From NCBI RefSeq assembly GCF_019797865.1, contig NZ_CP081869.1, positions 3,796,501-3,860,500 on the forward strand: a stretch of DNA of 64,000 bases, in the 5' to 3' direction. The position numbers and the translations under genes were made by a program. The DNA comes from Chenggangzhangella methanolivorans. GTDB lineage: Bacteria > Pseudomonadota > Alphaproteobacteria > Rhizobiales > Methylopilaceae. The first letter of the stretch is position 1. Each line of letters begins with the position of its first letter. The notes below the pieces were generated by a model. That model was not told where the DNA came from. It searched no databases and saw only the letters and a list, made by a program, of their open reading frames with translations. Below are positions 1-64,000 of this stretch, piece after piece.

Positions 1-2
1 TC

Positions 3-119
3 AAGCAGCAGGGCGGCCGGGTGGTCGGCGGGTCGGGCGAGGAGCTCGGCTCCTGGCTCAAGACCAACACCGAGCGCTGGGGCAAGGTGATCGCCGACGC
101 CGGCATCAAGGGCCAGTAA
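3..119 (+). CDS. TTT transporter solute-binding protein (TctC/Bug family), C-terminal end only
   Basis: Only the last 38 codons are inside the window; the gene begins upstream. The visible residues include SWLKTNTERWGKVIADAG, the usual C-terminal helix of TctC/Bug periplasmic binding proteins. The stop is four bases before the TctB start, followed by TctA, which is the standard tctC-tctB-tctA order. The protein would bind a carboxylate in the periplasm and pass it to the TctAB membrane part. The ligand cannot be read from this fragment. Confidence 0.8.
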   Translation, partial: KQQGGRVVGGSGEELGSWLKTNTERWGKVIADAGIKGQ

Positions 120-123
120 GCCC

Positions 124-570
124 GTGACCAGCCGCTTCGACCTGAAGGACGCGCTGTTCGGCGCGTTCCTGATCGCGGTCGCGTGCCTCGTGTTCTGGGC
201 GACCCGCAACCTCGCCTTCGGCACGCCCGCCGACATGGGGCCGGGCTTCATGCCGCGCGCGCTCGCCGGAATGGCGATGGCCTTCGGGCTGTTCTTCGCC
301 GTCCGCGGGCTGACGCGGGGCGGCGAGCCGATCGAGGCGCCGCAGGTCCGCCCGCTCGCCTGCCTCCTCGCCGCGATCGCGGCCTTCGCGCTGCTCGGCG
401 CGAAGGGCGGCATCGTGGTCGCGGCGGCGGCGACCGTCGTCATCGCCGCGCTCGGGAGCCGCGAGACCAAGGCGCTCGAGATCATTCCCTTCGCGCTCGC
501 GATCGCGGCGGCCTCCGCGCTGCTCTTCGTCAAGGCGCTGTCGCTGCCGCTTCCCGTCGGCTTCTGGTGA
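124..570 (+). CDS. TTT transporter small membrane subunit (TctB family)
   Basis: A 148-residue membrane protein starting with GTG directly after the tctC stop. It shows four hydrophobic segments (about residues 11-28, 47-62, 80-113 and 118-137) and the TctB-like motif PADMGPGFMPRALA between the first two. It ends four bases before the tctA ATG. In characterised systems TctB is the small subunit that works with TctA to import citrate or other carboxylates driven by an ion gradient. The assignment rests on size, topology and position; TctB sequences are poorly conserved. Confidence 0.85.
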   Translation: MTSRFDLKDALFGAFLIAVACLVFWATRNLAFGTPADMGPGFMPRALAGMAMAFGLFFAVRGLTRGGEPIEAPQVRPLACLLAAIAAFALLGAKGGIVVAAAATVVIAALGSRETKALEIIPFALAIAAASALLFVKALSLPLPVGFW

Positions 571-574
571 GGCC

Positions 575-2074
575 ATGGACCTTTTCGCAAATCTCCTGAT
601 CGGCCTGTCGACCGCGACCGAGCCCGTCAATCTCGCCTACTGCCTGTTCGGCGTGCTGATCGGAACCGCGATCGGCGTGCTGCCGGGCATCGGCCCGGTG
701 CCGACGGTGGCGCTGCTGTTGCCCTTCACCTTCGGGCTCGCGCCGCCCACCGCCTTCATCATGCTCGCCGGCATCTTCTATGGCGCGCAATATGGCGGCT
801 CGACCACCGCGATCCTCGTCAACGTCCCGGGCGAAACCTCCTCGGTCGTCACCTGCATCGACGGTCACCAGATGGCGAAGCAGGGCAAGGCCGGCCTCGC
901 GCTCGCGATCGCCGCCATCGGATCGTTTTTCGCCGGCACGGTCGCGACCATCGTGATCGCCGTGCTCGCGCTGCCGCTCGCCTCGCTCGCGCTGAAGTTC
1001 ACGGCGGTCGAATATTTTTCGCTGCTGGTGCTCGGCCTTATCGCGGCCGTCGTGCTCGCCCACGGCTCGGTCGCCAAGGCGCTTGCGATGATCGTGCTCG
1101 GGCTGATCCTCGGAATCGTCGGCATCGACGTCTCGTCGGGCGCGCAGCGCATGACGTTCGGTTTCCCGCAGCTCGCCGACGGGCTCGACTTCGTTCCGAT
1201 CGCCATGGGCCTGTTCGGCCTCGGGGAGATCGCGGCAAATCTCGAACGCCCGACCGACCGGCAGGTGGTGGCCAGGAAGGTCACGGGTCTGCTGCCGAGC
1301 TGGGCGGATCTCAAGACCGCGTTTCCCGCAATGGTGCGCGGCACCGCGATCGGCTCGTTCCTCGGCGTGCTGCCGGGCGGGGGCGCGGCTCTGCCGCCCT
1401 TCACGGCCTATGCGCTCGAGAAGAAATTCGCCAAGGATCCCTCGCAGTTCGGCAAGGGCGCGATCCAGGGCGTGGCGGGGCCCGAAAGCGCCAACAACGC
1501 CGGCGCGCAGACGAGCTTCATCCCGCTGCTGACGCTCGGCATTCCGTCGAACGCGCTGATGGCCCTGATGATCGGCGGCTTGATGATGCATGGCATCCAG
1601 CCCGGCCCCCAGATCATGACCGAGCAGCCGCAGCTCGTCTGGGGCCTGATCGCTTCGATGTGGGTCGGCAACCTGATGCTGCTCGTCATCAACCTGCCGC
1701 TCATCGGCATGTGGATCTCGATGCTGAAGATCCCCTACCGGCTGCTGTTTCCGGCCATCGTGCTGTTCTGCTGCGTGGGCGCGTACGGCATTTCCAACAG
1801 CATGTTCAACGTCTGGCTCATGCTGGGCTGCGCGGCGATCGGCTACTTTTTCATCAAGATCGGCGTGGAGCCCGCGCCGCTGCTGCTCGGCCTTGTGCTC
1901 GGTCCCCAGCTCGAGGAAAACTTCCGCCGCGCCATGCTGATCGCCGACGGCGACGTCAGCGTGTTCTTCACCTCGCCGATCTCGGCCGTGATCCTCGCGG
2001 TCGTGGCCGCCCTGCTGATCGCGATGTTCTCGCCCAAGATCGCGCGCAAGCGCGAGGAGGCGCTGGCCGAATAG
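575..2074 (+). CDS. TTT transporter large membrane subunit (TctA family)
   Basis: A 499-residue polytopic membrane protein with the TctA signatures: an N-terminal GVLPGIGPVPTVALLLPFTF segment, a GAQYGGSTTAILVNVPGE loop at about residue 70, and the matching second-half motif GVLPGGGAALPPF at about 263 followed by PESANNAGAQTSFIPLLTLG. The length is typical of the family (about 500). It forms the permease of the first TTT system with the two upstream genes. It is followed after 36 bases by a 2-hydroxyacid dehydrogenase, which suggests a hydroxy- or keto-acid substrate; that is inference. Confidence 0.95.
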   Translation: MDLFANLLIGLSTATEPVNLAYCLFGVLIGTAIGVLPGIGPVPTVALLLPFTFGLAPPTAFIMLAGIFYGAQYGGSTTAILVNVPGETSSVVTCIDGHQMAKQGKAGLALAIAAIGSFFAGTVATIVIAVLALPLASLALKFTAVEYFSLLVLGLIAAVVLAHGSVAKALAMIVLGLILGIVGIDVSSGAQRMTFGFPQLADGLDFVPIAMGLFGLGEIAANLERPTDRQVVARKVTGLLPSWADLKTAFPAMVRGTAIGSFLGVLPGGGAALPPFTAYALEKKFAKDPSQFGKGAIQGVAGPESANNAGAQTSFIPLLTLGIPSNALMALMIGGLMMHGIQPGPQIMTEQPQLVWGLIASMWVGNLMLLVINLPLIGMWISMLKIPYRLLFPAIVLFCCVGAYGISNSMFNVWLMLGCAAIGYFFIKIGVEPAPLLLGLVLGPQLEENFRRAMLIADGDVSVFFTSPISAVILAVVAALLIAMFSPKIARKREEALAE

Positions 2075-2110
2075 CCGGCGCCTCTCGCCCGTCTTTCAAG
2101 GAACGCCCGC

Positions 2111-3087
2111 ATGTCCGACGCCGCCCGCCGCGAACCCCTGCTCGTCCTCGGCGAGCTGATGGGCAATTCCGAGCGCGACCTCGGGCGGCGCTTCGAACTG
2201 CTGCGACGGGCGCCGACGGGCCTGACGCGCTGCTCGCCGAGCGCGGAGCGGAGATCCGCGGGATCGTCACCCGCGGCCGCCTGCCCATCAACGCCGCGCT
2301 GATGGATCGCCTGCCGAAGCTCGAGATCGTGTCGGGCTTCGGCGTCGGCTATGACAGCGTCGACGTCGCGGAAGCCGCCAGGCGCGGGATCGTCGTCACC
2401 AACACGCCAGACGTGCTGACCGACGAGGTCGCGGACTTCACCGTCGGCCTTACGCTCGCGACCATCCGCGAGATCCCGCAGTCCGACGTCTACCTGCGCT
2501 CGGGCGGCTGGAACGGCGGCCCGTTCCGCCTCACCGCGACGCTGCGCGACCGCACGATCGGGATCGCGGGCATGGGGCGGATCGGCCAGGCGGTGGCGAA
2601 GCGCCTCGAGCCCTTCGGGCGGCCGATCGCCTATCATTCGCGCCGCCCGGTCGAGGGGCTCGGCTATCGGCATTTTCCCGATCTCCTCGGTCTCGCGCAG
2701 GCCTGCGACGTGCTGATCGTCATCCTGCCGGGCGGGGCGGCGACCAACAAAGCGGTGAACGCCGAGGTCCTGAAGGCGCTCGGCCCCAACGGCGTGCTGA
2801 TCAACGTCGCGCGCGGCTCGGTGGTGGACGAGGCGGCGCTGGTCGATGCGCTGACGTCCGGCGGGATCCTGGCCGCCGGCCTCGACGTGTTCGAGCGCGA
2901 GCCGGCCTACATGCCGGAGCTCGGCAGGCTCGCCAACGTCGTGCTGACGCCCCATGTCGGCTCCGGCACCCATTGGACGCGAGAGCGGATGGCGGATCTG
3001 ACGGTCGCGAACCTCGAGACCTGGTTCGACGGCAAGGGCCCGGTGACGCCAGTGCCAGAAACGCCCTGGACCGCCCAGTCCGCCTGA
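2111..3087 (+). CDS. D-2-hydroxyacid dehydrogenase (NAD(P)-dependent; glyoxylate/hydroxypyruvate reductase-like), frameshifted
   Basis: The product belongs to the D-isomer-specific 2-hydroxyacid dehydrogenases. Visible features are the substrate-domain LEIVSGFGVGYDSVD, the Rossmann motif GIAGMGRIGQAVAKRL, INVARGSVVDEAAL with the conserved Arg, the acidic residue in LDVFEREP, and the catalytic His in LTPHVGSGTHWTRERM. The N-terminus (MSDAARREPLLVLGEL) is in one frame and everything after about 2200 in another, so a small indel near 2195-2215 breaks the frame as given. The rest is intact at normal length (about 325). Family members reduce glyoxylate or hydroxypyruvate. Placed between a carboxylate transporter and the hydroxyaspartate genes, a role in glyoxylate or 2-hydroxyacid conversion is plausible. 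Confidence 0.85.
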
Positions 3088-3101
3088 ACCTGAGGCCTCA
3101 G

Positions 3102-3395
3102 ATGCCCGCCGCCAAGATCGTCGCCGTCCTGATCGCCCGGCCCGGCCGGGCGGAGGAGCTCGAGGCCCTGCTTCTGGGAATGGCGGAGCCAAGTCGCGCG
3201 GAGCCCGGCTCGCTGCGCTGGGACGTGTGGCGGGACAAAGCGGACCCGAACCGCTTCGTGCTGGACGAACTCTATGTCGACGCCGACGCGGTCGCGGCCC
3301 ATCGCGAGACGCCGCATTTCCGGGACTATGTCTCGAAGGTCGGGGAGCTGGCGGAGCGAACCGCGTTCGTCCTCGATCCCGTGCGCGTGGGATAG
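3102..3395 (+). CDS. antibiotic-biosynthesis-monooxygenase (ABM) fold small protein
   Basis: A 97-residue protein with the dimeric alpha-beta-barrel ABM pattern: an opening strand KIVAVLIARPG, a helix EELEALLLGMAEPSR, a central strand GSLRWDVWRDKADPNRF, and the typical ELYVDADAVAAHRETPHF stretch. Many such proteins are small monooxygenases or quinol-processing enzymes; others have no known activity. The start ATG lies 14 bases after the dehydrogenase stop, so the two are probably co-transcribed. The specific function is unknown. Confidence 0.75.
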   Translation: MPAAKIVAVLIARPGRAEELEALLLGMAEPSRAEPGSLRWDVWRDKADPNRFVLDELYVDADAVAAHRETPHFRDYVSKVGELAERTAFVLDPVRVG

Positions 3396-3745
3396 GCTCC
3401 GGCATATCCGCCATGCCGCGGCGGGCGTTCCGCCGATCGGCGGCGTTTGCATTATGCGCTCGGCCCGATTTCGCGAAGCTTTGAATGCGGATGCGCGGAA
3501 TTTCACCCTCGCGGCCACGTCCGGGGCTGGATCAGCCTCGGCTTCGTCCCATTGAACTGACCGATCTGATCGATCGGCGCCGATCGACGTCAAAAAATGA
3601 ATGCAAAATCATTTGGCGATCTGGAGCGGCGTGATACCAAGCAGCGCGTGAGCGGCCTTCGACGCGCCGTGGCCTGCGACCGGAGGCCCGCCGCATGGGG
3701 GCCGGCCGGCCTCGAAACGCTCGGAGCTTCAAGGAGCGGCGACCG
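3396..3745 (+). promoter_or_regulatory. 350-base intergenic promoter region ahead of the hydroxyaspartate genes
   Basis: No credible gene is present. The stretch is more AT-rich than its surroundings around 3590-3612 and holds the shared TGAATGCAAA motif, annotated separately. Two weaker look-alikes occur at about 3445-3454 (TTTGCATTAT) and 3481-3490 (TTGAATGCGG). A Shine-Dalgarno AAGGAG at 3731-3736 precedes the bhcB ATG at 3746. No sigma-70 -35/-10 pair is clear enough to call. Confidence 0.5.
3593..3608 (+). promoter_or_regulatory. putative GntR (FCD) operator, copy 1
   Basis: The sequence AAAAATGAATGCAAAA lies 138 bases before the bhcB start. The same 16 bases occur in reverse orientation at 8340-8355, and the core TGAATGCAAA also occurs at 9234-9243 and (reversed) at 18220-18229. 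The core resembles the TTGnATnCAA half-symmetric sites of FCD-type GntR regulators. Assignment to the regulator at 8438 is inference. Confidence 0.6.
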
Positions 3746-4693
3746 ATGATCATCCCGACCCTCGACGACATGCTCGCCGCTCACGAGCGCATCAAGCCGC
3801 ATGTCCATCGCACCCCGGTGCTGACGTCGAGCCACGTCGACGGCCTCGCCGGCGCGCAGCTGTTCTTCAAATGCGAGAACCTGCAGAAGGCCGGCGCCTT
3901 CAAGGCTCGCGGCGCGTCGAACGCCGTGTTCGGGCTGTCCGACGCCGAGGCCGCGCGCGGCGTCGCCACTCATTCCTCCGGCAATCACGGCACGTGCCTG
4001 TCCTATGCGGCGGGCCGGCGAGGAATCCCCTGCACCGTCGTGATGCCGCGCACTGCCCCGCAAGCGAAGAAGGACGCGGTCGCCGGCTACGGCGCGCGGG
4101 TGGTCGAATGCGAGCCGTCCGTGACGTCGCGCGAGGCGACGTTCGCCGAGGTGGTGGCCGAGACCGGCGCCGAGTTCGTGCACCCCTACAACGACCCGCG
4201 GGTGATCGCGGGGCAGGGCACCTGCGCGAAGGAGATGATCGAGAACGTCGAAAGTCTCGACGCGGTGATCGCGCCCATCGGCGGCGGCGGCATGGTGTCG
4301 GGCACGTGCCTGACGCTCTCCAACCTTGCGCCGAACATCAAGATCTACGCCGCCGAGCCCGAGCAGGCCGACGACGCGGCGCGAAGCTTCAAGGCCGGCC
4401 ACATCATCGCCGACGACGCGCCCGAGACTGTCGCCGACGGCCTGCGCGTGCCGCTCAAGGACCTCACCTGGCGCTTCGTGAAGTCCCATGTGACCGACAT
4501 CCTGACGGTCTCCGAGCAGGAGATCGTCGACGCCATGAAGCTGATCTGGAAGCGCATGAAGATCGTGGTCGAACCGTCATCCGCGGTTCCGCTCGCCGCG
4601 GTCCTGAAAAACCCGGACGTCTTCGCGCAGAAGCGCGTCGGCGTCATCCTGACGGGCGGCAACGTCGATCTCGACAAGCTGCCCTGGCTGTGA
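3746..4693 (+). CDS. bhcB: beta-hydroxyaspartate dehydratase / threonine-dehydratase-family PLP enzyme (BhcB-like)
   Basis: A 315-residue fold-type II PLP enzyme. The Schiff-base Lys53 sits in AGAFKARGASNAV, the phosphate loop is PIGGGGMVSG, and SSGNHG is the substrate loop. The protein lacks the C-terminal ACT regulatory domain of biosynthetic threonine deaminase, as do serine racemase and L-threo-3-hydroxyaspartate ammonia-lyase. In the beta-hydroxyaspartate cycle BhcB removes water from (2R,3S)-beta-hydroxyaspartate to give iminosuccinate. Assignment depends on the next two genes, which are the DSD1-like aldolase and the mu-crystallin-like reductase in the known bhcB-C-D order. An AAGGAG site decides the ATG at 3746. 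Alone it could equally be a serine/threonine dehydratase. Confidence 0.8.
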   Translation: MIIPTLDDMLAAHERIKPHVHRTPVLTSSHVDGLAGAQLFFKCENLQKAGAFKARGASNAVFGLSDAEAARGVATHSSGNHGTCLSYAAGRRGIPCTVVMPRTAPQAKKDAVAGYGARVVECEPSVTSREATFAEVVAETGAEFVHPYNDPRVIAGQGTCAKEMIENVESLDAVIAPIGGGGMVSGTCLTLSNLAPNIKIYAAEPEQADDAARSFKAGHIIADDAPETVADGLRVPLKDLTWRFVKSHVTDILTVSEQEIVDAMKLIWKRMKIVVEPSSAVPLAAVLKNPDVFAQKRVGVILTGGNVDLDKLPWL

Positions 4694-4706
4694 AGGAGAC
4701 GACGAC

Positions 4707-5870
4707 ATGAAGATGGAAACGAAGTTCGAAGGCCTCGAGGTCGGCTTCGACGTTCCCGCCCTGCCGGGGATGGACGAGAGCGAGATCTCCACGCCCTGCC
4801 TCGTGCTCGACCTCGACGCGCTCGAGCGCAACGTCAAGAAGATGGGCGACTACGCCAAGGCCCATGGCATCCGCCACCGCGCCCACGGCAAGATGCACAA
4901 GTCCGTCGACGTGCTGAAGCTCCAGCAGGAGCTCGGCGGCGCGGTCGGCGTGTGCTGCCAGAAGGTGTCGGAGGCGGAGGTCTTCGCCCGCGGCGGCATC
5001 AAGGACATTCTGGTATCCAACCAGGTGCGCGATCCGGCCAAGATCGACCGTCTCGCCCGCCTGCCGAAATACGGCGCGCGCATCATCGTCTGCGTCGACG
5101 ACGTGACGAACGTGAAAGATCTGTCGGCCGCCGCCGTGAAGCACGCGACGCAGCTCGATTGCTTCGTCGAGGTCGATTGCGGCGCAGGCCGCTGCGGCGT
5201 CGTCACTCCGCCGGAAGTGGTCGAGATCGCCAAGGCCATCGACGCCGCTGAAGGCCTGCGTTTCGCGGGTCTCCAGGCCTATCAGGGCGCGATGCAGCAC
5301 ATCGTGTCCTACGAGGAGCGCAAGGCCAAGACCGACGCCGTGGTCGCCCAGGTGACCGGCGTGGTCGAGGCGCTGAAGGCGGTCGGCCTCGAATGCGAGC
5401 TCGTGAGCGGCGCCGGCACCGGCAGCTACTATTTCGAGACCGGCTCGGGCGTCTTCAACGAACTGCAGTGCGGCAGCTACGCCTTCATGGACGCCGACTA
5501 CGGCCGCGTGCACGACCAGAAGGGCGAGCGCATCGACAAGGGCGAGTGGGAGAACGCGCTGTTCATCCTCACGAGCGTCATGAGCCACGCCAAGTCCGGC
5601 AAGGCGATCTGCGACGCCGGCCTCAAGGCCCAGTCGGTCGACTCCGGCCTCCCCGTCATCTTCGGCCGCGAGGACGTGAAGTACATCAAGTGCTCCGACG
5701 AGCACGGCGTCATCGAGGATTCGGGCAACGTGCTCGCCATCAACGAGAAGCTGCGCCTCGTGCCGGGCCATTGCGACCCGACCTGCAACGTCCACGACTG
5801 GTATGTGGGCGTGCGCGACGGCAAGGTCGAGACGGTGTGGCCGGTCTCGGCCCGCGGCAAGGCCTACTGA
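4707..5870 (+). CDS. bhcC: beta-hydroxyaspartate aldolase (DSD1/D-threonine aldolase family, BhcC-like)
   Basis: A 387-residue fold-type III PLP enzyme (alanine-racemase barrel, then a D-serine-dehydratase-like C-terminal domain). The PLP lysine is Lys62 in RAHGKMHKSVDV. The C-terminal metal-site motif PGHCDPTCNVHDWYVG supplies the His/Cys ligands expected for a divalent-metal-dependent D-threonine-aldolase-type enzyme. In the beta-hydroxyaspartate cycle BhcC condenses glycine and glyoxylate to (2R,3S)-beta-hydroxyaspartate. It starts 13 bases after the bhcB stop behind GAAGGAG. A plain 3-hydroxy-D-aspartate or D-threonine aldolase is the alternative; the flanking genes favour BhcC. Confidence 0.85.
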   Translation: MKMETKFEGLEVGFDVPALPGMDESEISTPCLVLDLDALERNVKKMGDYAKAHGIRHRAHGKMHKSVDVLKLQQELGGAVGVCCQKVSEAEVFARGGIKDILVSNQVRDPAKIDRLARLPKYGARIIVCVDDVTNVKDLSAAAVKHATQLDCFVEVDCGAGRCGVVTPPEVVEIAKAIDAAEGLRFAGLQAYQGAMQHIVSYEERKAKTDAVVAQVTGVVEALKAVGLECELVSGAGTGSYYFETGSGVFNELQCGSYAFMDADYGRVHDQKGERIDKGEWENALFILTSVMSHAKSGKAICDAGLKAQSVDSGLPVIFGREDVKYIKCSDEHGVIEDSGNVLAINEKLRLVPGHCDPTCNVHDWYVGVRDGKVETVWPVSARGKAY

Positions 5871-5892
5871 TCAGCGAAAGGCGTCACCCCTC

Positions 5893-6858
5893 ATGATCAT
5901 CGTTCCCGAGCGCGACGTCGCCGGACTGATCACCCCTGCCGAGTGCTTTGAAGCCGTCGAGAGCGTGTTCGCCTCGATGGCTTCGAAGGCGGCCTACAAC
6001 TTCCCGGTCATCCGCGAGGCCATCGGCCATGCGGACGCGCTCTATGGCTTCAAGTCGGGCTTCGACCGCCAGTCGCTGGCGCTTGGCCTGAAGTCCGGCG
6101 GGTTCTGGCCGGGCAACATGGCCAAGGGCCTCACCAACCACCAGTCGACCGTCTTTCTGTTCGACGCCGACACCGGCCGCTGCAAGGCGGTGATCGGCGG
6201 CAACCTGCTGACGGCGCTGCGGACGGCCGCCGCCTCCTCGATCTCGATCAAGCATCTCGCCCGCAAGGACGCGAAGGTGATCGGCATGATCGGCGCTGGC
6301 CACCAGTCCACCTTCCAGCTCCGCTCCGCGCTCGCGCAGCGTGCGTTCGAGAAGGTCATCGGCTGGAACATCGAGCCGGAGGCGTTGACGAAGCTGAAGG
6401 ACGTCGCGGCCGAGAAAGGGCTGCTGTTCGAGGCGGTGGATCTCGACCGGATGGGCGCCGAGGCCGACGTGATCATCACGATCACCTCCTCGTTCGACCC
6501 GATCCTGAAAGCAGCGCAGGTGCGCCCCGGCGTTCACCTCGCCTGCATGGGCACCGACACCAAGGGCAAGCAGGAGGTCGAGGCCGAGCTCGTGGCGAAG
6601 GCGACCGTCTTCACCGACGAGATCGCGCAGTCGATCACCATCGGCGAATGCCAGCACGCGATCGCCGCGGGGCTCATCAAGCAGGACGCGATCGTGGAGC
6701 TCGGCGCCGTGATCAACGGCGACCATCCGGGCCGGACCTCGGACGAGGAGATCACGCTGTTCGACGGCACCGGCGTCGGGCTGCAGGATCTTGCGGTCGC
6801 GTCGAAAGTCGCCGAGCGCGCGAGCGCCTCGGGGCAGGGGACCGACGTCGACTTCTGA
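5893..6858 (+). CDS. bhcD: iminosuccinate reductase (ornithine cyclodeaminase/mu-crystallin family, BhcD-like)
   Basis: A 321-residue protein of the ornithine cyclodeaminase/mu-crystallin family. It shows the family lysine in LALGLKSGGFWP (about residue 67), the segment GNLLTALRTAAASSISIKHL, and the dinucleotide-binding GMIGAGHQST at about 131-140. In the beta-hydroxyaspartate cycle BhcD reduces iminosuccinate to aspartate with NAD(P)H. It follows bhcC by 22 bases, forming bhcB-bhcC-bhcD. Other family members are alanine dehydrogenase, ketimine reductase and ornithine cyclodeaminase; only the context points to iminosuccinate. A terminator-like hairpin lies about 200 bases downstream. Confidence 0.82.
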   Translation: MIIVPERDVAGLITPAECFEAVESVFASMASKAAYNFPVIREAIGHADALYGFKSGFDRQSLALGLKSGGFWPGNMAKGLTNHQSTVFLFDADTGRCKAVIGGNLLTALRTAAASSISIKHLARKDAKVIGMIGAGHQSTFQLRSALAQRAFEKVIGWNIEPEALTKLKDVAAEKGLLFEAVDLDRMGAEADVIITITSSFDPILKAAQVRPGVHLACMGTDTKGKQEVEAELVAKATVFTDEIAQSITIGECQHAIAAGLIKQDAIVELGAVINGDHPGRTSDEEITLFDGTGVGLQDLAVASKVAERASASGQGTDVDF

Positions 6859-6886
6859 CGTTGGTTGGCCACGGCATGACCGAACC

Positions 6887-7021
6887 GCGTGCTTCGAGAC
6901 GCCGTCCTCGCGGACGGCTCCTCAGCATGAGGGAGGTCTGCGCATTGGCTTAGCGCTTCATGGAGCGCTCAAACCAACCTCATGCTGAGGAGCCCGCGCC
7001 AGCGGGCGTCTCGAAGCACGC
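6887..7021. repeat. paired palindromic intergenic repeat, copy 1 of 3
   Basis: Two inverted arms face each other. The left arm begins GCGTGCTTCGAGAC and carries CTCCTCAGCATGAGG. The right arm carries CCTCATGCTGAGGAGC and ends GTCTCGAAGCACGC. Each arm also holds its own small palindrome (CCGTCC..GGACGG on the left, CCCGC..GCGGG on the right). Closely related pairs occur at 11428-11548 and 62067-62190. They look like REP/BIME-type elements common in Rhizobiales intergenic DNA. Confidence 0.85.
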
Positions 7022-7053
7022 AGTTCGTTGATCCAGATTTCTGGAAATGAAGA

Positions 7054-7084
7054 GGGCGGCGTCCTTTGCGGGCGCCGCCCTTTT
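7054..7084 (+). terminator. Rho-independent terminator after bhcBCD
   Basis: An 8-base-pair stem GGGCGGCG (7054-7061) and CGCCGCCC (7073-7080) is followed by TTTT on the plus strand. It sits between convergent bhcD and the minus-strand aminotransferase, so it could also slow transcription from the other side, but the T run favours the plus strand. Confidence 0.7.
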
Positions 7085-7089
7085 ACATC

Positions 7090-8287
7090 TCAGCCAGCCA
7101 CCGCGCGAAGCGGCGCGTTCTGGGTCTTGGCGCCCTCGAGCGAGGCCATCGCGGCCTGAACGCCGCCGCTGCGATGGGGCACGCCGGCGGCGCTGAGCCC
7201 CATCTCGACGCCCGACAGCGCGCCGATCAGCATCAGCTCGTTGCACTCGCCGAGATGGCCGATGCGGAACACCTTGCCCTGGAGCTTCGCAAGGCCGGTG
7301 CCGAGCGAGATGTCGTACTTTTCGAGCGCGATCTTGCGGAAGACGTCGGCGTCATGGCTCGGCGGCATCATCACCGCGGTCAGCACCGGCGAATATTCCT
7401 TGGGGTTCCGGCAGAGGATCTCCAGCCCCCAAGCCTCGACCGCGGCGCGGGTCGCGGCGGCGAGCCGCTGGTGGCGGGCGAAGACGTTCTCGAGCCCCTC
7501 CTCGAGCAGGATCGCGATCGCCTCGTTGAGACCCCACAGCAGGTTGGTGGCGGGCGTGTAGGGAACCAGCCGTCGGCGTTCGGCTTCATCATCTCGGCCC
7601 AATCCCAGTAGGAGCGGGGCATGGTGTTGGTCTTGGACGCCGCGAGCGCCTTGTCCGAGATCGCGGTGAAGCCGAGGCCCGGCGGCAGCATCAGGCCCTT
7701 CTGCGAGCAGCTGACGGTGACGTCCACGCCCCATTCGTCGTGCCGCAGATCCGCCGAGGCGAGGCCGGAGATCGAGTCGACCAGCAGGAGAGCAGGGTGG
7801 TTCGCCGCGTCGATCGCCTTGCGGATCTCCGCGATGCGGCTCGTCACGCCCGTCGACGTCTCGTTGTGCACGACCGCCACGGCCTTGATGGCGTGGGCCT
7901 TGTCCTCGGAGAGCTTGGCCTCGACCAGAGCCGGGTCGACGCCGCTGCGCCAGTCGCCGGGCACGAAGTCGACCTCGACGCCCCAGCGGTCCGCCATCTT
8001 CTTCCAAAGGCTCGCGAAATGTCCGGTCTCGACCATCAGCACGCGGTCGCCGGGCGAGCGTGTTGACGATCGTGGCCTCCCACGCGCCGGTGCCCGATCC
8101 CGGATAGATCACCACCGGGCTCTTCGTCTGGAACACCGCCTGGCAGCCCGCCAGAACCTCGCGGCCGAGCTTCTGGAAGTCCGGTCCGCGATGATCGATC
8201 ACCCTGCCGGTTCATGGCGCGCAGCACGCGCTCAGGCACCGGCGACGGGCCGGGAATGTTCAGGAAATGATGTCCGCGCTGCGTCAT
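7090..8287 (-). CDS. bhcA: aspartate/serine-glyoxylate aminotransferase (BhcA/SgaA-like), frameshifted
   Basis: A fold-type I PLP aminotransferase of the alanine/serine-glyoxylate family: N-terminal HFLNIPGPSPVPERVLRAMN, then DHRGPDF, PGSGTGAWEATI, VVHNETSTGVTS, LLLVDSISGLAS and the PLP lysine in VSCSQKGLMLPPG; it ends with FRIGHLGECNELMLIGAL. As given it is broken three times: one extra G in a run near 8210, a missing dinucleotide near 8055, and one missing C near 7567; undoing each restores a full protein of about 400 residues. The start at 8287 has a GGAGAGGGAGAG site. In the beta-hydroxyaspartate cycle BhcA moves the amino group of aspartate to glyoxylate, giving oxaloacetate and glycine. 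SgaA of the serine cycle is a close relative, so the amino donor (aspartate or serine) is not settled by sequence. Confidence 0.78.
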
Positions 8288-8339
8288 GGGACGCTCTCCC
8301 TCTCCGCGTCGCCGCTTCCGAGCGACTTCGGTCTCCTGT

Positions 8340-8355
8340 TTTTGCATTCATTTTT
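8340..8355 (-). promoter_or_regulatory. putative GntR operator, copy 2, in the bhcA/gntR divergent promoter
   Basis: TTTTGCATTCATTTTT is the exact reverse complement of the 16-base copy at 3593-3608. It lies about 53 bases before the bhcA start and 83 before the GntR start, a position suited to control of both and to autoregulation. Confidence 0.65.
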
Positions 8356-8437
8356 GGAGCCTGCAAGTCACGTTCGAACGCAAGGTGTGTCCTGCTGGCG
8401 CTCGACAGATGCGCAAGCCTGGCCTATCCAGTGAGAT

Positions 8438-9202
8438 ATGAACGAGTTGCCGCATCCTGTTCCGGGCGCTCCCGCGACGCCGCCGACGGGCGAGGCCGAG
8501 CGGCCGCGCGCGCCGGCGAGCCTCCATGGCGAGCTGCTGGTCGCGCTGCGCGACTACATCGTCGAGGGCAATCTCGCGGACGGCGCCCGCGTGCCGGAAC
8601 GCGACCTCTGCGAGCGTTTCGGCGTCTCCCGCACGCCGCTGCGCGAGGCGCTGAAGGTCCTGGCGTCGGAAGGTCTGATCGATCTCCTGCCCAATCGCGG
8701 CGCGCGCATCCGCCCCTTAAGGCCGCATGACATCCACGAGCTTTTCGACGTGATGGGGGGTCTGGAGGCGCTCGCCGGGCGGCTCGCCTGCGAGAAGGTC
8801 GAGGAGGCCGAGATCGCTGAGGTCGAGCGGCTTCACTACGAAATGTACGGCTATTACCTGCGCCGCGACCTGCATGGCTACTTCCGCTGCAACCAGGCGA
8901 TCCATCTCGCGATCGTCGCGGCGGCCCGCAACGCGACGCTCGACGAGACCTACCGCACGCTGTCCGCGCGGCTGCGGCGCACGCGCTACGCCGCCAATCT
9001 CGACCAACACCGCGACCGCTGGGGGCAGGCGATGCGCGAGCATGAGGCGATGCTCGACGCGCTGCGCCGGCGCGACGGCCGCGAGCTCAGCGACATCCTG
9101 TTCCTTCACCTGCGCAACAAGCAACTCGCGGCGCTCGACGTCCATCAGGGCGCGAGCGACGGCGCCGGCGCGCTCCCGCAGGATGAGACTTCAGTCGCAT
9201 AA
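8438..9202 (+). CDS. GntR-family transcriptional regulator (FCD/FadR subfamily)
   Basis: A 254-residue regulator with a proline-rich N-terminal tail, a winged-helix domain (about 30-95) with recognition helix region RDLCERFGVSRTPLREALKVL and wing LIDLLPNRGARI, then an all-helical FCD ligand domain (about 105-230) carrying likely metal-ligand residues in CNQAIHLAIV and EHEAML. FCD regulators usually sense small carboxylates. It diverges from bhcA and precedes the second TTT transporter. Characterised bhc clusters are controlled by an IclR-type BhcR, so a GntR protein here would be a different control solution. The repeated TGAATGCAAA motif nearby is its likely site. Confidence 0.88.
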   Translation: MNELPHPVPGAPATPPTGEAERPRAPASLHGELLVALRDYIVEGNLADGARVPERDLCERFGVSRTPLREALKVLASEGLIDLLPNRGARIRPLRPHDIHELFDVMGGLEALAGRLACEKVEEAEIAEVERLHYEMYGYYLRRDLHGYFRCNQAIHLAIVAAARNATLDETYRTLSARLRRTRYAANLDQHRDRWGQAMREHEAMLDALRRRDGRELSDILFLHLRNKQLAALDVHQGASDGAGALPQDETSVA

Positions 9203-9232
9203 TATGCAGACGCGAACTCTTCCTTTTTCAGT

Positions 9233-9244
9233 TTGAATGCAAAT
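9233..9244 (+). promoter_or_regulatory. putative GntR operator, copy 3, ahead of the second TTT transporter
   Basis: TTGAATGCAAAT lies 65 bases before the tctC ATG and fits TTGnATnCAA completely. It is in the 106-base gap between gntR and tctC. Confidence 0.6.
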
Positions 9245-9269
9245 TAGATCTCGCTTACAGTCCTCCTGA

Positions 9270-9288
9270 AGGCGCCGTCAGAGCGCCT
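9270..9288 (+). repeat. hairpin leader of the first tandem tctC gene
   Basis: AGGCGC-7 bases-GCGCCT forms a small hairpin 21 bases before the tctC ATG. A near copy precedes the second tctC at 10362-10380, so the leader was probably duplicated along with the gene. Confidence 0.55.
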
Positions 9289-9308
9289 CGCTTGAGGGAG
9301 TGAAAGCG

Positions 9309-10295
9309 ATGAAGCAGCAGCTTGCGGCGGCTCTCGCCGCGTCGTGCGCGCTTGCGGCCCCGGCCTTCGCCTGGGAGCCCACCAAGGCGATCGAGATCGT
9401 GGTCCCGTTCTCCGCCGGCGGCGCCTCCGACCAGATGGCGCGCGTGATCCAGGGCGCGATCCAGAAGAACGGCCTGTCCAAGCAGCCCATCGTGGTCGTC
9501 AACAAGCCCGCGGCCGGCGGCGGCGAGGCCATGGTCGACATCCAGAAATCCAAGGGCGACGCGCACCGGCTGCTGACCACCTCGAGCGGCATCTTCATGA
9601 CGCCGATGACCACGAAGCTCCCGGTCTCCTGGACCGATTTCACCCCCGTGGCCATGATGGCGCAGGACGCCTTCGGCCTCTGGGTCAAGGCCGACAGCCC
9701 CTACAAGGCGCCGGCCGATTTCATCGAAGCCGCCAAGAAGGCCTCGCCGCCGTTCAAGGTCGGCGGCACCTCGTCGAAGCGCGAGGACCAGCTCCTCGTC
9801 GTGGCGATGGAGCGCGAGAGCGGCGCGAAGTTCGCCTACATCCCGCACACCGGCGGCGGCGCGGCCTCGACCCAGCTCGCAGGCGGCCATCTCGAGGCCA
9901 CCACCAACAATCCGGCCGAGGACGTCGCCAACTGGCGCGGCGGCCAGACGCGTCCGCTCTGCATCTTCTCCGAGAAGGCGCTGCCCTACACCGAGAAGGT
10001 CGCCGAGGACAAAAGCTGGTCCGAGATCCCGACCTGCCCGAGCCTCGGCCTCAACGTCACCTACCAGATGCTCCGCGGCATGTTCATGCCGGGCGGGGTG
10101 ACGCCGGACCAGCAGGCCTATTACGTCGACCTGTTCAAGAAGGTCTCCGAGACGGCCGAGTGGAAGGAGTACATCGCCCGCAACGCGCTCGTTCCCGACT
10201 TCCGCGAGGGCGAGGCCTATGTCGCCTTTCTGAAGCAGGACGAGGAGCGCCACCGCGATCTCCTGACCAAGGCCGGCTTCATCGCGGGCAACTGA
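9309..10295 (+). CDS. TTT transporter solute-binding protein (TctC/Bug family), first of a tandem pair
   Basis: A 328-residue periplasmic binding protein with a signal peptide (MKQQLAAALAASCALAAPAFA) and the Bug-family opening IEIVVPFSAGGASDQMARVI, then VVNKPAAGGGEAMVDI. The ATG at 9309 fits the GAGGGAG ribosome site better than the in-frame GTG at 9300. It and the next gene are clear paralogues of equal length and share most motifs, so this TTT system has two binding proteins for one TctAB membrane part. The ligand is presumably a hydroxy- or dicarboxylate. Confidence 0.92.
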   Translation: MKQQLAAALAASCALAAPAFAWEPTKAIEIVVPFSAGGASDQMARVIQGAIQKNGLSKQPIVVVNKPAAGGGEAMVDIQKSKGDAHRLLTTSSGIFMTPMTTKLPVSWTDFTPVAMMAQDAFGLWVKADSPYKAPADFIEAAKKASPPFKVGGTSSKREDQLLVVAMERESGAKFAYIPHTGGGAASTQLAGGHLEATTNNPAEDVANWRGGQTRPLCIFSEKALPYTEKVAEDKSWSEIPTCPSLGLNVTYQMLRGMFMPGGVTPDQQAYYVDLFKKVSETAEWKEYIARNALVPDFREGEAYVAFLKQDEERHRDLLTKAGFIAGN

Positions 10296-10361
10296 GCGCC
10301 GCTTCTTTGGGCCGCGGCGTCGGCGACGCGCGGCCCCGGGACGTGGTAAGTCGGCTGTTCC

Positions 10362-10380
10362 AGGCGCCGCCAGAGCGCCG
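10362..10380 (+). repeat. hairpin leader of the second tandem tctC gene
   Basis: CAGGCGCCGCCAGAGCGCCG matches the leader at 9270-9288 (GGCGC, 7 bases, GCGCC) and sits at a similar distance before the next tctC ATG. Confidence 0.55.
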
Positions 10381-10400
10381 GATCTGGGAGGAATGAAACG

Positions 10401-11387
10401 ATGAAGCAGCTTTTCGCTGCGGCCTGCGCGGTCGCCTGCGTGACCGCCGCCCCGGCCTACGCCTGGGAGCCCACCAAGCCGATCGAGATCGTGGTGCCGT
10501 TCGGCCCCGGCGGCGCCTCGGACCAGATGGCCCGCACGCTCCAGGGCCTCATCCAGAAGCACAGCCTGTCGCCGCAGCCCGTCATCGTGGTCAACAAGCC
10601 GGCGGCGGCCGGCGGCGAGGCCATGATGGACATCCAGAAGTCCGCGCGCGACCCGCACAAGCTTCTGACCACCTCGAGCGGCATCTACATGACCCCGCTC
10701 TCGACCAAGATGCCGGTCAACTGGCGCGACTTCACGCCGGTCGCGATGCTGGCGCAGGACGAGTTTCTCATCTGGGCGCAAGGGTCTGCGCCCTACAAGA
10801 CGCTCACCGAGTTCATCGAGGCCGCCAAAACCGCGTCTCCGCCCTTCAAGATCGGCGGCGCCGGATCGAAGCGCGAGGACGACCTCATCACCTTCGCGCT
10901 CGGCGCCGAGACCGGGGTCAAGTTCGCCTACATCCCCTACAAGTCGGGCGGCGAAACCTCGACGCAGCTCGCCGGCGGCCACATCCAGGCCTCGACCGGC
11001 AACCCGTCGGAGGAGATCGGCAGCTTCAAGGGCGGGACGGCCAAGCCCCTTTGCCTGCTGTCTGAAAAGCGGATGCGCTACACCACCAAGGTCGCCAACG
11101 ACATGTCGTGGTCGGACGTGCCGACCTGCGGCGAGCAGGGCGTCAAGTTCACCTACAACATGCTGCGAGGCATCTTCATGCCCGGCCGCGTGACGCCCGA
11201 GCAGCAGGCCTTCTACGTCGACATGTTCAAGAAGGCGGTCGAGACGCCCGAGTGGAAGGACTACCTCGAGCGCAGCGGCCTGCTCCCCGACTTCCGCGAC
11301 GGCAAGCCGTTCGAGGAGTTCCTCACGGCCGACGAGGCCAAGCACAAGGAGCTCATGGGCAAGGCCGGCTTCCTGCCGACGAACTGA
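10401..11387 (+). CDS. TTT transporter solute-binding protein (TctC/Bug family), second of a tandem pair
   Basis: A 328-residue paralogue of the preceding gene. It has a signal peptide (MKQLFAAACAVACVTAAPAYA), IEIVVPFGPGGASDQMART, VVNKPAAAGGEAMMDIQKS and the conserved LLTTSSGIYMTPLSTKMPV. GGGAGGAATG precedes the start. The gene arose by tandem duplication with its leader and keeps the full fold. Differences in binding-loop residues (for example GSAPYKTLTEF against ADSPYKAPADF) suggest a shifted ligand preference, but this cannot be resolved here. Confidence 0.92.
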   Translation: MKQLFAAACAVACVTAAPAYAWEPTKPIEIVVPFGPGGASDQMARTLQGLIQKHSLSPQPVIVVNKPAAAGGEAMMDIQKSARDPHKLLTTSSGIYMTPLSTKMPVNWRDFTPVAMLAQDEFLIWAQGSAPYKTLTEFIEAAKTASPPFKIGGAGSKREDDLITFALGAETGVKFAYIPYKSGGETSTQLAGGHIQASTGNPSEEIGSFKGGTAKPLCLLSEKRMRYTTKVANDMSWSDVPTCGEQGVKFTYNMLRGIFMPGRVTPEQQAFYVDMFKKAVETPEWKDYLERSGLLPDFRDGKPFEEFLTADEAKHKELMGKAGFLPTN

Positions 11388-11427
11388 GCGCGAGCGCTCG
11401 AGGGGAGCAGCCTGCGGCGACCCAACT

Positions 11428-11548
11428 GCGTGCTTCGAGACGGCCGCCATAGCGGCCTCCTCAGCATGAGGCGCGTGGAGGATGGCAGGCTGCAACCCTC
11501 CTCATGCTGAGGAGCCTCGGCCATCGGCCGAGGCGTCTCGAAGCACGC
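11428..11548. repeat. paired palindromic intergenic repeat, copy 2 of 3
   Basis: The same architecture as 6887-7021: GCGTGCTTCGAGAC...CTCCTCAGCATGAGG, spacer, CCTCATGCTGAGGAGC...GTCTCGAAGCACGC. It is inserted between tctC and tctB of one transport operon, where it may reduce expression of the membrane subunits or stabilise the tctC transcript. Confidence 0.85.
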
Positions 11549-11603
11549 AATCCCGCTGCTCCCAAGCAGCCGGCTCGACACGGGCCGCCGACGGAGAAGT
11601 CCC

Positions 11604-12116
11604 ATGTCCCTTTCAGCCGACATCGAACAGCCGGACGATCCCGGCGCGCGCGGGCCGTCGAAGCGGGCGGTGGAGATCGTGGTCTCGCTGATCCTGATCG
11701 GGCTTGCGGCCGCGGTGCTCTACGACTCTTACGGCCGCGGCGCGGGCTGGAACGGCGGGCCGGAAAGCGGCTTCTTTCCCGCGCGCGTCGGCTGGATCTT
11801 CCTCGCCGGCTCGCTCTTCCTGCTGGTCCAGGCGTTCCGCGAGCCGCCGGCGATCTTCGCCACCTGGTCCCAGCTCCTGATGGTGGCCAAGGTCTTCGGG
11901 CCGCTCGCTTTGTTCGTCGTGCTGGTCGAGCCGCTCGGCATCTATGTGGCGGCGGCGATCTTCACCGCCGTCTTCATGCCGATCGTCGGCGGCGCGCGCT
12001 GGCACACGATCCTGCTGACCTCGGTGCTGGTGCCGCTCGTCTGCTTCTTCGTGTTCGAGATCGAGTTCCTCGTGCCGCTCCCCAAGGGGCCGCTCGAAGC
12101 CATGTTCGGCTACTGA
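11604..12116 (+). CDS. TTT transporter small membrane subunit (TctB family)
   Basis: A 170-residue membrane protein with four predicted hydrophobic segments (about 29-46, 68-83, 93-128 and 135-160) and the TctB-type loop GGPESGFFPARVGWIF. It follows tctC after the palindromic repeat and ends 13 bases before tctA. It is the small membrane subunit of the second TTT system. Confidence 0.88.
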   Translation: MSLSADIEQPDDPGARGPSKRAVEIVVSLILIGLAAAVLYDSYGRGAGWNGGPESGFFPARVGWIFLAGSLFLLVQAFREPPAIFATWSQLLMVAKVFGPLALFVVLVEPLGIYVAAAIFTAVFMPIVGGARWHTILLTSVLVPLVCFFVFEIEFLVPLPKGPLEAMFGY

Positions 12117-12129
12117 AGGAGAGCCCCGG

Positions 12130-13662
12130 ATGGACGATTTCTCCGCGCTGCTCGGCGGCTTCCAGGTCGCGCTCTCCTGGCACAATGTCGGCTTCATGAT
12201 CGTCGGCGTGCTGCTCGGCATCGTGGTGGGGGTTCTGCCGGGCCTCGGCGGCCCCAACGGCGTCGCGATCCTGCTGCCGCTCACCTTCGGCATGGACCCG
12301 ACGTCGGCCATCATCCTCTTGTCGTCGATCTACTGGGGCGCGCTCTTCGGCGGCGCCATCACCTCGATCCTGTTCAACATTCCAGGCGAAGCCTGGTCGG
12401 TCGCCACCACCTTCGACGGCTATCCGATGGCCCAGGAAGGACGCGCCGGCGAGGCGCTCACCGCCGCCTTCACCGCCTCCTTCATCGGCGCGATCTCGGG
12501 CGTGCTGCTCATCACCTTCGTCGCGCCGCTCGTGGCGAAGTTCGCGCTCAGGTTCGGGCCGGCCGAGTTCTTCGCCGTGTTCCTGCTGACGTTCTGCTCC
12601 TTCATCGGCATGGGCAAGGACAACCGCATCAAGATCCTGGTCTCGCTCTGCATCGGCTTTCTGCTCGCCGGCGTCGGCATGGACACGATCTCGGGCGACC
12701 TGCGCATGACCTTCGACGTCGCCGAGCTGATGCGCGGCTTCGACTTCCTCGTGGTGGTGATCGGGCTGTTCGGCGTCTCGGAGATCTTCCTCACGGTCGA
12801 GGAGGGCCTGGCGTTCAAGGGCAAGAAGGCGGCGATCGACCTCAAGGTCGTGCTGCGCACCTGGGCCGGGCTGCCGCGCTACTGGGCGACGCTGATCCGC
12901 TCCTCGATCGTGGGCATGTGGATGGGCGTGACGCCGGGCGGGGCGATCGCGGCCTCGTTCATGGGCTATGGCCTGGCCAAGCGCTTCTCCAAGCGCGGCG
13001 ACAATTTCGGCAAGGGCGAGATCGAGGGCGTGCTGGCGCCGGAGACCGCGGCGCACGCCGCCGGCACCGCCGCGCTGCTGCCGATGCTCGCGCTCGGCAT
13101 CCCGGGCTCGGCGACGGCGGCCGTGCTGCTCGGCGGGCTGATGATCTGGGGCCTGCAGCCCGGGCCGATGCTGTTCGTCGAGCAGAAGGACTTCGTCTGG
13201 GGCCTGATCGCGTCGATGTATCTCGGCAATGTCGCCGGCCTTCTGATCGTGCTCGCGACCGTGCCGCTCTTCGCCGCGATCATGCGGATCCCGTTCGCGA
13301 TCGTGGCTCCGATCATCCTGGTGGTGTGCGCGATCGGGGCCTACACGGTCGGCAACTCGATCTTCGACATCTGGCTAATGCTGCTGTTCGGGGTCGTGGG
13401 CTACGTGTTCAAGAAGCTCGGCTTCCCGCTCGCGCCGATGGTGCTGGCGCTGGTGCTCGGCGACCGCGCCGAAGACGCCTTCCGCCAGGCGCTGCTGGGT
13501 TCGGGCGGAAGCCTCAACGTGTTCTGGGCCAACGGCCTCGTCACCACGCTCGTCGTCCTCTCCGCCATCCTCCTCTTCTGGGGACCACTCTCAGACCTCA
13601 TCGGATGGGCCAAGGGACGCGGCAAGTCGTCGGGCGGCGCGAGCCCGAGCGCAGCTCGCTAA
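12130..13662 (+). CDS. TTT transporter large membrane subunit (TctA family)
   Basis: A 510-residue polytopic protein with both TctA half-motifs, GVLPGLGGPNGVAILLPLTF at about residue 35 and GVTPGGAIAASFMGYGLAKR at about 265, plus ITSILFNIPGEAWS and the LALGIPGSATAAVLLGGLM segment. It completes the second TTT importer (tctC, tctC, tctB, tctA), which starts behind a GntR-operator-like site. The C-terminal GKSSGGASPSAAR tail is cytoplasmic in character. Confidence 0.95.
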   Translation: MDDFSALLGGFQVALSWHNVGFMIVGVLLGIVVGVLPGLGGPNGVAILLPLTFGMDPTSAIILLSSIYWGALFGGAITSILFNIPGEAWSVATTFDGYPMAQEGRAGEALTAAFTASFIGAISGVLLITFVAPLVAKFALRFGPAEFFAVFLLTFCSFIGMGKDNRIKILVSLCIGFLLAGVGMDTISGDLRMTFDVAELMRGFDFLVVVIGLFGVSEIFLTVEEGLAFKGKKAAIDLKVVLRTWAGLPRYWATLIRSSIVGMWMGVTPGGAIAASFMGYGLAKRFSKRGDNFGKGEIEGVLAPETAAHAAGTAALLPMLALGIPGSATAAVLLGGLMIWGLQPGPMLFVEQKDFVWGLIASMYLGNVAGLLIVLATVPLFAAIMRIPFAIVAPIILVVCAIGAYTVGNSIFDIWLMLLFGVVGYVFKKLGFPLAPMVLALVLGDRAEDAFRQALLGSGGSLNVFWANGLVTTLVVLSAILLFWGPLSDLIGWAKGRGKSSGGASPSAAR

Positions 13663-13668
13663 GCCAAG

Positions 13669-13781
13669 GGCGTCATCCTGACGGCGCCGCAGCGCCGATC
13701 CGGGATCGTCCTCCGCATCGGCTTGAGCCTCATGCTGAAAGCGATCCCGGCTCTCCGCTCCGCTGCGGCCGGGATGACGCC
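13669..13781. repeat. inverted repeat of a second intergenic family
   Basis: The left arm begins GGCGTCATCCTGACGGCG and contains GATCCGGGATCG. The right arm contains CGATCCCGG and ends GCCGGGATGACGCC. The arms are imperfect reverse complements over about 40 bases. This resembles the GTCATCCCGG-type palindromes of Rhizobiales intergenic regions and fills the gap between tctA and the oxidase gene. Confidence 0.7.
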
Positions 13782-13795
13782 ACTGGATTGAGCAC

Positions 13796-16692
13796 ATGCA
13801 CGGCACGTTCAAATCGCTGACCCGCAACACCGCCCTCGAACGCGCGCTCGGCAACGCGCTCGAAGGCGAGACGCGGTTCGACGCCTTCACCCGCGGCCGC
13901 TATTCGACCGACGCCTCGATCTACCAGATCATGCCGGCGGGCGTGGTCTTCCCGAAGTCCGAAGCCGACGTCCAGGCGGCGCTGACGATCGCGGCCGAAC
14001 ACGGCGTCCCCGTCATCGCGCGCGGCGCCGGCACCTCGCAGAACGGCCAGCCGATCGGCGCGGGGCTGGTGCTCGATTTCTCGCGCCACTTCAACGGGCT
14101 CATGGCCTTCGACGCCGAAGCGCGGACCGCGACGGTGCGGCCCGGCATGGTGCTCGAACATCTCAACGCGCGCGCCAAGAAGGACGGGCTGTTCTTCCCC
14201 GTCGAGCCCTCGACCCAGAGCCGCTGCACGCTCGGCGGCATGACGGGCAACAACTCGTCGGGAGCCCGGTCGCTGCGCTACGGCAAGACTGTCGAGAACG
14301 TCATCGGCATGCGCGCGCTGTTCCACGACGGCGAGGCGTTCTCGCTCGACGACGGGCCGGTGGGCGACAACGCCTCGACCCGCGCCCGCGATCTCATGTC
14401 CCGCCTGCTCGGCCTCGCGGACGCCCACCGCGCCGACATCGAGGCGATCTATCCCAAGGTCCAGCGCCGCGTCGGCGGCTAAACCTCGACGAACTTCTGC
14501 CCGCGCGGCCGAACCTCAGCCATCTGCTGGTCGGCTCGGAAGGCACGCTCGCGGTCACGACCGAGATCACGCTTCAGCTGTCGCCGCTGCCCAAGCATCG
14601 CGTGATGGGGGTCGCCCACTTCCCCGACTTCCGCTCGGCGATGGAGACCCACCCAGCACCTGGTCGCGCTGGCGCCGGTCGCCGTCGAGCTCGTGGACAA
14701 CAACGTGCTGGTGCTCGGCGCCGACATCCCGCTGTTCAAGCGCACGCTCGGCGACATCACGAAGGGCAAGCCCAACTGCCTGCTGCTGGTCGAGTTCGCG
14801 GGCGACGACCTGAACCTGCTGCGGCTCGACCTCAAGCTCACCCAGTGCATGGCCGACCACGGGTTTCCGGACGCCGTCGTCGAGGTGCTGGAGCCCGCCC
14901 GGCAGGCCAATGTCTGGGGCGTGCGCGAGGCCTGCCTCAACATCATGATGTCGATGAAGGGCGACGGAAAGCCGATCTCCTTCATCGAGGACTGCGCGGT
15001 CCCGCTCGAGCATCTGGCCGACTACACCGACGCCGTCACCGCCGTGTTCGAGAAGCACGGCACGCGCGGCACCTGGTACGCGCACGCATCCGTGGGCTGC
15101 CTGCATGTGCGCCCGATCCTCAACATGAAGACGGAAGACGGCGCGCGGAAGATGCGCGCCATCGGCGAGGAGGCCTGCGAGCTCGTCCGCAAGTACAAGG
15201 GCAGCTTCTCGGGCGAGCACGGCGACGGCATCTCGCGCTCGGAATTCGTCGAACCGATGTTCGGCTCAAAGCTCACCCGCGCCTTCGAGCAGGTGAAGGA
15301 CGGGTTCGACCCGAAGAACCACCTCAACCCGAACAAGATCGTCCGCGGCCCGAAGTTCGACGACCGCGAACTGATGCGCTTCGCGCCGGGCTACGAGACG
15401 CCCGCGCCCGCGACGCCCGCGCTCGACTGGTCCGAGCAGGGCGGCTTCGGGCAGGCCGTCGAGATGTGCAACAACAACGGAACCTGCCGGAAGATGACCG
15501 GCGGGACCATGTGCCCGTCGTACCGCGTCACGAAAGATGAGCAGCACCTCACCCGCGGGCGGGCCAACACGCTCAGGCTTGCGATTTCGGGCCAGCTCGG
15601 CGAGGACGCCTTCACCTCGGACGAGATGAAGGAGACGCTCGACCTCTGCGTCTCCTGCAAGGGCTGCCGGCGCGACTGCCCGACGGGCGTCGACATGGCG
15701 CGGATGAAGATCGAGTTCCTTTCGGCCTACCACGCCAAGAACGGCCTGCCGCTCAAAGAGAAGCTGATCGCGCATCTGCCGGCCTATGCGCCCTGGGCGG
15801 CGAAACTGTCGTGGCTCATGAACCTGCGCGACCGGCTGCCGGGCGCGGCGAAGCTCACCGAAAGCTCCTCGGCTTCTCGGCCCGCCGCACGCTGCCGCAG
15901 TGGCGGCGCCCCTGGGCGCAGAAGGGCGCGCCGTCCGATCCGTCTCGCGTCGAGGGCGACGGCCGCGACGTCGTGCTCTTCGGCGACACCTTCAACCGCT
16001 ACTACGAGCGCGAGAATCTCGAGGCCGCCGAGCGGGTGCTGGCGGCCGGCGGCTATCGCGTCCACCGCGTCGAACCGGCGGACCGAGGCCGGCCGCTCTG
16101 CTGCGGACGCACCTATCTTTCGGCCGGCATGGTGGAGGAGGCGCGGAAGGAAGCGCGGCGCACGCTCGACGCGCTCTCGCCATACGTCGCCAAGGGCGCG
16201 CGCGTCGTGGGGCTCGAACCCTCCTGCCTCTTCACGCTCCGCGACGAGTTCTTCGCGCTGCTTCCGAAGGCCGACGTCCAGCCGATCGCCGACGCCGCGC
16301 TGCTGATCGAGGAACTGATCGCGGCCGACAAACCCGAACTCCCGCTCAAAGACCAGGGCGGCCGCGTCGCCCATCTTCACGGCCACTGCCACCAGAAGGC
16401 CTTCGACGCCATGGGCGCGGTTCAGGCGGCGCTCAAGTCGGTGCCGGGCCTCGACGTCCGACCGATCGAGTCGAGCTGTTGCGGCATGTCGGGCGCCTTC
16501 GGCTATGGCGCGAAGACCATCGACGTCTCGATCGCCATGGGCGAGCTCTCGCTGCTGCCGGCGGTGCGCAATGCCGGCCCGGACGACGTCGTGGTCGCCG
16601 ACGGGACCAGCTGCCGCCACCAGATCCATGACGGCGCCTCGCGCGAGGCGCTGCACGTCGTTCGAATTCTCGACTTGGCGCTGGAGGGCTGA
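13796..16692 (+). CDS. fused FAD-linked 2-hydroxyacid oxidase / Fe-S reductase (GlcD-GlcF-like, YdiJ type), frameshifted
   Basis: A protein of about 965 residues joining a GlcD-like flavin domain to a GlcF-like iron-sulfur domain. The first part has the PCMH FAD motifs (VIARGAGTSQNGQPIG, CTLGGMTGNNSSGARSLRYG), then a flavin C-terminal domain with HADPILN-like LHVRPILNMKTEDG and SGEHGDG. The second part has two ferredoxin-type cysteine clusters (CNNNGTCRKMTGGTMCPSYR, CVSCKGCRRDCPTGVD) and a CCG domain ending ESSCCGMSGAFG. It is broken by a lost C at about 14476 (making TAA), an extra C at about 14655 and a lost A at about 15866; all restore cleanly. Family members oxidise D-2-hydroxy acids (D-2-hydroxyglutarate, D-lactate or glycolate) to quinone. 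The neighbourhood suggests glycolate or D-lactate. Confidence 0.83.
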
Positions 16693-16772
16693 CGACCGCC
16701 GCCGACGCGATGCGACGCCCGGATCAACCGGGCGCGACATGGGAGGACTGGCATGCAACCAAGAAACGGACG

Positions 16773-18101
16773 ATGACGCTTGCGTTCTCGGTCGCCGCGC
16801 TCGCGGCGGCGACCGTCGCGGGCGGACCCGCGCTCGCGAAAGACTACTTCCTCGCCTCCGGGCGGTGGGACAACGTGGTCCTGGTCATCGACCTCGAGAA
16901 AGCGATCGACCCCAAGAACGACGCCACCCCCAACGCCGTGATCAACCGGCTGCGCGTGACGCCCGACATCGAGGTCGAGGCAAGACCATTCCGGCGAGCG
17001 GCCAGCCGATCATCGTCACCATCGCGCCCGACGAGAAGCGCGCCTACGTCTCGCTCCACTCCGGCGCCACGACGCCTGAAAAGGCCGAGGCCTTCCAGCA
17101 CGGCTGGCCCGGCATGGTGACGGTGGTCAATCTCAAGAAGGCGCTCGACCCTTCGGTCAACGGCACGCTCGGGGCCGTGGAGGGCTTCATCGACTCGAAA
17201 GGCTTCGGGGCGACCGGATTCGCGCTGCTGCCGGACGGCAAGCATGGCGCGCTCGCCCATGCCGAGATGAAGCACCACGAGGACGGCGGCCGCCACATCA
17301 ACGTCGTGGACCTGAAGCGCATGGAGGTGACGTCGCGGATCAAGCAGCGCTTCGGCGAGCCGGGCTTCGAGTGCCCGCCGCCCGTGATCCCGAAGCGCGC
17401 GCCCGATCCGAACTTCGGCTGCTTCCCGGATTCGAACGGCGTCACCGTCAGCCCGCTCGGCGGCGGAACGATCTTCACGGCGAACGGCGGGACAGACGAC
17501 GTCTCGGTCATCAGCGTCGAGAAGGCGCTCAAGGGGCTGGCCAAGCCGGAGGTCGCCCGCATCCCGATGCAGGCCGGCGGCTTCGGAATCTCGACGAGCC
17601 CTGACGGGACGCTCGTCGCCCACGCCTCGCGCGAGAACGCCCAGACAGGCAAGGAGGGCAACACCGTCTCGCTGATCGACGTGAAGAAGGCGCTGAAGAA
17701 CCCCGCCAAGGCGGAAGTGGCGCGCATCCGCGTCGGGACCGACGACAAGAAGGTCGGCACCCCGGCCGTTCGTCGCGGCCTTCACGCCGGACGGACAGCG
17801 GCTCGTCACCACGCAGTTCCGCACCGACAACGTCGACATCGTCGACGTGAAGAAGGCGCTGAAGGGCAAGAACGCCACGCTGAAGCGGATCACGCTCAAG
17901 ACGCCGGACGGCGGACCGTCGAACCCGCGCGGGATCGCGATCACGGCCGACGGACGCTATGCGGCGATCACCGGCGTGCCGCGCGGAGCGTCGAACTCCA
18001 GCGTCGTCTGGATCATCGACCTCGAGACCTACAAGGTCCGCGGCCGGGTCACGCAGATCGGCAACGAGAGCTACATGATCGGCGCCTTCCGGGGCGATTG
18101 A
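16773..18101 (+). CDS. secreted YVTN/YncE-like beta-propeller protein, frameshifted
   Basis: A protein of about 443 residues with a signal peptide (MTLAFSVAALAAATVAGGPALA) and repeated propeller blades. Blades carry the recurring phrases VIDLEKAIDP, VVNLKKALDP, VISVEKALKG, LIDVKKALKN and VDVKKALKG, each followed by a strand and often by SPDG- or TADG-type turns. One G is missing near 16978 and a second indel lies near 17762; both restore the frame. Such propellers are periplasmic binding or scaffold proteins, some linked to quinoprotein or dehydrogenase systems. It follows the FAD/Fe-S oxidase by 80 bases and may be in its operon. The ligand is unknown. Confidence 0.72.
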
Positions 18102-18352
18102 CGAGACCGAACGGCGAATCCGACGCGCGGCCCAGGGGCCGCGCGTCGCCTGCCTCATCGCCTCGTCGCGAAGCTTTGATGGCCGCTGCGTGCGGGGCCG
18201 GGGCCCTAGACCCTCCAATTTTGCATTCATAATTATCACAAATCACTGCTTGGCGCGTGCATAGTGATCGGCGGATCGAGGAATTCGATCGTCGATCCCG
18301 ATGCGCCGGCGACCGCATGACCGGCGCTCCACAAGCATTTGGGAGACGGACC
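18102..18352 (+). promoter_or_regulatory. intergenic region ahead of the ketopantoate-reductase-like gene
   Basis: No gene is seen. It contains an AT-rich patch at 18217-18245 with the shared operator-like motif, and GGGAGACGG at 18341-18349 as ribosome site. Confidence 0.45.
18219..18230 (-). promoter_or_regulatory. putative GntR operator, copy 4
   Basis: TTTTGCATTCAT is the reverse complement of ATGAATGCAAAA, as at 3593-3608 and 8340-8355. It lies 123 bases before the ATG of the ketopantoate-reductase-like gene, in one of the few AT-rich patches of the region. Confidence 0.55.
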
Positions 18353-19410
18353 ATGAGCGGCCGATACAAGATCCTGATCCTCGGGGCGTCCTACGGATCG
18401 CTGCTCGGACAAAACTGCTCCTCGCCGGAAACGACGTCACGCTCGTGTGCCTGCCCGCCGAGGCCGAGCTCATCAACGCCGAGGGCGTACGCATCCGCAT
18501 GCCGCTGAAGCGCGAACGGGTCGAGGTCGACACGCGCAAGGCGCCCGGAAAGCTCTCCGCCGCGGGTCCCGACGCGGTCGATCCGGCGAAGTTCGATCTC
18601 GTGTGCCTTGCGATGCAAGAGCCGCAATATCGCTCGCCCGGCGTCCGCGAGCTGCTCGCGCGCATCGGCCGCGCCAAGGTTCCGGCGATGTCGATCATGA
18701 ACATGCCGCTGCCCTATCTCGCGCGGCTGCCGGGCGTCGACGTCCGCTCGATCGGCGCCGCTTCTGCCGATCCGTCCGTCTGGGCGCCGGTCAGCCCCGA
18801 GCTTCTCACCCTGTGCAGCCCGGACCCGCAGGCGTTCCGGCCGCAAGGGCAGCCCTCAAACGTGCTGCAGGTCTCGCTGCCCACGAACTTCAAGGCGACG
18901 CGCTTCGAGCAGGACGCCCACACCAAGATCCTGCGCGACCTCGAGGCGGGCGTCGACGCGGTGCGCTGGCCGGCGGGCTCGGACGTCGAGCTGCCGGTGA
19001 AGCTCAGGGTGCATGAGAGCGTGTTCGTGCCGCTCGCCAAATGGGCGATGCTGCTCACCGGCAACTATCGCTGCGTGACGCCGCAGGGTCCGCGCGCGAT
19101 CCGCGACGCGGTCCATTCGGACATCGAGGCCTCGCGCGCCGTCTACGCCTGGGTCCGAGACGTCTGCGTCGCGCTTGGCGCGCAGGAAAGCGATCTGGTG
19201 CCCTTCGAGAAATACGCAAACGCGGCGAAGGGGCTGTCGAGCCCGTCCTCGGCCGCGCGGGCGCTGTTCGCCGGCGCGCAGAACATCGAGCGGGTCGACA
19301 AGCTCGTGCAGACGCTTGCGGCGCAGAGGGGGATGCGGAACGAGACGCTCGACGAAACCGTCGCGCTGATCGACGCGCGGCTCGAACAAAACCGCCGCGC
19401 CGCGGCTTGA
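18353..19410 (+). CDS. ketopantoate reductase-family (ApbA/PanE-like) dehydrogenase, frameshifted
   Basis: The N-terminus MSGRYKILILGASYGSLLG is a Rossmann dinucleotide-binding motif, followed after one lost base (about 18408) by KLLLAGNDVTLVCLPAEAE. The segments VCLAMQEPQY and a helical C-terminal domain (about 190-350) fit the ketopantoate reductase/6-phosphogluconate-dehydrogenase-like fold. At about 350 residues it is longer than PanE (about 300) and lacks the standard PanE C-terminal motifs, so pantothenate synthesis is unlikely; reduction of a keto or imino acid is more likely. The operator-like site upstream links it to the hydroxyaspartate regulon. Specific activity is unknown. Confidence 0.6.
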
Positions 19411-19434
19411 ATATGAATTCAAAATGACACGGGT

Positions 19435-19469
19435 CCCGGGCCGGACGCCGCGACGGCGCCCGGCCCGGG
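19435..19469 (-). terminator. strong hairpin between convergent genes
   Basis: CCCGGGCCG (19435-19443) pairs with CGGCCCGGG (19461-19469), with an inner CGCCG/CGGCG stem. It lies just after the minus-strand solute-binding gene. On that strand a TTTTGA stretch follows about 15 bases on, so it is a probable but not classical terminator. Confidence 0.5.
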
Positions 19470-19475
19470 CGAGGG

Positions 19476-20279
19476 TCAGGAGCCCTTGGCCTTCTCGGCC
19501 ATGCGCTTGGCGTAGTCGGTCGGGGCGATGCCCCACTTCTTCTCGAGCTCGACGATCTTGCCGGTCTTGAACCAGTCGTTGGTCGTGTCGGTCAGGAACT
19601 TCGCGAAGGCGGTCTCGCCGTGCTTCACGCCCATGATCCAGGGCGTCTCGAGAATGCCGGGCAGCGGCATGCCGTAGCCCTCGCTCCACTCGGCGTCGAG
19701 CAGCTTCCCCTGCACGAAGGTCTGGTCGTAGAGATAGCCGACGCACTCGCCCTGCTTCAGCGCGAAGAGCGGCTTCTCGGAGCCGTCGAAGGCCTTCACG
19801 GTCGCGCCGTACTTCGCCTCGACCTCCTTGTTGTAGAAGGCGCCCGAGGTGCCGCAGAGCGTCTTGCCCTTCAGCTCCTCCCAGTTCTTGAAGCTGGCCT
19901 TCTTGTTCATGAGCACGTTGACCGAGTCCGAATAGTATTGCGGGTCGATCGCGAGCACCGACTGACGGCGCTCGGGCTTGTCCGACATGGTCGCGACCAC
20001 GAGGTCGATCTTGCCCTGGTTCACGAACTCGATGCGGTTCGACGAGACCACCGGCACGATCTCGAGCTTCACGCCCAGCCGCTGGGCGATGTCGGCCGCC
20101 AGATCTGGCTCGATGCCCACCACCGCGCCGGACGTGTCGCGGAAGCCGAACGGCTTGTAGTCGGCCTTGATGCCCACGATCAGCGTCCCGCGCGCCTTGA
20201 TCGTCTCCATCACGTCGGCGGAAGCCGGGAGCGCCGCTCCGGCGAGCAGGAGGGCGGAAAGGGCTGCGATTTTGAGCAT
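19476..20279 (-). CDS. amino-acid-type ABC transporter solute-binding protein (SBP_bac_3 family)
   Basis: A 267-residue periplasmic protein with a signal peptide (MLKIAALSALLLAGAALPASA) and the family-3 binding fold: GTLIVGIKADYKPFGFRD, GIEPDLAADIAQRLGV, NRIEFVNQGKIDLVVATM, and the LKGKTLCGTSGAFYNK hinge. Such proteins bind polar amino acids or related acids. No ABC permease or ATPase is adjacent, so it is an orphan here. It diverges from the D-lactate dehydrogenase gene. Confidence 0.88.
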   Translation of the reverse strand: MLKIAALSALLLAGAALPASADVMETIKARGTLIVGIKADYKPFGFRDTSGAVVGIEPDLAADIAQRLGVKLEIVPVVSSNRIEFVNQGKIDLVVATMSDKPERRQSVLAIDPQYYSDSVNVLMNKKASFKNWEELKGKTLCGTSGAFYNKEVEAKYGATVKAFDGSEKPLFALKQGECVGYLYDQTFVQGKLLDAEWSEGYGMPLPGILETPWIMGVKHGETAFAKFLTDTTNDWFKTGKIVELEKKWGIAPTDYAKRMAEKAKGS

Positions 20280-20530
20280 GTCGAGGTCCTGTTGTGTCCG
20301 GCGAAGGGCGCCGCGGCCCTGGCACGCAAGCGATATGCCACTTTGGTCGTATCCTGCTTCACGTTTGATCCAGCCCAGGGCGGCCTGCGTCGATCCCTCA
20401 GCTGGTCCATTTTGAGGGAGCTACGCGTTCCTGAGGGGCCCCGTCTGCGGACATGCGGGTCGCATTCCGCGTCAATCGTGGTTTTATCGCGCAGCGGCGC
20501 GCCAAGACGCCGCACGGAGGAGGAAGCGTC
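20280..20530 (+). promoter_or_regulatory. divergent intergenic region between solute-binding protein and dld
   Basis: No gene is seen in these 251 bases. The only clear signal is the GGAGGAGGAAG ribosome site at 20517-20527 ahead of dld. The TGAATGCAAA motif is absent, so these two genes are probably not under the same regulator. Confidence 0.4.
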
Positions 20531-22292
20531 ATGTCTGGCCATCACGCGCCGGATGCGCCGTCGCGCGCCGAGCTGCTGAACCGCCTGACAGGCGTCGTCG
20601 GAAGCGCCGACGTCCTGACCTCGGACGCCGAGACCCGCCGCTACGTCAAAGGCTTCCGCTATGGCGGCGGCCCGGTGGCCGCGGTGGTGCGGCCGGGCTC
20701 GCTCGTCGAGATGTGGGCGGGCTCTCAACGTGATCGTCGAGGCCGGGCGCGCGGCGATTTTCCAGGCGGCCAACACCGGGCTCACGGGCGGCTCGACGCC
20801 CTGGGGCGACGACTATGACCGCGAGATCGTGCTGGTCAGCGTCATGCGGCTCAAGGGCGTCCACCTGATCGAGGAGGGCCGCCAGGTCTGCTGCCTGCCC
20901 GGCGCGACGCTCGACTCGCTCGAAAAGCTGCTGCGGCCGCTCGGGCGCGAGCCGCATTCGGTGATCGGGTCGTCCTGCATCGGCGCCTCGGTGCTCGGCG
21001 GCGTCTGCAACAATTCCGGCGGCTCGCTGATCCAGCGCGGGCCCGCCTACACCGAGATGACGCTGTTCGCCGAAGTCCGCGAGGACGGTTCGGTGGCGCT
21101 CGTGAACCATCTCGGCTTCGATCTCGGCGAGGATCCGGAGGAGCTTCTTTCTCGCGTCGAGCGGGGCGATCTGCCGGCCCCGCAGCCCAGCAACGCCTGG
21201 GCGTCGGACCGCGAATACGCGAGCCATGTCCGCGACGTCGACGCCGACACGCCCGCGCGCTTCAACGCCCATCCGCGTCGCCTGCGCGAGGCCTCGGGCT
21301 GCGCCGGAAAGCTCGCGGTGTTCGCGGTGCGGCTCGACACCTTCGCGGCCGAGACCGAGACCGCGGTGTTTTATGTCGGAACCAACGATCCCGCCGAACT
21401 GACCGAGATCCGGCGCCATGTCCTGGCGAGCTTCGAGACCCTGCCGATCGCCGCCGAGTACCTTCATCGCGAGGCCTACGACGTCGCGGCGAAATACGGC
21501 AAGGACACCTTCCTGTTCATCCAGAAGGCCGGCACGGACCGGATGCCGGCCTTCTTCAGCGCGAAAGCGCGTCGACGCGCTGACCGAGCGCCTGAAGCTC
21601 GGCGCCACGGTGTCGGACAGGCTGGCGCAGGCCGCCGCGGGCTGACGCCGCAGCATCTTCCGGCGCGCATGAACGGGTTCCGCGACGCCTACGAGCATCA
21701 CCTCATGCTGAAGATGGGCGGCGCCGGCGTGGCGGAGGCGCAGGCGTATTTGTCCGTGATCTTCCCCTCGAAGACCGGGCGATGTTCCGTTGCACGCCGG
21801 AGGAGGGCAAGGCCGCGTTCCTCCACCGTTTCGCGGTGGCGGGCGCCGCCAACCGCTACCGCGCGATCCATGCGCGCGAGGTCGAGGACATCGTCGCGCT
21901 CGACATCGCGCTGCGTCGCAACGACCGCGACTGGGTCGAGCGCCTTCCGGCCGAGATCGAGGCCAAGATCGAGAAGAAGCTCTATTACGGCCACTTCTTC
22001 TGCCGTCTTCCATCAGGATTACGTGGTCAAGAAGGGCCATGACTGCATCGCGGTCGAGCACGAGATGTGGAAGCTTCTCGACCAGCGCGGCGCGGAATAT
22101 CCGGCCGAGCACAATGTCGGCCATCTTTATCACGCCAAGCCCGCGCTCGCCGATTTCTACAAAAAGCTCGATCCGACCAACAGCCTCAATCCGGGGATCG
22201 GCCAGACGTCCAAATGTCGGCATTGGGGCTGCGCGGATGCGGACGTCGGCGGCCACGGCCCTAGATGCGTGCCCGCTGCTGCGGAAGTCTGA
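20531..22292 (+). CDS. dld: quinone-dependent D-lactate dehydrogenase (E. coli Dld type), frameshifted
   Basis: A flavoprotein of about 580 residues resembling E. coli Dld. It has an N-terminal FAD domain (YVKGFRYGGGPVAAVVRPGS, AANTGLTGGSTPWGDDYDRE, SCIGASVLGGVCNNSGGSL) and a C-terminal membrane-binding domain ending with AEHNVGHLYHAKPALADFYK and LDPTNSLNPGIGQTSK. It is interrupted near 20715, 21570, 21650-21780 and 22010; every piece aligns in order with the family. E. coli Dld oxidises D-lactate to pyruvate and feeds electrons to quinone at the inner membrane. The pyruvate dehydrogenase genes follow 111 bases on, which makes metabolic sense. With four breaks a real pseudogene cannot be excluded, although the same error pattern runs through the window. 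Confidence 0.8.
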
Positions 22293-22403
22293 CGGATGTT
22301 CAGCGATGCTTAGGCTAGCGTTCAGGCAGGACGCCGAATTCCACGGGCGCCGGGCATCGAGGCGGTCGCCCCCAAAGAGACAAGAACAGGCAGGGAGAGC
22401 CCG

Positions 22404-25088
22404 ATGATGGACCACGACGACGGAGACGCCCTCGAAGTCCAGGACTGGCTGGAGTCGCTCGAAGCGCTGAAGGAGCGGCGCGGCGAGGGCCGTGCGAGCC
22501 ACATCGTCGACGCCGTGCTCGAGGCGGCGCGGCGCGAGTGGCTCTACGTTCCCCAATCCCTGACGACGCCCTACCGCAACACGATCCCCGTCGCCGAGCA
22601 GCCGCAGCTTCCCGGCGACCGCGCGCTCGAGCGCAAGCTGCGCTCCATCATCCGCTGGAACGCGCTCGCCATCATTCTGCGCGCCAACAAGGAGAGCTCG
22701 GAACTCGGCGGCCACATCGCCAGCTTCCAGTCGGCCGCGACCCTCTACGACATCGGCTTCGGCCATTTCTGGCACGCGCCGACGGAGGGGCATGGCGGCG
22801 ACCTGATCTTCGTGCAGGGCCATTCCTCGCCCGGCATCTACGCCCGCGCCTTCCTCGAAGGACGCCTGACGGAAGAGCAGCTGCTCAACTACCGGCAGGA
22901 GACCGAAGGCAAGGGCATCTCGAGCTACCCCCATCCCTGGCTGATGCCGGACTTCTGGCAGTTCCCGACCGTCTCGATGGGCCTTGGGCCGCTGATGGCG
23001 ATCTATCAGGCGCGGTTTCTGAAATATCTCGAAAGCCGTGGATTTGCTGAAACAGCAAATCGCAAGGTCTGGGCCTTCATGGGCGACGGCGAGATGGACG
23101 AGCCGGAGTCGATGGGCGCGATCTCGCTCGCGGGCCGCGAAAAGCTCGACAACCTGATCTTCGTCATCAACTGCAACCTGCAGCGCCTCGACGGACCCGT
23201 GCGCGGCAACGGCAAGATCGTCCAGGAGCTCGAGAGCAACTTCCGCGGCGCCGGGTGGAACGTCATCAAGGTGCTCTGGGGCACCGGCTGGGACGCGCTG
23301 ATCGAGAAAGACAAGTCCGGCATGCTGCTGAAGCGCATGGAGGAGTGCGTCGACGGCGAGTACCAGACCTTCAAGTCGAAGAGCGGCGCCTATGTGCGCG
23401 AGCACTTCTTCGGGAAATACGAGGAGACCAGGGCCCTCGTCGCCGACATGAGCGACGACGACATCTGGAAGCTGACCCGCGGCGGCCATGACTCCGCGAA
23501 GGTGTTCGCGGCCTATGCGGCGGCGGTGAAGCACACGGGCCAGCCGACGCTCATTCTGCCGAAGACCGTCAAGGGCTACGGCATGGGCGAAAGCGGCGAA
23601 GGCCAGATGATCGCCCACCAGGCCAAGAAGATGACGGCCGGGGCGTTGAAGGGCTTCCGCGACCGTTTCCAGATCCCGGTGTCGGACGAGGACCTCGACA
23701 AGGTCCCCTTCATCAAGCTGCCCGAAGACGCGCCCGAGATGCAGTATCTGCGGGCCCAGCGCGCGGCGCTCGGCGGCTCGCTGCCGCAGCGGCGGCAGAA
23801 GTCCGAAGCGCTCGAGATCCCGGCGCTGTCGAGCTTCCAGCGCCTGCTCGACAACTCCGGCGAGCGCGAGATCTCGACCACCATGGCCTTCGTGCAGATG
23901 CTCGGAAGCCTCGTGCGCGACAAGCAGATCGGCAAGCGCATCGTGCCGATCGTGCCGGACGAGAGCCGCACCTTCGGCATGGAGGGCATGTTCCGCCAAC
24001 TCGGCATCTACTCGTCGGTCGGCCAGCTCTACCGGCCGGAAGACGCCGACCAGCTGATGTACTACCGCGAGGACAAGCAGGGGCAGGTGCTGCAGGAGGG
24101 CATCAACGAAGGCGGCGCGATGTCGAGCTGGATCGTGGCGGCGACGTCCTACAGCACGAACAACGTGCCCATGATCCCGTTCTACATTTTCTACTCGATG
24201 TTCGGACTCCAGCGCGTCGGCGACCTCGCCTGGCTCGCCGGCGACATGCGCGCCCGCGGCTTCCTGCTCGGCGGCACCGCCGGCCGCACCACGCTGAATG
24301 GCGAGGGCCTGCAGCACGAGGACGGGCACAGCCACGTCTTCGCGGCCGCGATCCCGAACTGCATCTCCTACGACCCGACCTTCGCGTATGAGGTCGTCAC
24401 GATTATCCGCGACGGCATGCGGCGGATGTATCAGGAGCAGGAGGACGTCTACTACTACGTCACCCTGATGAACGAGAACTACGCCCACCCCGGCATGGCC
24501 GAGGCCGCGGCGGGAGACGAGACCGAGGAGGGCATCCTTCGCGGGCTCTATCTGCTGCGCAAGGGCGAGCGCCAGGCGTCGGGCAAGACCGTCCAGCTCG
24601 TCGGATCGGGCACGATCCTGCGCGAGGTCATCGCCGCCGCCGAACTCCTCGAGAAGGACTTCGGGGTCGCGGCCAACATCTGGTCCGCCACGAGCTTCAA
24701 CGAGCTGCGCCGCGACGGCATGGCGGCGGAGCGCTGGAACATGCTGCATCCGACCGAGGATCGGCGGAAGAGCTGGGTCGAGGCCAAGCTCGGCGCGCAT
24801 GACGGGCCGGTGATCGCCTCGACCGACTACGTCCGCAACTACGCCGACCAGATCCGCGAATACGTGACCGCGGCCGGAAAGCGCTACGTCGTGCTCGGCA
24901 CCGACGGGTTCGGGCGCAGCGACTACCGGGTGAACCTCAGACGCTTCTTCGAGGTGGACCGCCACTATGTGGCGGTGGCCGCGCTGAAGGCGTTGGCGGA
25001 CGAGAACATGCTGCCCTCCTCCGTCGCCGCCGAAGCGATCGCGAAGTACGGGCTCGACCAGGGGCGCGCCGCGCCCTGGACGGTCTGA
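22404..25088 (+). CDS. aceE: pyruvate dehydrogenase E1 component, homodimeric AceE type
   Basis: An 894-residue, uninterrupted protein closely following E. coli AceE: NTIPVAEQPQLPGD near the start, GGHIASFQSAATLYDIGF, SSYPHPWLMPDFWQFPTVS, the thiamine-diphosphate motif GDGEMDEPESMG...NCNLQRLDGPV, YQTFKSKSGAYVREHFFGKY, NEGLQHEDGHSH-type GEGLQHEDGHSHVF and LGTDGFGRSD. It decarboxylates pyruvate and transfers the acetyl group to the lipoyl arm of AceF. Most alphaproteobacteria use the two-subunit PdhA/PdhB E1, so the AceE form is notable. It opens an aceE-aceF-lpd operon (24-base gap). Confidence 0.97.
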   Translation: MMDHDDGDALEVQDWLESLEALKERRGEGRASHIVDAVLEAARREWLYVPQSLTTPYRNTIPVAEQPQLPGDRALERKLRSIIRWNALAIILRANKESSELGGHIASFQSAATLYDIGFGHFWHAPTEGHGGDLIFVQGHSSPGIYARAFLEGRLTEEQLLNYRQETEGKGISSYPHPWLMPDFWQFPTVSMGLGPLMAIYQARFLKYLESRGFAETANRKVWAFMGDGEMDEPESMGAISLAGREKLDNLIFVINCNLQRLDGPVRGNGKIVQELESNFRGAGWNVIKVLWGTGWDALIEKDKSGMLLKRMEECVDGEYQTFKSKSGAYVREHFFGKYEETRALVADMSDDDIWKLTRGGHDSAKVFAAYAAAVKHTGQPTLILPKTVKGYGMGESGEGQMIAHQAKKMTAGALKGFRDRFQIPVSDEDLDKVPFIKLPEDAPEMQYLRAQRAALGGSLPQRRQKSEALEIPALSSFQRLLDNSGEREISTTMAFVQMLGSLVRDKQIGKRIVPIVPDESRTFGMEGMFRQLGIYSSVGQLYRPEDADQLMYYREDKQGQVLQEGINEGGAMSSWIVAATSYSTNNVPMIPFYIFYSMFGLQRVGDLAWLAGDMRARGFLLGGTAGRTTLNGEGLQHEDGHSHVFAAAIPNCISYDPTFAYEVVTIIRDGMRRMYQEQEDVYYYVTLMNENYAHPGMAEAAAGDETEEGILRGLYLLRKGERQASGKTVQLVGSGTILREVIAAAELLEKDFGVAANIWSATSFNELRRDGMAAERWNMLHPTEDRRKSWVEAKLGAHDGPVIASTDYVRNYADQIREYVTAAGKRYVVLGTDGFGRSDYRVNLRRFFEVDRHYVAVAALKALADENMLPSSVAAEAIAKYGLDQGRAAPWTV

Positions 25089-25112
25089 CGGCGACATTCG
25101 GAGGACAAGACG

Positions 25113-26720
25113 ATGAGCAATGCGATCGACATCGAAGTCCCGGACATCGGCGACTTCACCGACGTTCCCGTCATCGAAATCTTCGTGAAGCCCGGCGACT
25201 CCGTGAAGGCGGAAGACCCGCTGATCTCGCTCGAATCCGAAAAGGCCACGATGGACGTGCCGTCTCCTCGGACGGGCGTCGTCAAATCGGTCTCGATCAA
25301 GGTCGGCGACAAGGTCAGCGCCGGCGTCGTGATCATGCAGATGGAAGGCGAGGGGGCTCCGGCCGCCGCCGCCGAGGCGCCTGCGCGCACGAACCTCACC
25401 GCGCCGCCGCCGTCCGTCAGCGCGCCGACCGGCGTCGCCGAGGTGCGGGTGCCCGACATCGGCGACTTCAAGGACGTGCCGGTCATCGAGATCTTCGTGA
25501 AGCCGGGCGACGAGGTGAAGGCCGAGGATCCGCTGCTCGCGCTCGAAAGCGAAAAGGCCACGATGGACGTGCCCTCGCCGCTGTCGGGCAAGGTGCAGGA
25601 CATCCGCATCAAGGTCGGCGACAAGGTGAGCGAGGGCGCGGTCATTCTGACGCTCGCCTCCGGCGACGGGGCGGGCGTGACGGCCGCGACGCCGGCGCCC
25701 GCGGTGAGCGCCGCCGCGGCTGCGGCGCCGGCGGCTCCCGCGTCAGCGCCGGGCGGGGCGATCGACGAAAAGGCCTTCACGCTCGCCTACGCCAGCCCCG
25801 CGGTGCGAGGCCTCGCCCGTGAGAAGGGCGTCGACCTCGGCAAGGTGACCGGATCCGGCAAGCACGGCCGCATCACCCGCGAGGACGTCGAGGCCTTCGC
25901 CCAGGGAGGCGGGAAAGTCGGCGGCGCGGCGGCGCCCGCCAAGGCCGCGTCCGGTCCTGCGGCCTCCGGCGGCGGGATCGGGGGCGTCGACCTGCTCCCC
26001 TGGCCCAAGGTCGACTTCGCCAAATACGGGCCGGTCGAGCGCAAGGAGCTTAGCCGGATCAAGAAGATCTCCGGCGCAAACCTCCATCGCAACTGGGTGG
26101 TGATCCCGCACGTCACCAACCACGAGGAGGCCGACATCACCGACCTCGAGCAGTTCCGCGTCCGCATGAACAAGGAGCTGGAGAAGAGCGGCGTGAAGCT
26201 GTCGCTGCTGCCCTTCATGGTGAAGGCCGCGGTCTCGGCGCTGAAGAAGTTCCCCGAGTTCAACGCCAGCCTCGACGGCGACAGCCTCGTCTACAAGAAC
26301 TACTGGCACATCGGCTTCGCGGCCGACACGCCGAACGGTCTGATGGTCCCGGTGATCAAGGACGCGGACAAGAAGTCGATCCCCGAGATCGGCAAGGAGA
26401 TGAACGACCTCGCCAAGCTTGCGCGCGAGGGCAAGATCAAGCCCGCCGACATGCAGGGCGGGACGTTCTCGATCTCCTCGCTCGGCGGCCTCGGCGGCAC
26501 CTACTTCACGCCGATCATCAACGCGCCCGAAGTCGCGATCATGGGCGTGTGCAAGAGCTTCTGGAAGCAGCACTCCGCCGACGGCAAGAACTGGGAGGCG
26601 CGGCTGACGCTTCCTCTGTCCCTCTCATGGGACCACCGCGTGATCGACGGCGCCGCCGCCGCCCGCTTCAACACCCACTTCGCCGCTGTCCTCGCGGACA
26701 TGCGGCGCGTGCTGTTCTGA
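25113..26720 (+). CDS. aceF: dihydrolipoamide acetyltransferase (E2) with two lipoyl domains
   Basis: A 535-residue E2 protein. Two lipoyl domains carry ESEKATMDVPSP with lipoyl-lysines near residues 44 and 148 (E. coli AceF has three). Ala/Pro-rich linkers, a peripheral-subunit-binding domain (ASPAVRGLAREKGVDLGKVT...GRITREDV, about 228-265) and the catalytic domain with SWDHRVIDGAAAARF at the C-terminus follow. It passes acetyl groups to CoA and forms the core of the complex. The order matches AceE-type complexes of Beta- and Gammaproteobacteria. Confidence 0.96.
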   Translation: MSNAIDIEVPDIGDFTDVPVIEIFVKPGDSVKAEDPLISLESEKATMDVPSPRTGVVKSVSIKVGDKVSAGVVIMQMEGEGAPAAAAEAPARTNLTAPPPSVSAPTGVAEVRVPDIGDFKDVPVIEIFVKPGDEVKAEDPLLALESEKATMDVPSPLSGKVQDIRIKVGDKVSEGAVILTLASGDGAGVTAATPAPAVSAAAAAAPAAPASAPGGAIDEKAFTLAYASPAVRGLAREKGVDLGKVTGSGKHGRITREDVEAFAQGGGKVGGAAAPAKAASGPAASGGGIGGVDLLPWPKVDFAKYGPVERKELSRIKKISGANLHRNWVVIPHVTNHEEADITDLEQFRVRMNKELEKSGVKLSLLPFMVKAAVSALKKFPEFNASLDGDSLVYKNYWHIGFAADTPNGLMVPVIKDADKKSIPEIGKEMNDLAKLAREGKIKPADMQGGTFSISSLGGLGGTYFTPIINAPEVAIMGVCKSFWKQHSADGKNWEARLTLPLSLSWDHRVIDGAAAARFNTHFAAVLADMRRVLF

Positions 26721-26736
26721 GAGGGAGGGCGACGAG

Positions 26737-28656
26737 ATGGCGAACCAGATCGAAGTGAAGGTTCCGGACATCGGCGACTTCAAGGACGTCGCCGTGATCG
26801 AGGTGCTGGTGACGCCCGGCGAGACGATCCGGGTCGACACCAGCCTCATCATGGTGGAATCCGACAAGGCCTCGATGGAGATCCCGTCCTCGACGGCGGG
26901 CGTGGTCAAGGACATCCGGGTCAAGGTCGACGACAAGGTCTCGGAAGGCGCGGTGATCCTGACCGTCGAGGCGGCGGCCGACACGGCCTCCGCCTCCGCG
27001 CCGAAGGACGCGGCCGCGGCTCCGGCCGCCTCGGCGCCCTCGGCGGCGGCCCCCGCGCCATCCGCCGCCCCGGCGCCGGCCGCCGCGGTTTACGGCGGCA
27101 AGGCCGACATCGAGTGCGAGGTCGTGGTGATGGGCGCAGGCCCCGGCGGTTACTCGGCGGCCTTCCGCTCCGCCGATCTCGGCATGAAGACGGTGCTGGT
27201 CGAGCGCTACGCGACGCTCGGCGGCGTGTGCCTCAATGTCGGTTGCATCCCGTCCAAGGCGCTGCTGCACTCGGCCTTCATCGTGGATGAGGTGGCGGCG
27301 CTTAGCCGCCACGGCATCTCGTTCGGCGCGCCGCAGGTCGATCTCGACAAGCTGCGCGGCTTCAAGGACGGGGTGATCGCCAAACTCACCGGCGGTCTCG
27401 CGGGCATGGCCAAAATGCGCAAGGTCGAGGTCGTCACAGGCGTCGGCGCCTTCCTCGATCCGCACCATCTCGAGGTCGAGACCTCGTCGGGCAAGAAGAC
27501 GGTGAAGTTCGCCAAGGCGATCATCGCCGCCGGCTCGCAGGCGGTGAAACTGCCGTTCCTGCCGGAGGATCCGCGCATCGTGGATTCGACCGGCGCGCTG
27601 CTGCTGAAGTCGATCCCCAAGCGCATGCTCGTCATCGGCGGCGGAATCATCGGGCTCGAGATGGCGACGGTCTATTCCACGCTGAGCGCGCGCGTCGACG
27701 TCGTCGAGATGCTCGACGGCCTGATGCCGGGCGCGGACCGGGACCTCGTGAAGGTGTGGGAGAAGAAGAACGCTCCCCGCTTCGACAACGTCATGCTCAA
27801 GACCAAGACGGTCGGCGCCAAGGCGACCGAGGCCGGCATCGAGGTGACGTTCGAGGGCGAGAAGGCTCCGGCCGGGCCACAGCTCTACGACCTGGTGCTG
27901 GTCGCGGTCGGCCGTTCGCCGAACGGCAAGAAAATCGGCGCGGAGAAGGCCGGCGTCGCGGTCGGCGACCGCGGCTTCATCTCCACGACCAAACAGATGA
28001 CCACCAACGTGGCTCACATCTACGCCATCGGCGACATCGTCGGGCAGCCGATGCTGGCCCACAAGGCGGTGCACGAGGCCCATGTCGCGGCCGAAGCCGC
28101 GAACGGCCAGCCCTCGCATTTCGACGCGCGCCAGATCCCCTCGGTCGCCTACACCGACCCGGAGATCGCCTGGACGGGCAAGACCGAGGAGCAATGCAAG
28201 GCCGAGGGGATCAAATACGGCAAGTCGGTGTTCCCCTGGGCGGCCTCGGGCCGCGCCATCGCCAACGGCCGCGACGAGGGCTTCACGAAGCTCATCTTCG
28301 ACGAGGCGACGCACCGGGTGATCGGCGGCGGGATCGTCGGCACGAACGCCGGCGACCTGATCAGCGAGATCTGCCTCGCGGTCGAGATGGGCTGCGAGCC
28401 GGCCGACATCGGCAAGACCATCCATCCGCATCCGACGCTCGGCGAGTCCATCGGCATGGCGGCGGAAGTGTTCGAGGGCGTCTGCACCGACCTGCCGCCG
28501 CAGAAGAGAAGTAGCGCCGGCGTCCAGGATCGCTTGAACGCGTTCTGGTATATGGTATGCCAAGATGCGGGCGTGTCCGCCGCCGTTCGAGACATGCGGC
28601 GGCGGCGAGCCTGTCTGGAAGAAAGTTCAACGACAAGATTGCCAGAGTTGCTCTAA
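26737..28656 (+). CDS. lpd: dihydrolipoyl dehydrogenase (E3) with an N-terminal lipoyl domain
   Basis: An E3 flavoenzyme beginning with its own lipoyl domain (VESDKASMEIPSS, lysine at about 44), then an Ala/Pro linker and the flavin-disulfide reductase core: VVMGAGPGGYSAAFRSADLG, redox motif GGVCLNVGCIPSKALLHSA, NAD motif VIGGGIIGLEMATVYSTL, YAIGDIVGQPMLAHKA and C-terminal HPHPTLGESIGMAAEVFEG with the active-site His. It reoxidises the E2 lipoyl groups with NAD+. Homologues end soon after CTDLPPQK; here the frame runs on about 48 more codons with no family similarity, while a TAG lies at 28512 in another frame. A small indel near 28505 has probably hidden the true stop. Confidence 0.93.
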   Translation: MANQIEVKVPDIGDFKDVAVIEVLVTPGETIRVDTSLIMVESDKASMEIPSSTAGVVKDIRVKVDDKVSEGAVILTVEAAADTASASAPKDAAAAPAASAPSAAAPAPSAAPAPAAAVYGGKADIECEVVVMGAGPGGYSAAFRSADLGMKTVLVERYATLGGVCLNVGCIPSKALLHSAFIVDEVAALSRHGISFGAPQVDLDKLRGFKDGVIAKLTGGLAGMAKMRKVEVVTGVGAFLDPHHLEVETSSGKKTVKFAKAIIAAGSQAVKLPFLPEDPRIVDSTGALLLKSIPKRMLVIGGGIIGLEMATVYSTLSARVDVVEMLDGLMPGADRDLVKVWEKKNAPRFDNVMLKTKTVGAKATEAGIEVTFEGEKAPAGPQLYDLVLVAVGRSPNGKKIGAEKAGVAVGDRGFISTTKQMTTNVAHIYAIGDIVGQPMLAHKAVHEAHVAAEAANGQPSHFDARQIPSVAYTDPEIAWTGKTEEQCKAEGIKYGKSVFPWAASGRAIANGRDEGFTKLIFDEATHRVIGGGIVGTNAGDLISEICLAVEMGCEPADIGKTIHPHPTLGESIGMAAEVFEGVCTDLPPQKRSSAGVQDRLNAFWYMVCQDAGVSAAVRDMRRRRACLEESSTTRLPELL

Positions 28657-28790
28657 AGGGAGCAAATGCTGCGCGGCCGTGGGCGTACGCCCGCACGGTC
28701 CGCAATCCCACCCAATGTCGTCGTTTGACGGCCGCTCTCCTTTCCGGCTGTTCCGCCGGAGCATGATCCAAGGGTTCTAGGGGGTCCTTA
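28657..28790 (+). other. short intergenic stretch before pntA
   Basis: If lpd really ends near 28514 the gap is about 275 bases. It holds no recognisable gene or terminator; the pntA start is a GTG. Confidence 0.35.
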
Positions 28791-30360
28791 GTGAAAATCG
28801 GTTCGCCAAAAGAGACGTTCGCAGGGGAGTCGCGCGTCGCGATGACGCCCGACAGCGCGGCGCAGCTTCAAAAACTTGGCCATGAGTGCCTGATCGAGGC
28901 CGGCGCCGGCGCCGCCGCGGGCTATCTCGACGACGCCTATCGCGCCGCGGGCGTCGAGGTGGTTCCGACCGCCGAGGACCTCTGGGCGAAGGCCGACGTC
29001 ATCGCCAAGGTGCGCCCGCCGGAGGACGCCGAGGCGTCGCGGCTCTCTTCGGGCAAGACCCTGATCTCGTTCTTCTACCCGGCGCAGAGCGAAGAGCTGC
29101 TGAAGCGTTGCGCCGACACCGGCGCGACCGTCGTCGCGATGGACATGGTGCCCCGCATCAGCCGCGCGCAGAAGATGGACGCGCTGTCGTCGATGGCGAA
29201 CATCGCCGGCTATCGCGCGGTGATCGAGGCCGGCGCCAACTTCGGCCGCTTCTTCACCGGCCAGGTGACCGCCGCGGGCAAGGTGCCCCCGGCCAAGGTG
29301 CTGGTGATCGGCGCGGGCGTCGCGGGACTGGCCGCGATCGGCACCGCGACCTCGCTCGGCGCCGTCACCTATGCGTTCGATGTGCGCCCGGAAGTCGCCG
29401 AGCAGATCGAGTCGATGGGCGCGAATTTCGTGTTCCTCGACTTCGAGGAGAGCCAAGCCGACGGCGCAGCGACCGGCGGTTACGCGGCTCCCTCGAGCCC
29501 CGAATTCCGCGAGAAGCAGCTGGCCAAGTTCCGCGAGCTCGCGCCCGAGATGGACATCGTCATCTCGACCGCGCTGATCCCGGGACGCCCGGCGCCCAAG
29601 CTCTGGCTCGCCGACATGGTGGCGATGATGAAGCCGGGCTCGGTGGTGATCGACCTCGCGGCCGAGCGCGGCGGCAACTGCGACCTCACGGTCCCGGACC
29701 AGAAGGTCGTGAGCCCCAACGGCGTGACGATCGTCGGCTACACCGACTTCCCGAGCCGCATGGCGACCCAGTCGAGCGCGCTCTCCACCAACATCCGCCA
29801 CATGATGACGGACCTGACGCCCGAGAAGGACGGCGTCATCGTCCACAACATGGAGGACGACGTCATCCGGGGCGCGACGGTGACCCATGCGGGCGCCGTC
29901 ACCTTCCCGCCGCCGCCGCCCAAGATCGCGGCAATCGCGGCCCAGAAGCCGAAGGAGAAGGCCAAGGAGCTGACGCCTGAGGAGAAGCGCGCCAAGGAGC
30001 TCGCGGGCTTCAAGGCTCAGACCAAGCCAGGTAACGACGCTCGCTGCCGGCGCGGCCGTCATGCTGCTCGTCGGCGCCTTCGCGCCCGCGAGCTTCATGG
30101 CGCATTTCGTCGTGTTCGTGCTCGCCTGCTTCGTCGGCTTCCAGGTGATCTGGAACGTCAGCCACTCGCTGCACACGCCGCTGATGGCCGTCACCAACGC
30201 CATTTCGGGCATCGTGATCATCGGCGCGCTGCTGCAGATCGGCTCGAGCTCGACGATCGTGGCGATTCTCGCGGCCATTTCGGTGCTGATCGCGACCATC
30301 AACATCGTCGGCGGCTTCCTGGTCACGCGCCGGATGCTCGCCATGTTCCAGAAGTCGTGA
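28791..30360 (+). CDS. pntA: proton-translocating NAD(P) transhydrogenase alpha subunit (fused PntA), frameshifted
   Basis: A protein of about 522 residues from a GTG start. The N-terminal NAD(H)-binding domain I has [37 protein letters not shown] and [19 protein letters not shown]. After a linker ([18 protein letters not shown]) one extra C near 30031 shifts the frame; the remainder is the four-helix membrane segment ([20 protein letters not shown] to [16 protein letters not shown]). Undoing the indel gives a fused E. coli-like PntA rather than separate PntAA and PntAB. The enzyme couples NADP+ reduction by NADH to proton entry. It stops ten bases before pntB. Confidence 0.93.
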
Positions 30361-30370
30361 GGGCGATCCC

Positions 30371-31801
30371 ATGAGCATCGGAATCGTCTCCGCCGCCTAT
30401 ATCGCGGCCGCGGTCCTCTTCATCCTCTCGCTCGGCGGCCTCGGGCCAGGCGCAAGCGCGCGCGCCGTGTGGTACGGCATCGTGGGCATGGCCGTGGCGG
30501 TCCTCGCCACAATCCTCGGCCCGGGCGTTGGGCATCTGTGGCTCGTCATCCTGATGGTCCTGATCGGCTCGGCCGCCGGCTGGTACGTAGCCGGCAAGGT
30601 CCAGATGACCGAGATGCCGCAGCTCGTCGCGGCGCTGCACAGCTTCGTCGGCCTCGCCGCGGTGTTCATCGGCTACAACGCCGACATCGAGCTCTCCCAC
30701 GTCCAGTCGCTCGACGAGGCGGGGCGCGCGGCGCTCACCGGCTTCGCCGCGATCCTCGCGCACAAGTCGGGCGTCGAGATCGCGATCCTGAAGGTCGAGG
30801 TGTTCCTCGGCGTCTTCATCGGCGCGGTGACGTTCACCGGCTCCGTGGTGGCCTTCGGCAAGCTCGCCGGCAAGGTCGACGGCAAGGCCGTCAAGCTGCC
30901 GGGCGGCCATGCGCTGAACGCCGGCGCCGCGGCCGGGTCGCTGCTGCTGCTGATCCTCTACTGCAACGGCGCGGGCATCTGGGCGCTGATCCTGATGACG
31001 GCGCTCGCGCTGTTCATCGGCTGGCACCTGATCATGGGCATCGGCGGCGCCGACATGCCCGTCGTCGTCTCGATGCTGAACTCCTATTCCGGCTGGGCCG
31101 CGGCCGCGATCGGCTTCACGCTCGGCAACGACCTGCTGATCGTGGTCGGCGCGCTGGTCGGCTCCTCGGGCGCGATCCTGTCCTATATCATGTGCAAGGC
31201 GATGAACCGGAGCTTCATCTCGGTCATCCTGGGCGGCTTCGGCACGACCACCGGCCCCGCGCAGGTGATCGAGGGCGAGCAGGTGGCGATCGACGCCGCC
31301 GGCGTCGCGGCGGCCCTCAACGACGCCGACAGCGTCATCATCATTCCGGGCTACGGCATGGCGGTGGCGCAGGCGCAAGGCTCGATCTCGGAGCTGACCC
31401 GCAAGCTGCGCGCGTCCGGCAAGACGGTGCGCTTCGCCATCCACCCGGTGGCGGGGCGCCTGCCCGGCCACATGAACGTGCTGCTCGCCGAGGCCAAGGT
31501 GCCGTACGACATCGTCCTCGAAATGGACGAGATCAACGAGGACTTCCCCTCGACCGACGTCGCGATCGTGGTGGGCTCGAACGACATCGTGAACCCGGCG
31601 GCCCAGGACGACCCGAACTCTCCGATCGCCGGCATGCCGGTGCTCGAATGCTGGAAAGCGCGTCAGGTGTTCGTCTCGAAGCGCGGCCAGGGCGCGGGCT
31701 ATTCGGGCATCGAGAACCCGCTGTTCTTCAAGGAGAACACGCGCATGTTCTACGGCGACGCCAAGGCCTCGGTCGACAAGCTGCTGCCGATGATCAACTG
31801 A
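30371..31801 (+). CDS. pntB: proton-translocating NAD(P) transhydrogenase beta subunit
   Basis: A 476-residue uninterrupted PntB: eight to nine membrane helices (about 5-270), including the conserved [20 protein letters not shown] with its proton-path His, and a C-terminal NADP(H)-binding domain III with [53 protein letters not shown] and [16 protein letters not shown]. It lies ten bases after pntA and is followed at once by a strong terminator. It supplies NADPH, placed next to the pyruvate dehydrogenase genes that make NADH. Confidence 0.97.
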
Positions 31802-31822
31802 GGCTGCGGACGGCCGAACAAG

Positions 31823-31854
31823 GAGGCGCGGCGAGCGATCGCCGCGCCTCTTTT
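31823..31854 (+). terminator. Rho-independent terminator after pntB
   Basis: A perfect 12-base-pair stem GAGGCGCGGCGA / TCGCCGCGCCTC with a GCGA tetraloop, followed by TTTT, begins 22 bases after the pntB stop. Confidence 0.92.
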
Positions 31855-32256
31855 CGTTTCGAGCATCGGCCTGCCGGGGCTGGCCTTGTCTCCGCCTCCG
31901 CACGCTCCGGGCGGTCGGTTGGCTCGCGCCGCCCTTGCGTCGGCGGAGCCGGGCGTCGGCGATCGGCCGGATCGTGGATCTCCGATTCGGAAGGCGCGGA
32001 CGCCGGAGACGGGGCGCCCGGAGCGCGGCGCCGGAGCACGACGCCTTCAGGCTGACCCGCCACGTCATGCCCGCGTCTTGGCGGGCGTCCGCGACTTCGA
32101 CCTAAGGCTCGCCGGTGGGGAACGTCGTGGATGCCGGGGCCGCCGGGCATCACGGCGGGAGCGGACGAGATCGCATCACGCTTCAGCCGGCTCGCTCGCG
32201 AAGCCTGTGAGGCGGCGCCGGCCGCATCGTCCCTCGCTCCCCTTGCACCCAGACAC
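31855..32256. other. about 400 bases of intergenic DNA without a recognisable gene
   Basis: Nothing with protein-family character is seen on either strand. It includes a small palindrome at 32126-32154 (CGTGGATGCCGG facing CCGGGCATCACG) resembling the GGATGCCGGG-type intergenic repeats. The stretch lies between two convergent terminators. Confidence 0.5.
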
Positions 32257-32290
32257 AAAAAAACGGCGAGCCCACGTTGGAGCTCGCCGT
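32257..32290 (-). terminator. Rho-independent terminator of xoxF (minus strand)
   Basis: CGGCGAGC (32264-32271) pairs with GCTCGCCG (32282-32289). On the minus strand the stem is followed by seven T residues (AAAAAAA at 32257-32263 on the plus strand). It is about 105 bases after the xoxF stop. Confidence 0.88.
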
Positions 32291-32393
32291 GTCCATAAGT
32301 TATGCCCGGGCCGAGGGAGGAGGAAAGCCCGCGCGACTGCGCATGGAAGTTCGTCGTGGGCGGCCCCCCGGCAGGGCGCCGCCCTAGACCTCG

Positions 32394-34199
32394 TCAATTC
32401 GTGGGAAGGTGGAAGACCGTGAGCTGGCCGCCGAGAGCGGTGTAGTTGGCGAGCGCCGCGTAGCCGCCGACCGCGCCGAGGCCTTCGGTGCCGCCGGTGA
32501 GGCCCGCCGCGAGGCCGATGCCCGCCCAGCCGCCGACGCCCGAGAGCACCGCGACGTACTGCTTGCCCTTGTTCTCATAGGTCATGACGTTGCCGATGAT
32601 GCCCGACGGCGTCTTGAACTTGTAAAGCTCCTTGCCGGTCTTGGCGTCGACGGCCTTCAGGTAGCCTTCGAGCGTACCGTAGAACACGATGTCGCCGGCG
32701 GTCGCGAGAGCGCCCGACCACACCGAGAACTGCTCCTTGTTCGACCAGACGATCTTGCCCTTGAGGTTGTCCCAGGCGACGAAGTTGCCCATGCCGCCAT
32801 GGCTGTTGGGGGCCGGGTACATCGACAGCGTCGCGCCGACATAGGGCTGGCCCGCAGTGTAGCTCACGCGGAACGGCTCGTAGTCCATGCAGACGTGGTT
32901 GGTCGGCAGGTAGAACAGCTCGGTCTTCGGCGAATAGGCCGAGGGCTGCTGGTCCTTGGTGCCAAGCGCCGCCGGGCAGATGCCCTGGCTGTTGGTGTCT
33001 TCGCCGTTCTGCTCGGTCGAGTATTTGGCGACGACCAGCGGGCGGCCGTAGGTCTTGGACGACTTGTCCATGTCGATCTTGGTGGCCCAGTTCACCGCCG
33101 GGTCGAACTTCTCCGCCACCAGCAGCTCGCCGGTCACGCGGTCGAGCGTGTAGGCGAAGCCGTTGCGGTCGGGATGCGTCAGCAGGTGGCGCTCCTTGCC
33201 GTCGATCTTCTGATCCGTGAGGATCATCTCGTTGACGCCGTCGTAGTCCCACTCGTCATGCGGGGTCATCTGGTAGACCCTTGGCCATGCCCGTGTCGGC
33301 GTCGCGCGCCCAGATGGTCATCGACCACTTGTTGTCGCCGGGGCGCTGCTTGGGGTTCCAGGTCGAGGGGTTGCCCGAGCCGTAATAGATCAGGTTGAGC
33401 TTCGGGTCGTAGGAGTACCAGCCCCAGGTGGAGCCGCCGCCGATCTTCCACTGATCGCCTTCCCAGGTCTTCAGCGACGAGTCCTTGCCGATCGGCTTGC
33501 CGAGCTCGGTGGTCTTCTCCGGGTCGACAAGCAGCTGGTCGTCCGGGCCGACCGAGTAGCCGCGCCACACGCGCTTGCCGTCGGCGATGTTGTAGGCCGT
33601 GAGGGAGCCCTGGACGCCGAACTCGCCGCCCGAGATGCCGACGATCAGCTTGTCCTTCACCGGCATCACGGTCGCGGTGTTGGTCTCGCCCTTCTTCGGG
33701 TCGCCGTTCTGGACCGACCACTTCTTCTGGCCCGTCTTGGCGTCGAGCGCGACGACGGTCGTGTCGGCCTGGTGCAGGAAGATCATGCCGTCGGCGTAGG
33801 CGACGCCGCGGTTGACCGTGTCGCAGCACATCACCGGCACGACGTTGTTGTCCTGCTTGGGCTCGTACTTCCAGATGATCTTGCCTTCCTCGTTGAGGTT
33901 GAGGGCGTAGACCGTGTTCGGGAAGGGCGTGTGCACGTACATGATGTCGCCGACCACGAGCGGGCCGCCCTCATGTCCGCGAAGCACGCCGGTCGAGAAC
34001 GACCAGGCCACCGTCAGCTTCTTGACGTTGTCCTTGTTGATCTGGTCGAGCTTGGAATAGCGGTGTTGGCGTAATCGCCGGTCTGGATGCCCCACTGCTT
34101 GGGGTCTTTCACGATGGCTTCCACGCTGTCGTTGGCGAAAGCCGGAACGGTTCCGGCGAGCAACGATGCGCCGAGCCCGAGAAACAGTGCGCGTTTCAT
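32394..34199 (-). CDS. xoxF: lanthanide-dependent PQQ methanol dehydrogenase (XoxF5 type), frameshifted
   Basis: A periplasmic quinoprotein of about 600 residues with a signal peptide ([22 protein letters not shown]) and an eight-bladed propeller. Visible motifs are [31 protein letters not shown] with the vicinal disulfide, [20 protein letters not shown], and [17 protein letters not shown]. The Asp-Tyr-Asp there places the extra aspartate two residues after the catalytic one, the known mark of lanthanide-binding XoxF; calcium MxaF has Ala at that place. One lost C near 34062 and a lost dinucleotide near 33270 break the frame. It oxidises methanol (and often formaldehyde) and passes electrons to a cytochrome. 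No xoxG or xoxJ follows; the terminator shows xoxF is transcribed alone. GGAGG precedes the ATG. Confidence 0.95.
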
Positions 34200-34422
34200 G
34201 GACGTCCTCCGAAAAAGCGGGCGGCGGCGCCGGCGTTACGGCATTCTTTTTCGCCCCGTGGGCGTCCCGTCCGCAGAGGACTGTGAAACTGCTAATAAGG
34301 GCGCGAAACCGTAGAGCCGGCTTCCCGGGGTCGGCTGGGAGATTTTCCCGATCTTGCGCGAGAGGCTTGCGCGCAAGCCTCCAGTTTCGGACACCAAGAC
34401 GTTGAGCTGAAAGGCGAAAGCC
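34200..34422. promoter_or_regulatory. divergent promoter region xoxF / sensor kinase
   Basis: These 223 bases contain no gene. GGAGG on the minus strand (34205-34209) serves xoxF. The kinase start lies behind GAAAGGCGAAAGCC. No operator could be identified with confidence. Confidence 0.45.
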
Positions 34423-35820
34423 ATGTCCTTGCTGACTGGACTCATGCTGCGCGTCTTCGCCGTCGTGGCCGCCTGTCTGGCGGGCGCCAGCGCCTGGACC
34501 ATGGTCGAGGCCAACCAGTCCATAAGAACCGAGCTCGCCGCCACCGCGACCCGCGTCCAGACCGAGGCGCGGTCGCTCGCCTGGCGTGAGGTGATGTTCC
34601 GCGGCAACGAGGGCTCGCAGGCGCGGCTGGCCTTTCCCGAGTGGCGCACGGCGAATTCGCTCAGGATCGTCGGGCCGGGCTATTGCGTGACGCTCGAATG
34701 GAACGGCGACGCGCCGGCGCGGGTGTGCGGCGGCGATCCCGGCCGCAAGACCGGCGCCGCTCCGGAGTGGTTTTCGAACTTCAACGCCGCATTGTTCGGA
34801 CCGATCGAACCGGAGCTGAGAACCGTCACCTCGGGCCGGCACGAGGTCGGGACCATCCGCGCCGAGGCCGACCAGGCGATCGTGGACTGGCAGGCCTGGC
34901 GGCAGGTCAGCGTGGTGGTGGGGGTCGCGGGCGCGATGGCGGTCGCGATCGCGCTTCTGGCGAGCTTCGCCATCGGGCATGCGCTGCGGCCCGCCGAGGT
35001 CATCACGCGCGGCCTGAAGAAGCTCGAGGACGGCGACCTGAGTGTCCGCCTGCCGAGTTTCGCGGCGCGCGAATTCGCGCAGGTGGCGAGCGCCTTCAAC
35101 GAGCTTTCCGAGCGCCTCGCGCGCTCGACCGAGCAGCGCGCGGCGGTGACGCGGCGCCTGTTCCAGGTGCAGGAGGACGAGCGCCGCTCGCTCGCCCGCG
35201 ACCTTCACGACGAGTTCGGCCAGTGCCTCGCCGCGACGCGCGCGCTTGCGGCCGCGGTCGCGGTCAGCTCGCGCGACCGGCCGGCGGTCTGGGACAGCGC
35301 GCGGGAGATCGGCGTGATCAGCGAGGGCATGGCGGCGACGCTGCGGAGCACGCTCGCGCGGTTGCGGCCTCCCGAGCTCGACGAGATCGGCCTGCGGCCG
35401 AGCCTCGAGCATTTGGTCTCCGGCTGGAACGCCCGGACCGCGACCGCGACGCGGCGGCCGACCTTCCGCCTCGAGGTTTCGGACGATTTCGACGACCTCG
35501 CGGCCCCGACCGCGCTCGCCGTCTATCGCATCGCGCAGGAGGGGCTCACCAACGCCGCCAAGCACGGGGCGCCGAGTCTCGTGCGCATCAGGGTGGCGCG
35601 CGTCTCGGCGCCCGAGCCGGGCGTCGCGGTCTCGGTCGACGACGACGGCGGCGGCGACGCAAGCGCGCTTTCCGGAGGCGGGACCGGCCACGGCCTCATC
35701 GGCATCCGCGAGCGCGTCGACGCGCTCGGCGGCCGCTTCGTGGCCGAGGCGTCGGACCTCGGCGGCGTCAGGATCGCGGCGAGCCTTCCGCTCGGCGCGG
35801 CGTCGGCGATGGCGGCTTGA
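34423..35820 (+). CDS. membrane sensor histidine kinase of the NarL/UhpB class (possibly MxaY-like)
   Basis: A 465-residue kinase: membrane helices at about 7-27 and 163-186 around a periplasmic sensor domain of about 130 residues, HAMP (about 187-238), a HisKA_3 dimerisation domain with the phosphate-accepting His262 in [15 protein letters not shown], and a HATPase with N-box [17 protein letters not shown] and [14 protein letters not shown]. It is four bases from its response regulator and diverges from xoxF. In methylotrophs such as Paracoccus, similar MoxY/MoxX or MxaY/MxaB pairs control methanol dehydrogenase genes, so control of xoxF is a reasonable inference. Confidence 0.9.
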
Positions 35821-35824
35821 TCCG

Positions 35825-36481
35825 ATGGGCGACCGCACCGTTCTCCTCGTCGACGATCATCCCGTGGTCCGGGCCGGCTACCGGCGGCTGATCGAGATGC
35901 AGCCCGGCTATTGCGTGATCGCCGAGGCCGACAGCGCTTCCGCCGCCTATCTCGCCTATCGCCGGGCCCCGGCCGACCTCGTGATCATCGACCTCACCAT
36001 GCCGGGCACCAGCGGCCTCGAGGGCATCCGCCGGATCAAGGCGGTGGACCGCAAGGCGCGCATCCTCGTCTTCACCATGCATGACGGGCTGTCCTACGCG
36101 CTGAAAGCCTTTGAGGCGGGCGCGTCGGGCTATGTCACCAAGTCGAGCCCGCCCGAGGCGTTGATCTCGGCGATGGAGCAGATCTGCCACGGCGGCAAGG
36201 CGGTGAGCGACGACATCGCGCGCGAGATCGCGGCCGAGCGGCTGCTCGGCCGGCGCTCCGCCGTCGAGGGGCTCGGGCCGCGCGAGGTCGAGATCCTCAA
36301 GCTGATCGCCTCGGGCATGACCACCGAGGAGATCGCCGACGCGCTCTCGCTCAGCCAGAAGACGATCCAGAACTACCACTCGGCCATCAAGGCCAAGCTC
36401 GACGCGCGCACCGACGCGCGGCTGGTGCGCATCGCGATCGACGCCGGGTTGATCGACCTCTCGCCGGCGGACGTCGCTTGA
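35825..36481 (+). CDS. NarL/LuxR-family response regulator, partner of the upstream kinase
   Basis: A 218-residue two-domain regulator. The receiver domain has the acidic pair in [13 protein letters not shown], phosphoacceptor Asp56 in [16 protein letters not shown], and Lys in [13 protein letters not shown]. The LuxR-type helix-turn-helix (about 155-212) has [20 protein letters not shown] and [19 protein letters not shown]. It is co-transcribed with the kinase. Likely targets include xoxF, by position. Confidence 0.92.
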
Positions 36482-36484
36482 GCG

Positions 36485-37576
36485 TCAACGCGCCGGGACG
36501 GTCACGACCGGGCCGCCGCCCTGGGGCGTCTCTGCGAGCGACATCAGCATCTGGATGACCGAGAAGGCGAGCTTGCTGTCGAAGTCGTCGTTCTCGATCC
36601 AGTAGGCGCGGCCGCGATAGTCGATGCGGGAGAATGCGTCCTTGGGGGCCTTCTCGCCGCTGCGCACCACGACGGCGGGCCGGCGCAGGATGTCGGCGTA
36701 GCTCGCCGTGCCCATGGTCGAGCCGCGCGAGACGTCGGCCTCCGACACCTCGACTTCGGAGGCGACGAAGCTCAGCACGCCGAGCATCGAGCGGGTCAGC
36801 ACCGAGACCTTGCCGCCGGCCGAGGGCGCGCGGCCATAGACGACCTCGGCCTCCGTGGAGCCCGGCCTGAAGCCGAGCATCGCCCGCGTCTCGTCGGCGA
36901 CGGCGCGCGACGCCGGGTCTCCGCCGGCCGCGATGGTCAGCATCAGCCGGCCGGCGGCCTTGGCCTTCGGGTCGCCGCCGCCCTTCTGGTCAAGCCGCAC
37001 GCCGATGAGGTCGGCCTTCTGCAGCCGGCGCAGGTTCACGAGGAGCTTGGCGAAGCCCGACGAGCCGCCGCGGCCGCCCGATTCGAGCAGCCGCACATTG
37101 GTCAGCCCGTTGACCGACTGCACCGACAGGCGGAACAGCACGTCGACCGGGATGCCGCTCACCGTCAGCGGCAGCAGCTCGCTCGGCGAGAGCGGGCGCA
37201 CGAAGCTCTGCGCGAGCGCCTCGCCGGTGACGGGCTGATAGGTGAAGGTCGGGGTCTGGCCGACGGTGACGCCGGGCGTGCCGACGACCGAATTCCAGCC
37301 CGCGGACGGCACAAGGCTCGCGCCCACCGTCTGCTGCAGCGAATAGCCGGAGATCACCTGCGTGGTCTTCAGGAACACCGGGAAATCGCCGTAGCGCAGC
37401 CGCACCACGTTGAGCAGCGTCTGGGCCTTCTGGCTGTCGCCGAGCGACTCGGAGTAGCCGATCTGGTCCTGGTAGAGCCGCTCGGGCGCGAAGCTCGAGC
37501 AGCCCGAGAGGCTAAGCGACGCCACGGCGCCGAGGCTCAGGATGAGTTTCGAGATGCCGGCCCCCGCCCGTTTCAT
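36485..37576 (-). CDS. predicted outer-membrane or periplasmic lipoprotein, function unknown
   Basis: A 363-residue protein whose N-terminus is a lipoprotein signal with lipobox LSLSGCSS (acylated Cys at about 26). The mature part begins FAPERLYQDQIGYSESLGDSQ and includes LLNVVRLRYGDFPVFLKTTQV and RIDYRGRAYWIENDDFDSK. I recognise a recurring bacterial family of hypothetical lipoproteins (LNVVRLRYxDxPxFL) but know no function for it. It is convergent with the response regulator gene with only three bases between stops. Confidence 0.75.
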   Translation of the reverse strand: MKRAGAGISKLILSLGAVASLSLSGCSSFAPERLYQDQIGYSESLGDSQKAQTLLNVVRLRYGDFPVFLKTTQVISGYSLQQTVGASLVPSAGWNSVVGTPGVTVGQTPTFTYQPVTGEALAQSFVRPLSPSELLPLTVSGIPVDVLFRLSVQSVNGLTNVRLLESGGRGGSSGFAKLLVNLRRLQKADLIGVRLDQKGGGDPKAKAAGRLMLTIAAGGDPASRAVADETRAMLGFRPGSTEAEVVYGRAPSAGGKVSVLTRSMLGVLSFVASEVEVSEADVSRGSTMGTASYADILRRPAVVVRSGEKAPKDAFSRIDYRGRAYWIENDDFDSKLAFSVIQMLMSLAETPQGGGPVVTVPAR

Positions 37577-37659
37577 CGCGCGACCCTAGCGGCGCGGGGC
37601 CACGCCGAAAACCCTCGGTCGGCGTTATGGCGACCACGCGTCGCAAGTTAGGGCAGGGC

Positions 37660-37688
37660 GCGCCGGCGGGGCGAACGGCCGCCGGCGC
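37660..37688. terminator. hairpin downstream of the prolyl oligopeptidase gene
   Basis: GCGCCGGCGG (37660-37669) and CCGCCGGCGC (37679-37688) form a perfect ten-base-pair stem with a nine-base loop, ten bases past the minus-strand stop. No T run follows, so it may stabilise the mRNA end rather than terminate by itself. Confidence 0.5.
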
Positions 37689-37697
37689 GAGGAGACT

Positions 37698-39878
37698 TCA
37701 GGGCTTGGCGCGGGTCTCAAGCCCCGCCCATTTCGCCGCGAAGGCCCACATGTCCGCGACCTCGGCGATCATCTTGTCGGTCGGCTTGCCGCCGCCGTGG
37801 CCGGCGCGCGCCTCGACGCGGAGAAGGCGCGGCTTGGGGCCGAGATCGGCGGCCTGGAGCGCCGCGACATATTTGAAGGTGTGGCTCGGGACCACGCGGT
37901 CGTCGGTGTCGGCGGTGACGGCGAGCACCGCGGGATAGTCCGCGCCGGACCGGACGTTGTGATAGGGCGAGTAGGCGATGAGCGTCGCGAAGTCCGTGTC
38001 CTTGGCCGGGTCGCCATATTCGTCGACCCAGAACTGCCCGCCGGTGAAGCGGGGGAAGCGGACCATGTCCATCACGCCGACGCCTGGAATGGCGGCGGCG
38101 AACAGGTCCGGCCGCTGGTTGGCGACGGCGCCGACGAGAAGTCCGCCGTTCGACTCGCCCTGGATCACGAGGCCGTCCTGCGAGGCGATCCCCTGCGCCT
38201 TCAGGAACTCGCCCGCCGCGATGTAGTCGTCGAACACGTTCTGCTTGTTGGCCCGCCGGCCGGCGTCGTGCCAGGCCTTGCCGTATTCGCCGCCGCCGCG
38301 AAGGTTGGCGACGGCCGCGACGCCGCCCTGTTCGACCCAGGCGAGGAGCGGCGGCGAGTAGAACGGCGCGAGCGGAATGCCGAAGCCGCCATAGCCGTAA
38401 AGCAGAGTCGGCGCCGGCCCCTCGACGTCCTTGCGGCGGATGACGAAGATCGGGATCTTGGCCCCGTCCTTCGATCCGTAGAAGCGCTGCTCCACCACGA
38501 TCCTGTCGAGGTCGATCGGGACCTTGGGCGCGGCCCAGACCGTGCTGGCGCCGGTCTCGACGTCGTAGCGATAGATCGTGGTCGGGGCGTTGTAGCTCGT
38601 GAAGACATAGAAGACCTCACGGTCGCTCGCCTCGCCGAGGAAGCCGCCCGCGGTCCCGACGCCCGGCAGCTCCCTCGCCCGCCGGCGTCCCGTCGGTCTC
38701 GAAGCGCCGGACGCGCGTCTTGACGTCCTCGAGATAGGTCAGGATCAGCTTGCCGCCGAGCAGGCCGCCGCCGCTCAGGACCGTCTGGCGCTCCGGGATG
38801 AGGTCGCTGAAGACCGGCTCGTCGCCGCCGAGGTCCATCGCCAGGACCTTGCCGCGGGCCGCGCCCTTGTTGGTCATGACGTAGAGCGTCGGTCCCTCGT
38901 TTCCGACCACGTACCAGAAGTCGCCGTCGGCGGCCGCCACCGTCTTCGGCCGCCAGTCGGCGCTGTCGAGATCGATGATCGTCAGCGCGTTGTTGCCGGC
39001 GCCGGGCGTCGAATAGACCGCGAGATAGCGGCCGTCGTCGGTCGCCTCGACCGAGTGGATGAAGTGCGGCCGCTCGGGGTCGGAATAGACGAGGCGGTCG
39101 GCGGACTGCGGCGTCCCGAGCGCGTGATGGTACACCGCATGGCCCGAGACCCCGGCCTGGAAGGTTCCGCCGGCCACGGGCTCGGGAAAGCGCGTGTAGA
39201 AGAAGCCCGCGCCGTCCTTCGACCAGGCGATCGAGGCGAAGCGGGCCCACTCGATCTTGTCGTCCAGCACGTCGCCGGTGTCGACGTTCACGACCCTGAT
39301 CACGCGCCAATCCGAGCCGTCGTGCTGGATCCCGTAGGCGACGTGCTTGCCGTCCTTGGAGGGCGCCCATTCGCCGAGCGCGGTGGCGCCGTCCTGCGAC
39401 CAGCCGTTCGGATCGATGAGGAGGCGGTCCTTGCCCGCGGCGCCGTCGCGCACATGCAGCGCCGCCTGGTTGTCGAGGCCGGCGTTGCGGGTGAAGAAAT
39501 AGCGGTCGCCGCGCTTGCGGGGCGGGGCGAGCCGCTCGTAGTTCAGCAGCGCCGAAAGCCGGTCGCGGAAGATCTTCCTGCCCGGCAGGGCCTCGAGATA
39601 GGCCTCCGTGACGTCGTTCTGCGCCGCGACCGCCGCGACCTCGCCGTCTTCCCGGATGTCGTTCTCCAGCCACCGGTAGGGATCGGAGACCTTCTGTCCG
39701 AAATGGTCCTCCACCAGTTCGACGCGCTTGGTCTGGGGATGGGCGAATGCGGGCATGATCGTCTCCGATAGCGATTGGCGAATGAGGGCGAGGGGAGGGC
39801 GGCGACCGGCAGGGCGAGCGCCGCGCACAGCAGCGCGGCCCGGAGGGGCGGCGAAGGAGGCGAGGGGCTGCGCGTCAC
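37698..39878 (-). CDS. prolyl oligopeptidase (S9A family), probably exported, frameshifted
   Basis: A serine peptidase of about 690-725 residues: a seven-bladed propeller with the opening KVSDPYRWLENDI, then an alpha/beta-hydrolase domain with YGYGGFGIPL, ANLRGGGEYGKAWHDAG, nucleophile Ser in VIQGESNGGLLVG, Asp in TADTDDRVVPSHTFK and His in RVEARAGHGGGKPTDK. An indel near 38675 separates the two parts. ATG 39756 gives a cytosolic protein. A GTG at 39878, overlapping the TetR stop as GTGA, begins a convincing signal peptide (TRSPSPPSPPLRAALLCAAL, ending PSFA) in another frame that would join after one indel near 39780. I prefer the exported form. It cleaves after proline in short peptides. Confidence 0.85.
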
Positions 39879-40541
39879 GGCCTGCCCCCGAAGACGTTCG
39901 GAATCACGGGATCGCAGATCGGCAGCGTGCTCGCCGCGCGGATCGCCTTCGCCATCTGCTCGACCACGTCTTCGAGCGTGAATGTCTGCTTGTGGCGGAT
40001 CGCCGCGACGCTGATGGTCTCGTCCACGATCCGGATCGCCGCCACCATGGTGGCGGCGCACAGGCGCACGTCGAAATCCTTGACCGAGCGGTCGAGCCGG
40101 TCGGCCACGATCGCGATCAGGGCGTCCTCGGTCTCCTGACAGGACATCAGCCAGACCGAGCGCAAATCCGGCTCCTCCGGCATGACGGCGATGAGGCGCA
40201 CGATCAGCACCTCGTCGGCGATCTCCTGCTGCGTCTTGGCGTCGAGCCGGAAGCACTCCCTGAGATGGGCCTCGATCGTGGCCTCGCGCGGCCAGCGCTT
40301 CAGCTTCTCCAGAAAGCCGCGGTGAGAGGCTGAGAACAGCGGGTCGACGCAACTCTCCTTGGTCCGGAAACCGCCAGACCGTGCGTTTGGAGAGCCCGGC
40401 CGCGGCGGCGATGTCGTCGCCGCTCGCGCCCGAGACGCCGCGCTCGAGGAAAAGCTTCGCGGCGTGGCGCGCGACCGACAAACGGGCGTCATCTCGATCG
40501 TCGACCATTGTTCCGCGTCGATGTGTGTCACTAAGTGACAT
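39875..40541 (-). CDS. TetR/AcrR-family transcriptional regulator, frameshifted
   Basis: A protein of about 220 residues. The N-terminal helix-turn-helix reads ARHAAKLFLERGVSGASGDD then IAAAAGLSKRTVWRF. One extra C near 40372 shifts the frame and the helical ligand domain continues as ESCVDPLFSASHRGFLEKLK to the stop. ATG 40541 or 40508 are both possible starts. Its stop overlaps the possible GTG start of the peptidase gene by four bases, so the two form an operon. The ligand is unknown. Confidence 0.78.
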
Positions 40542-40715
40542 TTATCGTGGCGCAAAGTGTCAGAAGTGGGGCGCGGTCGTCGACCATGCGCGATGGGCGC
40601 AGATGGCGGCCTCCGGCGCGGATGACGAAGTCGCGGACGGCGCACAAACTGTCTGGCGGATACGTATTTCTACCTATACGGTCCGTCGCGGCGATCGTCG
40701 CCGGTTGGGGGGTCC

Positions 40716-43700
40716 ATGAAGCTCGTTCGGTCGGCGCGGCTGTGGTTCAAGGAAGGAACCTCGGACAAGCTCTACGAAGTCGATCTGATCGAGAACGACG
40801 CCCTTCAGTCCGACCAGCGCTTCATCGTCAATTTCCGTTACGGCCGCCGGGGCGCGACGCTGCGCGACGGGTCGAAGACGCCGCAGCCCGTCGCGGCCGC
40901 CGCTGCCGAAAAGATCTTCGACAGCATCGTCGTCTCCAAGGTGAACGACGGATATCGCCGGACGACCAGCCCGCCGCCGCCGCCCAGACCCCCGAAGCCC
41001 CCGGGGCGTCCGGCCCGACCGCCCTGCAGGGCGAGGCGCTCGACGGACGCGGCCGCGAGCTGATCGCGCGGCTCGAGGCCTGCGTGCGAAGCCCCTGGCC
41101 CGCCCGCGACCTCGACCGGCTGGTCTGGCGCATCGGCCAGCTGAAGCTTCGCGCCGCCGGTTCCTTGCTCGTCGAGCTCGCGTCGCGGATCGGTCCTTCG
41201 GAGGCGAGCTACTCGCTCGTCTGGGCGCTTGCGCGCGCTGGGCAGGAACGCGCCGCGCCGATGCTTTCGGAGGTCGCCGCCAAGTCGAAAAGCGCGCTGA
41301 CCCACGACCTCGCACGTTTTGCGCTCGCTTCGACGCTGATGGGCGAGGCGCGGATCCACGACAGCCGCGACGGCGACATCCTCGACGCCGTCTCGCGCGC
41401 GGCCGCCGAGGCCGGCGGCCTCGTCCAGGCGCTTGTCGATCTCGGCTCGCGCGAGCCGGCCCGCGTCGGCGGCGATGGCGGCGCTCGCGCGTCGCGCGCA
41501 GGGCGATCGGGCGCGCCACGCCGCGCTCGTGGCCGCGATCCGGTCGCTGCCTGCGCGCCCGCCGTTCCTCATCGGCCTGCGCCGCCTCTTCAAGCACGCC
41601 GAGATGGCCGACGACGCCGCGCTGTTCGCCGTGACGGCGCGCGCCTTCGAGACCGCGCGGCCGATGTATGTCCGGCCGAACTATCCCAACGCCCGGCCCT
41701 GGATCCCGGAGCTCGGCGCGGGCGATCCGGATCGCCGACGTCGCGGGCCGGCCGGACGCGAAGGTCGGCCTCTCCAACGTCACGCTCGCCTATCTCAAGC
41801 GCCGCATCTGGCGCTCGCTGCGCAAGCGCGGCGAGGTCGGCGACCCGGCCTACGCCGAGCTCAGCTGCGGCTATCTGCTCAGCCTTCGGTCCGAAGACAT
41901 GTCGCCCCCTGTCGTCAAGACGTTCTGGAAGCGCGGCGACAACGGGCGCTGGAGCCGCGAGGAGCGCGCGACCGGCGGAGGCCTCAACCGCAACTGGTCC
42001 GCGAGCCAGATCCTGCGCCGCGACGATCCGCTCGCCGAGCCGCGCTATGCGAGCCTCACCTTCGGCGAGAAGCCCTCCGACACGGGCGCAACCGAGCGCC
42101 CGGAGGCCTTCGCCGCGCTCTGGGACGCCCGGCCGGACCTCGCGCTCGATCTCGCGGCCGACGGCGCGGTCGAGCCCGTGTCGCGGCTCGGGGTGCGGGT
42201 GCTGAAGGCCAATCCCGGCTTCCTGAAGAGCGTCGACGCCGCGGCGCTGCTGCGCCTGCTGCGCTCGGTCGACGTCGCGGCCCAGGGGCTCGGCTTTTCG
42301 GAGGCGCGCGACCGCCTGGCGAGCGGCGAGGCCGATCCGGCGCTGCTCGCGGCGTTGCTCGCCGCCGACTTCCCCGAGGCGCGCCGCCTCGCCGTGACGC
42401 GGATCGACCGCGACCCCTCGCTGCCCTGGAGCGACGCCGGGCTCGGCCTTGCGGCGCTCACCTCTCCGCATGACGACCTCTCCGACACCGTGCCGCGCTG
42501 GGCGGGCGAGCGGCGCGTCGACGCCGTCGTCGGGGCCGAGCTCGCCGACCGCCTCGGCGCATGGCTTCTCGCCATCGCCCCGGAGCCCGAGGAGGCGACC
42601 CAGGCGCTTATCCGCCGGGTGCGCGAACGCATCGGCGCGCTCTGGCGCGACGGCGACATGCCGATCGGCCACGCGGCGATCGACGCGTTCGCCCATCCCG
42701 CGGCCGCGGTCGTGGCCGCCGGCATCGACATCCTGGCGCTTGCGGGCGCGGACGTGTCGTCGGTTCCGAACGAGCGCTGGGCCGCGCTGCTCGGCTCGTT
42801 CGAGACCGACGTCCAGAGCGCGGCGTTGCGCCTCTTCGGCCGGCTCGACGACGACACGCTCGCAAGCCATGCGAGCCTCGTCGTCGCCTTCGCCACCGCG
42901 CCCTCGAGCGAGCTCCGCCGCGCCGCCCGGCCGCTCGTCGTGCGGCTCGCGGCGCGCGATCCGGGCCTCGCCGAGCGCCTGTCGCGCGATCTGATCGACA
43001 GCCTGTTCCGGACCGCGCCCGACGAGGCCTATCCGGGCGACGTGGTGGCGCTGCTCAAGGAGGCGACGCCCGCGCAGGTCGCCGCCATCGATCCCGGGAC
43101 GCTGTGGCGCCTGCTGCAGGCCCGCGCCAAGGGCGCGCAGCTGCTCGGCTCGACCGAGATCCAGAACCGCCCGGCCTCGCAGCTTTCTGTGCGCCAGATC
43201 GCGCGGCTCGGAAACCACCCGCATCTTGCCGCGCGGACATGGGCGCTCGCCGCGTTCCGCGACGATCCCGGCCGCTTCCAGAACGAGGCCGAGGACGCGG
43301 TGCTGCTGGTCGAAAGCGACTGGGACGACGCGCAGGAGTTCGCGCGCTCCTACTTCGACGGCTGGCCGGAGGACGCCTGGAGCCCGGCGGCGCTCGCCGT
43401 CGTCACCGACAGCGTGAAGCCCGACGTGCTCGCCTTCGCCCGCCGCCTGCTGCGCAGCCGCCTCGCCCCCGGCGACGCCGCGGCGCAGCTGACGCGCCTG
43501 CTCGAGCACCCCGCGCAGTCGATGCATCTGCTCGCCACCGAGCTCATGACCGAGGACGCCGCCGCAAGCGAGGAGGCGTTCGACAAGCTCCTGCCGCTCG
43601 CCCGCATCGTCATGCTGCAGGTCCACAAGGGACGCATCGCCAAGGACCGCGTCACGGCCTTCCTGCTGAAGGAGGCGCTGCGCGACCGCGGCCGAGCCGA

Positions 43701-43851
43701 GCGCGTCGCGCCGCTGTTCGCCGATCTCTCGATCGCCGGCGTCGCGCGCGACCGCGCCGCCGCGATCCTGGCGTTGCGCGACATCGGCGCGGCCCATCCG
43801 GGAATCGAGACACCGCTCAATCGGCGCGCGGCGCCCGTGAGGGCCGCCTGA
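40716..43851 (+). CDS. large WGR-domain protein with HEAT-like helical repeats (retron accessory protein candidate), frameshifted
   Basis: A protein of about 1045 residues. Residues 1-85 form a WGR domain (LWFKEGTSDKLYEVDLIEND, then FRYGRRGATLRDGSKT), a nucleic-acid/poly-ADP-ribose-associated module also found in MolR/YehI-type proteins. The rest is rich in Ala, Leu and Arg and reads as repeated helix pairs like HEAT repeats (for example ALLRLLRSVDVAAQ and RLAVTRIDRDPSLPWSD). Indels near 40975, 41470 and 41725 interrupt the first third; the last 700 codons are intact. The stop overlaps the next start (TGATG), so the SWIM protein is translationally coupled. The likely role is as an effector or sensor in the retron system; E. 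coli YehI/YehQ-like housekeeping clusters are the alternative. Confidence 0.75.
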
Positions 43852-45524
43852 TGAATTTCGTGCATCGCTATTTCGGCGCGACCTCGGCGTCGTCGGACGC
43901 GCTTTCGACCGCGCTCGCCTTCGCGCCCGACCTCTTGCGCGAGCCCACTTATTTCGTCGGCAAGGTGCGCCGCCACCTGCCGTTCCGCGAGGCGATCTCG
44001 GCGCTGCATCACGTCGTGGTCTCGGACCTGCGCTTCAAGCCGAAGGACCGCACCGCCTATTTCGCCTGGCTGAAGGACCACGAGGAGCAGCTGCTCGCCG
44101 AGGCCGTCGCCGAGCGCGGCGCGGTGAGGGAGCGGATCGACGCGCTTCGCGTGGAGTTCGCCGACATCCACAAGCTGTCGAGCGAGATCATGCGCCCGTT
44201 CTACGGCGCCCAGAAGCGCTACTTCGACTGGCTCTACCAGAACAACCGCGACGCCTGGTTCGTGCTGGACCCGGTCATCACCGTCCATCCCGACGAGGTG
44301 TTCTTCGAGTGCTTCAGCCTCGACGAATCCACCTATGGCCGGCTGTCCTGCGACCACGACGTGTTCGAGCGCGTCGAGGAGATGGCCTGTGGCACCACCA
44401 ACATCGACTACAGCCACGCGCTCTACGACGAGTTCCAGAAGATCCGCAGCTATCGCGACACCTCGCTCACCATCGAGCCCTCGGGCTTCGAGGTGCAGAC
44501 GGCGGGCGAGGCCAATTTCCGCGAGGAGAAGATCGACCTGCCGGACAGCTGGATGCGCGGCTTCCTGCAGGTCTCGAGCGCGATGGCGCAGCCGGCCCAC
44601 GTCGTCGACCTCGCTCCGGTCGACATGCACGCGATCCTCAGCCGTCTCGCGGCCAAGCGCGAGCGCCACGGGCCGCGGTCGCTGCGCTTCCTGCTGGAGC
44701 CCGACAAGCCGGTCGAGGTGCTGATCGAGCCGTGGAACGACCGGCTCACCTTCCGCCGCTCGATCTACAAGGGCTCCGAGCCCGCCGAGATCCGCATCTG
44801 GGGCCGGCGCCGGCTCGCCATCCTCGAACGCGCGCTGCCGCTCGCGAAATCGGTGCGGCTGCATCTGCTCGGCAGCGGCCTGCCGTCCTTCGCGGTCGTC
44901 GACTATGGCGGCCTGCGCTTCACGCTCGGGCTTTCGGGCTGGACCGCCAACGACTGGTCGCGCGCCGGCCAGTTCGACCTGCTCGCGCCCCGCACGGAGG
45001 TCGACGAGACCACCGCGCAAAAGGTGTTCGACGCGCTGAAGGGCCAGCATTTCGCGACCGTCCCCGAACTCGCCTTCGAGACGGGGCTCGACCGCTCGAT
45101 CGTGGCTGGCGCGCTCGGCCTCTATGTGCAGGCGGGCCGCGCGATGTACGACCTCGACAAGGGCGTCTATCGCCTGCGCGAGCTCGTGCGCGACCCGCTG
45201 AAGCCCGGCGCGCTGCGCTTTTCTTCGGAACAGGAGGAGAAAGCCGACCGCTTCGTCGCGGCGAGGCTCGTCACGATCGGCTCGGTGGATACGCGCGAGG
45301 GAAAACGCGTCTCCGGCGAGGTGATGGACGACGGCAAGACGCATCATCCGCGCCTCGTCATCGACGCCGACGATCGGCTCTCGACCGCGGCCTGCGACTG
45401 CTGGTTCTACGGTCACAACAAGCTGATGCGCGGCCCCTGCGAGCACATGCTGGCGCTGCGCCGGCTCTATCACTTGGAGGTCGAGGGCAAGCCCCGCGCC
45501 TTCCGGGCGGAGGGCGTGGCGTGA
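43851..45524 (+). CDS. SWIM zinc-finger protein with winged-helix-like region (WHSWIM-type, retron accessory candidate)
   Basis: A 557-residue uninterrupted protein. Near the C-terminus (about 523-545) the SWIM zinc-finger CxCx(n)CxH is present as ACDCWFYGHNKLMRGPCEHM. Before it (about 385-450) is a helix-rich stretch, TAQKVFDALKGQHFATVPEL then FETGLDRSIVAGALGLYVQA, with winged-helix character. The N-terminal half is unlike families I know. SWIM domains bind DNA or protein. The gene is coupled to the WGR/HEAT gene and precedes the retron-like non-coding region and reverse transcriptase. This set matches what I recall of the HEAT plus WHSWIM retron class (type XIII). Confidence 0.8.
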   Translation: MNFVHRYFGATSASSDALSTALAFAPDLLREPTYFVGKVRRHLPFREAISALHHVVVSDLRFKPKDRTAYFAWLKDHEEQLLAEAVAERGAVRERIDALRVEFADIHKLSSEIMRPFYGAQKRYFDWLYQNNRDAWFVLDPVITVHPDEVFFECFSLDESTYGRLSCDHDVFERVEEMACGTTNIDYSHALYDEFQKIRSYRDTSLTIEPSGFEVQTAGEANFREEKIDLPDSWMRGFLQVSSAMAQPAHVVDLAPVDMHAILSRLAAKRERHGPRSLRFLLEPDKPVEVLIEPWNDRLTFRRSIYKGSEPAEIRIWGRRRLAILERALPLAKSVRLHLLGSGLPSFAVVDYGGLRFTLGLSGWTANDWSRAGQFDLLAPRTEVDETTAQKVFDALKGQHFATVPELAFETGLDRSIVAGALGLYVQAGRAMYDLDKGVYRLRELVRDPLKPGALRFSSEQEEKADRFVAARLVTIGSVDTREGKRVSGEVMDDGKTHHPRLVIDADDRLSTAACDCWFYGHNKLMRGPCEHMLALRRLYHLEVEGKPRAFRAEGVA

Positions 45525-45623
45525 TGGTTTGCCATGCAGGCGCGGGAGCCGCGACGCTGTCCGTCCTCGCAAGGGGGAGGGGCGCGCGCGCGGCGCGTCC
45601 CGCGTTTTCGAGATTGATGGATC

Positions 45624-45917
45624 GGCGCGGGGCCCCTAAGCTCCGCGTCATGAGGGGCGCCGGCCGGCGAGGACCTTGCAATCCGGGCGGCGTTTCGCCG
45701 TCCTTGCACCTTGCCCGGCAAAGCGTCACTGGCCCGCTCTTCACTGGGGCGGCATTGGGCACCGGTGCGTGTTTACGGTTTGGGTTCGTTGAACCCAAAC
45801 ACGCACCGGTGCCCATGCCGCCTTCGAGTGGACCGGTCCAGTCCCAGGACGAGACGAAGGCAAGCCGTCCGGCGCTCCTCATCTCCCCCCTTAAGACGAT
45901 CTCCGCGGGGCCGCGCC
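45624..45917 (+). ncRNA. putative retron msr-msd non-coding RNA
   Basis: The 394-base gap between the SWIM gene and the reverse transcriptase holds no gene but has retron architecture. The ends are complementary: GGCGCGG plus CCCC (45624-45636, with a two-base bulge) pairs with GGGGCCGCGCC (45907-45917), like the a1/a2 stem. Directly after the first arm is CTAAGC, with a candidate branching G at 45640. An msr-type hairpin GGCGGCG-TTT-CGCCGTC follows at about 45685-45702. The msd part would be the very long hairpin 45748-45822, flanked by CACTGG (45728) and CCAGT (45837). The second arm ends two bases before the RT ATG. The exact ends are inference. Confidence 0.68.
45748..45822. repeat. long inverted repeat (candidate msd stem)
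   Basis: The left arm (45748-45787) begins GGCGGCAT and contains GGGCACCGGTGCGTGTTT and TTGGGTTC. The right arm (45791-45822) is GAACCCAAACACGCACC followed by GGTGCCCATGCCGCC. The right arm is fully complementary to the left, apart from eight extra bases bulged in the left arm, with a GTT loop. A 32-base-pair stem is far beyond terminator size and fits a retron msd. Confidence 0.88.
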
Positions 45918-45918
45918 C

Positions 45919-47574
45919 ATGAACGCGCAGCCCGGCTCCATCACGCGCCAGCAGCTTCACGACCGCATCCGCGAATCCTCGCGCGACGAGGTCATCCTCG
46001 AGGAGATGATCCGCCTCGGCTTCTGGCCGGGCGGCGAGGACAAGCCCAACCTCCCCGAGGGCCTGATCCGCCGGCGCGGCGAGATCACCCGCGAGCTCTC
46101 CGAACTCGCCGCCAAGGACGCGCCTGCGCGACCCCGAAGCCGCGATCAAGGAGATGCACAAGCGCCGCAAGAAGGCGGCGATGGAGCGGCGCAAGGAGAC
46201 CAGGAAGAAGAACGCGCAGGGTCGCTACGATCGCGCGCTCGCCTGGAGCGAACGGCGCAGGAGCGAGCTCGTCTATCTCGGCGAGGGCGTCTCCGGCGGC
46301 CTTCAGGCCGAAGACGCGCCCGCGACGCCGAAGGCGGGCCTGCCCGACATCGCGAGCCCCAAGGCGCTCGCCGACGCGATCGGCGTGCCGCTTGCCGAAC
46401 TCCGCTTCCTTGCCTTCGACCGCAAGCTGACGGCGATCAGCCACTATCAGCGCTTCTCGATCGCGAAGAAGACCGGGGGCCTGCGCCAGATCTCGGCCCC
46501 GATGCCGCGGTTGAAGCGCGCCCAGTACTGGATCCTCGACAACGTCCTGGCCAAGGCCGCGATCCACGAGGCGGCGCATGGCTTCGTCCCAGGCCGCTCG
46601 ATCGTCACCAACGCGCAGGCGCATGTCGGCCGCGACGTGGTGGTGAACCTCGACCTCAAGGACTTCTTCCCGACGCTGACCTTCCGCCGGGTGAAGGGCA
46701 AGTTCCGCGGCCTCGGCTATTCGGAGCCGGTCGCGACCGTCCTGGCGCTGCTCACCACCGAGCCCGACGTCGACGAGGTCGAGATCGACGGCGAGCGCCT
46801 GTTCGCCTCCAAGGGGTCGCGTCTCCTGCCGCAGGGCGCGCCAACGAGCCCGATGCTCACCAATCTCGTTTGCGTGCGGCTCGACAAGCGCCTCGCCGGC
46901 CTCGCGAAGTCGATGGGCTTTTCATACACCCGCTACGCCGACGACATGACGTTCTCGGCCTCCGGCGAGGCCGCCGCCAAGGTCGGGGCGCTGCTGAAGT
47001 TCGTGGGCGAGATCGTGGCGGCCGAAGGCTTCACGGTCCATCCCGACAAGACGCGGGTGATGCGGCGCGGGACGCGCCAGGAGGTCACGGGCCTGACCGT
47101 CAACGATCGCGTCGGCGTGCCGCGCGACGTGCTCCGCAACTTCCGGGCTCTGCTCCACCAGATCGAGAAGACCGGCCCCAACGGCAAGCGCTGGGGCAAG
47201 GCCCGCGACGTGATGGACGCGGCGACCGGCTTCGCCTGCTTCGTGCGGATGGTGACGCCCGAGACCGGTGAGGCGCGCTGCTGAGCGAGGTTCGCCGGCT
47301 CGACGCGCGCCAGGGCCGGGCGGTCGCGGCGCCCGCGCCGTTCCGCGCGAAGTCGGCCGCCGGCCAGCAGCCGCTCGAGCGCTGGTGGACGCCCGCCGAA
47401 CCGGCGCCCCCTCAGCCCGAGCCGGTCCTGCTCGAGCCCGAGCCGCAGCCGGAGCCGCCCTCCGAGAAGAAGCCGCGCAGCGCGTTCGACATGGCCGGGA
47501 TGCGGGCCCAGATGCGCGACCGCGTCGCCAGCCCGCCGAGCCTGAGCCGATCGACGAGCCCGAAGGCGGCATGA
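45919..47574 (+). CDS. retron-type reverse transcriptase with proline-rich C-terminal tail, frameshifted
   Basis: A protein of about 550 residues. A basic helical N-terminal extension (about 1-140) precedes an RT core: GLRQISAPMPRLKRAQYWIL, then AAHGFVPGRSIVTNAQAHVG (retron NAxxH at 46610-46624), NLDLKDFFPTLTFRRVKG, PQGAPTSPMLTNLVCVRLDK, catalytic YADD (46934-46945) and the retron VTG motif (47084-47092). An extra C near 46126 breaks the N-terminal part. As given the frame stops at 47284; restoring one C there opens a proline/glutamate-rich tail ending at 47574, overlapping the next ATG as ATGA. Retron RTs copy their ncRNA into branched msDNA, usually for phage defence. NAxxH and VTG separate it from group II intron RTs. 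Confidence 0.88.
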
Positions 47575-47720
47575 AGCCCTGGGTCGCGGTGATCGGCGTC
47601 ATCGTGCTGGTGCAGTTCGCGTTCGCCGTGAACCCGCTGCTCGGCCTGCTGGTCGCCTTCGCAGCCGGCTTCATCGCGTTCCGCCGCTGGCTCCGGCGCC
47701 GCAAGCGCAACCGTCGCTGA
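47571..47720 (+). CDS. small single-pass or hairpin membrane protein after the retron RT (or RT C-terminal anchor)
   Basis: A 49-residue protein: MKPWVAVIGVIVLVQFAFAV, a second hydrophobic stretch LLGLLVAFAAGFIAF, and a very basic end RRWLRRRKRNRR. Its ATG overlaps the RT tail stop (ATGA). Upstream in the same frame lies an acidic proline-rich phrase (AEPEPIDEPEGG) that continues the character of the RT tail, so one indel near 47527 would fuse it to the RT as a membrane anchor. Which form is real cannot be decided here. Confidence 0.5.
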   Translation: MKPWVAVIGVIVLVQFAFAVNPLLGLLVAFAAGFIAFRRWLRRRKRNRR

Positions 47721-47732
47721 AGGCGCGAGGTC

Positions 47733-48086
47733 TTGGAGATCGCGCGCCGGGCCGCATGGCTGCTGGTCGGCTTTTCGGGCCGGGTCACTCGGGGCGCCTA
47801 TCTCGCGGGACTTATCGGCTCCGCTGCCGCGCTGATCCTCGCGCTGCTGGTCTTCGAGCCGGCGGCGCTGGAGGCTGAGACGCTCGCCTTCACGCCGACG
47901 GTCACGGCGGCGCTCGTCGCCGGCTGGTGGACCTGGCTTGCGCTGCTGGTGAAGCGCCTGAGGGACGTCGGCCTCGGATGGGGCTGGTCTCTGCTCCTTC
48001 TGCTGCCGGGGCTCCAGCCCGTCGTCCTCGTCGGTTTCGCGGTTCCGAAAAGCCGGCCGGCGGACGGCGAGCGGCGTCAGGGATAG
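47733..48086 (+). CDS. DUF805-like small integral membrane protein
   Basis: A protein of about 117 residues (likely TTG start at 47733) with FSGRVTRGAYLAGLIG near the N-terminus, two central membrane segments and VKRLRDVGLGWGWSLLLLLP, the hallmark R-x-R-D-x-G-x-x-G phrase of DUF805. The function of DUF805 proteins is unknown. It follows the small membrane gene by 12 bases and may be co-transcribed with the retron genes. Confidence 0.75.
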   Translation: MEIARRAAWLLVGFSGRVTRGAYLAGLIGSAAALILALLVFEPAALEAETLAFTPTVTAALVAGWWTWLALLVKRLRDVGLGWGWSLLLLLPGLQPVVLVGFAVPKSRPADGERRQG

Positions 48087-48538
48087 GGTTCGCGCTCGAG
48101 CGGCTTCAACTGGAGCACGTCCTCACCGCGGCGCATCCGCAGGCTGAGGCGGAAGGAGCCGCCGATCCGCTCCGAGCGCTCGATCCAGAAGGCCGCGACG
48201 TCGGGCGGGCAGATCTCCTCGACCGTCAACCGGAACAGCGCCAGCCATCGCCGGAAATGCGCGTCGCCGAGCTCGGGCAGGCGGATGTGCTTGGCGAGCG
48301 GCCGGCCGTCGTAGCGGCGGGTTCCGAGGAGCATCGAGCTCCAGAAATCCACGATCGTGTCGAGATGCGCCGACCATCTCTCGTCGGGGACCGCGGCGAC
48401 GAAGACGGGGCCGATGACGGCGTCCTGGCGGGCGAGCGCGTAGAAGCGATCCACCACCGCGCGGATCATCGCCTCGTCGAGCCCGGAGGCCGAGAAAACC
48501 GGGACGTTCCGCGCGGGCGGCGTGGCGGATTGCGTCAT
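48077..48538 (-). CDS. group III truncated haemoglobin
   Basis: A 153-residue protein of the 2-on-2 globin fold: VDRFYALARQDAVIGPVFVA, DFWSSMLLGTRRYDGRPLAKH, and HFRRWLALFRLTVEEI with the proximal His. Group III globins bind oxygen or nitric oxide and are often linked to nitrosative or redox stress. Its ATG overlaps the stop of the upstream LysR gene (ATGA), so the two are co-translated. It is convergent with the DUF805 gene, and the 3' ends overlap by ten bases. Confidence 0.88.
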   Translation of the reverse strand: MTQSATPPARNVPVFSASGLDEAMIRAVVDRFYALARQDAVIGPVFVAAVPDERWSAHLDTIVDFWSSMLLGTRRYDGRPLAKHIRLPELGDAHFRRWLALFRLTVEEICPPDVAAFWIERSERIGGSFRLSLRMRRGEDVLQLKPLEREPYP

Positions 48539-49428
48539 GGGCGCGCCTCGCAAAACGCCGCGCCGACATGGTCGAGGAACCGCTCGAAGGCCGCCGTGAG
48601 CAGGCTGTCGGTCCGATGGACCAGCAGCGTCCCGACCCGCCCTTCATCGTCCGCAAGGCGGTGCATCGACACCCTTCCGGCGCGCTCCATCGGCTCGGCG
48701 ACCACGCGCGGCAGCAAAGAAACGCCCATGCCGGCCTCGACGCAGCCGATGATTCCGTCAAGCGTTCCGAACTCCATGCGCCGGACATGGACGAGGCCGT
48801 GCGCGGCGAGAAAGGTCTCGAACCGCTGACGATAAGAACAGCCCGACCTGAAGACGAGAATTCTCGCCTCGCGCTTCTGCGCGAGCATGGAGACGACTTC
48901 GTCGAAGCTCTTGATCCTCGGGGCGGCGACGAGCACGAGCTCCTCGTCGAGCACGGGATACGACGTCAGCTCCGCCTGGAAGATGGGGCCGGCGACGAAG
49001 GCGGCCTCGACGCGACGGTCCAAAACCGCGGCGAGCAGGGCCTCGGTCGGGCCGAGCTCCAGCTCGACGTCGACCTCGGGAAAGGCCGCGGCGTAGCGCG
49101 TCAGCAGCTTCGGCAGCCTGAGCGCCGCCGTCGTCTCCATCGCGCCAAGACGCAGAGATCCTTGGGGAGTTTCATCGGAGAGCACGGCCTGCTCGGCGTC
49201 GGCGAGCAGCCGCGAGACCTGCGTGGCGTAGGGCAGCAGCCGTTCGCCCGCCCGCGTCAGCGTCACGCCCTTGGCTCCCCGGTAGAACAGCGGCGCGCGC
49301 AGCTCCTGCTCGAGCGAGCGGATCCGGCCCGTGACGTTCGACTGCACGGTGTTGAGCGCAAGGGCCGCTCGGCCGATGCCGCCGGCCTCGGCGACGGCCG
49401 TGAAGAAGGCGAGGTCGGTGCTGTTCAT
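48535..49428 (-). CDS. LysR-family transcriptional regulator
   Basis: A 297-residue LysR protein: helix-turn-helix AGGIGRAALALNTVQSNVTG then RIRSLEQELRAPLFYRGAKG, and a periplasmic-binding-like effector domain with LRLGAMETTAALRLPKLLTRYA. It diverges from the nitronate monooxygenase gene across 118 bases and is coupled to the haemoglobin gene. The usual LysR arrangement suggests control of the divergent genes. Confidence 0.92.
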   Translation of the reverse strand: MNSTDLAFFTAVAEAGGIGRAALALNTVQSNVTGRIRSLEQELRAPLFYRGAKGVTLTRAGERLLPYATQVSRLLADAEQAVLSDETPQGSLRLGAMETTAALRLPKLLTRYAAAFPEVDVELELGPTEALLAAVLDRRVEAAFVAGPIFQAELTSYPVLDEELVLVAAPRIKSFDEVVSMLAQKREARILVFRSGCSYRQRFETFLAAHGLVHVRRMEFGTLDGIIGCVEAGMGVSLLPRVVAEPMERAGRVSMHRLADDEGRVGTLLVHRTDSLLTAAFERFLDHVGAAFCEARP

Positions 49429-49546
49429 GGCATCGTCAATCGAGATGAGGGTGATCTGAACTAATCATTATTCGAGAAGGCGTCGGCGCGCTAGGTCTGG
49501 CTTCGACGACCCGCGCCGTTCCGCGGCGCCGCGACCTGGAGCCGCC
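49429..49546. promoter_or_regulatory. divergent promoter region LysR / nitronate monooxygenase
   Basis: These 118 bases include an AT-rich patch (ATCTGAACTAATCATTATTC, 49453-49472) that is the likely promoter and LysR-binding area. A T-N11-A symmetry cannot be singled out with confidence. Confidence 0.45.
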
Positions 49547-50527
49547 ATGACGCTCAAGACCCGACTGACCGAAACCTTCGGACTCCGCTGCCCCATCGTG
49601 CTCGCGCCGATGGATCCGGCGTCCGGCGGAGAACTCGCAGCCGCCGTCAGCCGCGCCGGAGGCCTCGGCCTGATCGGCGTCGGCTATGGCGACGGCGCGA
49701 CCCCCGAGGCGGAGTTCGCCAAGGCCGGCGGGGCGTGCGTCGGCTTCGGCTTCATCACGTGGGCGCTCGCGAACGCGCCGGACCTGCTCGACCGGGCGCT
49801 GGCGCTGAAGCCGGCGGCCGTGATGCTGTCCTTCGCCGATCCGACGCCCGTCGCGGGCAAGATCCGCGCAAGCGGCGCGCCTCTGCTCTGCCAAGTCCAC
49901 AGTCTCGACCACGCCAGGCGCGCGCTCGACGCCGGCGCGGACGTGATCGTGGCGCAGGGAAGCGACGCCGGCGGCCACGGGCTCACCACGCGCGGCACGA
50001 TCTCGCTGGTCCCGCACGTCGTCGATCTCGTCGCCGCGAGGCGTCCGGAGGTCCTCGTGCTCGCGGCCGGCGGGATCGCGGACGGGCGCGGGCTGGCGGC
50101 GGCGCTCACGCTCGGCGCCGACGGGGCGCTGCTCGGCACGCGCTTCTGGGCGACGCGCGAGGCCAAGATCCCCGACGCCGCCAAGGCCCGCGCGCTGGCC
50201 GCGACCGGCGACGACACCATCCGCACCACCGTCTACGACATCGTCCGCGACCGCGACTGGCCGGCCGAATACACCGGGCGGCTGCTGCGGAACCGCTTCG
50301 TCGACGAGTGGCACGGCCGCGAGAACGAGCTCCGCGCCATGGACCTCGGCGCGCGCAAGGCCGCCGAGGAGCAAAGCCGCGGCGGCGACCCGGTCTCCAA
50401 CGTGACGGTCGGCGAGGCCATCGGCCTCATCGACGACCTTCCGCCGGCGGGCGAGCTCGTCGAGCGCATCGCCGCCGACGCCGAACGGCGGCTCAGGGCC
50501 GCGTCGCAGGCGCTGTCCGCCGACTGA
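49547..50527 (+). CDS. nitronate monooxygenase family flavoprotein
   Basis: A 326-residue FMN barrel: GLRCPIVLAPMDPASGGELA, GLIGVGYGD, VIVAQGSDAGGHG (FMN phosphate and catalytic-His region) and LAAGGIADGRGLAAALTLGA followed by DGALLGTRFWATREA. The family oxidises alkyl nitronates (such as propionate 3-nitronate) to aldehydes and nitrite. Some members are misnamed and reduce enoyl groups. The presence of the GSDAGGHG motif fits true nitronate monooxygenases. The globin across the regulator would fit a nitro/NO-stress theme. Confidence 0.88.
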   Translation: MTLKTRLTETFGLRCPIVLAPMDPASGGELAAAVSRAGGLGLIGVGYGDGATPEAEFAKAGGACVGFGFITWALANAPDLLDRALALKPAAVMLSFADPTPVAGKIRASGAPLLCQVHSLDHARRALDAGADVIVAQGSDAGGHGLTTRGTISLVPHVVDLVAARRPEVLVLAAGGIADGRGLAAALTLGADGALLGTRFWATREAKIPDAAKARALAATGDDTIRTTVYDIVRDRDWPAEYTGRLLRNRFVDEWHGRENELRAMDLGARKAAEEQSRGGDPVSNVTVGEAIGLIDDLPPAGELVERIAADAERRLRAASQALSAD

Positions 50528-50553
50528 TCTCACGCCTTGGGAGAAGACCCGCC

Positions 50554-50943
50554 ATGCCGCTTTTGCGCTTCGATCTCGTCGAGGGCCGCAGCCCTCAGGA
50601 ACTGCGGACGCTGCTCGACGCCGCCCATGAGGCGATGCTCGCCGCCTTCAAGGTTCCGCCGCGCGACCGCTACCAGATCGTCCACGAGCATCCGGCCGCC
50701 CATATGGTCGTCGAGGACACCGGTCTCGACATTGCGCGCAGCGATCAGCGCGTCGTCCTACAGGTGACGACGCGCCCGCGGGGACGCGAGATGAAGGAGA
50801 CGTTCTACCGACTGCTCTGCGAGCAGCTCGAGGCCCGGTGCGGGATTTCGCCCGCCGACGTCGTCGTCTCGATGGTCGAGAACGGCGACGAGGACTGGTC
50901 CTTCGGCCACGGGCGCGCCCAGTTCCTCACCGGGGAGCTGTGA
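50554..50943 (+). CDS. tautomerase-superfamily protein
   Basis: A 129-residue protein with catalytic Pro1 exposed after Met removal (MPLLRFDLVEGRSPQELRTL), and RYQIVHEHPAAHM and MKETFYRLLCEQLEARCGIS characteristic of the larger single-domain tautomerases. It lies 26 bases after the nitronate monooxygenase, a pairing seen with LysR regulators in other proteobacteria. The substrate is unknown; keto-enol or nitronate tautomerisation is plausible. Confidence 0.82.
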   Translation: MPLLRFDLVEGRSPQELRTLLDAAHEAMLAAFKVPPRDRYQIVHEHPAAHMVVEDTGLDIARSDQRVVLQVTTRPRGREMKETFYRLLCEQLEARCGISPADVVVSMVENGDEDWSFGHGRAQFLTGEL

Positions 50944-50960
50944 GCGCCAGACGCGAAACG

Positions 50961-50992
50961 AAAAAGGGGGCGACGCGACGCGCCGCCCCCTT
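50961..50992 (-). terminator. Rho-independent terminator of the phosphodiesterase gene (minus strand)
   Basis: GGGGGCG (50966-50972) pairs with CGCCCCC (50984-50990). On the minus strand it is followed by TTTTT (AAAAA at 50961-50965). It lies about 20 bases past the minus-strand stop and 17 past the convergent tautomerase stop. Confidence 0.85.
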
Positions 50993-51010
50993 CGCTCGTC
51001 ATCGGACCGA

Positions 51011-52279
51011 TTACTTCAGGCCCATGCAGTTGGCGTAGTAGCTGACGGGCGCCGGCCAGTCGGAGAAGATCGCGCGGGCGCCGACGTCCTGCGCCAGCAC
51101 GTCGATGACGCGCATCAGGTCGCCCTCGCGGCTGACCGCCCGCTCGATTGTCTGGTAGTAGAAGTCGCCGTTGAGGTCGGCGAGGCGGCCGGACCGCTCG
51201 AGCGACCAGATGATGAGGTCGAGGCCCGCGGCCTTGGCGTTCTTGGCGGCCTTGGACGCGACGATCTCGTTCTTGCCGTTCACCGCGAGCGCGGCGAAGA
51301 CCGGCGGCGCCCAGATGCGGATGCCCTGGTCGCGATAGCTCTGCAGCTCGGCGGCGTTCGGAAGATCGGCGACCGTGTTGGCGTCGTCGAGATAGACCGC
51401 CTGGCGGCCGAACGTCGGCTCCTTCTGGACCCAGTACAGCACGTCGTTGATGTCGAAGGACTGAGGGAACACGTCCTTGGCCTTGACGCCCGCTTCCTTG
51501 TACTCGTTGATCAGCTTCTGGGCGTAGTCCTGCTGGCTGAAGCCGCGGAACGGCATCTCGACCACGGGGCTCTTCAGCTCCGGCGTCATCTTCACGCCGA
51601 GCTTCTTGAAGAGCTCGATGCTTTCCTTGTGCGTCATCAGGTGGCCGCTGGTCTCGCCGGCATAGAGATCCGTGCGCCACTTCGCGGTGCCGTCGACGAA
51701 CTCCTCGACGGTGGTCGCGCGCGGATTGAAGGCGTCCATCTTGCCGCGCAGCGACTTGAACTCGGCGAGCGTGATGTCGCTCGTCCGGCACTCGGCGCTC
51801 GCCGGGGTGACGACCTCGCCCTTGTCGTTGATCTCCGCCGGCGTGAAGCCATTGGTGCACTTTTTCGCGAGCGGGGTCAGCAGGATGTTGGTGGTCGTGT
51901 GCAGGTCGTTCTGCGCGTGCCGGCAGACGAGCTCGAGATCCTTGGTGAAGGCGACGTCGCATTCGAGCACGCCCGCGCCCATGCGGGCGGCCGCCTCATA
52001 GGACTCGACGGTGTGCTCGGGGAACTGAAGCGGCGCGCCGCGGTGGCCGATGGAGAACTCGGTCGGCTTGAGGCTCTTGTTCTCGCACTGCTGGAGCTTG
52101 CGCTTCAGCGGGCCGTTGTCCATGTCGTTGATCAGGAAGTACGGACGCGGGCCGAGCTGCACGTTGATCTGCTGCTTGCCTCCCTTCGCGCCCTCCTGGG
52201 CGGCCGCCTTGTCCGCGACGGCCAGCGCCGACGCCGCGACGGCGAGCGCGAGGCCGAGTGTGACAATCTGCTTGCGCAT
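51011..52279 (-). CDS. secreted glycerophosphodiester phosphodiesterase
   Basis: A 422-residue protein with a signal peptide ([20 protein letters not shown]) and the GDPD catalytic start [37 protein letters not shown] with the metal-binding Glu/Asp and second His, followed by an insertion typical of GlpQ-like periplasmic forms. It releases glycerol-3-phosphate from deacylated phospholipids in the periplasm. It stands alone between terminators. Confidence 0.92.
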
Positions 52280-52397
52280 TGTGATCCCTCGTTGGGCGAT
52301 ACCGGGACCATTCCGATATCGGCCGGGACCGTAGCGGCCCGTTCTGACGGCGCGGTGACGACGGACCAGCGACCGGGCGGAAAGCCTATCGACTTCG

Positions 52398-53320
52398 TCA
52401 GAGCGAGACGAGATCGTCCTCGAGCCACTCGCGCCGAGGCAGCGGGCGAAAGCGCGCGTCCGGGTAGATCGCCTGCGCCGCGGCCGCGATCACGTGAGCG
52501 GTCCGCGGTCCGAAGCCCGTGAAGGCGAGCGCGTCGGCGACCGCGACCCTGTTCTCGCGCGCGGCGGCCGTCCCCTTGAGCGCCGGATGGGCGGAGACGT
52601 CGGCCGCGAGCAGCGGCGCGCCGATCGACAGCGCGACGACGGCTTCCGGCTCGAGCGCCGCGACCTGATCGTTCTTGAGCGCCTTCCAGCCGCTGAAATG
52701 TCCTGTCGCGTTGACGCCGCCGGCCATTTCGAGCGCGAGCGCGGCCGGCGAGCCGGCGCCGCCGACGATCATCGGGTGGCCGCTGCCGAGGCCCATGACG
52801 ATGAGGGCGCGTCGCCGCGCAGGCAGGCGGCCGAGATCGTCGGACAGGGACGAGAGATCCTCCGCCACTGCGTCCGCGAGCGCCGCGCCGCGCGGCCGGG
52901 GTCGCCGACCGCGTCTCCTGCGGCGCGGATCCGCTGCGTGACGTCGCTCGCCCGCCGCACGGACTTGAGCGAGGAGACGCGCACCGAGGACCGCGCGAGC
53001 GCGTCCTTCACGTCGGCGATGCTCGTCTCCTCGCCGCTGACCACGAGATCGGGCGCATGGGAAAGAAGCTGCGCGGCCGAGAGGTCGTCATGGAAGCCGG
53101 CGTCGCCCTTGCGCCGGGCCGCTCCCGGAAAGCGGGAGGTCTGGTCGACGGCCACGATCTGGTCGCCGCACCCGAGCCCGAACAGGATCTCGGTGATCGG
53201 GCCGCCGATGGCGATGATGCGTTTGGGTCTCCAGGCCGCCGCGAGCCCGATGTTGGGAGCCGCGAGCGCGCCGATCGCGCCAGCGATCAGGCTGCGTCTC
53301 GAAAGCATCGTCGATCTCAT
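52398..53320 (-). CDS. haem/iron-siderophore periplasmic binding protein (HmuT-like), frameshifted
   Basis: A protein of about 305 residues with a Tat-like or Sec signal ([20 protein letters not shown]), then [51 protein letters not shown] and, after an indel near 52890, [20 protein letters not shown] and [20 protein letters not shown]. These match the type III (helical-backbone) binding fold of HmuT haem-binding proteins. HmuUV permease and ATPase genes are not adjacent, so it would have to use partners elsewhere. Confidence 0.82.
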
Positions 53321-53753
53321 AATTATTACAATTCGCTATATACTGTTTCTTTGGCTGCTTATTTTCTGCCTGAGTTGAAGATTGCGACAAAGAATTATTG
53401 AACGTCGTGACGATGAAGTGTTGATATTAGATTTTATTGATTATTGAACTGCGGCCGGCCATCCGTCACGATGGCGCCTAGTCGCCGATAGCCCCGCCTG
53501 CCTGGCCGCCGAATGTGTCCCGGCGGCGGGCGCCGCTCCGGCCTTCATGATTGGCGACGCGATAGGCTTAATGCCGCGAGAGCGGGCGCCGGGCCATCGG
53601 GGCGAAACCCGGCGCGACAGCAAACGCTTATTTGCCAATGGCTTGAGCGCCAGCGCCCTGATCAGGAAGGCGCTCGCATCTGCAAAAACTTTGCTCTTGG
53701 GCGTCCCAACCAACATTTGTAGGCTGCTCACAGAACATTCGTGGGGCGGCCAA
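53321..53753. other. 433-base intergenic region with an AT-rich island
   Basis: From about 53325 to 53450 the sequence is strikingly AT-rich (for example ATAATTATTACAATTCGC and TTAGATTTTATTGATTATTG) in a GC-rich genome. It lies upstream of the HmuT-like gene and is the likely promoter, with possible Fur- or Irr-type control, though I cannot point to a consensus box. The rest (53450-53753) shows no reliable gene; GTGGGGCGG precedes the GntR ATG at 53754. Confidence 0.5.
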
Positions 53754-54509
53754 ATGTCCAGCTCGAACAGTCATGGCGACGGCGGCGCGCCTTCGGCGAA
53801 GATCGCGATGCACGACGCCACGCTCAAAGGAAACCAGGCCTACGACCTGCTGAGGCGAGAGATCGTCTCCTGCCGGATCATGCCTGGCGCGCGCTTCACC
53901 GAGCCGGAGATGATGGAGCGCTTCGGCCTCGGCAAGGCGAGCCTGCGGATCGCGCTCCAGCGCCTGACCGAGGCCGGCCTCATCGCCTCGATCCCCCGCC
54001 ACGGCTACCGGGTCGCGCCCGTCACGGTGAAGGACGTCGACGAGGTCTTCGCGATGCGCGTCGTGCTGGAGCCGCTCGCCGCGAGGCTTGCGGCGGGCCG
54101 CGTGAACCGCGCGCATCTCGAGCGGCTCGAGCGCGCCTGCCGCGGCCAGATGCCCGGCGACGTCGGCAACCAGCTCGACTTCTTCCTCGAGGCCAACCGC
54201 TCCTTCCACATGGCGATCGCGACCGCGTCCGGGAACGGGCGGCTGTGCCGCGCGCTGTCGGGCCTGCTCGACGAGATGACCCGGCTCGTCGCGCTCGGCT
54301 TCGGCGTGCAGCGCGTGCGCCCCAACATCGAGAACGACCACACGCTGATGATCGACCATCTCGTCGCCGGCGACGCGGACGCGGCCGAAGAGGTCGCCCG
54401 CCGCCATGTCGAGACCTTCCGCGCCATGGTGATGGAGAAGGTCATCGCGAGCCTCACCGAAAGCGCCGCGGTCGTGCCGGTCGGCGTCGCGGTCAAGGCG
54501 CGGGAATAG
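53754..54509 (+). CDS. GntR-family transcriptional regulator (FCD subfamily)
   Basis: A 251-residue regulator: winged-helix AYDLLRREIVSCRIMPGARF then MMERFGLGKASLRIALQRLT and wing SIPRHGYRVAPVT, and an FCD domain with FFLEANRSFHMAIATASGNG and NDHTLMIDHLVAGD. I chose ATG 53754 because upstream codons lack family character. It is four bases from the ABC ATPase gene and is probably the regulator of the long operon that follows. It is only distantly similar to the GntR at 8438. Confidence 0.88.
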   Translation: MSSSNSHGDGGAPSAKIAMHDATLKGNQAYDLLRREIVSCRIMPGARFTEPEMMERFGLGKASLRIALQRLTEAGLIASIPRHGYRVAPVTVKDVDEVFAMRVVLEPLAARLAAGRVNRAHLERLERACRGQMPGDVGNQLDFFLEANRSFHMAIATASGNGRLCRALSGLLDEMTRLVALGFGVQRVRPNIENDHTLMIDHLVAGDADAAEEVARRHVETFRAMVMEKVIASLTESAAVVPVGVAVKARE

Positions 54510-54513
54510 AGCC

Positions 54514-55257
54514 ATGGCGTCGGTCAAGCTTCAGTGCGTCAGCAAGTGGTTCGAGCGCCGCGACGGCGACAGCCTCCACGTGCTCCAGAACATCGACATC
54601 GACGTGCCCGAGAAGTCGATCGTGGCGATCGTCGGCGCGTCGGGCTGCGGACGTCGACGTGCTCAACATCGTGGCGGGCCTCGTGAAGCCCGACCGCGGA
54701 TGCCTGTTCCTGAACGGCGTCAAGGCCGCCGACTTCAAGGACTGGCGCTCGATGACCTACATGTTCCAGGAGGACCGGCTGCTCCCCTGGCGCACCGCCG
54801 CGCAGAACGTCTCCTTCGGGCTCGAGGCCGGGGGCGTCGGCCGCGCCGAGCGCAAGGAGCGCGTCGCCGAGACGCTGGCGCTTGTCGGCCTCTCGCAGTT
54901 CGCCGACGTCTATCCGCATGAGCTTTCGGGCGGCATGCGCAGCCGCGTGGCGCTGGCGCGCAGCCTCGTCACGCGGCCGACCCTGCTGCTCATGGACGAG
55001 CCTTCTCCAAGCTCGACCCGACCATCCGCTCGCAGATGCACGGCGAGGTTCTGCGCATCGCCGAGCTCATGTCGATGACCATCGTGTTCGTGACCCACGA
55101 CGTCGAGGAGGCGGTGGTGCTCGCCAACAAGGTGGTGGTGCTCAACCCGCGCCCCGGCCGCGTGCGCGAAACGCAGACGATCGATCTTCCCTATCCGCGC
55201 GACCCGGCCTCCGCCGAGGTCCACGAACAGGCGCGCGCCCTGCGCGGGAGACTCTGA
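54514..55257 (+). CDS. NitT/TauT-type ABC transporter ATP-binding protein, frameshifted in the Walker A
   Basis: A protein of about 248 residues: NIDIDVPEKSIVAIVGASGC, then a disturbed Walker A, LLNIVAGLVKPDRG-like VLNIVAGLVKPDRG, the Q-loop YMFQEDRLLPWRTAAQNV, signature ELSGGMRSRVALARSL, Walker B LLLMDEP, and VFVTHDVEEAVVLANKVVVL. The expected GCGKSTLLN codons are two bases short and scrambled near 54650, and one C is missing near 55005. If the Walker A change were real the ATPase would be dead. Given the pattern of errors, I think it is an artefact. It energises the following permease. Confidence 0.83.
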
Positions 55258-55259
55258 GC

Positions 55260-56093
55260 ATGGCGGCCTCGCCTCCCAAGACGCTAGCGCAGGAAGTCGC
55301 GGGCGCCCCGATCCGGCCGCACGCCGCGCGCGAGCGCCGGTTCCGCCTGTTCATGCTGCGCATGGGCCTTCTCGCGCTGCTCGTCGGCGTCTGGCAGATC
55401 GCCTCGCTCGGCGCGCCGGCCTTCGTGCTTCCAGGGCCGGCGCGGGTCTACGCCGCCTGGTCGAGCCTCGTCGCGACGCCGAGCTTCTGGAACGACTTCG
55501 GCATCACCTTCTGGCGCGTCTTCATGGGCTTCGCCATCGCGGCGGTCGTGGGCGTGCCGCTCGGCCTCGTCCTTGGAGCCAGCGAAAGCTCGGCGAATTC
55601 TTCGAGCCGGTGCTGACCGTCATCAACACCGTGTCGTCCTCGATCTGGGCGATCTTCGCTGATCTGGTTCGGCCTCTCGGACTGGACCACCATCTTCGTC
55701 GTCTTCATGACCGCGATGCCGCTGATCCTGACTAACGTCTGGCAGGGCACGCGTACGGTGAACGCCGACTTCATCGAGCTCGCCCAGACGTTCCGCATGT
55801 CGCGGGCGCAGGTGCTGACCAAGATCTACCTGCCGACCATCCTGCCGCCGTTCTTCTCGGCCGCGCGCCTCGCCTTCGGCTTCGGCGCCCGCGTCAGCCT
55901 CGTGGCCGAGACGCTCGGCGCCTCGAGCGGCATCGGCTACCGGCTCCGCCAGGCCGCCGACCTCGTGCAGACCGACCAGGTGTTCGCCTGGACGCTCACG
56001 CTGATCGCCCTGATGATCGTGCTCGAAGCCCTTATCCTGAAGCCGCTCGAGAACCGCCTCTTCCGCTGGAAGAAGAAGGCCGGGTCGCAGTGA
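55260..56093 (+). CDS. NitT/TauT-type ABC transporter permease, frameshifted
   Basis: A membrane protein of about 278 residues: LLALLVGVWQIASLGAPAFV, LPGPARVYAAWSSLVATPSF, FMGFAIAAVVGVPLGLVLGA, then, after indels near 55590 and 55660, GLSDWTTIFVVFMTAMPLIL, QTFRMSRAQVLTKIYLPTIL and GFGARVSLVAETLGASSGIG. This is the SsuC/TauC-like BPD permease fold. It lies two bases after the ATPase stop. The substrate is presumably the organic acid or amide handled by the downstream enzymes. Confidence 0.87.
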
Positions 56094-56140
56094 CGCGTCC
56101 TTCCTCCCAAGACCTGAAACCTGAGACTCGGAGCATCCGC

Positions 56141-57120
56141 ATGAAACGCATCGCAGTTCTCGCCGCAGCCCTCGCGGCCGTCGTCGGGGTCGCGGGACCC
56201 GCGCACGCCGACAAGGTCCGCATCGGCTACTGGAGCTCGGGCGTCAGCCTCGGCTTCGGCGCAGTGATGGAGGCCGGAAAGTTCGTCGAGAAGGAAGGCC
56301 TCGAGGTCGAGTATGTGAAGTTTCCCGACGTCAACGCCCCCACCAAGGCGATGGCCGCCGGCGCGATCGACTTCGGCATCGGCGCCGCGGCGGGCGGCTC
56401 GCTGAGCGTCGCGGCCGATGGCCTGCCGATGTCGATCATGCTCTCGACCCAGGTCGCCGAGCTCGACTTCGTCGTGCCGGAAGACAGTCCGATCAAGACC
56501 ATCGAGGAGCTGAAGGGCAAGAAGATTGGCTCCTCGCCGGCCGGCAGCGCGACCGCGGCCATCACCGCCGCGATCCTTGAGAAGAACTACGGCATGAAGG
56601 CCGGCGACTACACGGCCGTGCCCGGCAACGACCCGCGCCTCGCGCAGTTCCTCGCCCAGAAGGACATCGACGCCGCGGCGCTGCGCACGGTCACCCAGGC
56701 GCTCGTCAAGGACATGAAGCTGAGGAAGCTCGCCTCCTTCCGCGACGAGTGGAAGAAGATCACGCAGCAGGACGCCCCGCCCGTGCTCGGAGTCGGACTC
56801 GTGCGCAACGAATGGTTGAAGGCGAACCCCGAAGCCGCCGCCAAGCTCGTGGTCGCGATGCGCAAGACCTACGAGTTTGGCAAGGCCGACAAGCCGGCCG
56901 TGGCCAAGGCGCTCGTCGCAGCCGCCAACATGAACGAGGAAGACGCCAAGAACTACGCGGCGCTCTGGGACGGCATCTACGCCGTCTCGATGGAGCCGGC
57001 CGACGTCGCCTCGCTCAAGGCCGAGTTCGAGGTGTTCAAGTCGGTGGCGCCGTGAAGGGCACGCTGCCGGACAGCGCCCTCGTCACCGCGCCTTACGAAG
57101 CCTCGAAGTCGATGAAGTGA
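56141..57120 (+). CDS. NitT/TauT-type ABC transporter solute-binding protein, frameshifted near the C-terminus
   Basis: A protein of about 326 residues: signal peptide (MKRIAVLAAALAAVVGVAGP, ending AHA), KVRIGYWSSGVSLGFGAVME, NAPTKAMAAGAIDFGIGAAA, ELKGKKIGSSPAGSATAAIT and VGLVRNEWLKANPEAAAKLV. As given it stops at 57055; restoring one G near 57047 continues as VKGTLPDSALVTAPYEASKS MK, a typical C-terminal helix, to 57120. It delivers the substrate to the permease upstream. The ligand is unknown. Confidence 0.88.
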
Positions 57121-57152
57121 CCGGCGTCGACTGAGCGCCGCGCAACCTGCCT

Positions 57153-57195
57153 CCTCCCCAATCGGGGAGGGGCAGGCCCCGACCAGCCCCTCCCC
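57153..57195. repeat. CCTCCCC palindrome pair
   Basis: CCTCCCC (57153-57159) faces GGGGAGG (57164-57170), and a further copy CCCCTCCCC ends at 57195. A related perfect hairpin is at 63882-63904. Such CCTCCCC/GGGGAGG units are common intergenic repeats in this bacterial order. Confidence 0.65.
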
Positions 57196-57237
57196 AACGA
57201 CAAGCGCGCAAGCGCCGCAAGAAGAGAAAGCATTCCG

Positions 57238-58251
57238 ATGACTGCGACTATGAAGGCTTTGCTGCTCAAGCAGCACGGCGACGTCAGCGATTTGACCGTC
57301 GTGGACGACTATCCGGTTCCGACCGCCGAGCCCGGCCATGTGGTGATCCGCGTCGGCGCCTCCTCGTTCAACTACCACGACGTGTTCACCGTGAAGGGCA
57401 TGCCCGGCATCAAGGTGCCGCTGCCGGTGATCATCGGCCTCGACATGGCCGGCGAGATCACCGAGCTCGGCGAGGGCGTCACGGGCTGGAAGGTCGGCGA
57501 CCGCGTGCTCGTCAACCCGCTCTACCCGAACAAGGGCCTGATGGGGTGAAATGCTCGACGGCGGCATGGCGCAGTACTGCCAGGTCTCGGTCGGCCAGCT
57601 GATCGCGATGCCGGACAAGGTCACTTATTCCGAGGCCGCCTCGCTCCCCGTCGCCTACGGCACCGCGCACCGCATGCTGGTCACCCACAAGACCATCAAG
57701 CCGGGCGACAAGGTGCTGATCCTCGGCGCTTCGGGCGGCGTCGGCACGGGCTGCGTGATGCTGGCGAAGCAAATGGGCTGCGAGGTCATCGCCTGCGCGG
57801 GTTCGCAGGACAAGATGGACCGGCTGAAGGAGCTCGGCGCCGACCACGTGGTGAACTACCGCGAGACCGACTTCTCCAAGTGGGCGATCCAGCAATACGG
57901 CAAGCCGCAGCGCCGATCTTACGAGGGCGGCGTCGACGTCGTCATCAACTTCACCGGCGGCGACACCTGGGCGCCGTCGCTCAAATGCGTGAAGCGGGGC
58001 GGCGTGATCCTCACCTGCGGCGCGACCGCCGGCCACGATCCGAAGGAAGACCTCCGCTACATCTGGAGCTTCGAGCTCAAGATCATCGGCTCGAACTCGT
58101 TCTACGACGACGACCTCTTCCCTTATGGACATGATCCAGGAAGGCACGCTGAAGCCGGTCATCGACAAGGAGCTGTCGCTTGAAGAGGCGGCGGAAGGCC
58201 TGCGGATGATGCGACCGCGAGGTCATGGGCAAGATCGTGGTGACGCCGTGA
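57238..58251 (+). CDS. medium-chain dehydrogenase/reductase, quinone-oxidoreductase-like, frameshifted
   Basis: A protein of about 338 residues: GroES-like N-domain (VIRVGASSFNYHDVFTVKGM, LPVIIGLDMAGEITELGEGV) and Rossmann domain (KVLILGASGGVGTGCVMLAK, LKELGADHVVNYRETDFSKW). Indels near 57548, 58118 and 58212 break it; the restored end is KIVVTP at 58251. Family members are NADPH quinone or enoyl reductases and zinc alcohol dehydrogenases. FNYHD and the cluster context (acyl-CoA ligase, thioesterase) favour an enoyl- or ketoacyl-CoA-related or alcohol substrate. Its stop overlaps the thioesterase GTG. Confidence 0.82.
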
Positions 58252-58673
58252 GCGAAACCACAACGCTCCCCACCGCGGCCGAGATCGAGGAAAAGCTCCT
58301 CAAGGGCCCGTTCCACCAGTGGCTCGGCCTGAAGGTGCTCTCCGTCGGCGACGGGACCATCGAGCTGAAGGCGACCTGGCGGCCCGAAATGGTCGTCAAC
58401 GCCGAACGTGGGTATATGCACGGCGGTATCCTCGCGACGCTCGTCGATCTCACGGCCGACTGGGCGCTGGTGTCGAAGACCGGCCGCGGCGTGCCGACGG
58501 TCGATCTGCGCGTCGACTACCATCGCGCCGGCATGCAGGGCGACCTGATTGCCAAGGGCAAGGTGGTCAAGTTCGGCTCGACGCTCTCGGTGGCGGAAGC
58601 CGAGATCCTGTCGGAAGACGGCAAGCTGCTCGCGAGCGGCCGCGGCGTCTACATGACGGCGAGCCCTAAGTGA
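58248..58673 (+). CDS. PaaI-type hotdog thioesterase
   Basis: A 141-residue single hotdog domain with the PaaI signature ERGYMHGGILATLVDLTADW containing the H-G-G substrate loop, followed by VDLRVDYHRAGMQGDLIAKG. It begins with GTG overlapping the MDR stop (GTGA). Such enzymes release acyl or aryl groups from CoA, often to clear dead-end thioesters during ring or acid catabolism. Confidence 0.88.
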   Translation: MSETTTLPTAAEIEEKLLKGPFHQWLGLKVLSVGDGTIELKATWRPEMVVNAERGYMHGGILATLVDLTADWALVSKTGRGVPTVDLRVDYHRAGMQGDLIAKGKVVKFGSTLSVAEAEILSEDGKLLASGRGVYMTASPK

Positions 58674-59455
58674 CCGAGCCGCTCGACCACGTCGTGGTGA
58701 ACACGCTCCGCGGCATGGAGGCGGCGGCTGAGATCTTCGCGGCGTTGGGTTTTCGCCTGACGCCGCAGGGCCGCCACTCGCTCGGCTCCATTAACCACCT
58801 GATGGTGGCGCCGCGCGCCTATCTCGAACTGGTCGGGGTGCCGAGCGAGGGCAAGCAGCGCCAGGAGGTGCTGGACAGCCCCTTCGGATTGAACGGTCTG
58901 GTGTTCCGCAGCGCCGACATCGAGGCCACGTATCGGCGGCTCGAAAAGGCGAAGCTGTCGCCGTTCGAGCCGGTCGCCTTCTCGCGGCCGGTCGAGATCG
59001 ACGGCGAGGCGAAAGAGGCGAGCTTCCGCACGGTGCGCGCGCCCAACGGCCTGTTTCCCGCGGGCCGGGTCTATTTCTGCCAGCACCTGACGCCCGAATA
59101 TGTCTGGCGCGACGAGTGGCTGGCGCATCCGAACGGCTTTAACGGCTTCGACCGCATCGAGGTCGCGTCCCGCTCGCCGGAGGCCGACGGTCGGCTTTAC
59201 GCTTCTGCGGCGGGCTCTGCCCCCGAGCCGCATGGCGAGGGCTGGCGCGTGATCTCGGACGGCTTCGCGATCGACGTCGTGGCCGGCGAGGCGCCGCGCT
59301 TCACCGCGCTCGGGCTTCGCTTCGACGGGCTGGACGCGCTTGCGGGCTTCGCAAAGGCTGCCACAGGCGTGACGTGGACCGACGCCGGCGCCGACGGCGT
59401 CGCGGCCCTCGAAATTCCTTCTCTCGACCTGCGCATGGAATGCCGGAGCGCCTGA
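58670..59455 (+). CDS. VOC-family (glyoxalase-like) protein
   Basis: A 261-residue protein with a GTG start overlapping the thioesterase stop (GTGA). The opening PLDHVVVNTLRGMEAAAEIF then AALGFRLTPQGRHSLGSINH resembles the glyoxalase-like domain family (PF13468-like), which has metal-ligand His near the start and Glu in AYLELVGVP. Later VYFCQHLTPEYVW and GFDRIEVAS repeat the fold. The activity is unknown; it could be a dioxygenase-like or isomerase-like step in this pathway. Confidence 0.8.
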   Translation: MTEPLDHVVVNTLRGMEAAAEIFAALGFRLTPQGRHSLGSINHLMVAPRAYLELVGVPSEGKQRQEVLDSPFGLNGLVFRSADIEATYRRLEKAKLSPFEPVAFSRPVEIDGEAKEASFRTVRAPNGLFPAGRVYFCQHLTPEYVWRDEWLAHPNGFNGFDRIEVASRSPEADGRLYASAAGSAPEPHGEGWRVISDGFAIDVVAGEAPRFTALGLRFDGLDALAGFAKAATGVTWTDAGADGVAALEIPSLDLRMECRSA

Positions 59456-60938
59456 TGACCCAAGCGACAAATCTCGGCGACGTCCTCCGCCGCGACGGCC
59501 ATCCCGACGCGCCCGTGATCATCGGGGTCGGGCTCGACGGCGCCGAGACCGTGCTGACCCGCGGCGGGCTCGACCAGATGGCCGACGCCTTCGCCCGCGG
59601 CCTCGTGGCCCGCGGTTTTCAGCGCGGCGACCGCATCGCGATCCTCTCGGCCAACCGGCCGGAGTTTCTCGCCGTCATGCTCGGCGCGATGCGCGCCGGG
59701 GTCGTGCCGACGCCGGTGAACTTCAAGTTTCCGAAGCCGACCATCGCCCATGTCGTGGCGGATTGCGGCGCGCGGGTCGTGTTCTGCGACGCCGCCCGCC
59801 GCGACCAGCTCGACGAGGGCGTCGAGGCGGTCGAGTTCGACAGCGCCGATTTCGGCGACTGGCTCGACGCCGGCCCGTTCGATCCGTCGAGCCGCGCGCC
59901 GACGAGGCCGCGCTGATGCTCTACACCTCCGGCTCGACCGGGCGCCCCAAGGGCGTTCTGCTCTCCCACGCGGCGCATCTCTGGGTCGTTTGCGCCCGCA
60001 TGGCCGAAGACGATCTTTCGGGCGACCGGGTGCTGATCGCCGCGCCGCTCTACCACATGAACGCGTTGGCGAATTCGCTTCTGGCCATCGCCGCCGGCGC
60101 CTCGATCGTGCTGCTGCCCCAGTTCCAGGCCAAGGCCTATATCGAGGCGATCGCGCGCCACCGCTGCACCTGGGCGACCGCGGTGCCGCCGATGATCGCC
60201 ATGATGCTGCGCGAGAAAGAGGCGCTGTTCGGCGCCGATCTTTCGAGCGTCCGCGTCGTGCGGATGGGCTCCGCGCCCGTCAACGACACGCTCGCCGACC
60301 AGATCCGCGAGCTGCTACCCAACGCCCGCATCATCAACGCCTATGGCACCACCGAGGGCGGCCCCGTGGTGTTCAACGACAAAGGCGGCGCGCCGAGCGG
60401 GTCGGTGGGCAAGGTGCACGCGGGCGTGGAAGTTCGTCTCGTCGGCGAGGGCGCGCCCGAGACCGGCGTGCTCCAGATGAAGAGCCCGGCCGTCATGCTC
60501 GGCTATCACAACCGCCCGGACGTGCGCTCGCCCGTGACCGCGGACGGCTTCTACGACACCGGCGACGTGTTCCGGCAGGACGGGGAGGGGAACTTCTATT
60601 TCGTCGGCCGCGCCGACGACATGTTCGTCTCCGGCGGCGAGAACATCTTTCCGGGCGAGGTCGAGGCGGTTCTGGAGACCCATCCCGAGGTGCTTCAGGC
60701 GAGCGTCGTGCCGGTCGACGACGACATCAAGGGCCAGAAGCCGGTGGCCTTCATCGTGCGCAAGCCCGGCTCGACCGTGGACGAGCAGGCGATCAAGAGC
60801 TTCGCGCTCGAGCATGCGCCCGCCTACCAGCATCCGCGCCGGGTCTGGTTCCTCGACCAGATGCTGCTGGCCTCCACCAACAAGATCGACCGCGCCGCGC
60901 TTCGCGCCCGCGCCGAGGCGGAGCTGAAGGCCCGATGA
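59455..60938 (+). CDS. acyl-CoA synthetase (AMP-dependent ligase), frameshifted
   Basis: A protein of about 494 residues of the ANL superfamily: [20 protein letters not shown], the P-loop [51 protein letters not shown] then [20 protein letters not shown], and the catalytic Lys in [13 protein letters not shown]. One base is lost near 59898. Its ATG overlaps the VOC stop (TGATG). It activates an organic acid to its CoA ester. The acid is unknown and is probably the substrate brought in by the ABC transporter or a product from it. Confidence 0.9.
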
Positions 60939-62131
60939 GCGGCGCCGCTCTCGCCAAGGCTCACGTTTCCGCAGCCGATCCCGATCGCCGGGCCTGGGTC
61001 GCCTGGGCGATCTCGCGGCTCGAGGCCGACGTCAACCGCTCGGCCGACACCCATCTCATCAAGCTCGACCTGCCGCGCGCGCCAGGAATCAGCCTCTATC
61101 TCAAGGACGAGTCCAGCCACCCGACCGGGAGCCTGAAACACCGGCTGGCGCGTTCGCTGTTCCTCTATGCGCTCTGCAACGGCTGGGTCGGGCCCGAGAC
61201 CACGATCGTGGAGTCCTCCTCCGGCTCGACCGCGATCTCGGAGGCCTATTTCGCCAAGCTGCTCGGCCTGCGCTTCATCGCCGTGATGCCGCGCACGACC
61301 GCGCGCGAGAAGATCGCGGCGATCGAGTTCCATGGCGGAAAGCCGCATCTCGTCGACCGCGGCGACGTCTCGGGCGAGGCCGAAAAGCTCGCGCGCGAGA
61401 TCGGCGGACACTTCATGGACCAGTTCACCTACGCCGAGCGGGCCACCGACTGGCGGGGCAACAACAACATCGCCGAGTCGATGTTCGCGCAGCTCTCCCA
61501 TGAGGACCGGCCGGTCCCCGACTGGGTGGTGTGCGGCGCCGGCACCGGCGGCACCTCGGCGACGATCGGGCGCTACATCCGCTACCGCAAGTTCCCGACA
61601 TCGCTCTGCGTCGCCGATCCCGAGAGCTCGGTGTTCCACCGCCACTACGCCGAGCGCTCGGTGCATCGGGTGGAATGTTGCGACAGCGTGATCGAGGGCA
61701 TCGGCCGCGCCAAGGTCGAGGCCTCCTTCGTGCCGGACCTCGTCGACCGCATGATCGCCGTTCCGGACGCCGCCTCCATCGCCGCGGCCCGCATGACGAG
61801 CGCGCTTCTGGGGCGCGCCTGCGGCGGCTCGACCGGCACCAATGTCTGGGCGTGCCTGAAGATCATCGAGGAAATGAAGGCGGCAGGCCAGGAGGGGACC
61901 ATCGTGACGCTGCTCTGTGATTCAGGCGAGCGCTACCGGTCCACGATTTTCAACGACGCATGGCTCGCTGAACGCGGCCTCGACCTCGCGGATCCCCACG
62001 CGCGGCTCGAGGCCGTGTTTCGGCGGGGCCTGAGCGAGCTATGTAGCGCGGCTGAAGAGGCCGACTGCGCGCTTCGAGACGCTTGGCTGACGCCAAGCTC
62101 CTCGAGCCATGAGGGATGTTTGTGGGAGTGA
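60935..62131 (+). CDS. PLP-dependent cysteine-synthase-family enzyme, Cds1 (L-cysteine desulfhydrase)-like
   Basis: A protein of 398 residues with fold-type II PLP features: [20 protein letters not shown] (lysine Schiff base), [38 protein letters not shown] and [18 protein letters not shown]. These match the Cds1-like family (about 370 residues) that splits cysteine to pyruvate, sulfide and ammonia. The last 20 or so codons (from about 62067) read through a palindromic repeat and are not homologous. The ATG overlaps the ligase stop (ATGA). In this pathway it may act on a cysteine-like or beta-substituted amino acid. Confidence 0.82.
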
Positions 62132-62190
62132 AGCCTCGCACGGTCCTCATGCTGAGGAGCCGTCCGCCAGGACGGCGTCTCGAAGCACGC
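62067..62190. repeat. paired palindromic intergenic repeat, copy 3 of 3
   Basis: GCGCGCTTCGAGACGCTTGG...CTCCTCGAGCCATGAGG, spacer, CCTCATGCTGAGGAGC...GTCTCGAAGCACGC. Its left arm lies inside the 3' end of the Cds1-like gene and supplies its last codons and stop. Confidence 0.85.
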
Positions 62191-62216
62191 AGTTCGTCTC
62201 CGCGAATGGAGTTGTG

Positions 62217-63842
62217 ATGACCCAGAATTTTGACTGGACCGCGGGATATCCGTCGCGCCGCCTACCGATGTTCGGGCGCAACATCGTCTCGACCTCGCAC
62301 CCGCTGGCGGCTTCGGTCGGCCTCAAGATCATCAGCCAGGGCGGCAACGCGGTCGACGCCGCGATCGCGACCGCGGCCGCCATGGCGCTGGTCGAGCCCT
62401 GCTCCAACGGCCTCGGCTCCGACGCCTACTGCATCGTGTGGGACGGAAAGAAGCTGCACGGCCTTAACGGGTCGGGCAATTCGCCGGAGACCTGGACGCC
62501 GGAGTACTTCGCGAAGAAGCACGGCGAGGGTCACGCCCGCCCGCCGATGCGCGGCTGGGACTCGGTGACCGTCCCCGGCGCGATCGGCATGTGGGTCGCG
62601 CTGCATGAGCGGTTCGGCAAGCTGCCTTTCGGCGACCTGCTCCAGCCCGCGATCGAGATCGCCGAGCGCGGCTATCTCTGCCCGACGGTGGTGCAGGGCA
62701 AATGGGCCGCCGCCGCGCAGGTGAAGGACCTCGTGGCCGCGCCGGGCTTCGCCGAAATGTTCCTGCCGCGCGGCCGGGCTCCGGAAGTCGGCGAGCTCGT
62801 GACGCTGAAGGGCGCGGCCAAGATGTTGCGCGCGGGTCGCCGAGACCAAGGGCGCGGCGCTCTATGGCGGCGAGATCGCGCAAGCCATGGAAGCCCATTC
62901 GCGCGCCAATGGCGGCTCGATGACCGCCAAGGACATGGCCGGCTTCAAGGCCGAATGGGTCGAGCCGATCGAAAAGAAGTATCGCAGCTACACCGTCCAC
63001 GAGATCCCGCCGAACGGGCAGGGGATCGCGGCGCTGATCGCGCTCGGCATTCTGGGGAACTTCGACCTCGCGGGCATGGCGGCCGACGGCGTCGACGTCA
63101 CCCATCTCGAGATCGAGGCCATGAAACTCGCTTTCGCGGACACCTATGCGCATGTGGCGGACCTCGCCACATGAAGGTGACGCCCGCGCAGCTGCTCGAC
63201 GACGCCTACCTCTCGGAGGCCGCCAAGCTCATCGATCCGAAGCGCGCCCAGAAATTCGCGGCGCGCAATCCCGTGCGGGGCGGCACGATCTACCTCACGG
63301 CCGCCGACGAAAACGGCATGATGGTGAGCTTCATCCAGTCGAACTTCATGGGGTTCGGCTCGGGCGTGTGCCTGCCCGAATGGGGCCTGTCGCTCCAGAA
63401 CCGCGGCCACGGCTTCGTGCTCGATCTGAACCACGCCAACGTGGTCTCGCCGGGCAAGCGCCCGTTCCAGACCATCATCCCGGGCTTCCTGACGAAGGAT
63501 GGCCAGCCGGTGATGAGTTTCGGGGTCATGGGAGGCAACATGCAGCCGCAGGGCCACCTGCAGACGCTCGTCCGCATGATCGACTTCGGCCAGAACCCGC
63601 AAGCCGCCTGCGACGCGCCGCGCTGGCGCTTCAACGCCGGGCTCGACATCAACGTCGAGGCCGGGATGGCGACGGAGACGGTGGCGGCGCTCCGCGAGCG
63701 CGGCCACGAGATGAGCGTCATCAACGACAGCTATCAGGACTTCGGCGCCGGCCAGTTCATCTGGCGGATGGGCGATCCGGCCGTGGAAGGCTATGCGGCC
63801 GCGAGCGATCCCCGCCGCGACGGCTACGCGGCGGTCGGCTGA
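62217..63842 (+). CDS. gamma-glutamyltransferase-family (Ntn) enzyme, frameshifted
   Basis: A protein of about 540 residues: NIVSTSHPLAASVGLKIISQ, GGNAVDAAIATAAAMALVEP, NGLGSDAYCIVWDGKKLHGL, then, after an indel near 62832, EIPPNGQGIAALIALGILGN, and after another near 63168, GGTIYLTAADENGMMVSFIQ with the Thr expected to cut and act as nucleophile, and SFGVMGGNMQPQGHLQTLVR. These are the features of YwrD/GGT-like N-terminal-nucleophile hydrolases. It may hydrolyse gamma-glutamyl or other amide bonds. Together with the Cds1-like gene it suggests breakdown of a gamma-glutamyl or glutathione-like conjugate. Confidence 0.88.
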   Translation: MTQNFDWTAGYPSRRLPMFGRNIVSTSHPLAASVGLKIISQGGNAVDAAIATAAAMALVEPCSNGLGSDAYCIVWDGKKLHGLNGSGNSPETWTPEYFAKKHGEGHARPPMRGWDSVTVPGAIGMWVALHERFGKLPFGDLLQPAIEIAERGYLCPTVVQGKWAAAAQVKDLVAAPGFAEMFLPRGRAPEVGELVTLKGAAKMLRAGRRDQGRGALWRRDRASHGSPFARQWRLDDRQGHGRLQGRMGRADRKEVSQLHRPRDPAERAGDRGADRARHSGELRPRGHGGRRRRRHPSRDRGHETRFRGHLCACGGPRHMKVTPAQLLDDAYLSEAAKLIDPKRAQKFAARNPVRGGTIYLTAADENGMMVSFIQSNFMGFGSGVCLPEWGLSLQNRGHGFVLDLNHANVVSPGKRPFQTIIPGFLTKDGQPVMSFGVMGGNMQPQGHLQTLVRMIDFGQNPQAACDAPRWRFNAGLDINVEAGMATETVAALRERGHEMSVINDSYQDFGAGQFIWRMGDPAVEGYAAASDPRRDGYAAVG

Positions 63843-63881
63843 CGGAAAGTATACGAGAGCAAGCCTGCGCCGCCGGCCATT

Positions 63882-63904
63882 CCCCTCCCCACAATGGGGA
63901 GGGG
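63882..63904. repeat. CCTCCCC palindrome
   Basis: CCCCTCCCC (63882-63890) faces GGGGAGGGG (63896-63904) across ACAAT, a perfect nine-base-pair stem. It is related to the unit at 57153-57195. Confidence 0.7.
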
Positions 63905-63966
63905 GCGGAGGCGCCGAGGCTGTTTCGCTGAAATTTGAAGAAACGACGGAAGAAAAGGAGACCGGC

Positions 63967-64000
63967 ATGGCCGGAGAGATCGAAGCCAAGCTCGCCGAAC
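63967..64000 (+). CDS. start of a RidA-family protein (cut by the window end)
   Basis: ATG at 63967 behind AAGGAG (63955-63960) opens MAGEIEAKLAE. Many RidA-family (YjgF) proteins begin with DIEAKLAELGI, so this is a probable 2-iminoacid deaminase. It would suit the PLP lyase upstream by clearing reactive enamines. Only eleven codons are visible. Confidence 0.5.
   Translation, partial: MAGEIEAKLAE

What the first reader, a model, noticed from the sequence alone, without database searches (positions are those of the whole stretch)
40716..48086. Complete candidate retron with WGR/HEAT and SWIM accessory proteins
The sequence shows a WGR/HEAT-like gene coupled (TGATG) to a SWIM zinc-finger gene, a structured non-coding stretch, and an RT with NAxxH (46610), YADD (46934) and VTG (47084). 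From family knowledge these three motifs define retron RTs, and HEAT plus WHSWIM accessory proteins are what I recall as the type XIII retron class, for which I know of no worked-out mechanism. Inference: an anti-phage abortive-infection system in a methylotroph-like alphaproteobacterium. The N-terminal WGR domain and the basic RT N-terminus could be distinguishing features.
Basis: partly seen in the sequence, partly recalled or inferred. Interest (0 to 1): 0.88.

Follow-up and report, generated by a model that had tools for sequence, protein, structure and literature searches.

The report
Type XIII retron with membrane-tethered RT
This is a type XIII retron, a bacterial system thought to guard against phages by copying an RNA into DNA; comparison with its relatives suggests that the copying enzyme sits on the cell membrane and that one partner protein is built like the ring that holds DNA during replication, which makes a poorly understood class of retron testable.

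Summary
The proteins match the PADLOC type XIII models very strongly. A covariance model built without the window finds the ncRNA at E 1.5e-44.

In this assembly the WGR/HEAT and RT genes each lie in four collinear pieces with frame changes between them. A neighbouring gene is split too, so sequencing error is likelier than decay. WGR is part of the known type, not a distinguishing feature.

Three family-wide features turned up that my paper searches did not show. (1) The RT has a C-terminal membrane segment in 55 of 79 distinct uncut RTs, and a Trp-containing end in 17. (2) The SWIM protein is predicted to hold a PCNA-like sliding-clamp fold, on structure evidence alone. (3) The ncRNA hairpin has a nearly fixed length, 74-79 nt, across phyla.

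Best reading: a membrane-tethered abortive-infection retron whose SWIM clamp and WGR/HEAT scaffold are held on msDNA until phage disturbs it. Identity is near certain, fold and tether likely, the killing step inferred.

The parts
40716..43851 (+). WGR-HEAT gene, frame-broken into four collinear pieces in this assembly
   Evidence: WGR_XIII 3.5e-40 (N-terminal piece) and 2.6e-176 (main ORF 41668-43851); tblastn pieces
43851..45524 (+). SWIM gene, 557 aa, intact; predicted sliding-clamp fold about residues 30-365, then winged helix, then SWIM finger CxCx12CxH at residues 515-532
   Evidence: SWIM_XIII 7e-223; sequence; model and fold search
45648..45891 (+). ncRNA region folded and aligned, including the closing stem
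   Evidence: fold z -9.33; alignment A2
45650..45666 (+). 5' arm of the closing stem (a1 candidate)
   Evidence: minimum-energy fold
45674..45860 (+). ncRNA core matched by covariance model R1
   Evidence: 166.3 bits, E 1.5e-44; only match at E<=0.1 in the genome
45746..45822 (+). long hairpin of the msd, 77 nt, 32 pairs
   Evidence: alignment columns 101-180 and fold
45866..45882 (+). 3' arm of the closing stem (a2 candidate)
   Evidence: minimum-energy fold
45919..47720 (+). RT gene, frame-broken into four collinear pieces; NAxxH 46610, YADD 46934, VTG 47084
   Evidence: RT_XIII 4.3e-167 for ORF 46154-47284; tblastn pieces; sequence
47571..47720 (+). C-terminal membrane hairpin of the RT with Arg-rich end
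   Evidence: Kyte-Doolittle maximum 2.35 over 19 residues; homologous to the end of the intact M. capsulata RT

Best explanation
A type XIII retron that works as an abortive-infection system. The RT copies the ncRNA into msDNA whose main feature is a long hairpin of nearly fixed length, and the RT's C-terminal tail holds the complex at the inner membrane. The WGR-HEAT protein is a scaffold. The SWIM protein, whose body is predicted to be a PCNA-like sliding clamp with a winged helix and a zinc finger, is held on the msDNA duplex. When phage replication, nuclease or DNA-binding proteins disturb the msDNA, the SWIM/HEAT pair is freed and stops the cell, most likely by acting on replicating DNA as a false clamp. 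Shown by computation: identity, gene set, ncRNA structure, presence of the tail, predicted clamp fold. Inferred: membrane location, the complex, the trigger and the killing step.
For: Type XIII models for all three proteins. ncRNA found by a covariance model built without the window and single in the genome; 94.6% of cells paired and covariation score 0.478 against 0.070-0.109 for the slid controls. HEAT, SWIM, ncRNA, RT in one order on one strand in 74 of 80 related loci. C-terminal membrane segment in 55 and Trp-containing end in 17 of 79 distinct uncut RTs; 0 of 18 other RTs with a C-terminal membrane segment. SWIM model: the 50 listed PDB matches are all PCNA or sliding-clamp entries, best E 2.3e-9, TM up to 0.75 by target length, 474 matches at E<=0.001; informative names in the viral list are clamps or processivity factors. 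HEAT model resembles large helical-repeat proteins only (50 listed). Hairpin 74-79 nt with 26-33 pairs in 73 ncRNAs. Other retrons sense phage through msDNA (passages of PMC12887533, and PMC13405049).
Against: No sequence profile links SWIM to clamps (PDB hmmsearch; hhalign with four DnaN, probability 0.5%; no internal repeat), so the clamp rests on one predicted model (mean pLDDT 78.6). Seven of 79 distinct uncut RTs show neither tail. Of the 17 Trp-pattern ends, two (L061, L064) are really hydrophobic ends, and these ends are not more amphipathic than some control RT ends. Membrane segments were called by hydropathy alone. Whether any of the three proteins is toxic is untested. Two of three genes are frame-broken here.
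Confidence: 0.5

Rival explanations
1. Type XIII retron, but the RT tail is itself the killing part: phage attack on the msDNA lets the tail damage the membrane, and SWIM and WGR-HEAT are the sensor and its scaffold.
For: The tail is present in most relatives in two different forms; no known enzyme domain was found in SWIM or HEAT.
Against: The membrane parts vary from one short segment to hairpins and to Trp-containing ends without a membrane segment, as expected of an anchor rather than of a pore; no pore family was hit.
Confidence: 0.15
2. Type XIII retron in which the SWIM protein is a DNA- or RNA-binding regulator or msDNA-packaging protein; the clamp-like shape is a prediction error or a fold without clamp function, and WGR-HEAT is the toxin.
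For: Clamp fold is seen by structure only (negative); winged-helix and SWIM parts bind nucleic acid in other proteins (recalled). WGR binds DNA ends in PARP1 (recalled).
Against: Residues 141-360 are predicted with block pLDDT 70-97 and the order of strands and helices is (beta-alpha-beta-beta-beta) four times; two libraries give clamps.
Confidence: 0.25
3. In this strain the locus is decaying: the frame changes are real mutations and the retron no longer works.
For: Three frame changes each in WGR-HEAT and in the RT; a congener (G007) keeps only RT residues 327-413 and no HEAT, SWIM or ncRNA.
Against: All pieces are collinear and no part of the ncRNA or SWIM is broken; the neighbouring prolyl oligopeptidase is split too; the genome is scored 88.37% complete in one contig.
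Confidence: 0.1

Closest known systems
Type XIII retrons (PADLOC RT_XIII, SWIM_XIII, WGR_XIII)
   Same: All three proteins, gene order, ncRNA between SWIM and RT.
   Different: Nothing specific to the window apart from the frame breaks. The RT tail lies beyond the 469-position PADLOC RT model, and the clamp fold was not seen in my paper searches.
Methylopila capsulata DSM 6130 locus (L022)
   Same: Nearest RT in the tree; RT 83% identical over the main piece, SWIM 82%.
   Different: All genes open; ncRNA frame 94% but hairpin arms only 69% identical to the window's.
PCNA and other sliding clamps
   Same: Predicted fold of SWIM residues about 30-365.
   Different: A helical insertion (about 68-131), an added winged helix and SWIM finger, no detectable sequence similarity.
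SWIM plus DUF6493 gene pairs (Diaphorobacter, Asticcacaulis; a Streptomyces pair with DUF7824)
   Same: SWIM protein 24-27% identical in alignment A6, SWIM_XIII model 2.9e-52, 3.7e-50 and 5.3e-40, followed by a large gene.
   Different: No RT annotated within 6 kb (gene tables incomplete), no ncRNA hit, no helical insertion, and DUF6493 does not match WGR-HEAT (hhalign probability 1%).
Retron-Eco8; retron-Kva2 (type IX)
   Same: RT, msDNA and partner proteins, msDNA acting in phage sensing (passages).
   Different: Effectors are an OLD nuclease or a HEPN RNase with a winged-helix protein; no membrane tail in the passages seen.

Membership tests
Type XIII retron | RT of the type XIII family with NAxxH, YADD and VTG (motif set recalled) | tested here: met
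   RT_XIII 4.3e-167, next best model 3.2e-97; motifs read
Type XIII retron | SWIM (WHSWIM) partner | tested here: met
   SWIM_XIII 7e-223; in 43 aligned members SWIM Pfam hits 38 and DprA_WH hits 10
Type XIII retron | HEAT/ARM or WGR partner | tested here: met
   WGR_XIII 2.6e-176; frame-broken in this assembly
Type XIII retron | structured ncRNA with closing stem next to the RT | tested here: met
Type XIII retron | msDNA is made, with a 2'-5' branch | not testable with these tools
   needs nucleic acid from cells; the branch G was not assigned
Type XIII retron | protects against phage | not testable with these tools
   inferred from the retron class
Group II intron or DRT reverse transcriptase | scores over the curated model cut-off | tested here: not met
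   group II maturase 65.5 of 300 bits, Drt2 43.1 of 390, Drt3a 21.6 of 200
Sliding clamp (SWIM protein) | fold | tested here: met
   on a predicted model only
Sliding clamp (SWIM protein) | sequence-profile similarity | tested here: not met
Sliding clamp (SWIM protein) | ring around DNA | not testable with these tools
   no prediction of complexes offered
Membrane-anchored protein (RT tail) | hydrophobic membrane segment near the C-terminus | tested here: met
   window tail 2.35 on the Kyte-Doolittle scale; 55 of 79 distinct uncut relatives at 1.6 or more

The most novel reading that the evidence does not exclude
Type XIII retrons are membrane-docked machines in which a PCNA-like clamp protein grips an msDNA hairpin of fixed length (about 31 base pairs). 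The hairpin is the bait; some Bacteroidota and a verrucomicrobial contig carry tandem ncRNAs before one RT, with different hairpin arms in the two arrays compared; damage to the bait frees the clamp to jam DNA replication.
Probability: 0.25. Interest if true: 0.87.

Novelty: new member of a known kind. Interest (0 to 1): 0.6.

Why it matters
Type XIII is one of the retron types for which my paper searches found no mechanism. If the clamp fold and the membrane tether hold, they tell an experimenter which residues and which domain to remove first, and would make it the first retron known to me built around a sliding-clamp-like protein. The covariance model of its ncRNA (family-wide, nearly fixed hairpin length) gives a precise start for isolating the msDNA and for use of its RT as a DNA-writing tool.

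Tried and rejected
Rejected: group II, DRT and housekeeping-pair readings. WGR or basic RT N-terminus as a novelty: both are inside the PADLOC models. Rfam: one match, mir-766 at 35 of 110 bits, taken as chance hairpin likeness. Clamp by sequence: PDB hmmsearch gave nothing relevant, DnaN hhalign 0.5%, internal repeat none. HEAT against DUF6493: 1%. Hairpin arms as hypervariable: not so among near relatives (arms 0.98 identical in 17 pairs with RT identity 0.95 or more); they drift faster than the frame at middle distance (0.77 against 0.93 in 69 pairs) and differ strongly only between tandem copies. Amphipathicity of Trp-containing ends: did not separate them from control ends. One pair-count measure (further pair types) was not above its shuffles, 339 of 500. 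An empty insertion site was not shown: the left neighbour (prolyl oligopeptidase piece) is in 1 of 13 genomes of the genus, the window's own; the right neighbour at 48080-48553 is in 10 of 13. Type XIII in viral contigs: 4 relatives at 28-31% identity, not pursued beyond use as control RTs. SWIM in phage records and (as DNA) in E. coli genomes: no match. My note that L066 has HEAT and SWIM replaced was wrong: its contig begins 1.1 kb before the RT and the genes after the RT are a histidine kinase and FTHFS.

Rows dropped: ncRNA alignment A2 used 73 of 75 intergenic cores (L087 and L090 left out by a motif filter); hairpin lengths are for those 73. Model R1 was built from 35 of the 75 cores (window not among them), so 35 of its hits are by construction. 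Tail count: 83 RT rows, of which L005 and L006 are the same sequences as L022 and L048, and 2 are cut by contig ends. Control RTs: 21 loci tried, 18 gave a sequence; L102 and L105 look alike, L010 is a fragment. Tree: L005, L006, L015, L042, L075 and L088 left out; 7 of 18 controls used. SWIM alignment A3 used 43 of 75 sequences (74 loci plus window), HEAT alignment A4 used 30. DnaN alignment A10 used 4 of 10 loci inspected.

Full report
What was checked. The SWIM gene (43851-45524) overlaps the end of the WGR/HEAT gene by TGATG, and NAxxH, YADD and VTG stand at the stated places. Two things were missed. First, the WGR/HEAT and RT genes are not open in this assembly: the intact Methylopila capsulata proteins match them in four pieces each, in order, with frame changes between pieces. 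The RT therefore runs from 45919 to about 47720. Second, the end of the given range is a DUF805 gene. A neighbouring prolyl oligopeptidase is split the same way, and by eye so is the TetR-like gene beside it (only its C-terminal domain was tested). The genome is one contig scored 88.37% complete. I read the breaks as assembly errors, without reads to prove it.

What it is. PADLOC gives RT_XIII 4.3e-167, SWIM_XIII 7e-223 and WGR_XIII 2.6e-176 and 3.5e-40 for the two WGR/HEAT pieces scanned. A genome scan kept the best 80 of 238 relatives of the RT. The same order HEAT, SWIM, gap, RT on one strand is found in 74 of 80. In 3 more (L048, L066, L075) the contig ends too near. L081, L082 and L088 lack the pair with 6-8 kb of upstream sequence at hand. 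In a quick tree the window RT is sister of Methylopila capsulata (96, starred) inside 77 type XIII RTs and apart from 7 other RTs (92, not starred). SWIM_XIII occurs in 2 of 385 genomes of the class, both with RT_XIII.

The ncRNA. The gap before the RT holds one conserved element. In 75 intergenic stretches (74 loci and the window) two anchor motifs stand 147-153 nt apart. In 73 of them the alignment gives 31 consensus pairs, 23 with changes on both sides; 94.6% of cells are paired, and the covariation score is 0.478 against 0.070-0.109 for slid controls; four of five measures beat all 500 shuffles and one (further pair types) does not. The window's 244 nt fold at z -9.33. A covariance model built from 35 other loci finds the window at 45674-45860 with E 1.5e-44 and nothing else in the genome at E<=0.1. 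It hits 75 of 80 loci (35 of them by construction) and misses L048, L075, L081, L082 and L088. The long hairpin measures 74-79 nt with 26-33 pairs (median 31) in the 73. Its arms drift faster than the frame but keep pairing.

The RT tail. Beyond the RT core the relatives carry a tail. By hydropathy (1.6 or more over 19 residues, last 95 residues) 55 of 79 distinct uncut RTs have a C-terminal membrane segment; 17 more match a Trp-based end pattern, mostly of the form PWWKFW, though two of these (L061, L064) are hydrophobic ends; 7 have neither. Of those 7, L057 stops beside a run of N with a hydrophobic stretch in another frame, and L082 and L088 also lack the partner genes and the ncRNA. None of 18 other RTs has a C-terminal membrane segment. 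Membrane segments lie in Pseudomonadota and one Thermodesulfobacteriota row, Trp ends mostly in Bacteroidota, Verrucomicrobiota and Myxococcota; the tree needs 7 changes of state. The window's tail scores 2.35 and ends in an Arg-rich stretch. I take the tail as a membrane tether. For the Trp ends this is weaker, since their amphipathicity does not stand out from control ends.

The partners. The SWIM finger CxCx12CxH is in all 76 sequences listed, of which L005 duplicates L022. An AlphaFold model of the window's SWIM protein (43 sequences, mean pLDDT 78.6, pTM 0.74) matches sliding clamps: all 50 listed PDB matches are PCNA or clamp entries, 474 in all at E<=0.001, best 2.3e-9. The viral library gives PCNA, DnaN and herpes-type processivity factors among its informative names. 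The order of elements reads beta-alpha-beta-beta-beta four times between about residues 34 and 361, with a helical insertion at about 68-131 (my reading). Cousins outside retrons lack that insertion. Sequence profiles do not see the likeness, so it needs an independent test. The WGR-HEAT model (30 sequences, pLDDT 89.2) resembles large helical-repeat proteins; Pfam finds WGR in 23 and HEAT_2 in 20 of 30 members. SWIM cousins sit before DUF6493 genes without an annotated RT nearby, so the SWIM protein may have been taken into the retron from a stand-alone pair.

How it may work. Other retrons hold an effector through the RT-msDNA complex and release or activate it when phage proteins act on msDNA (passages of PMC12887533, and PMC13405049). 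Here the parts suggest a complex docked at the membrane by the RT tail, an msDNA hairpin of set length, a clamp-like SWIM protein on that hairpin, and a HEAT scaffold. Release of SWIM/HEAT would stop the cell, most simply by interfering with replication as a false clamp. The last two sentences are inference.

What is known. Eight paper searches showed one paper that names type XIII retrons, as a PADLOC annotation in Variovorax (PMC11953036, passage), and none in their listings that describes a clamp fold or a membrane tail for it. The library holds only open-licence papers, and the paper that I recall as defining the types is not held, so this is not proof of absence. I file the locus as a new member of a known kind; the new part is what the comparison says about the kind.

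Noticed in passing
L090:7075-7866; L066:154-891; L098:7277-7724: Tandem ncRNAs before one RT: three in L090, three (plus a weak partial match at the contig start) in L066, two in L098. In L090 and L066 the copies share the frame but have different hairpin arms that still pair.
   Followed up: partly
L082:8001-9407; L088:6292-7467: Cyanobacterial RTs of the type XIII family without HEAT, SWIM, ncRNA hit or RT tail; a Uma2 gene lies just before the one in L082.
   Followed up: partly
L117:8446-8706: A congener (G007) keeps only RT residues 327-413 (92% identity to M. capsulata), with no HEAT, SWIM or ncRNA hit in 18 kb: a relic of a lost retron.
   Followed up: yes
L122:5752-12085; L123:5782-10070; L121:5815-9760: Stand-alone SWIM plus DUF6493/DUF7824 gene pairs on plasmids, homologous to the retron SWIM protein; function unknown.
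   Followed up: partly
window 37698-40645: Prolyl oligopeptidase split over two frames, and by eye the TetR-like gene too, which points to frame errors in the assembly.
   Followed up: partly
G000:C1:2001768-2002118 and 1480862-1481263 (L002, L003): Two further RT matches in the same genome, the second with an internal stop.
   Followed up: no
L048 and L006: An alphaproteobacterial type XIII RT of 820 aa with an unusually long C-terminal part.
   Followed up: no
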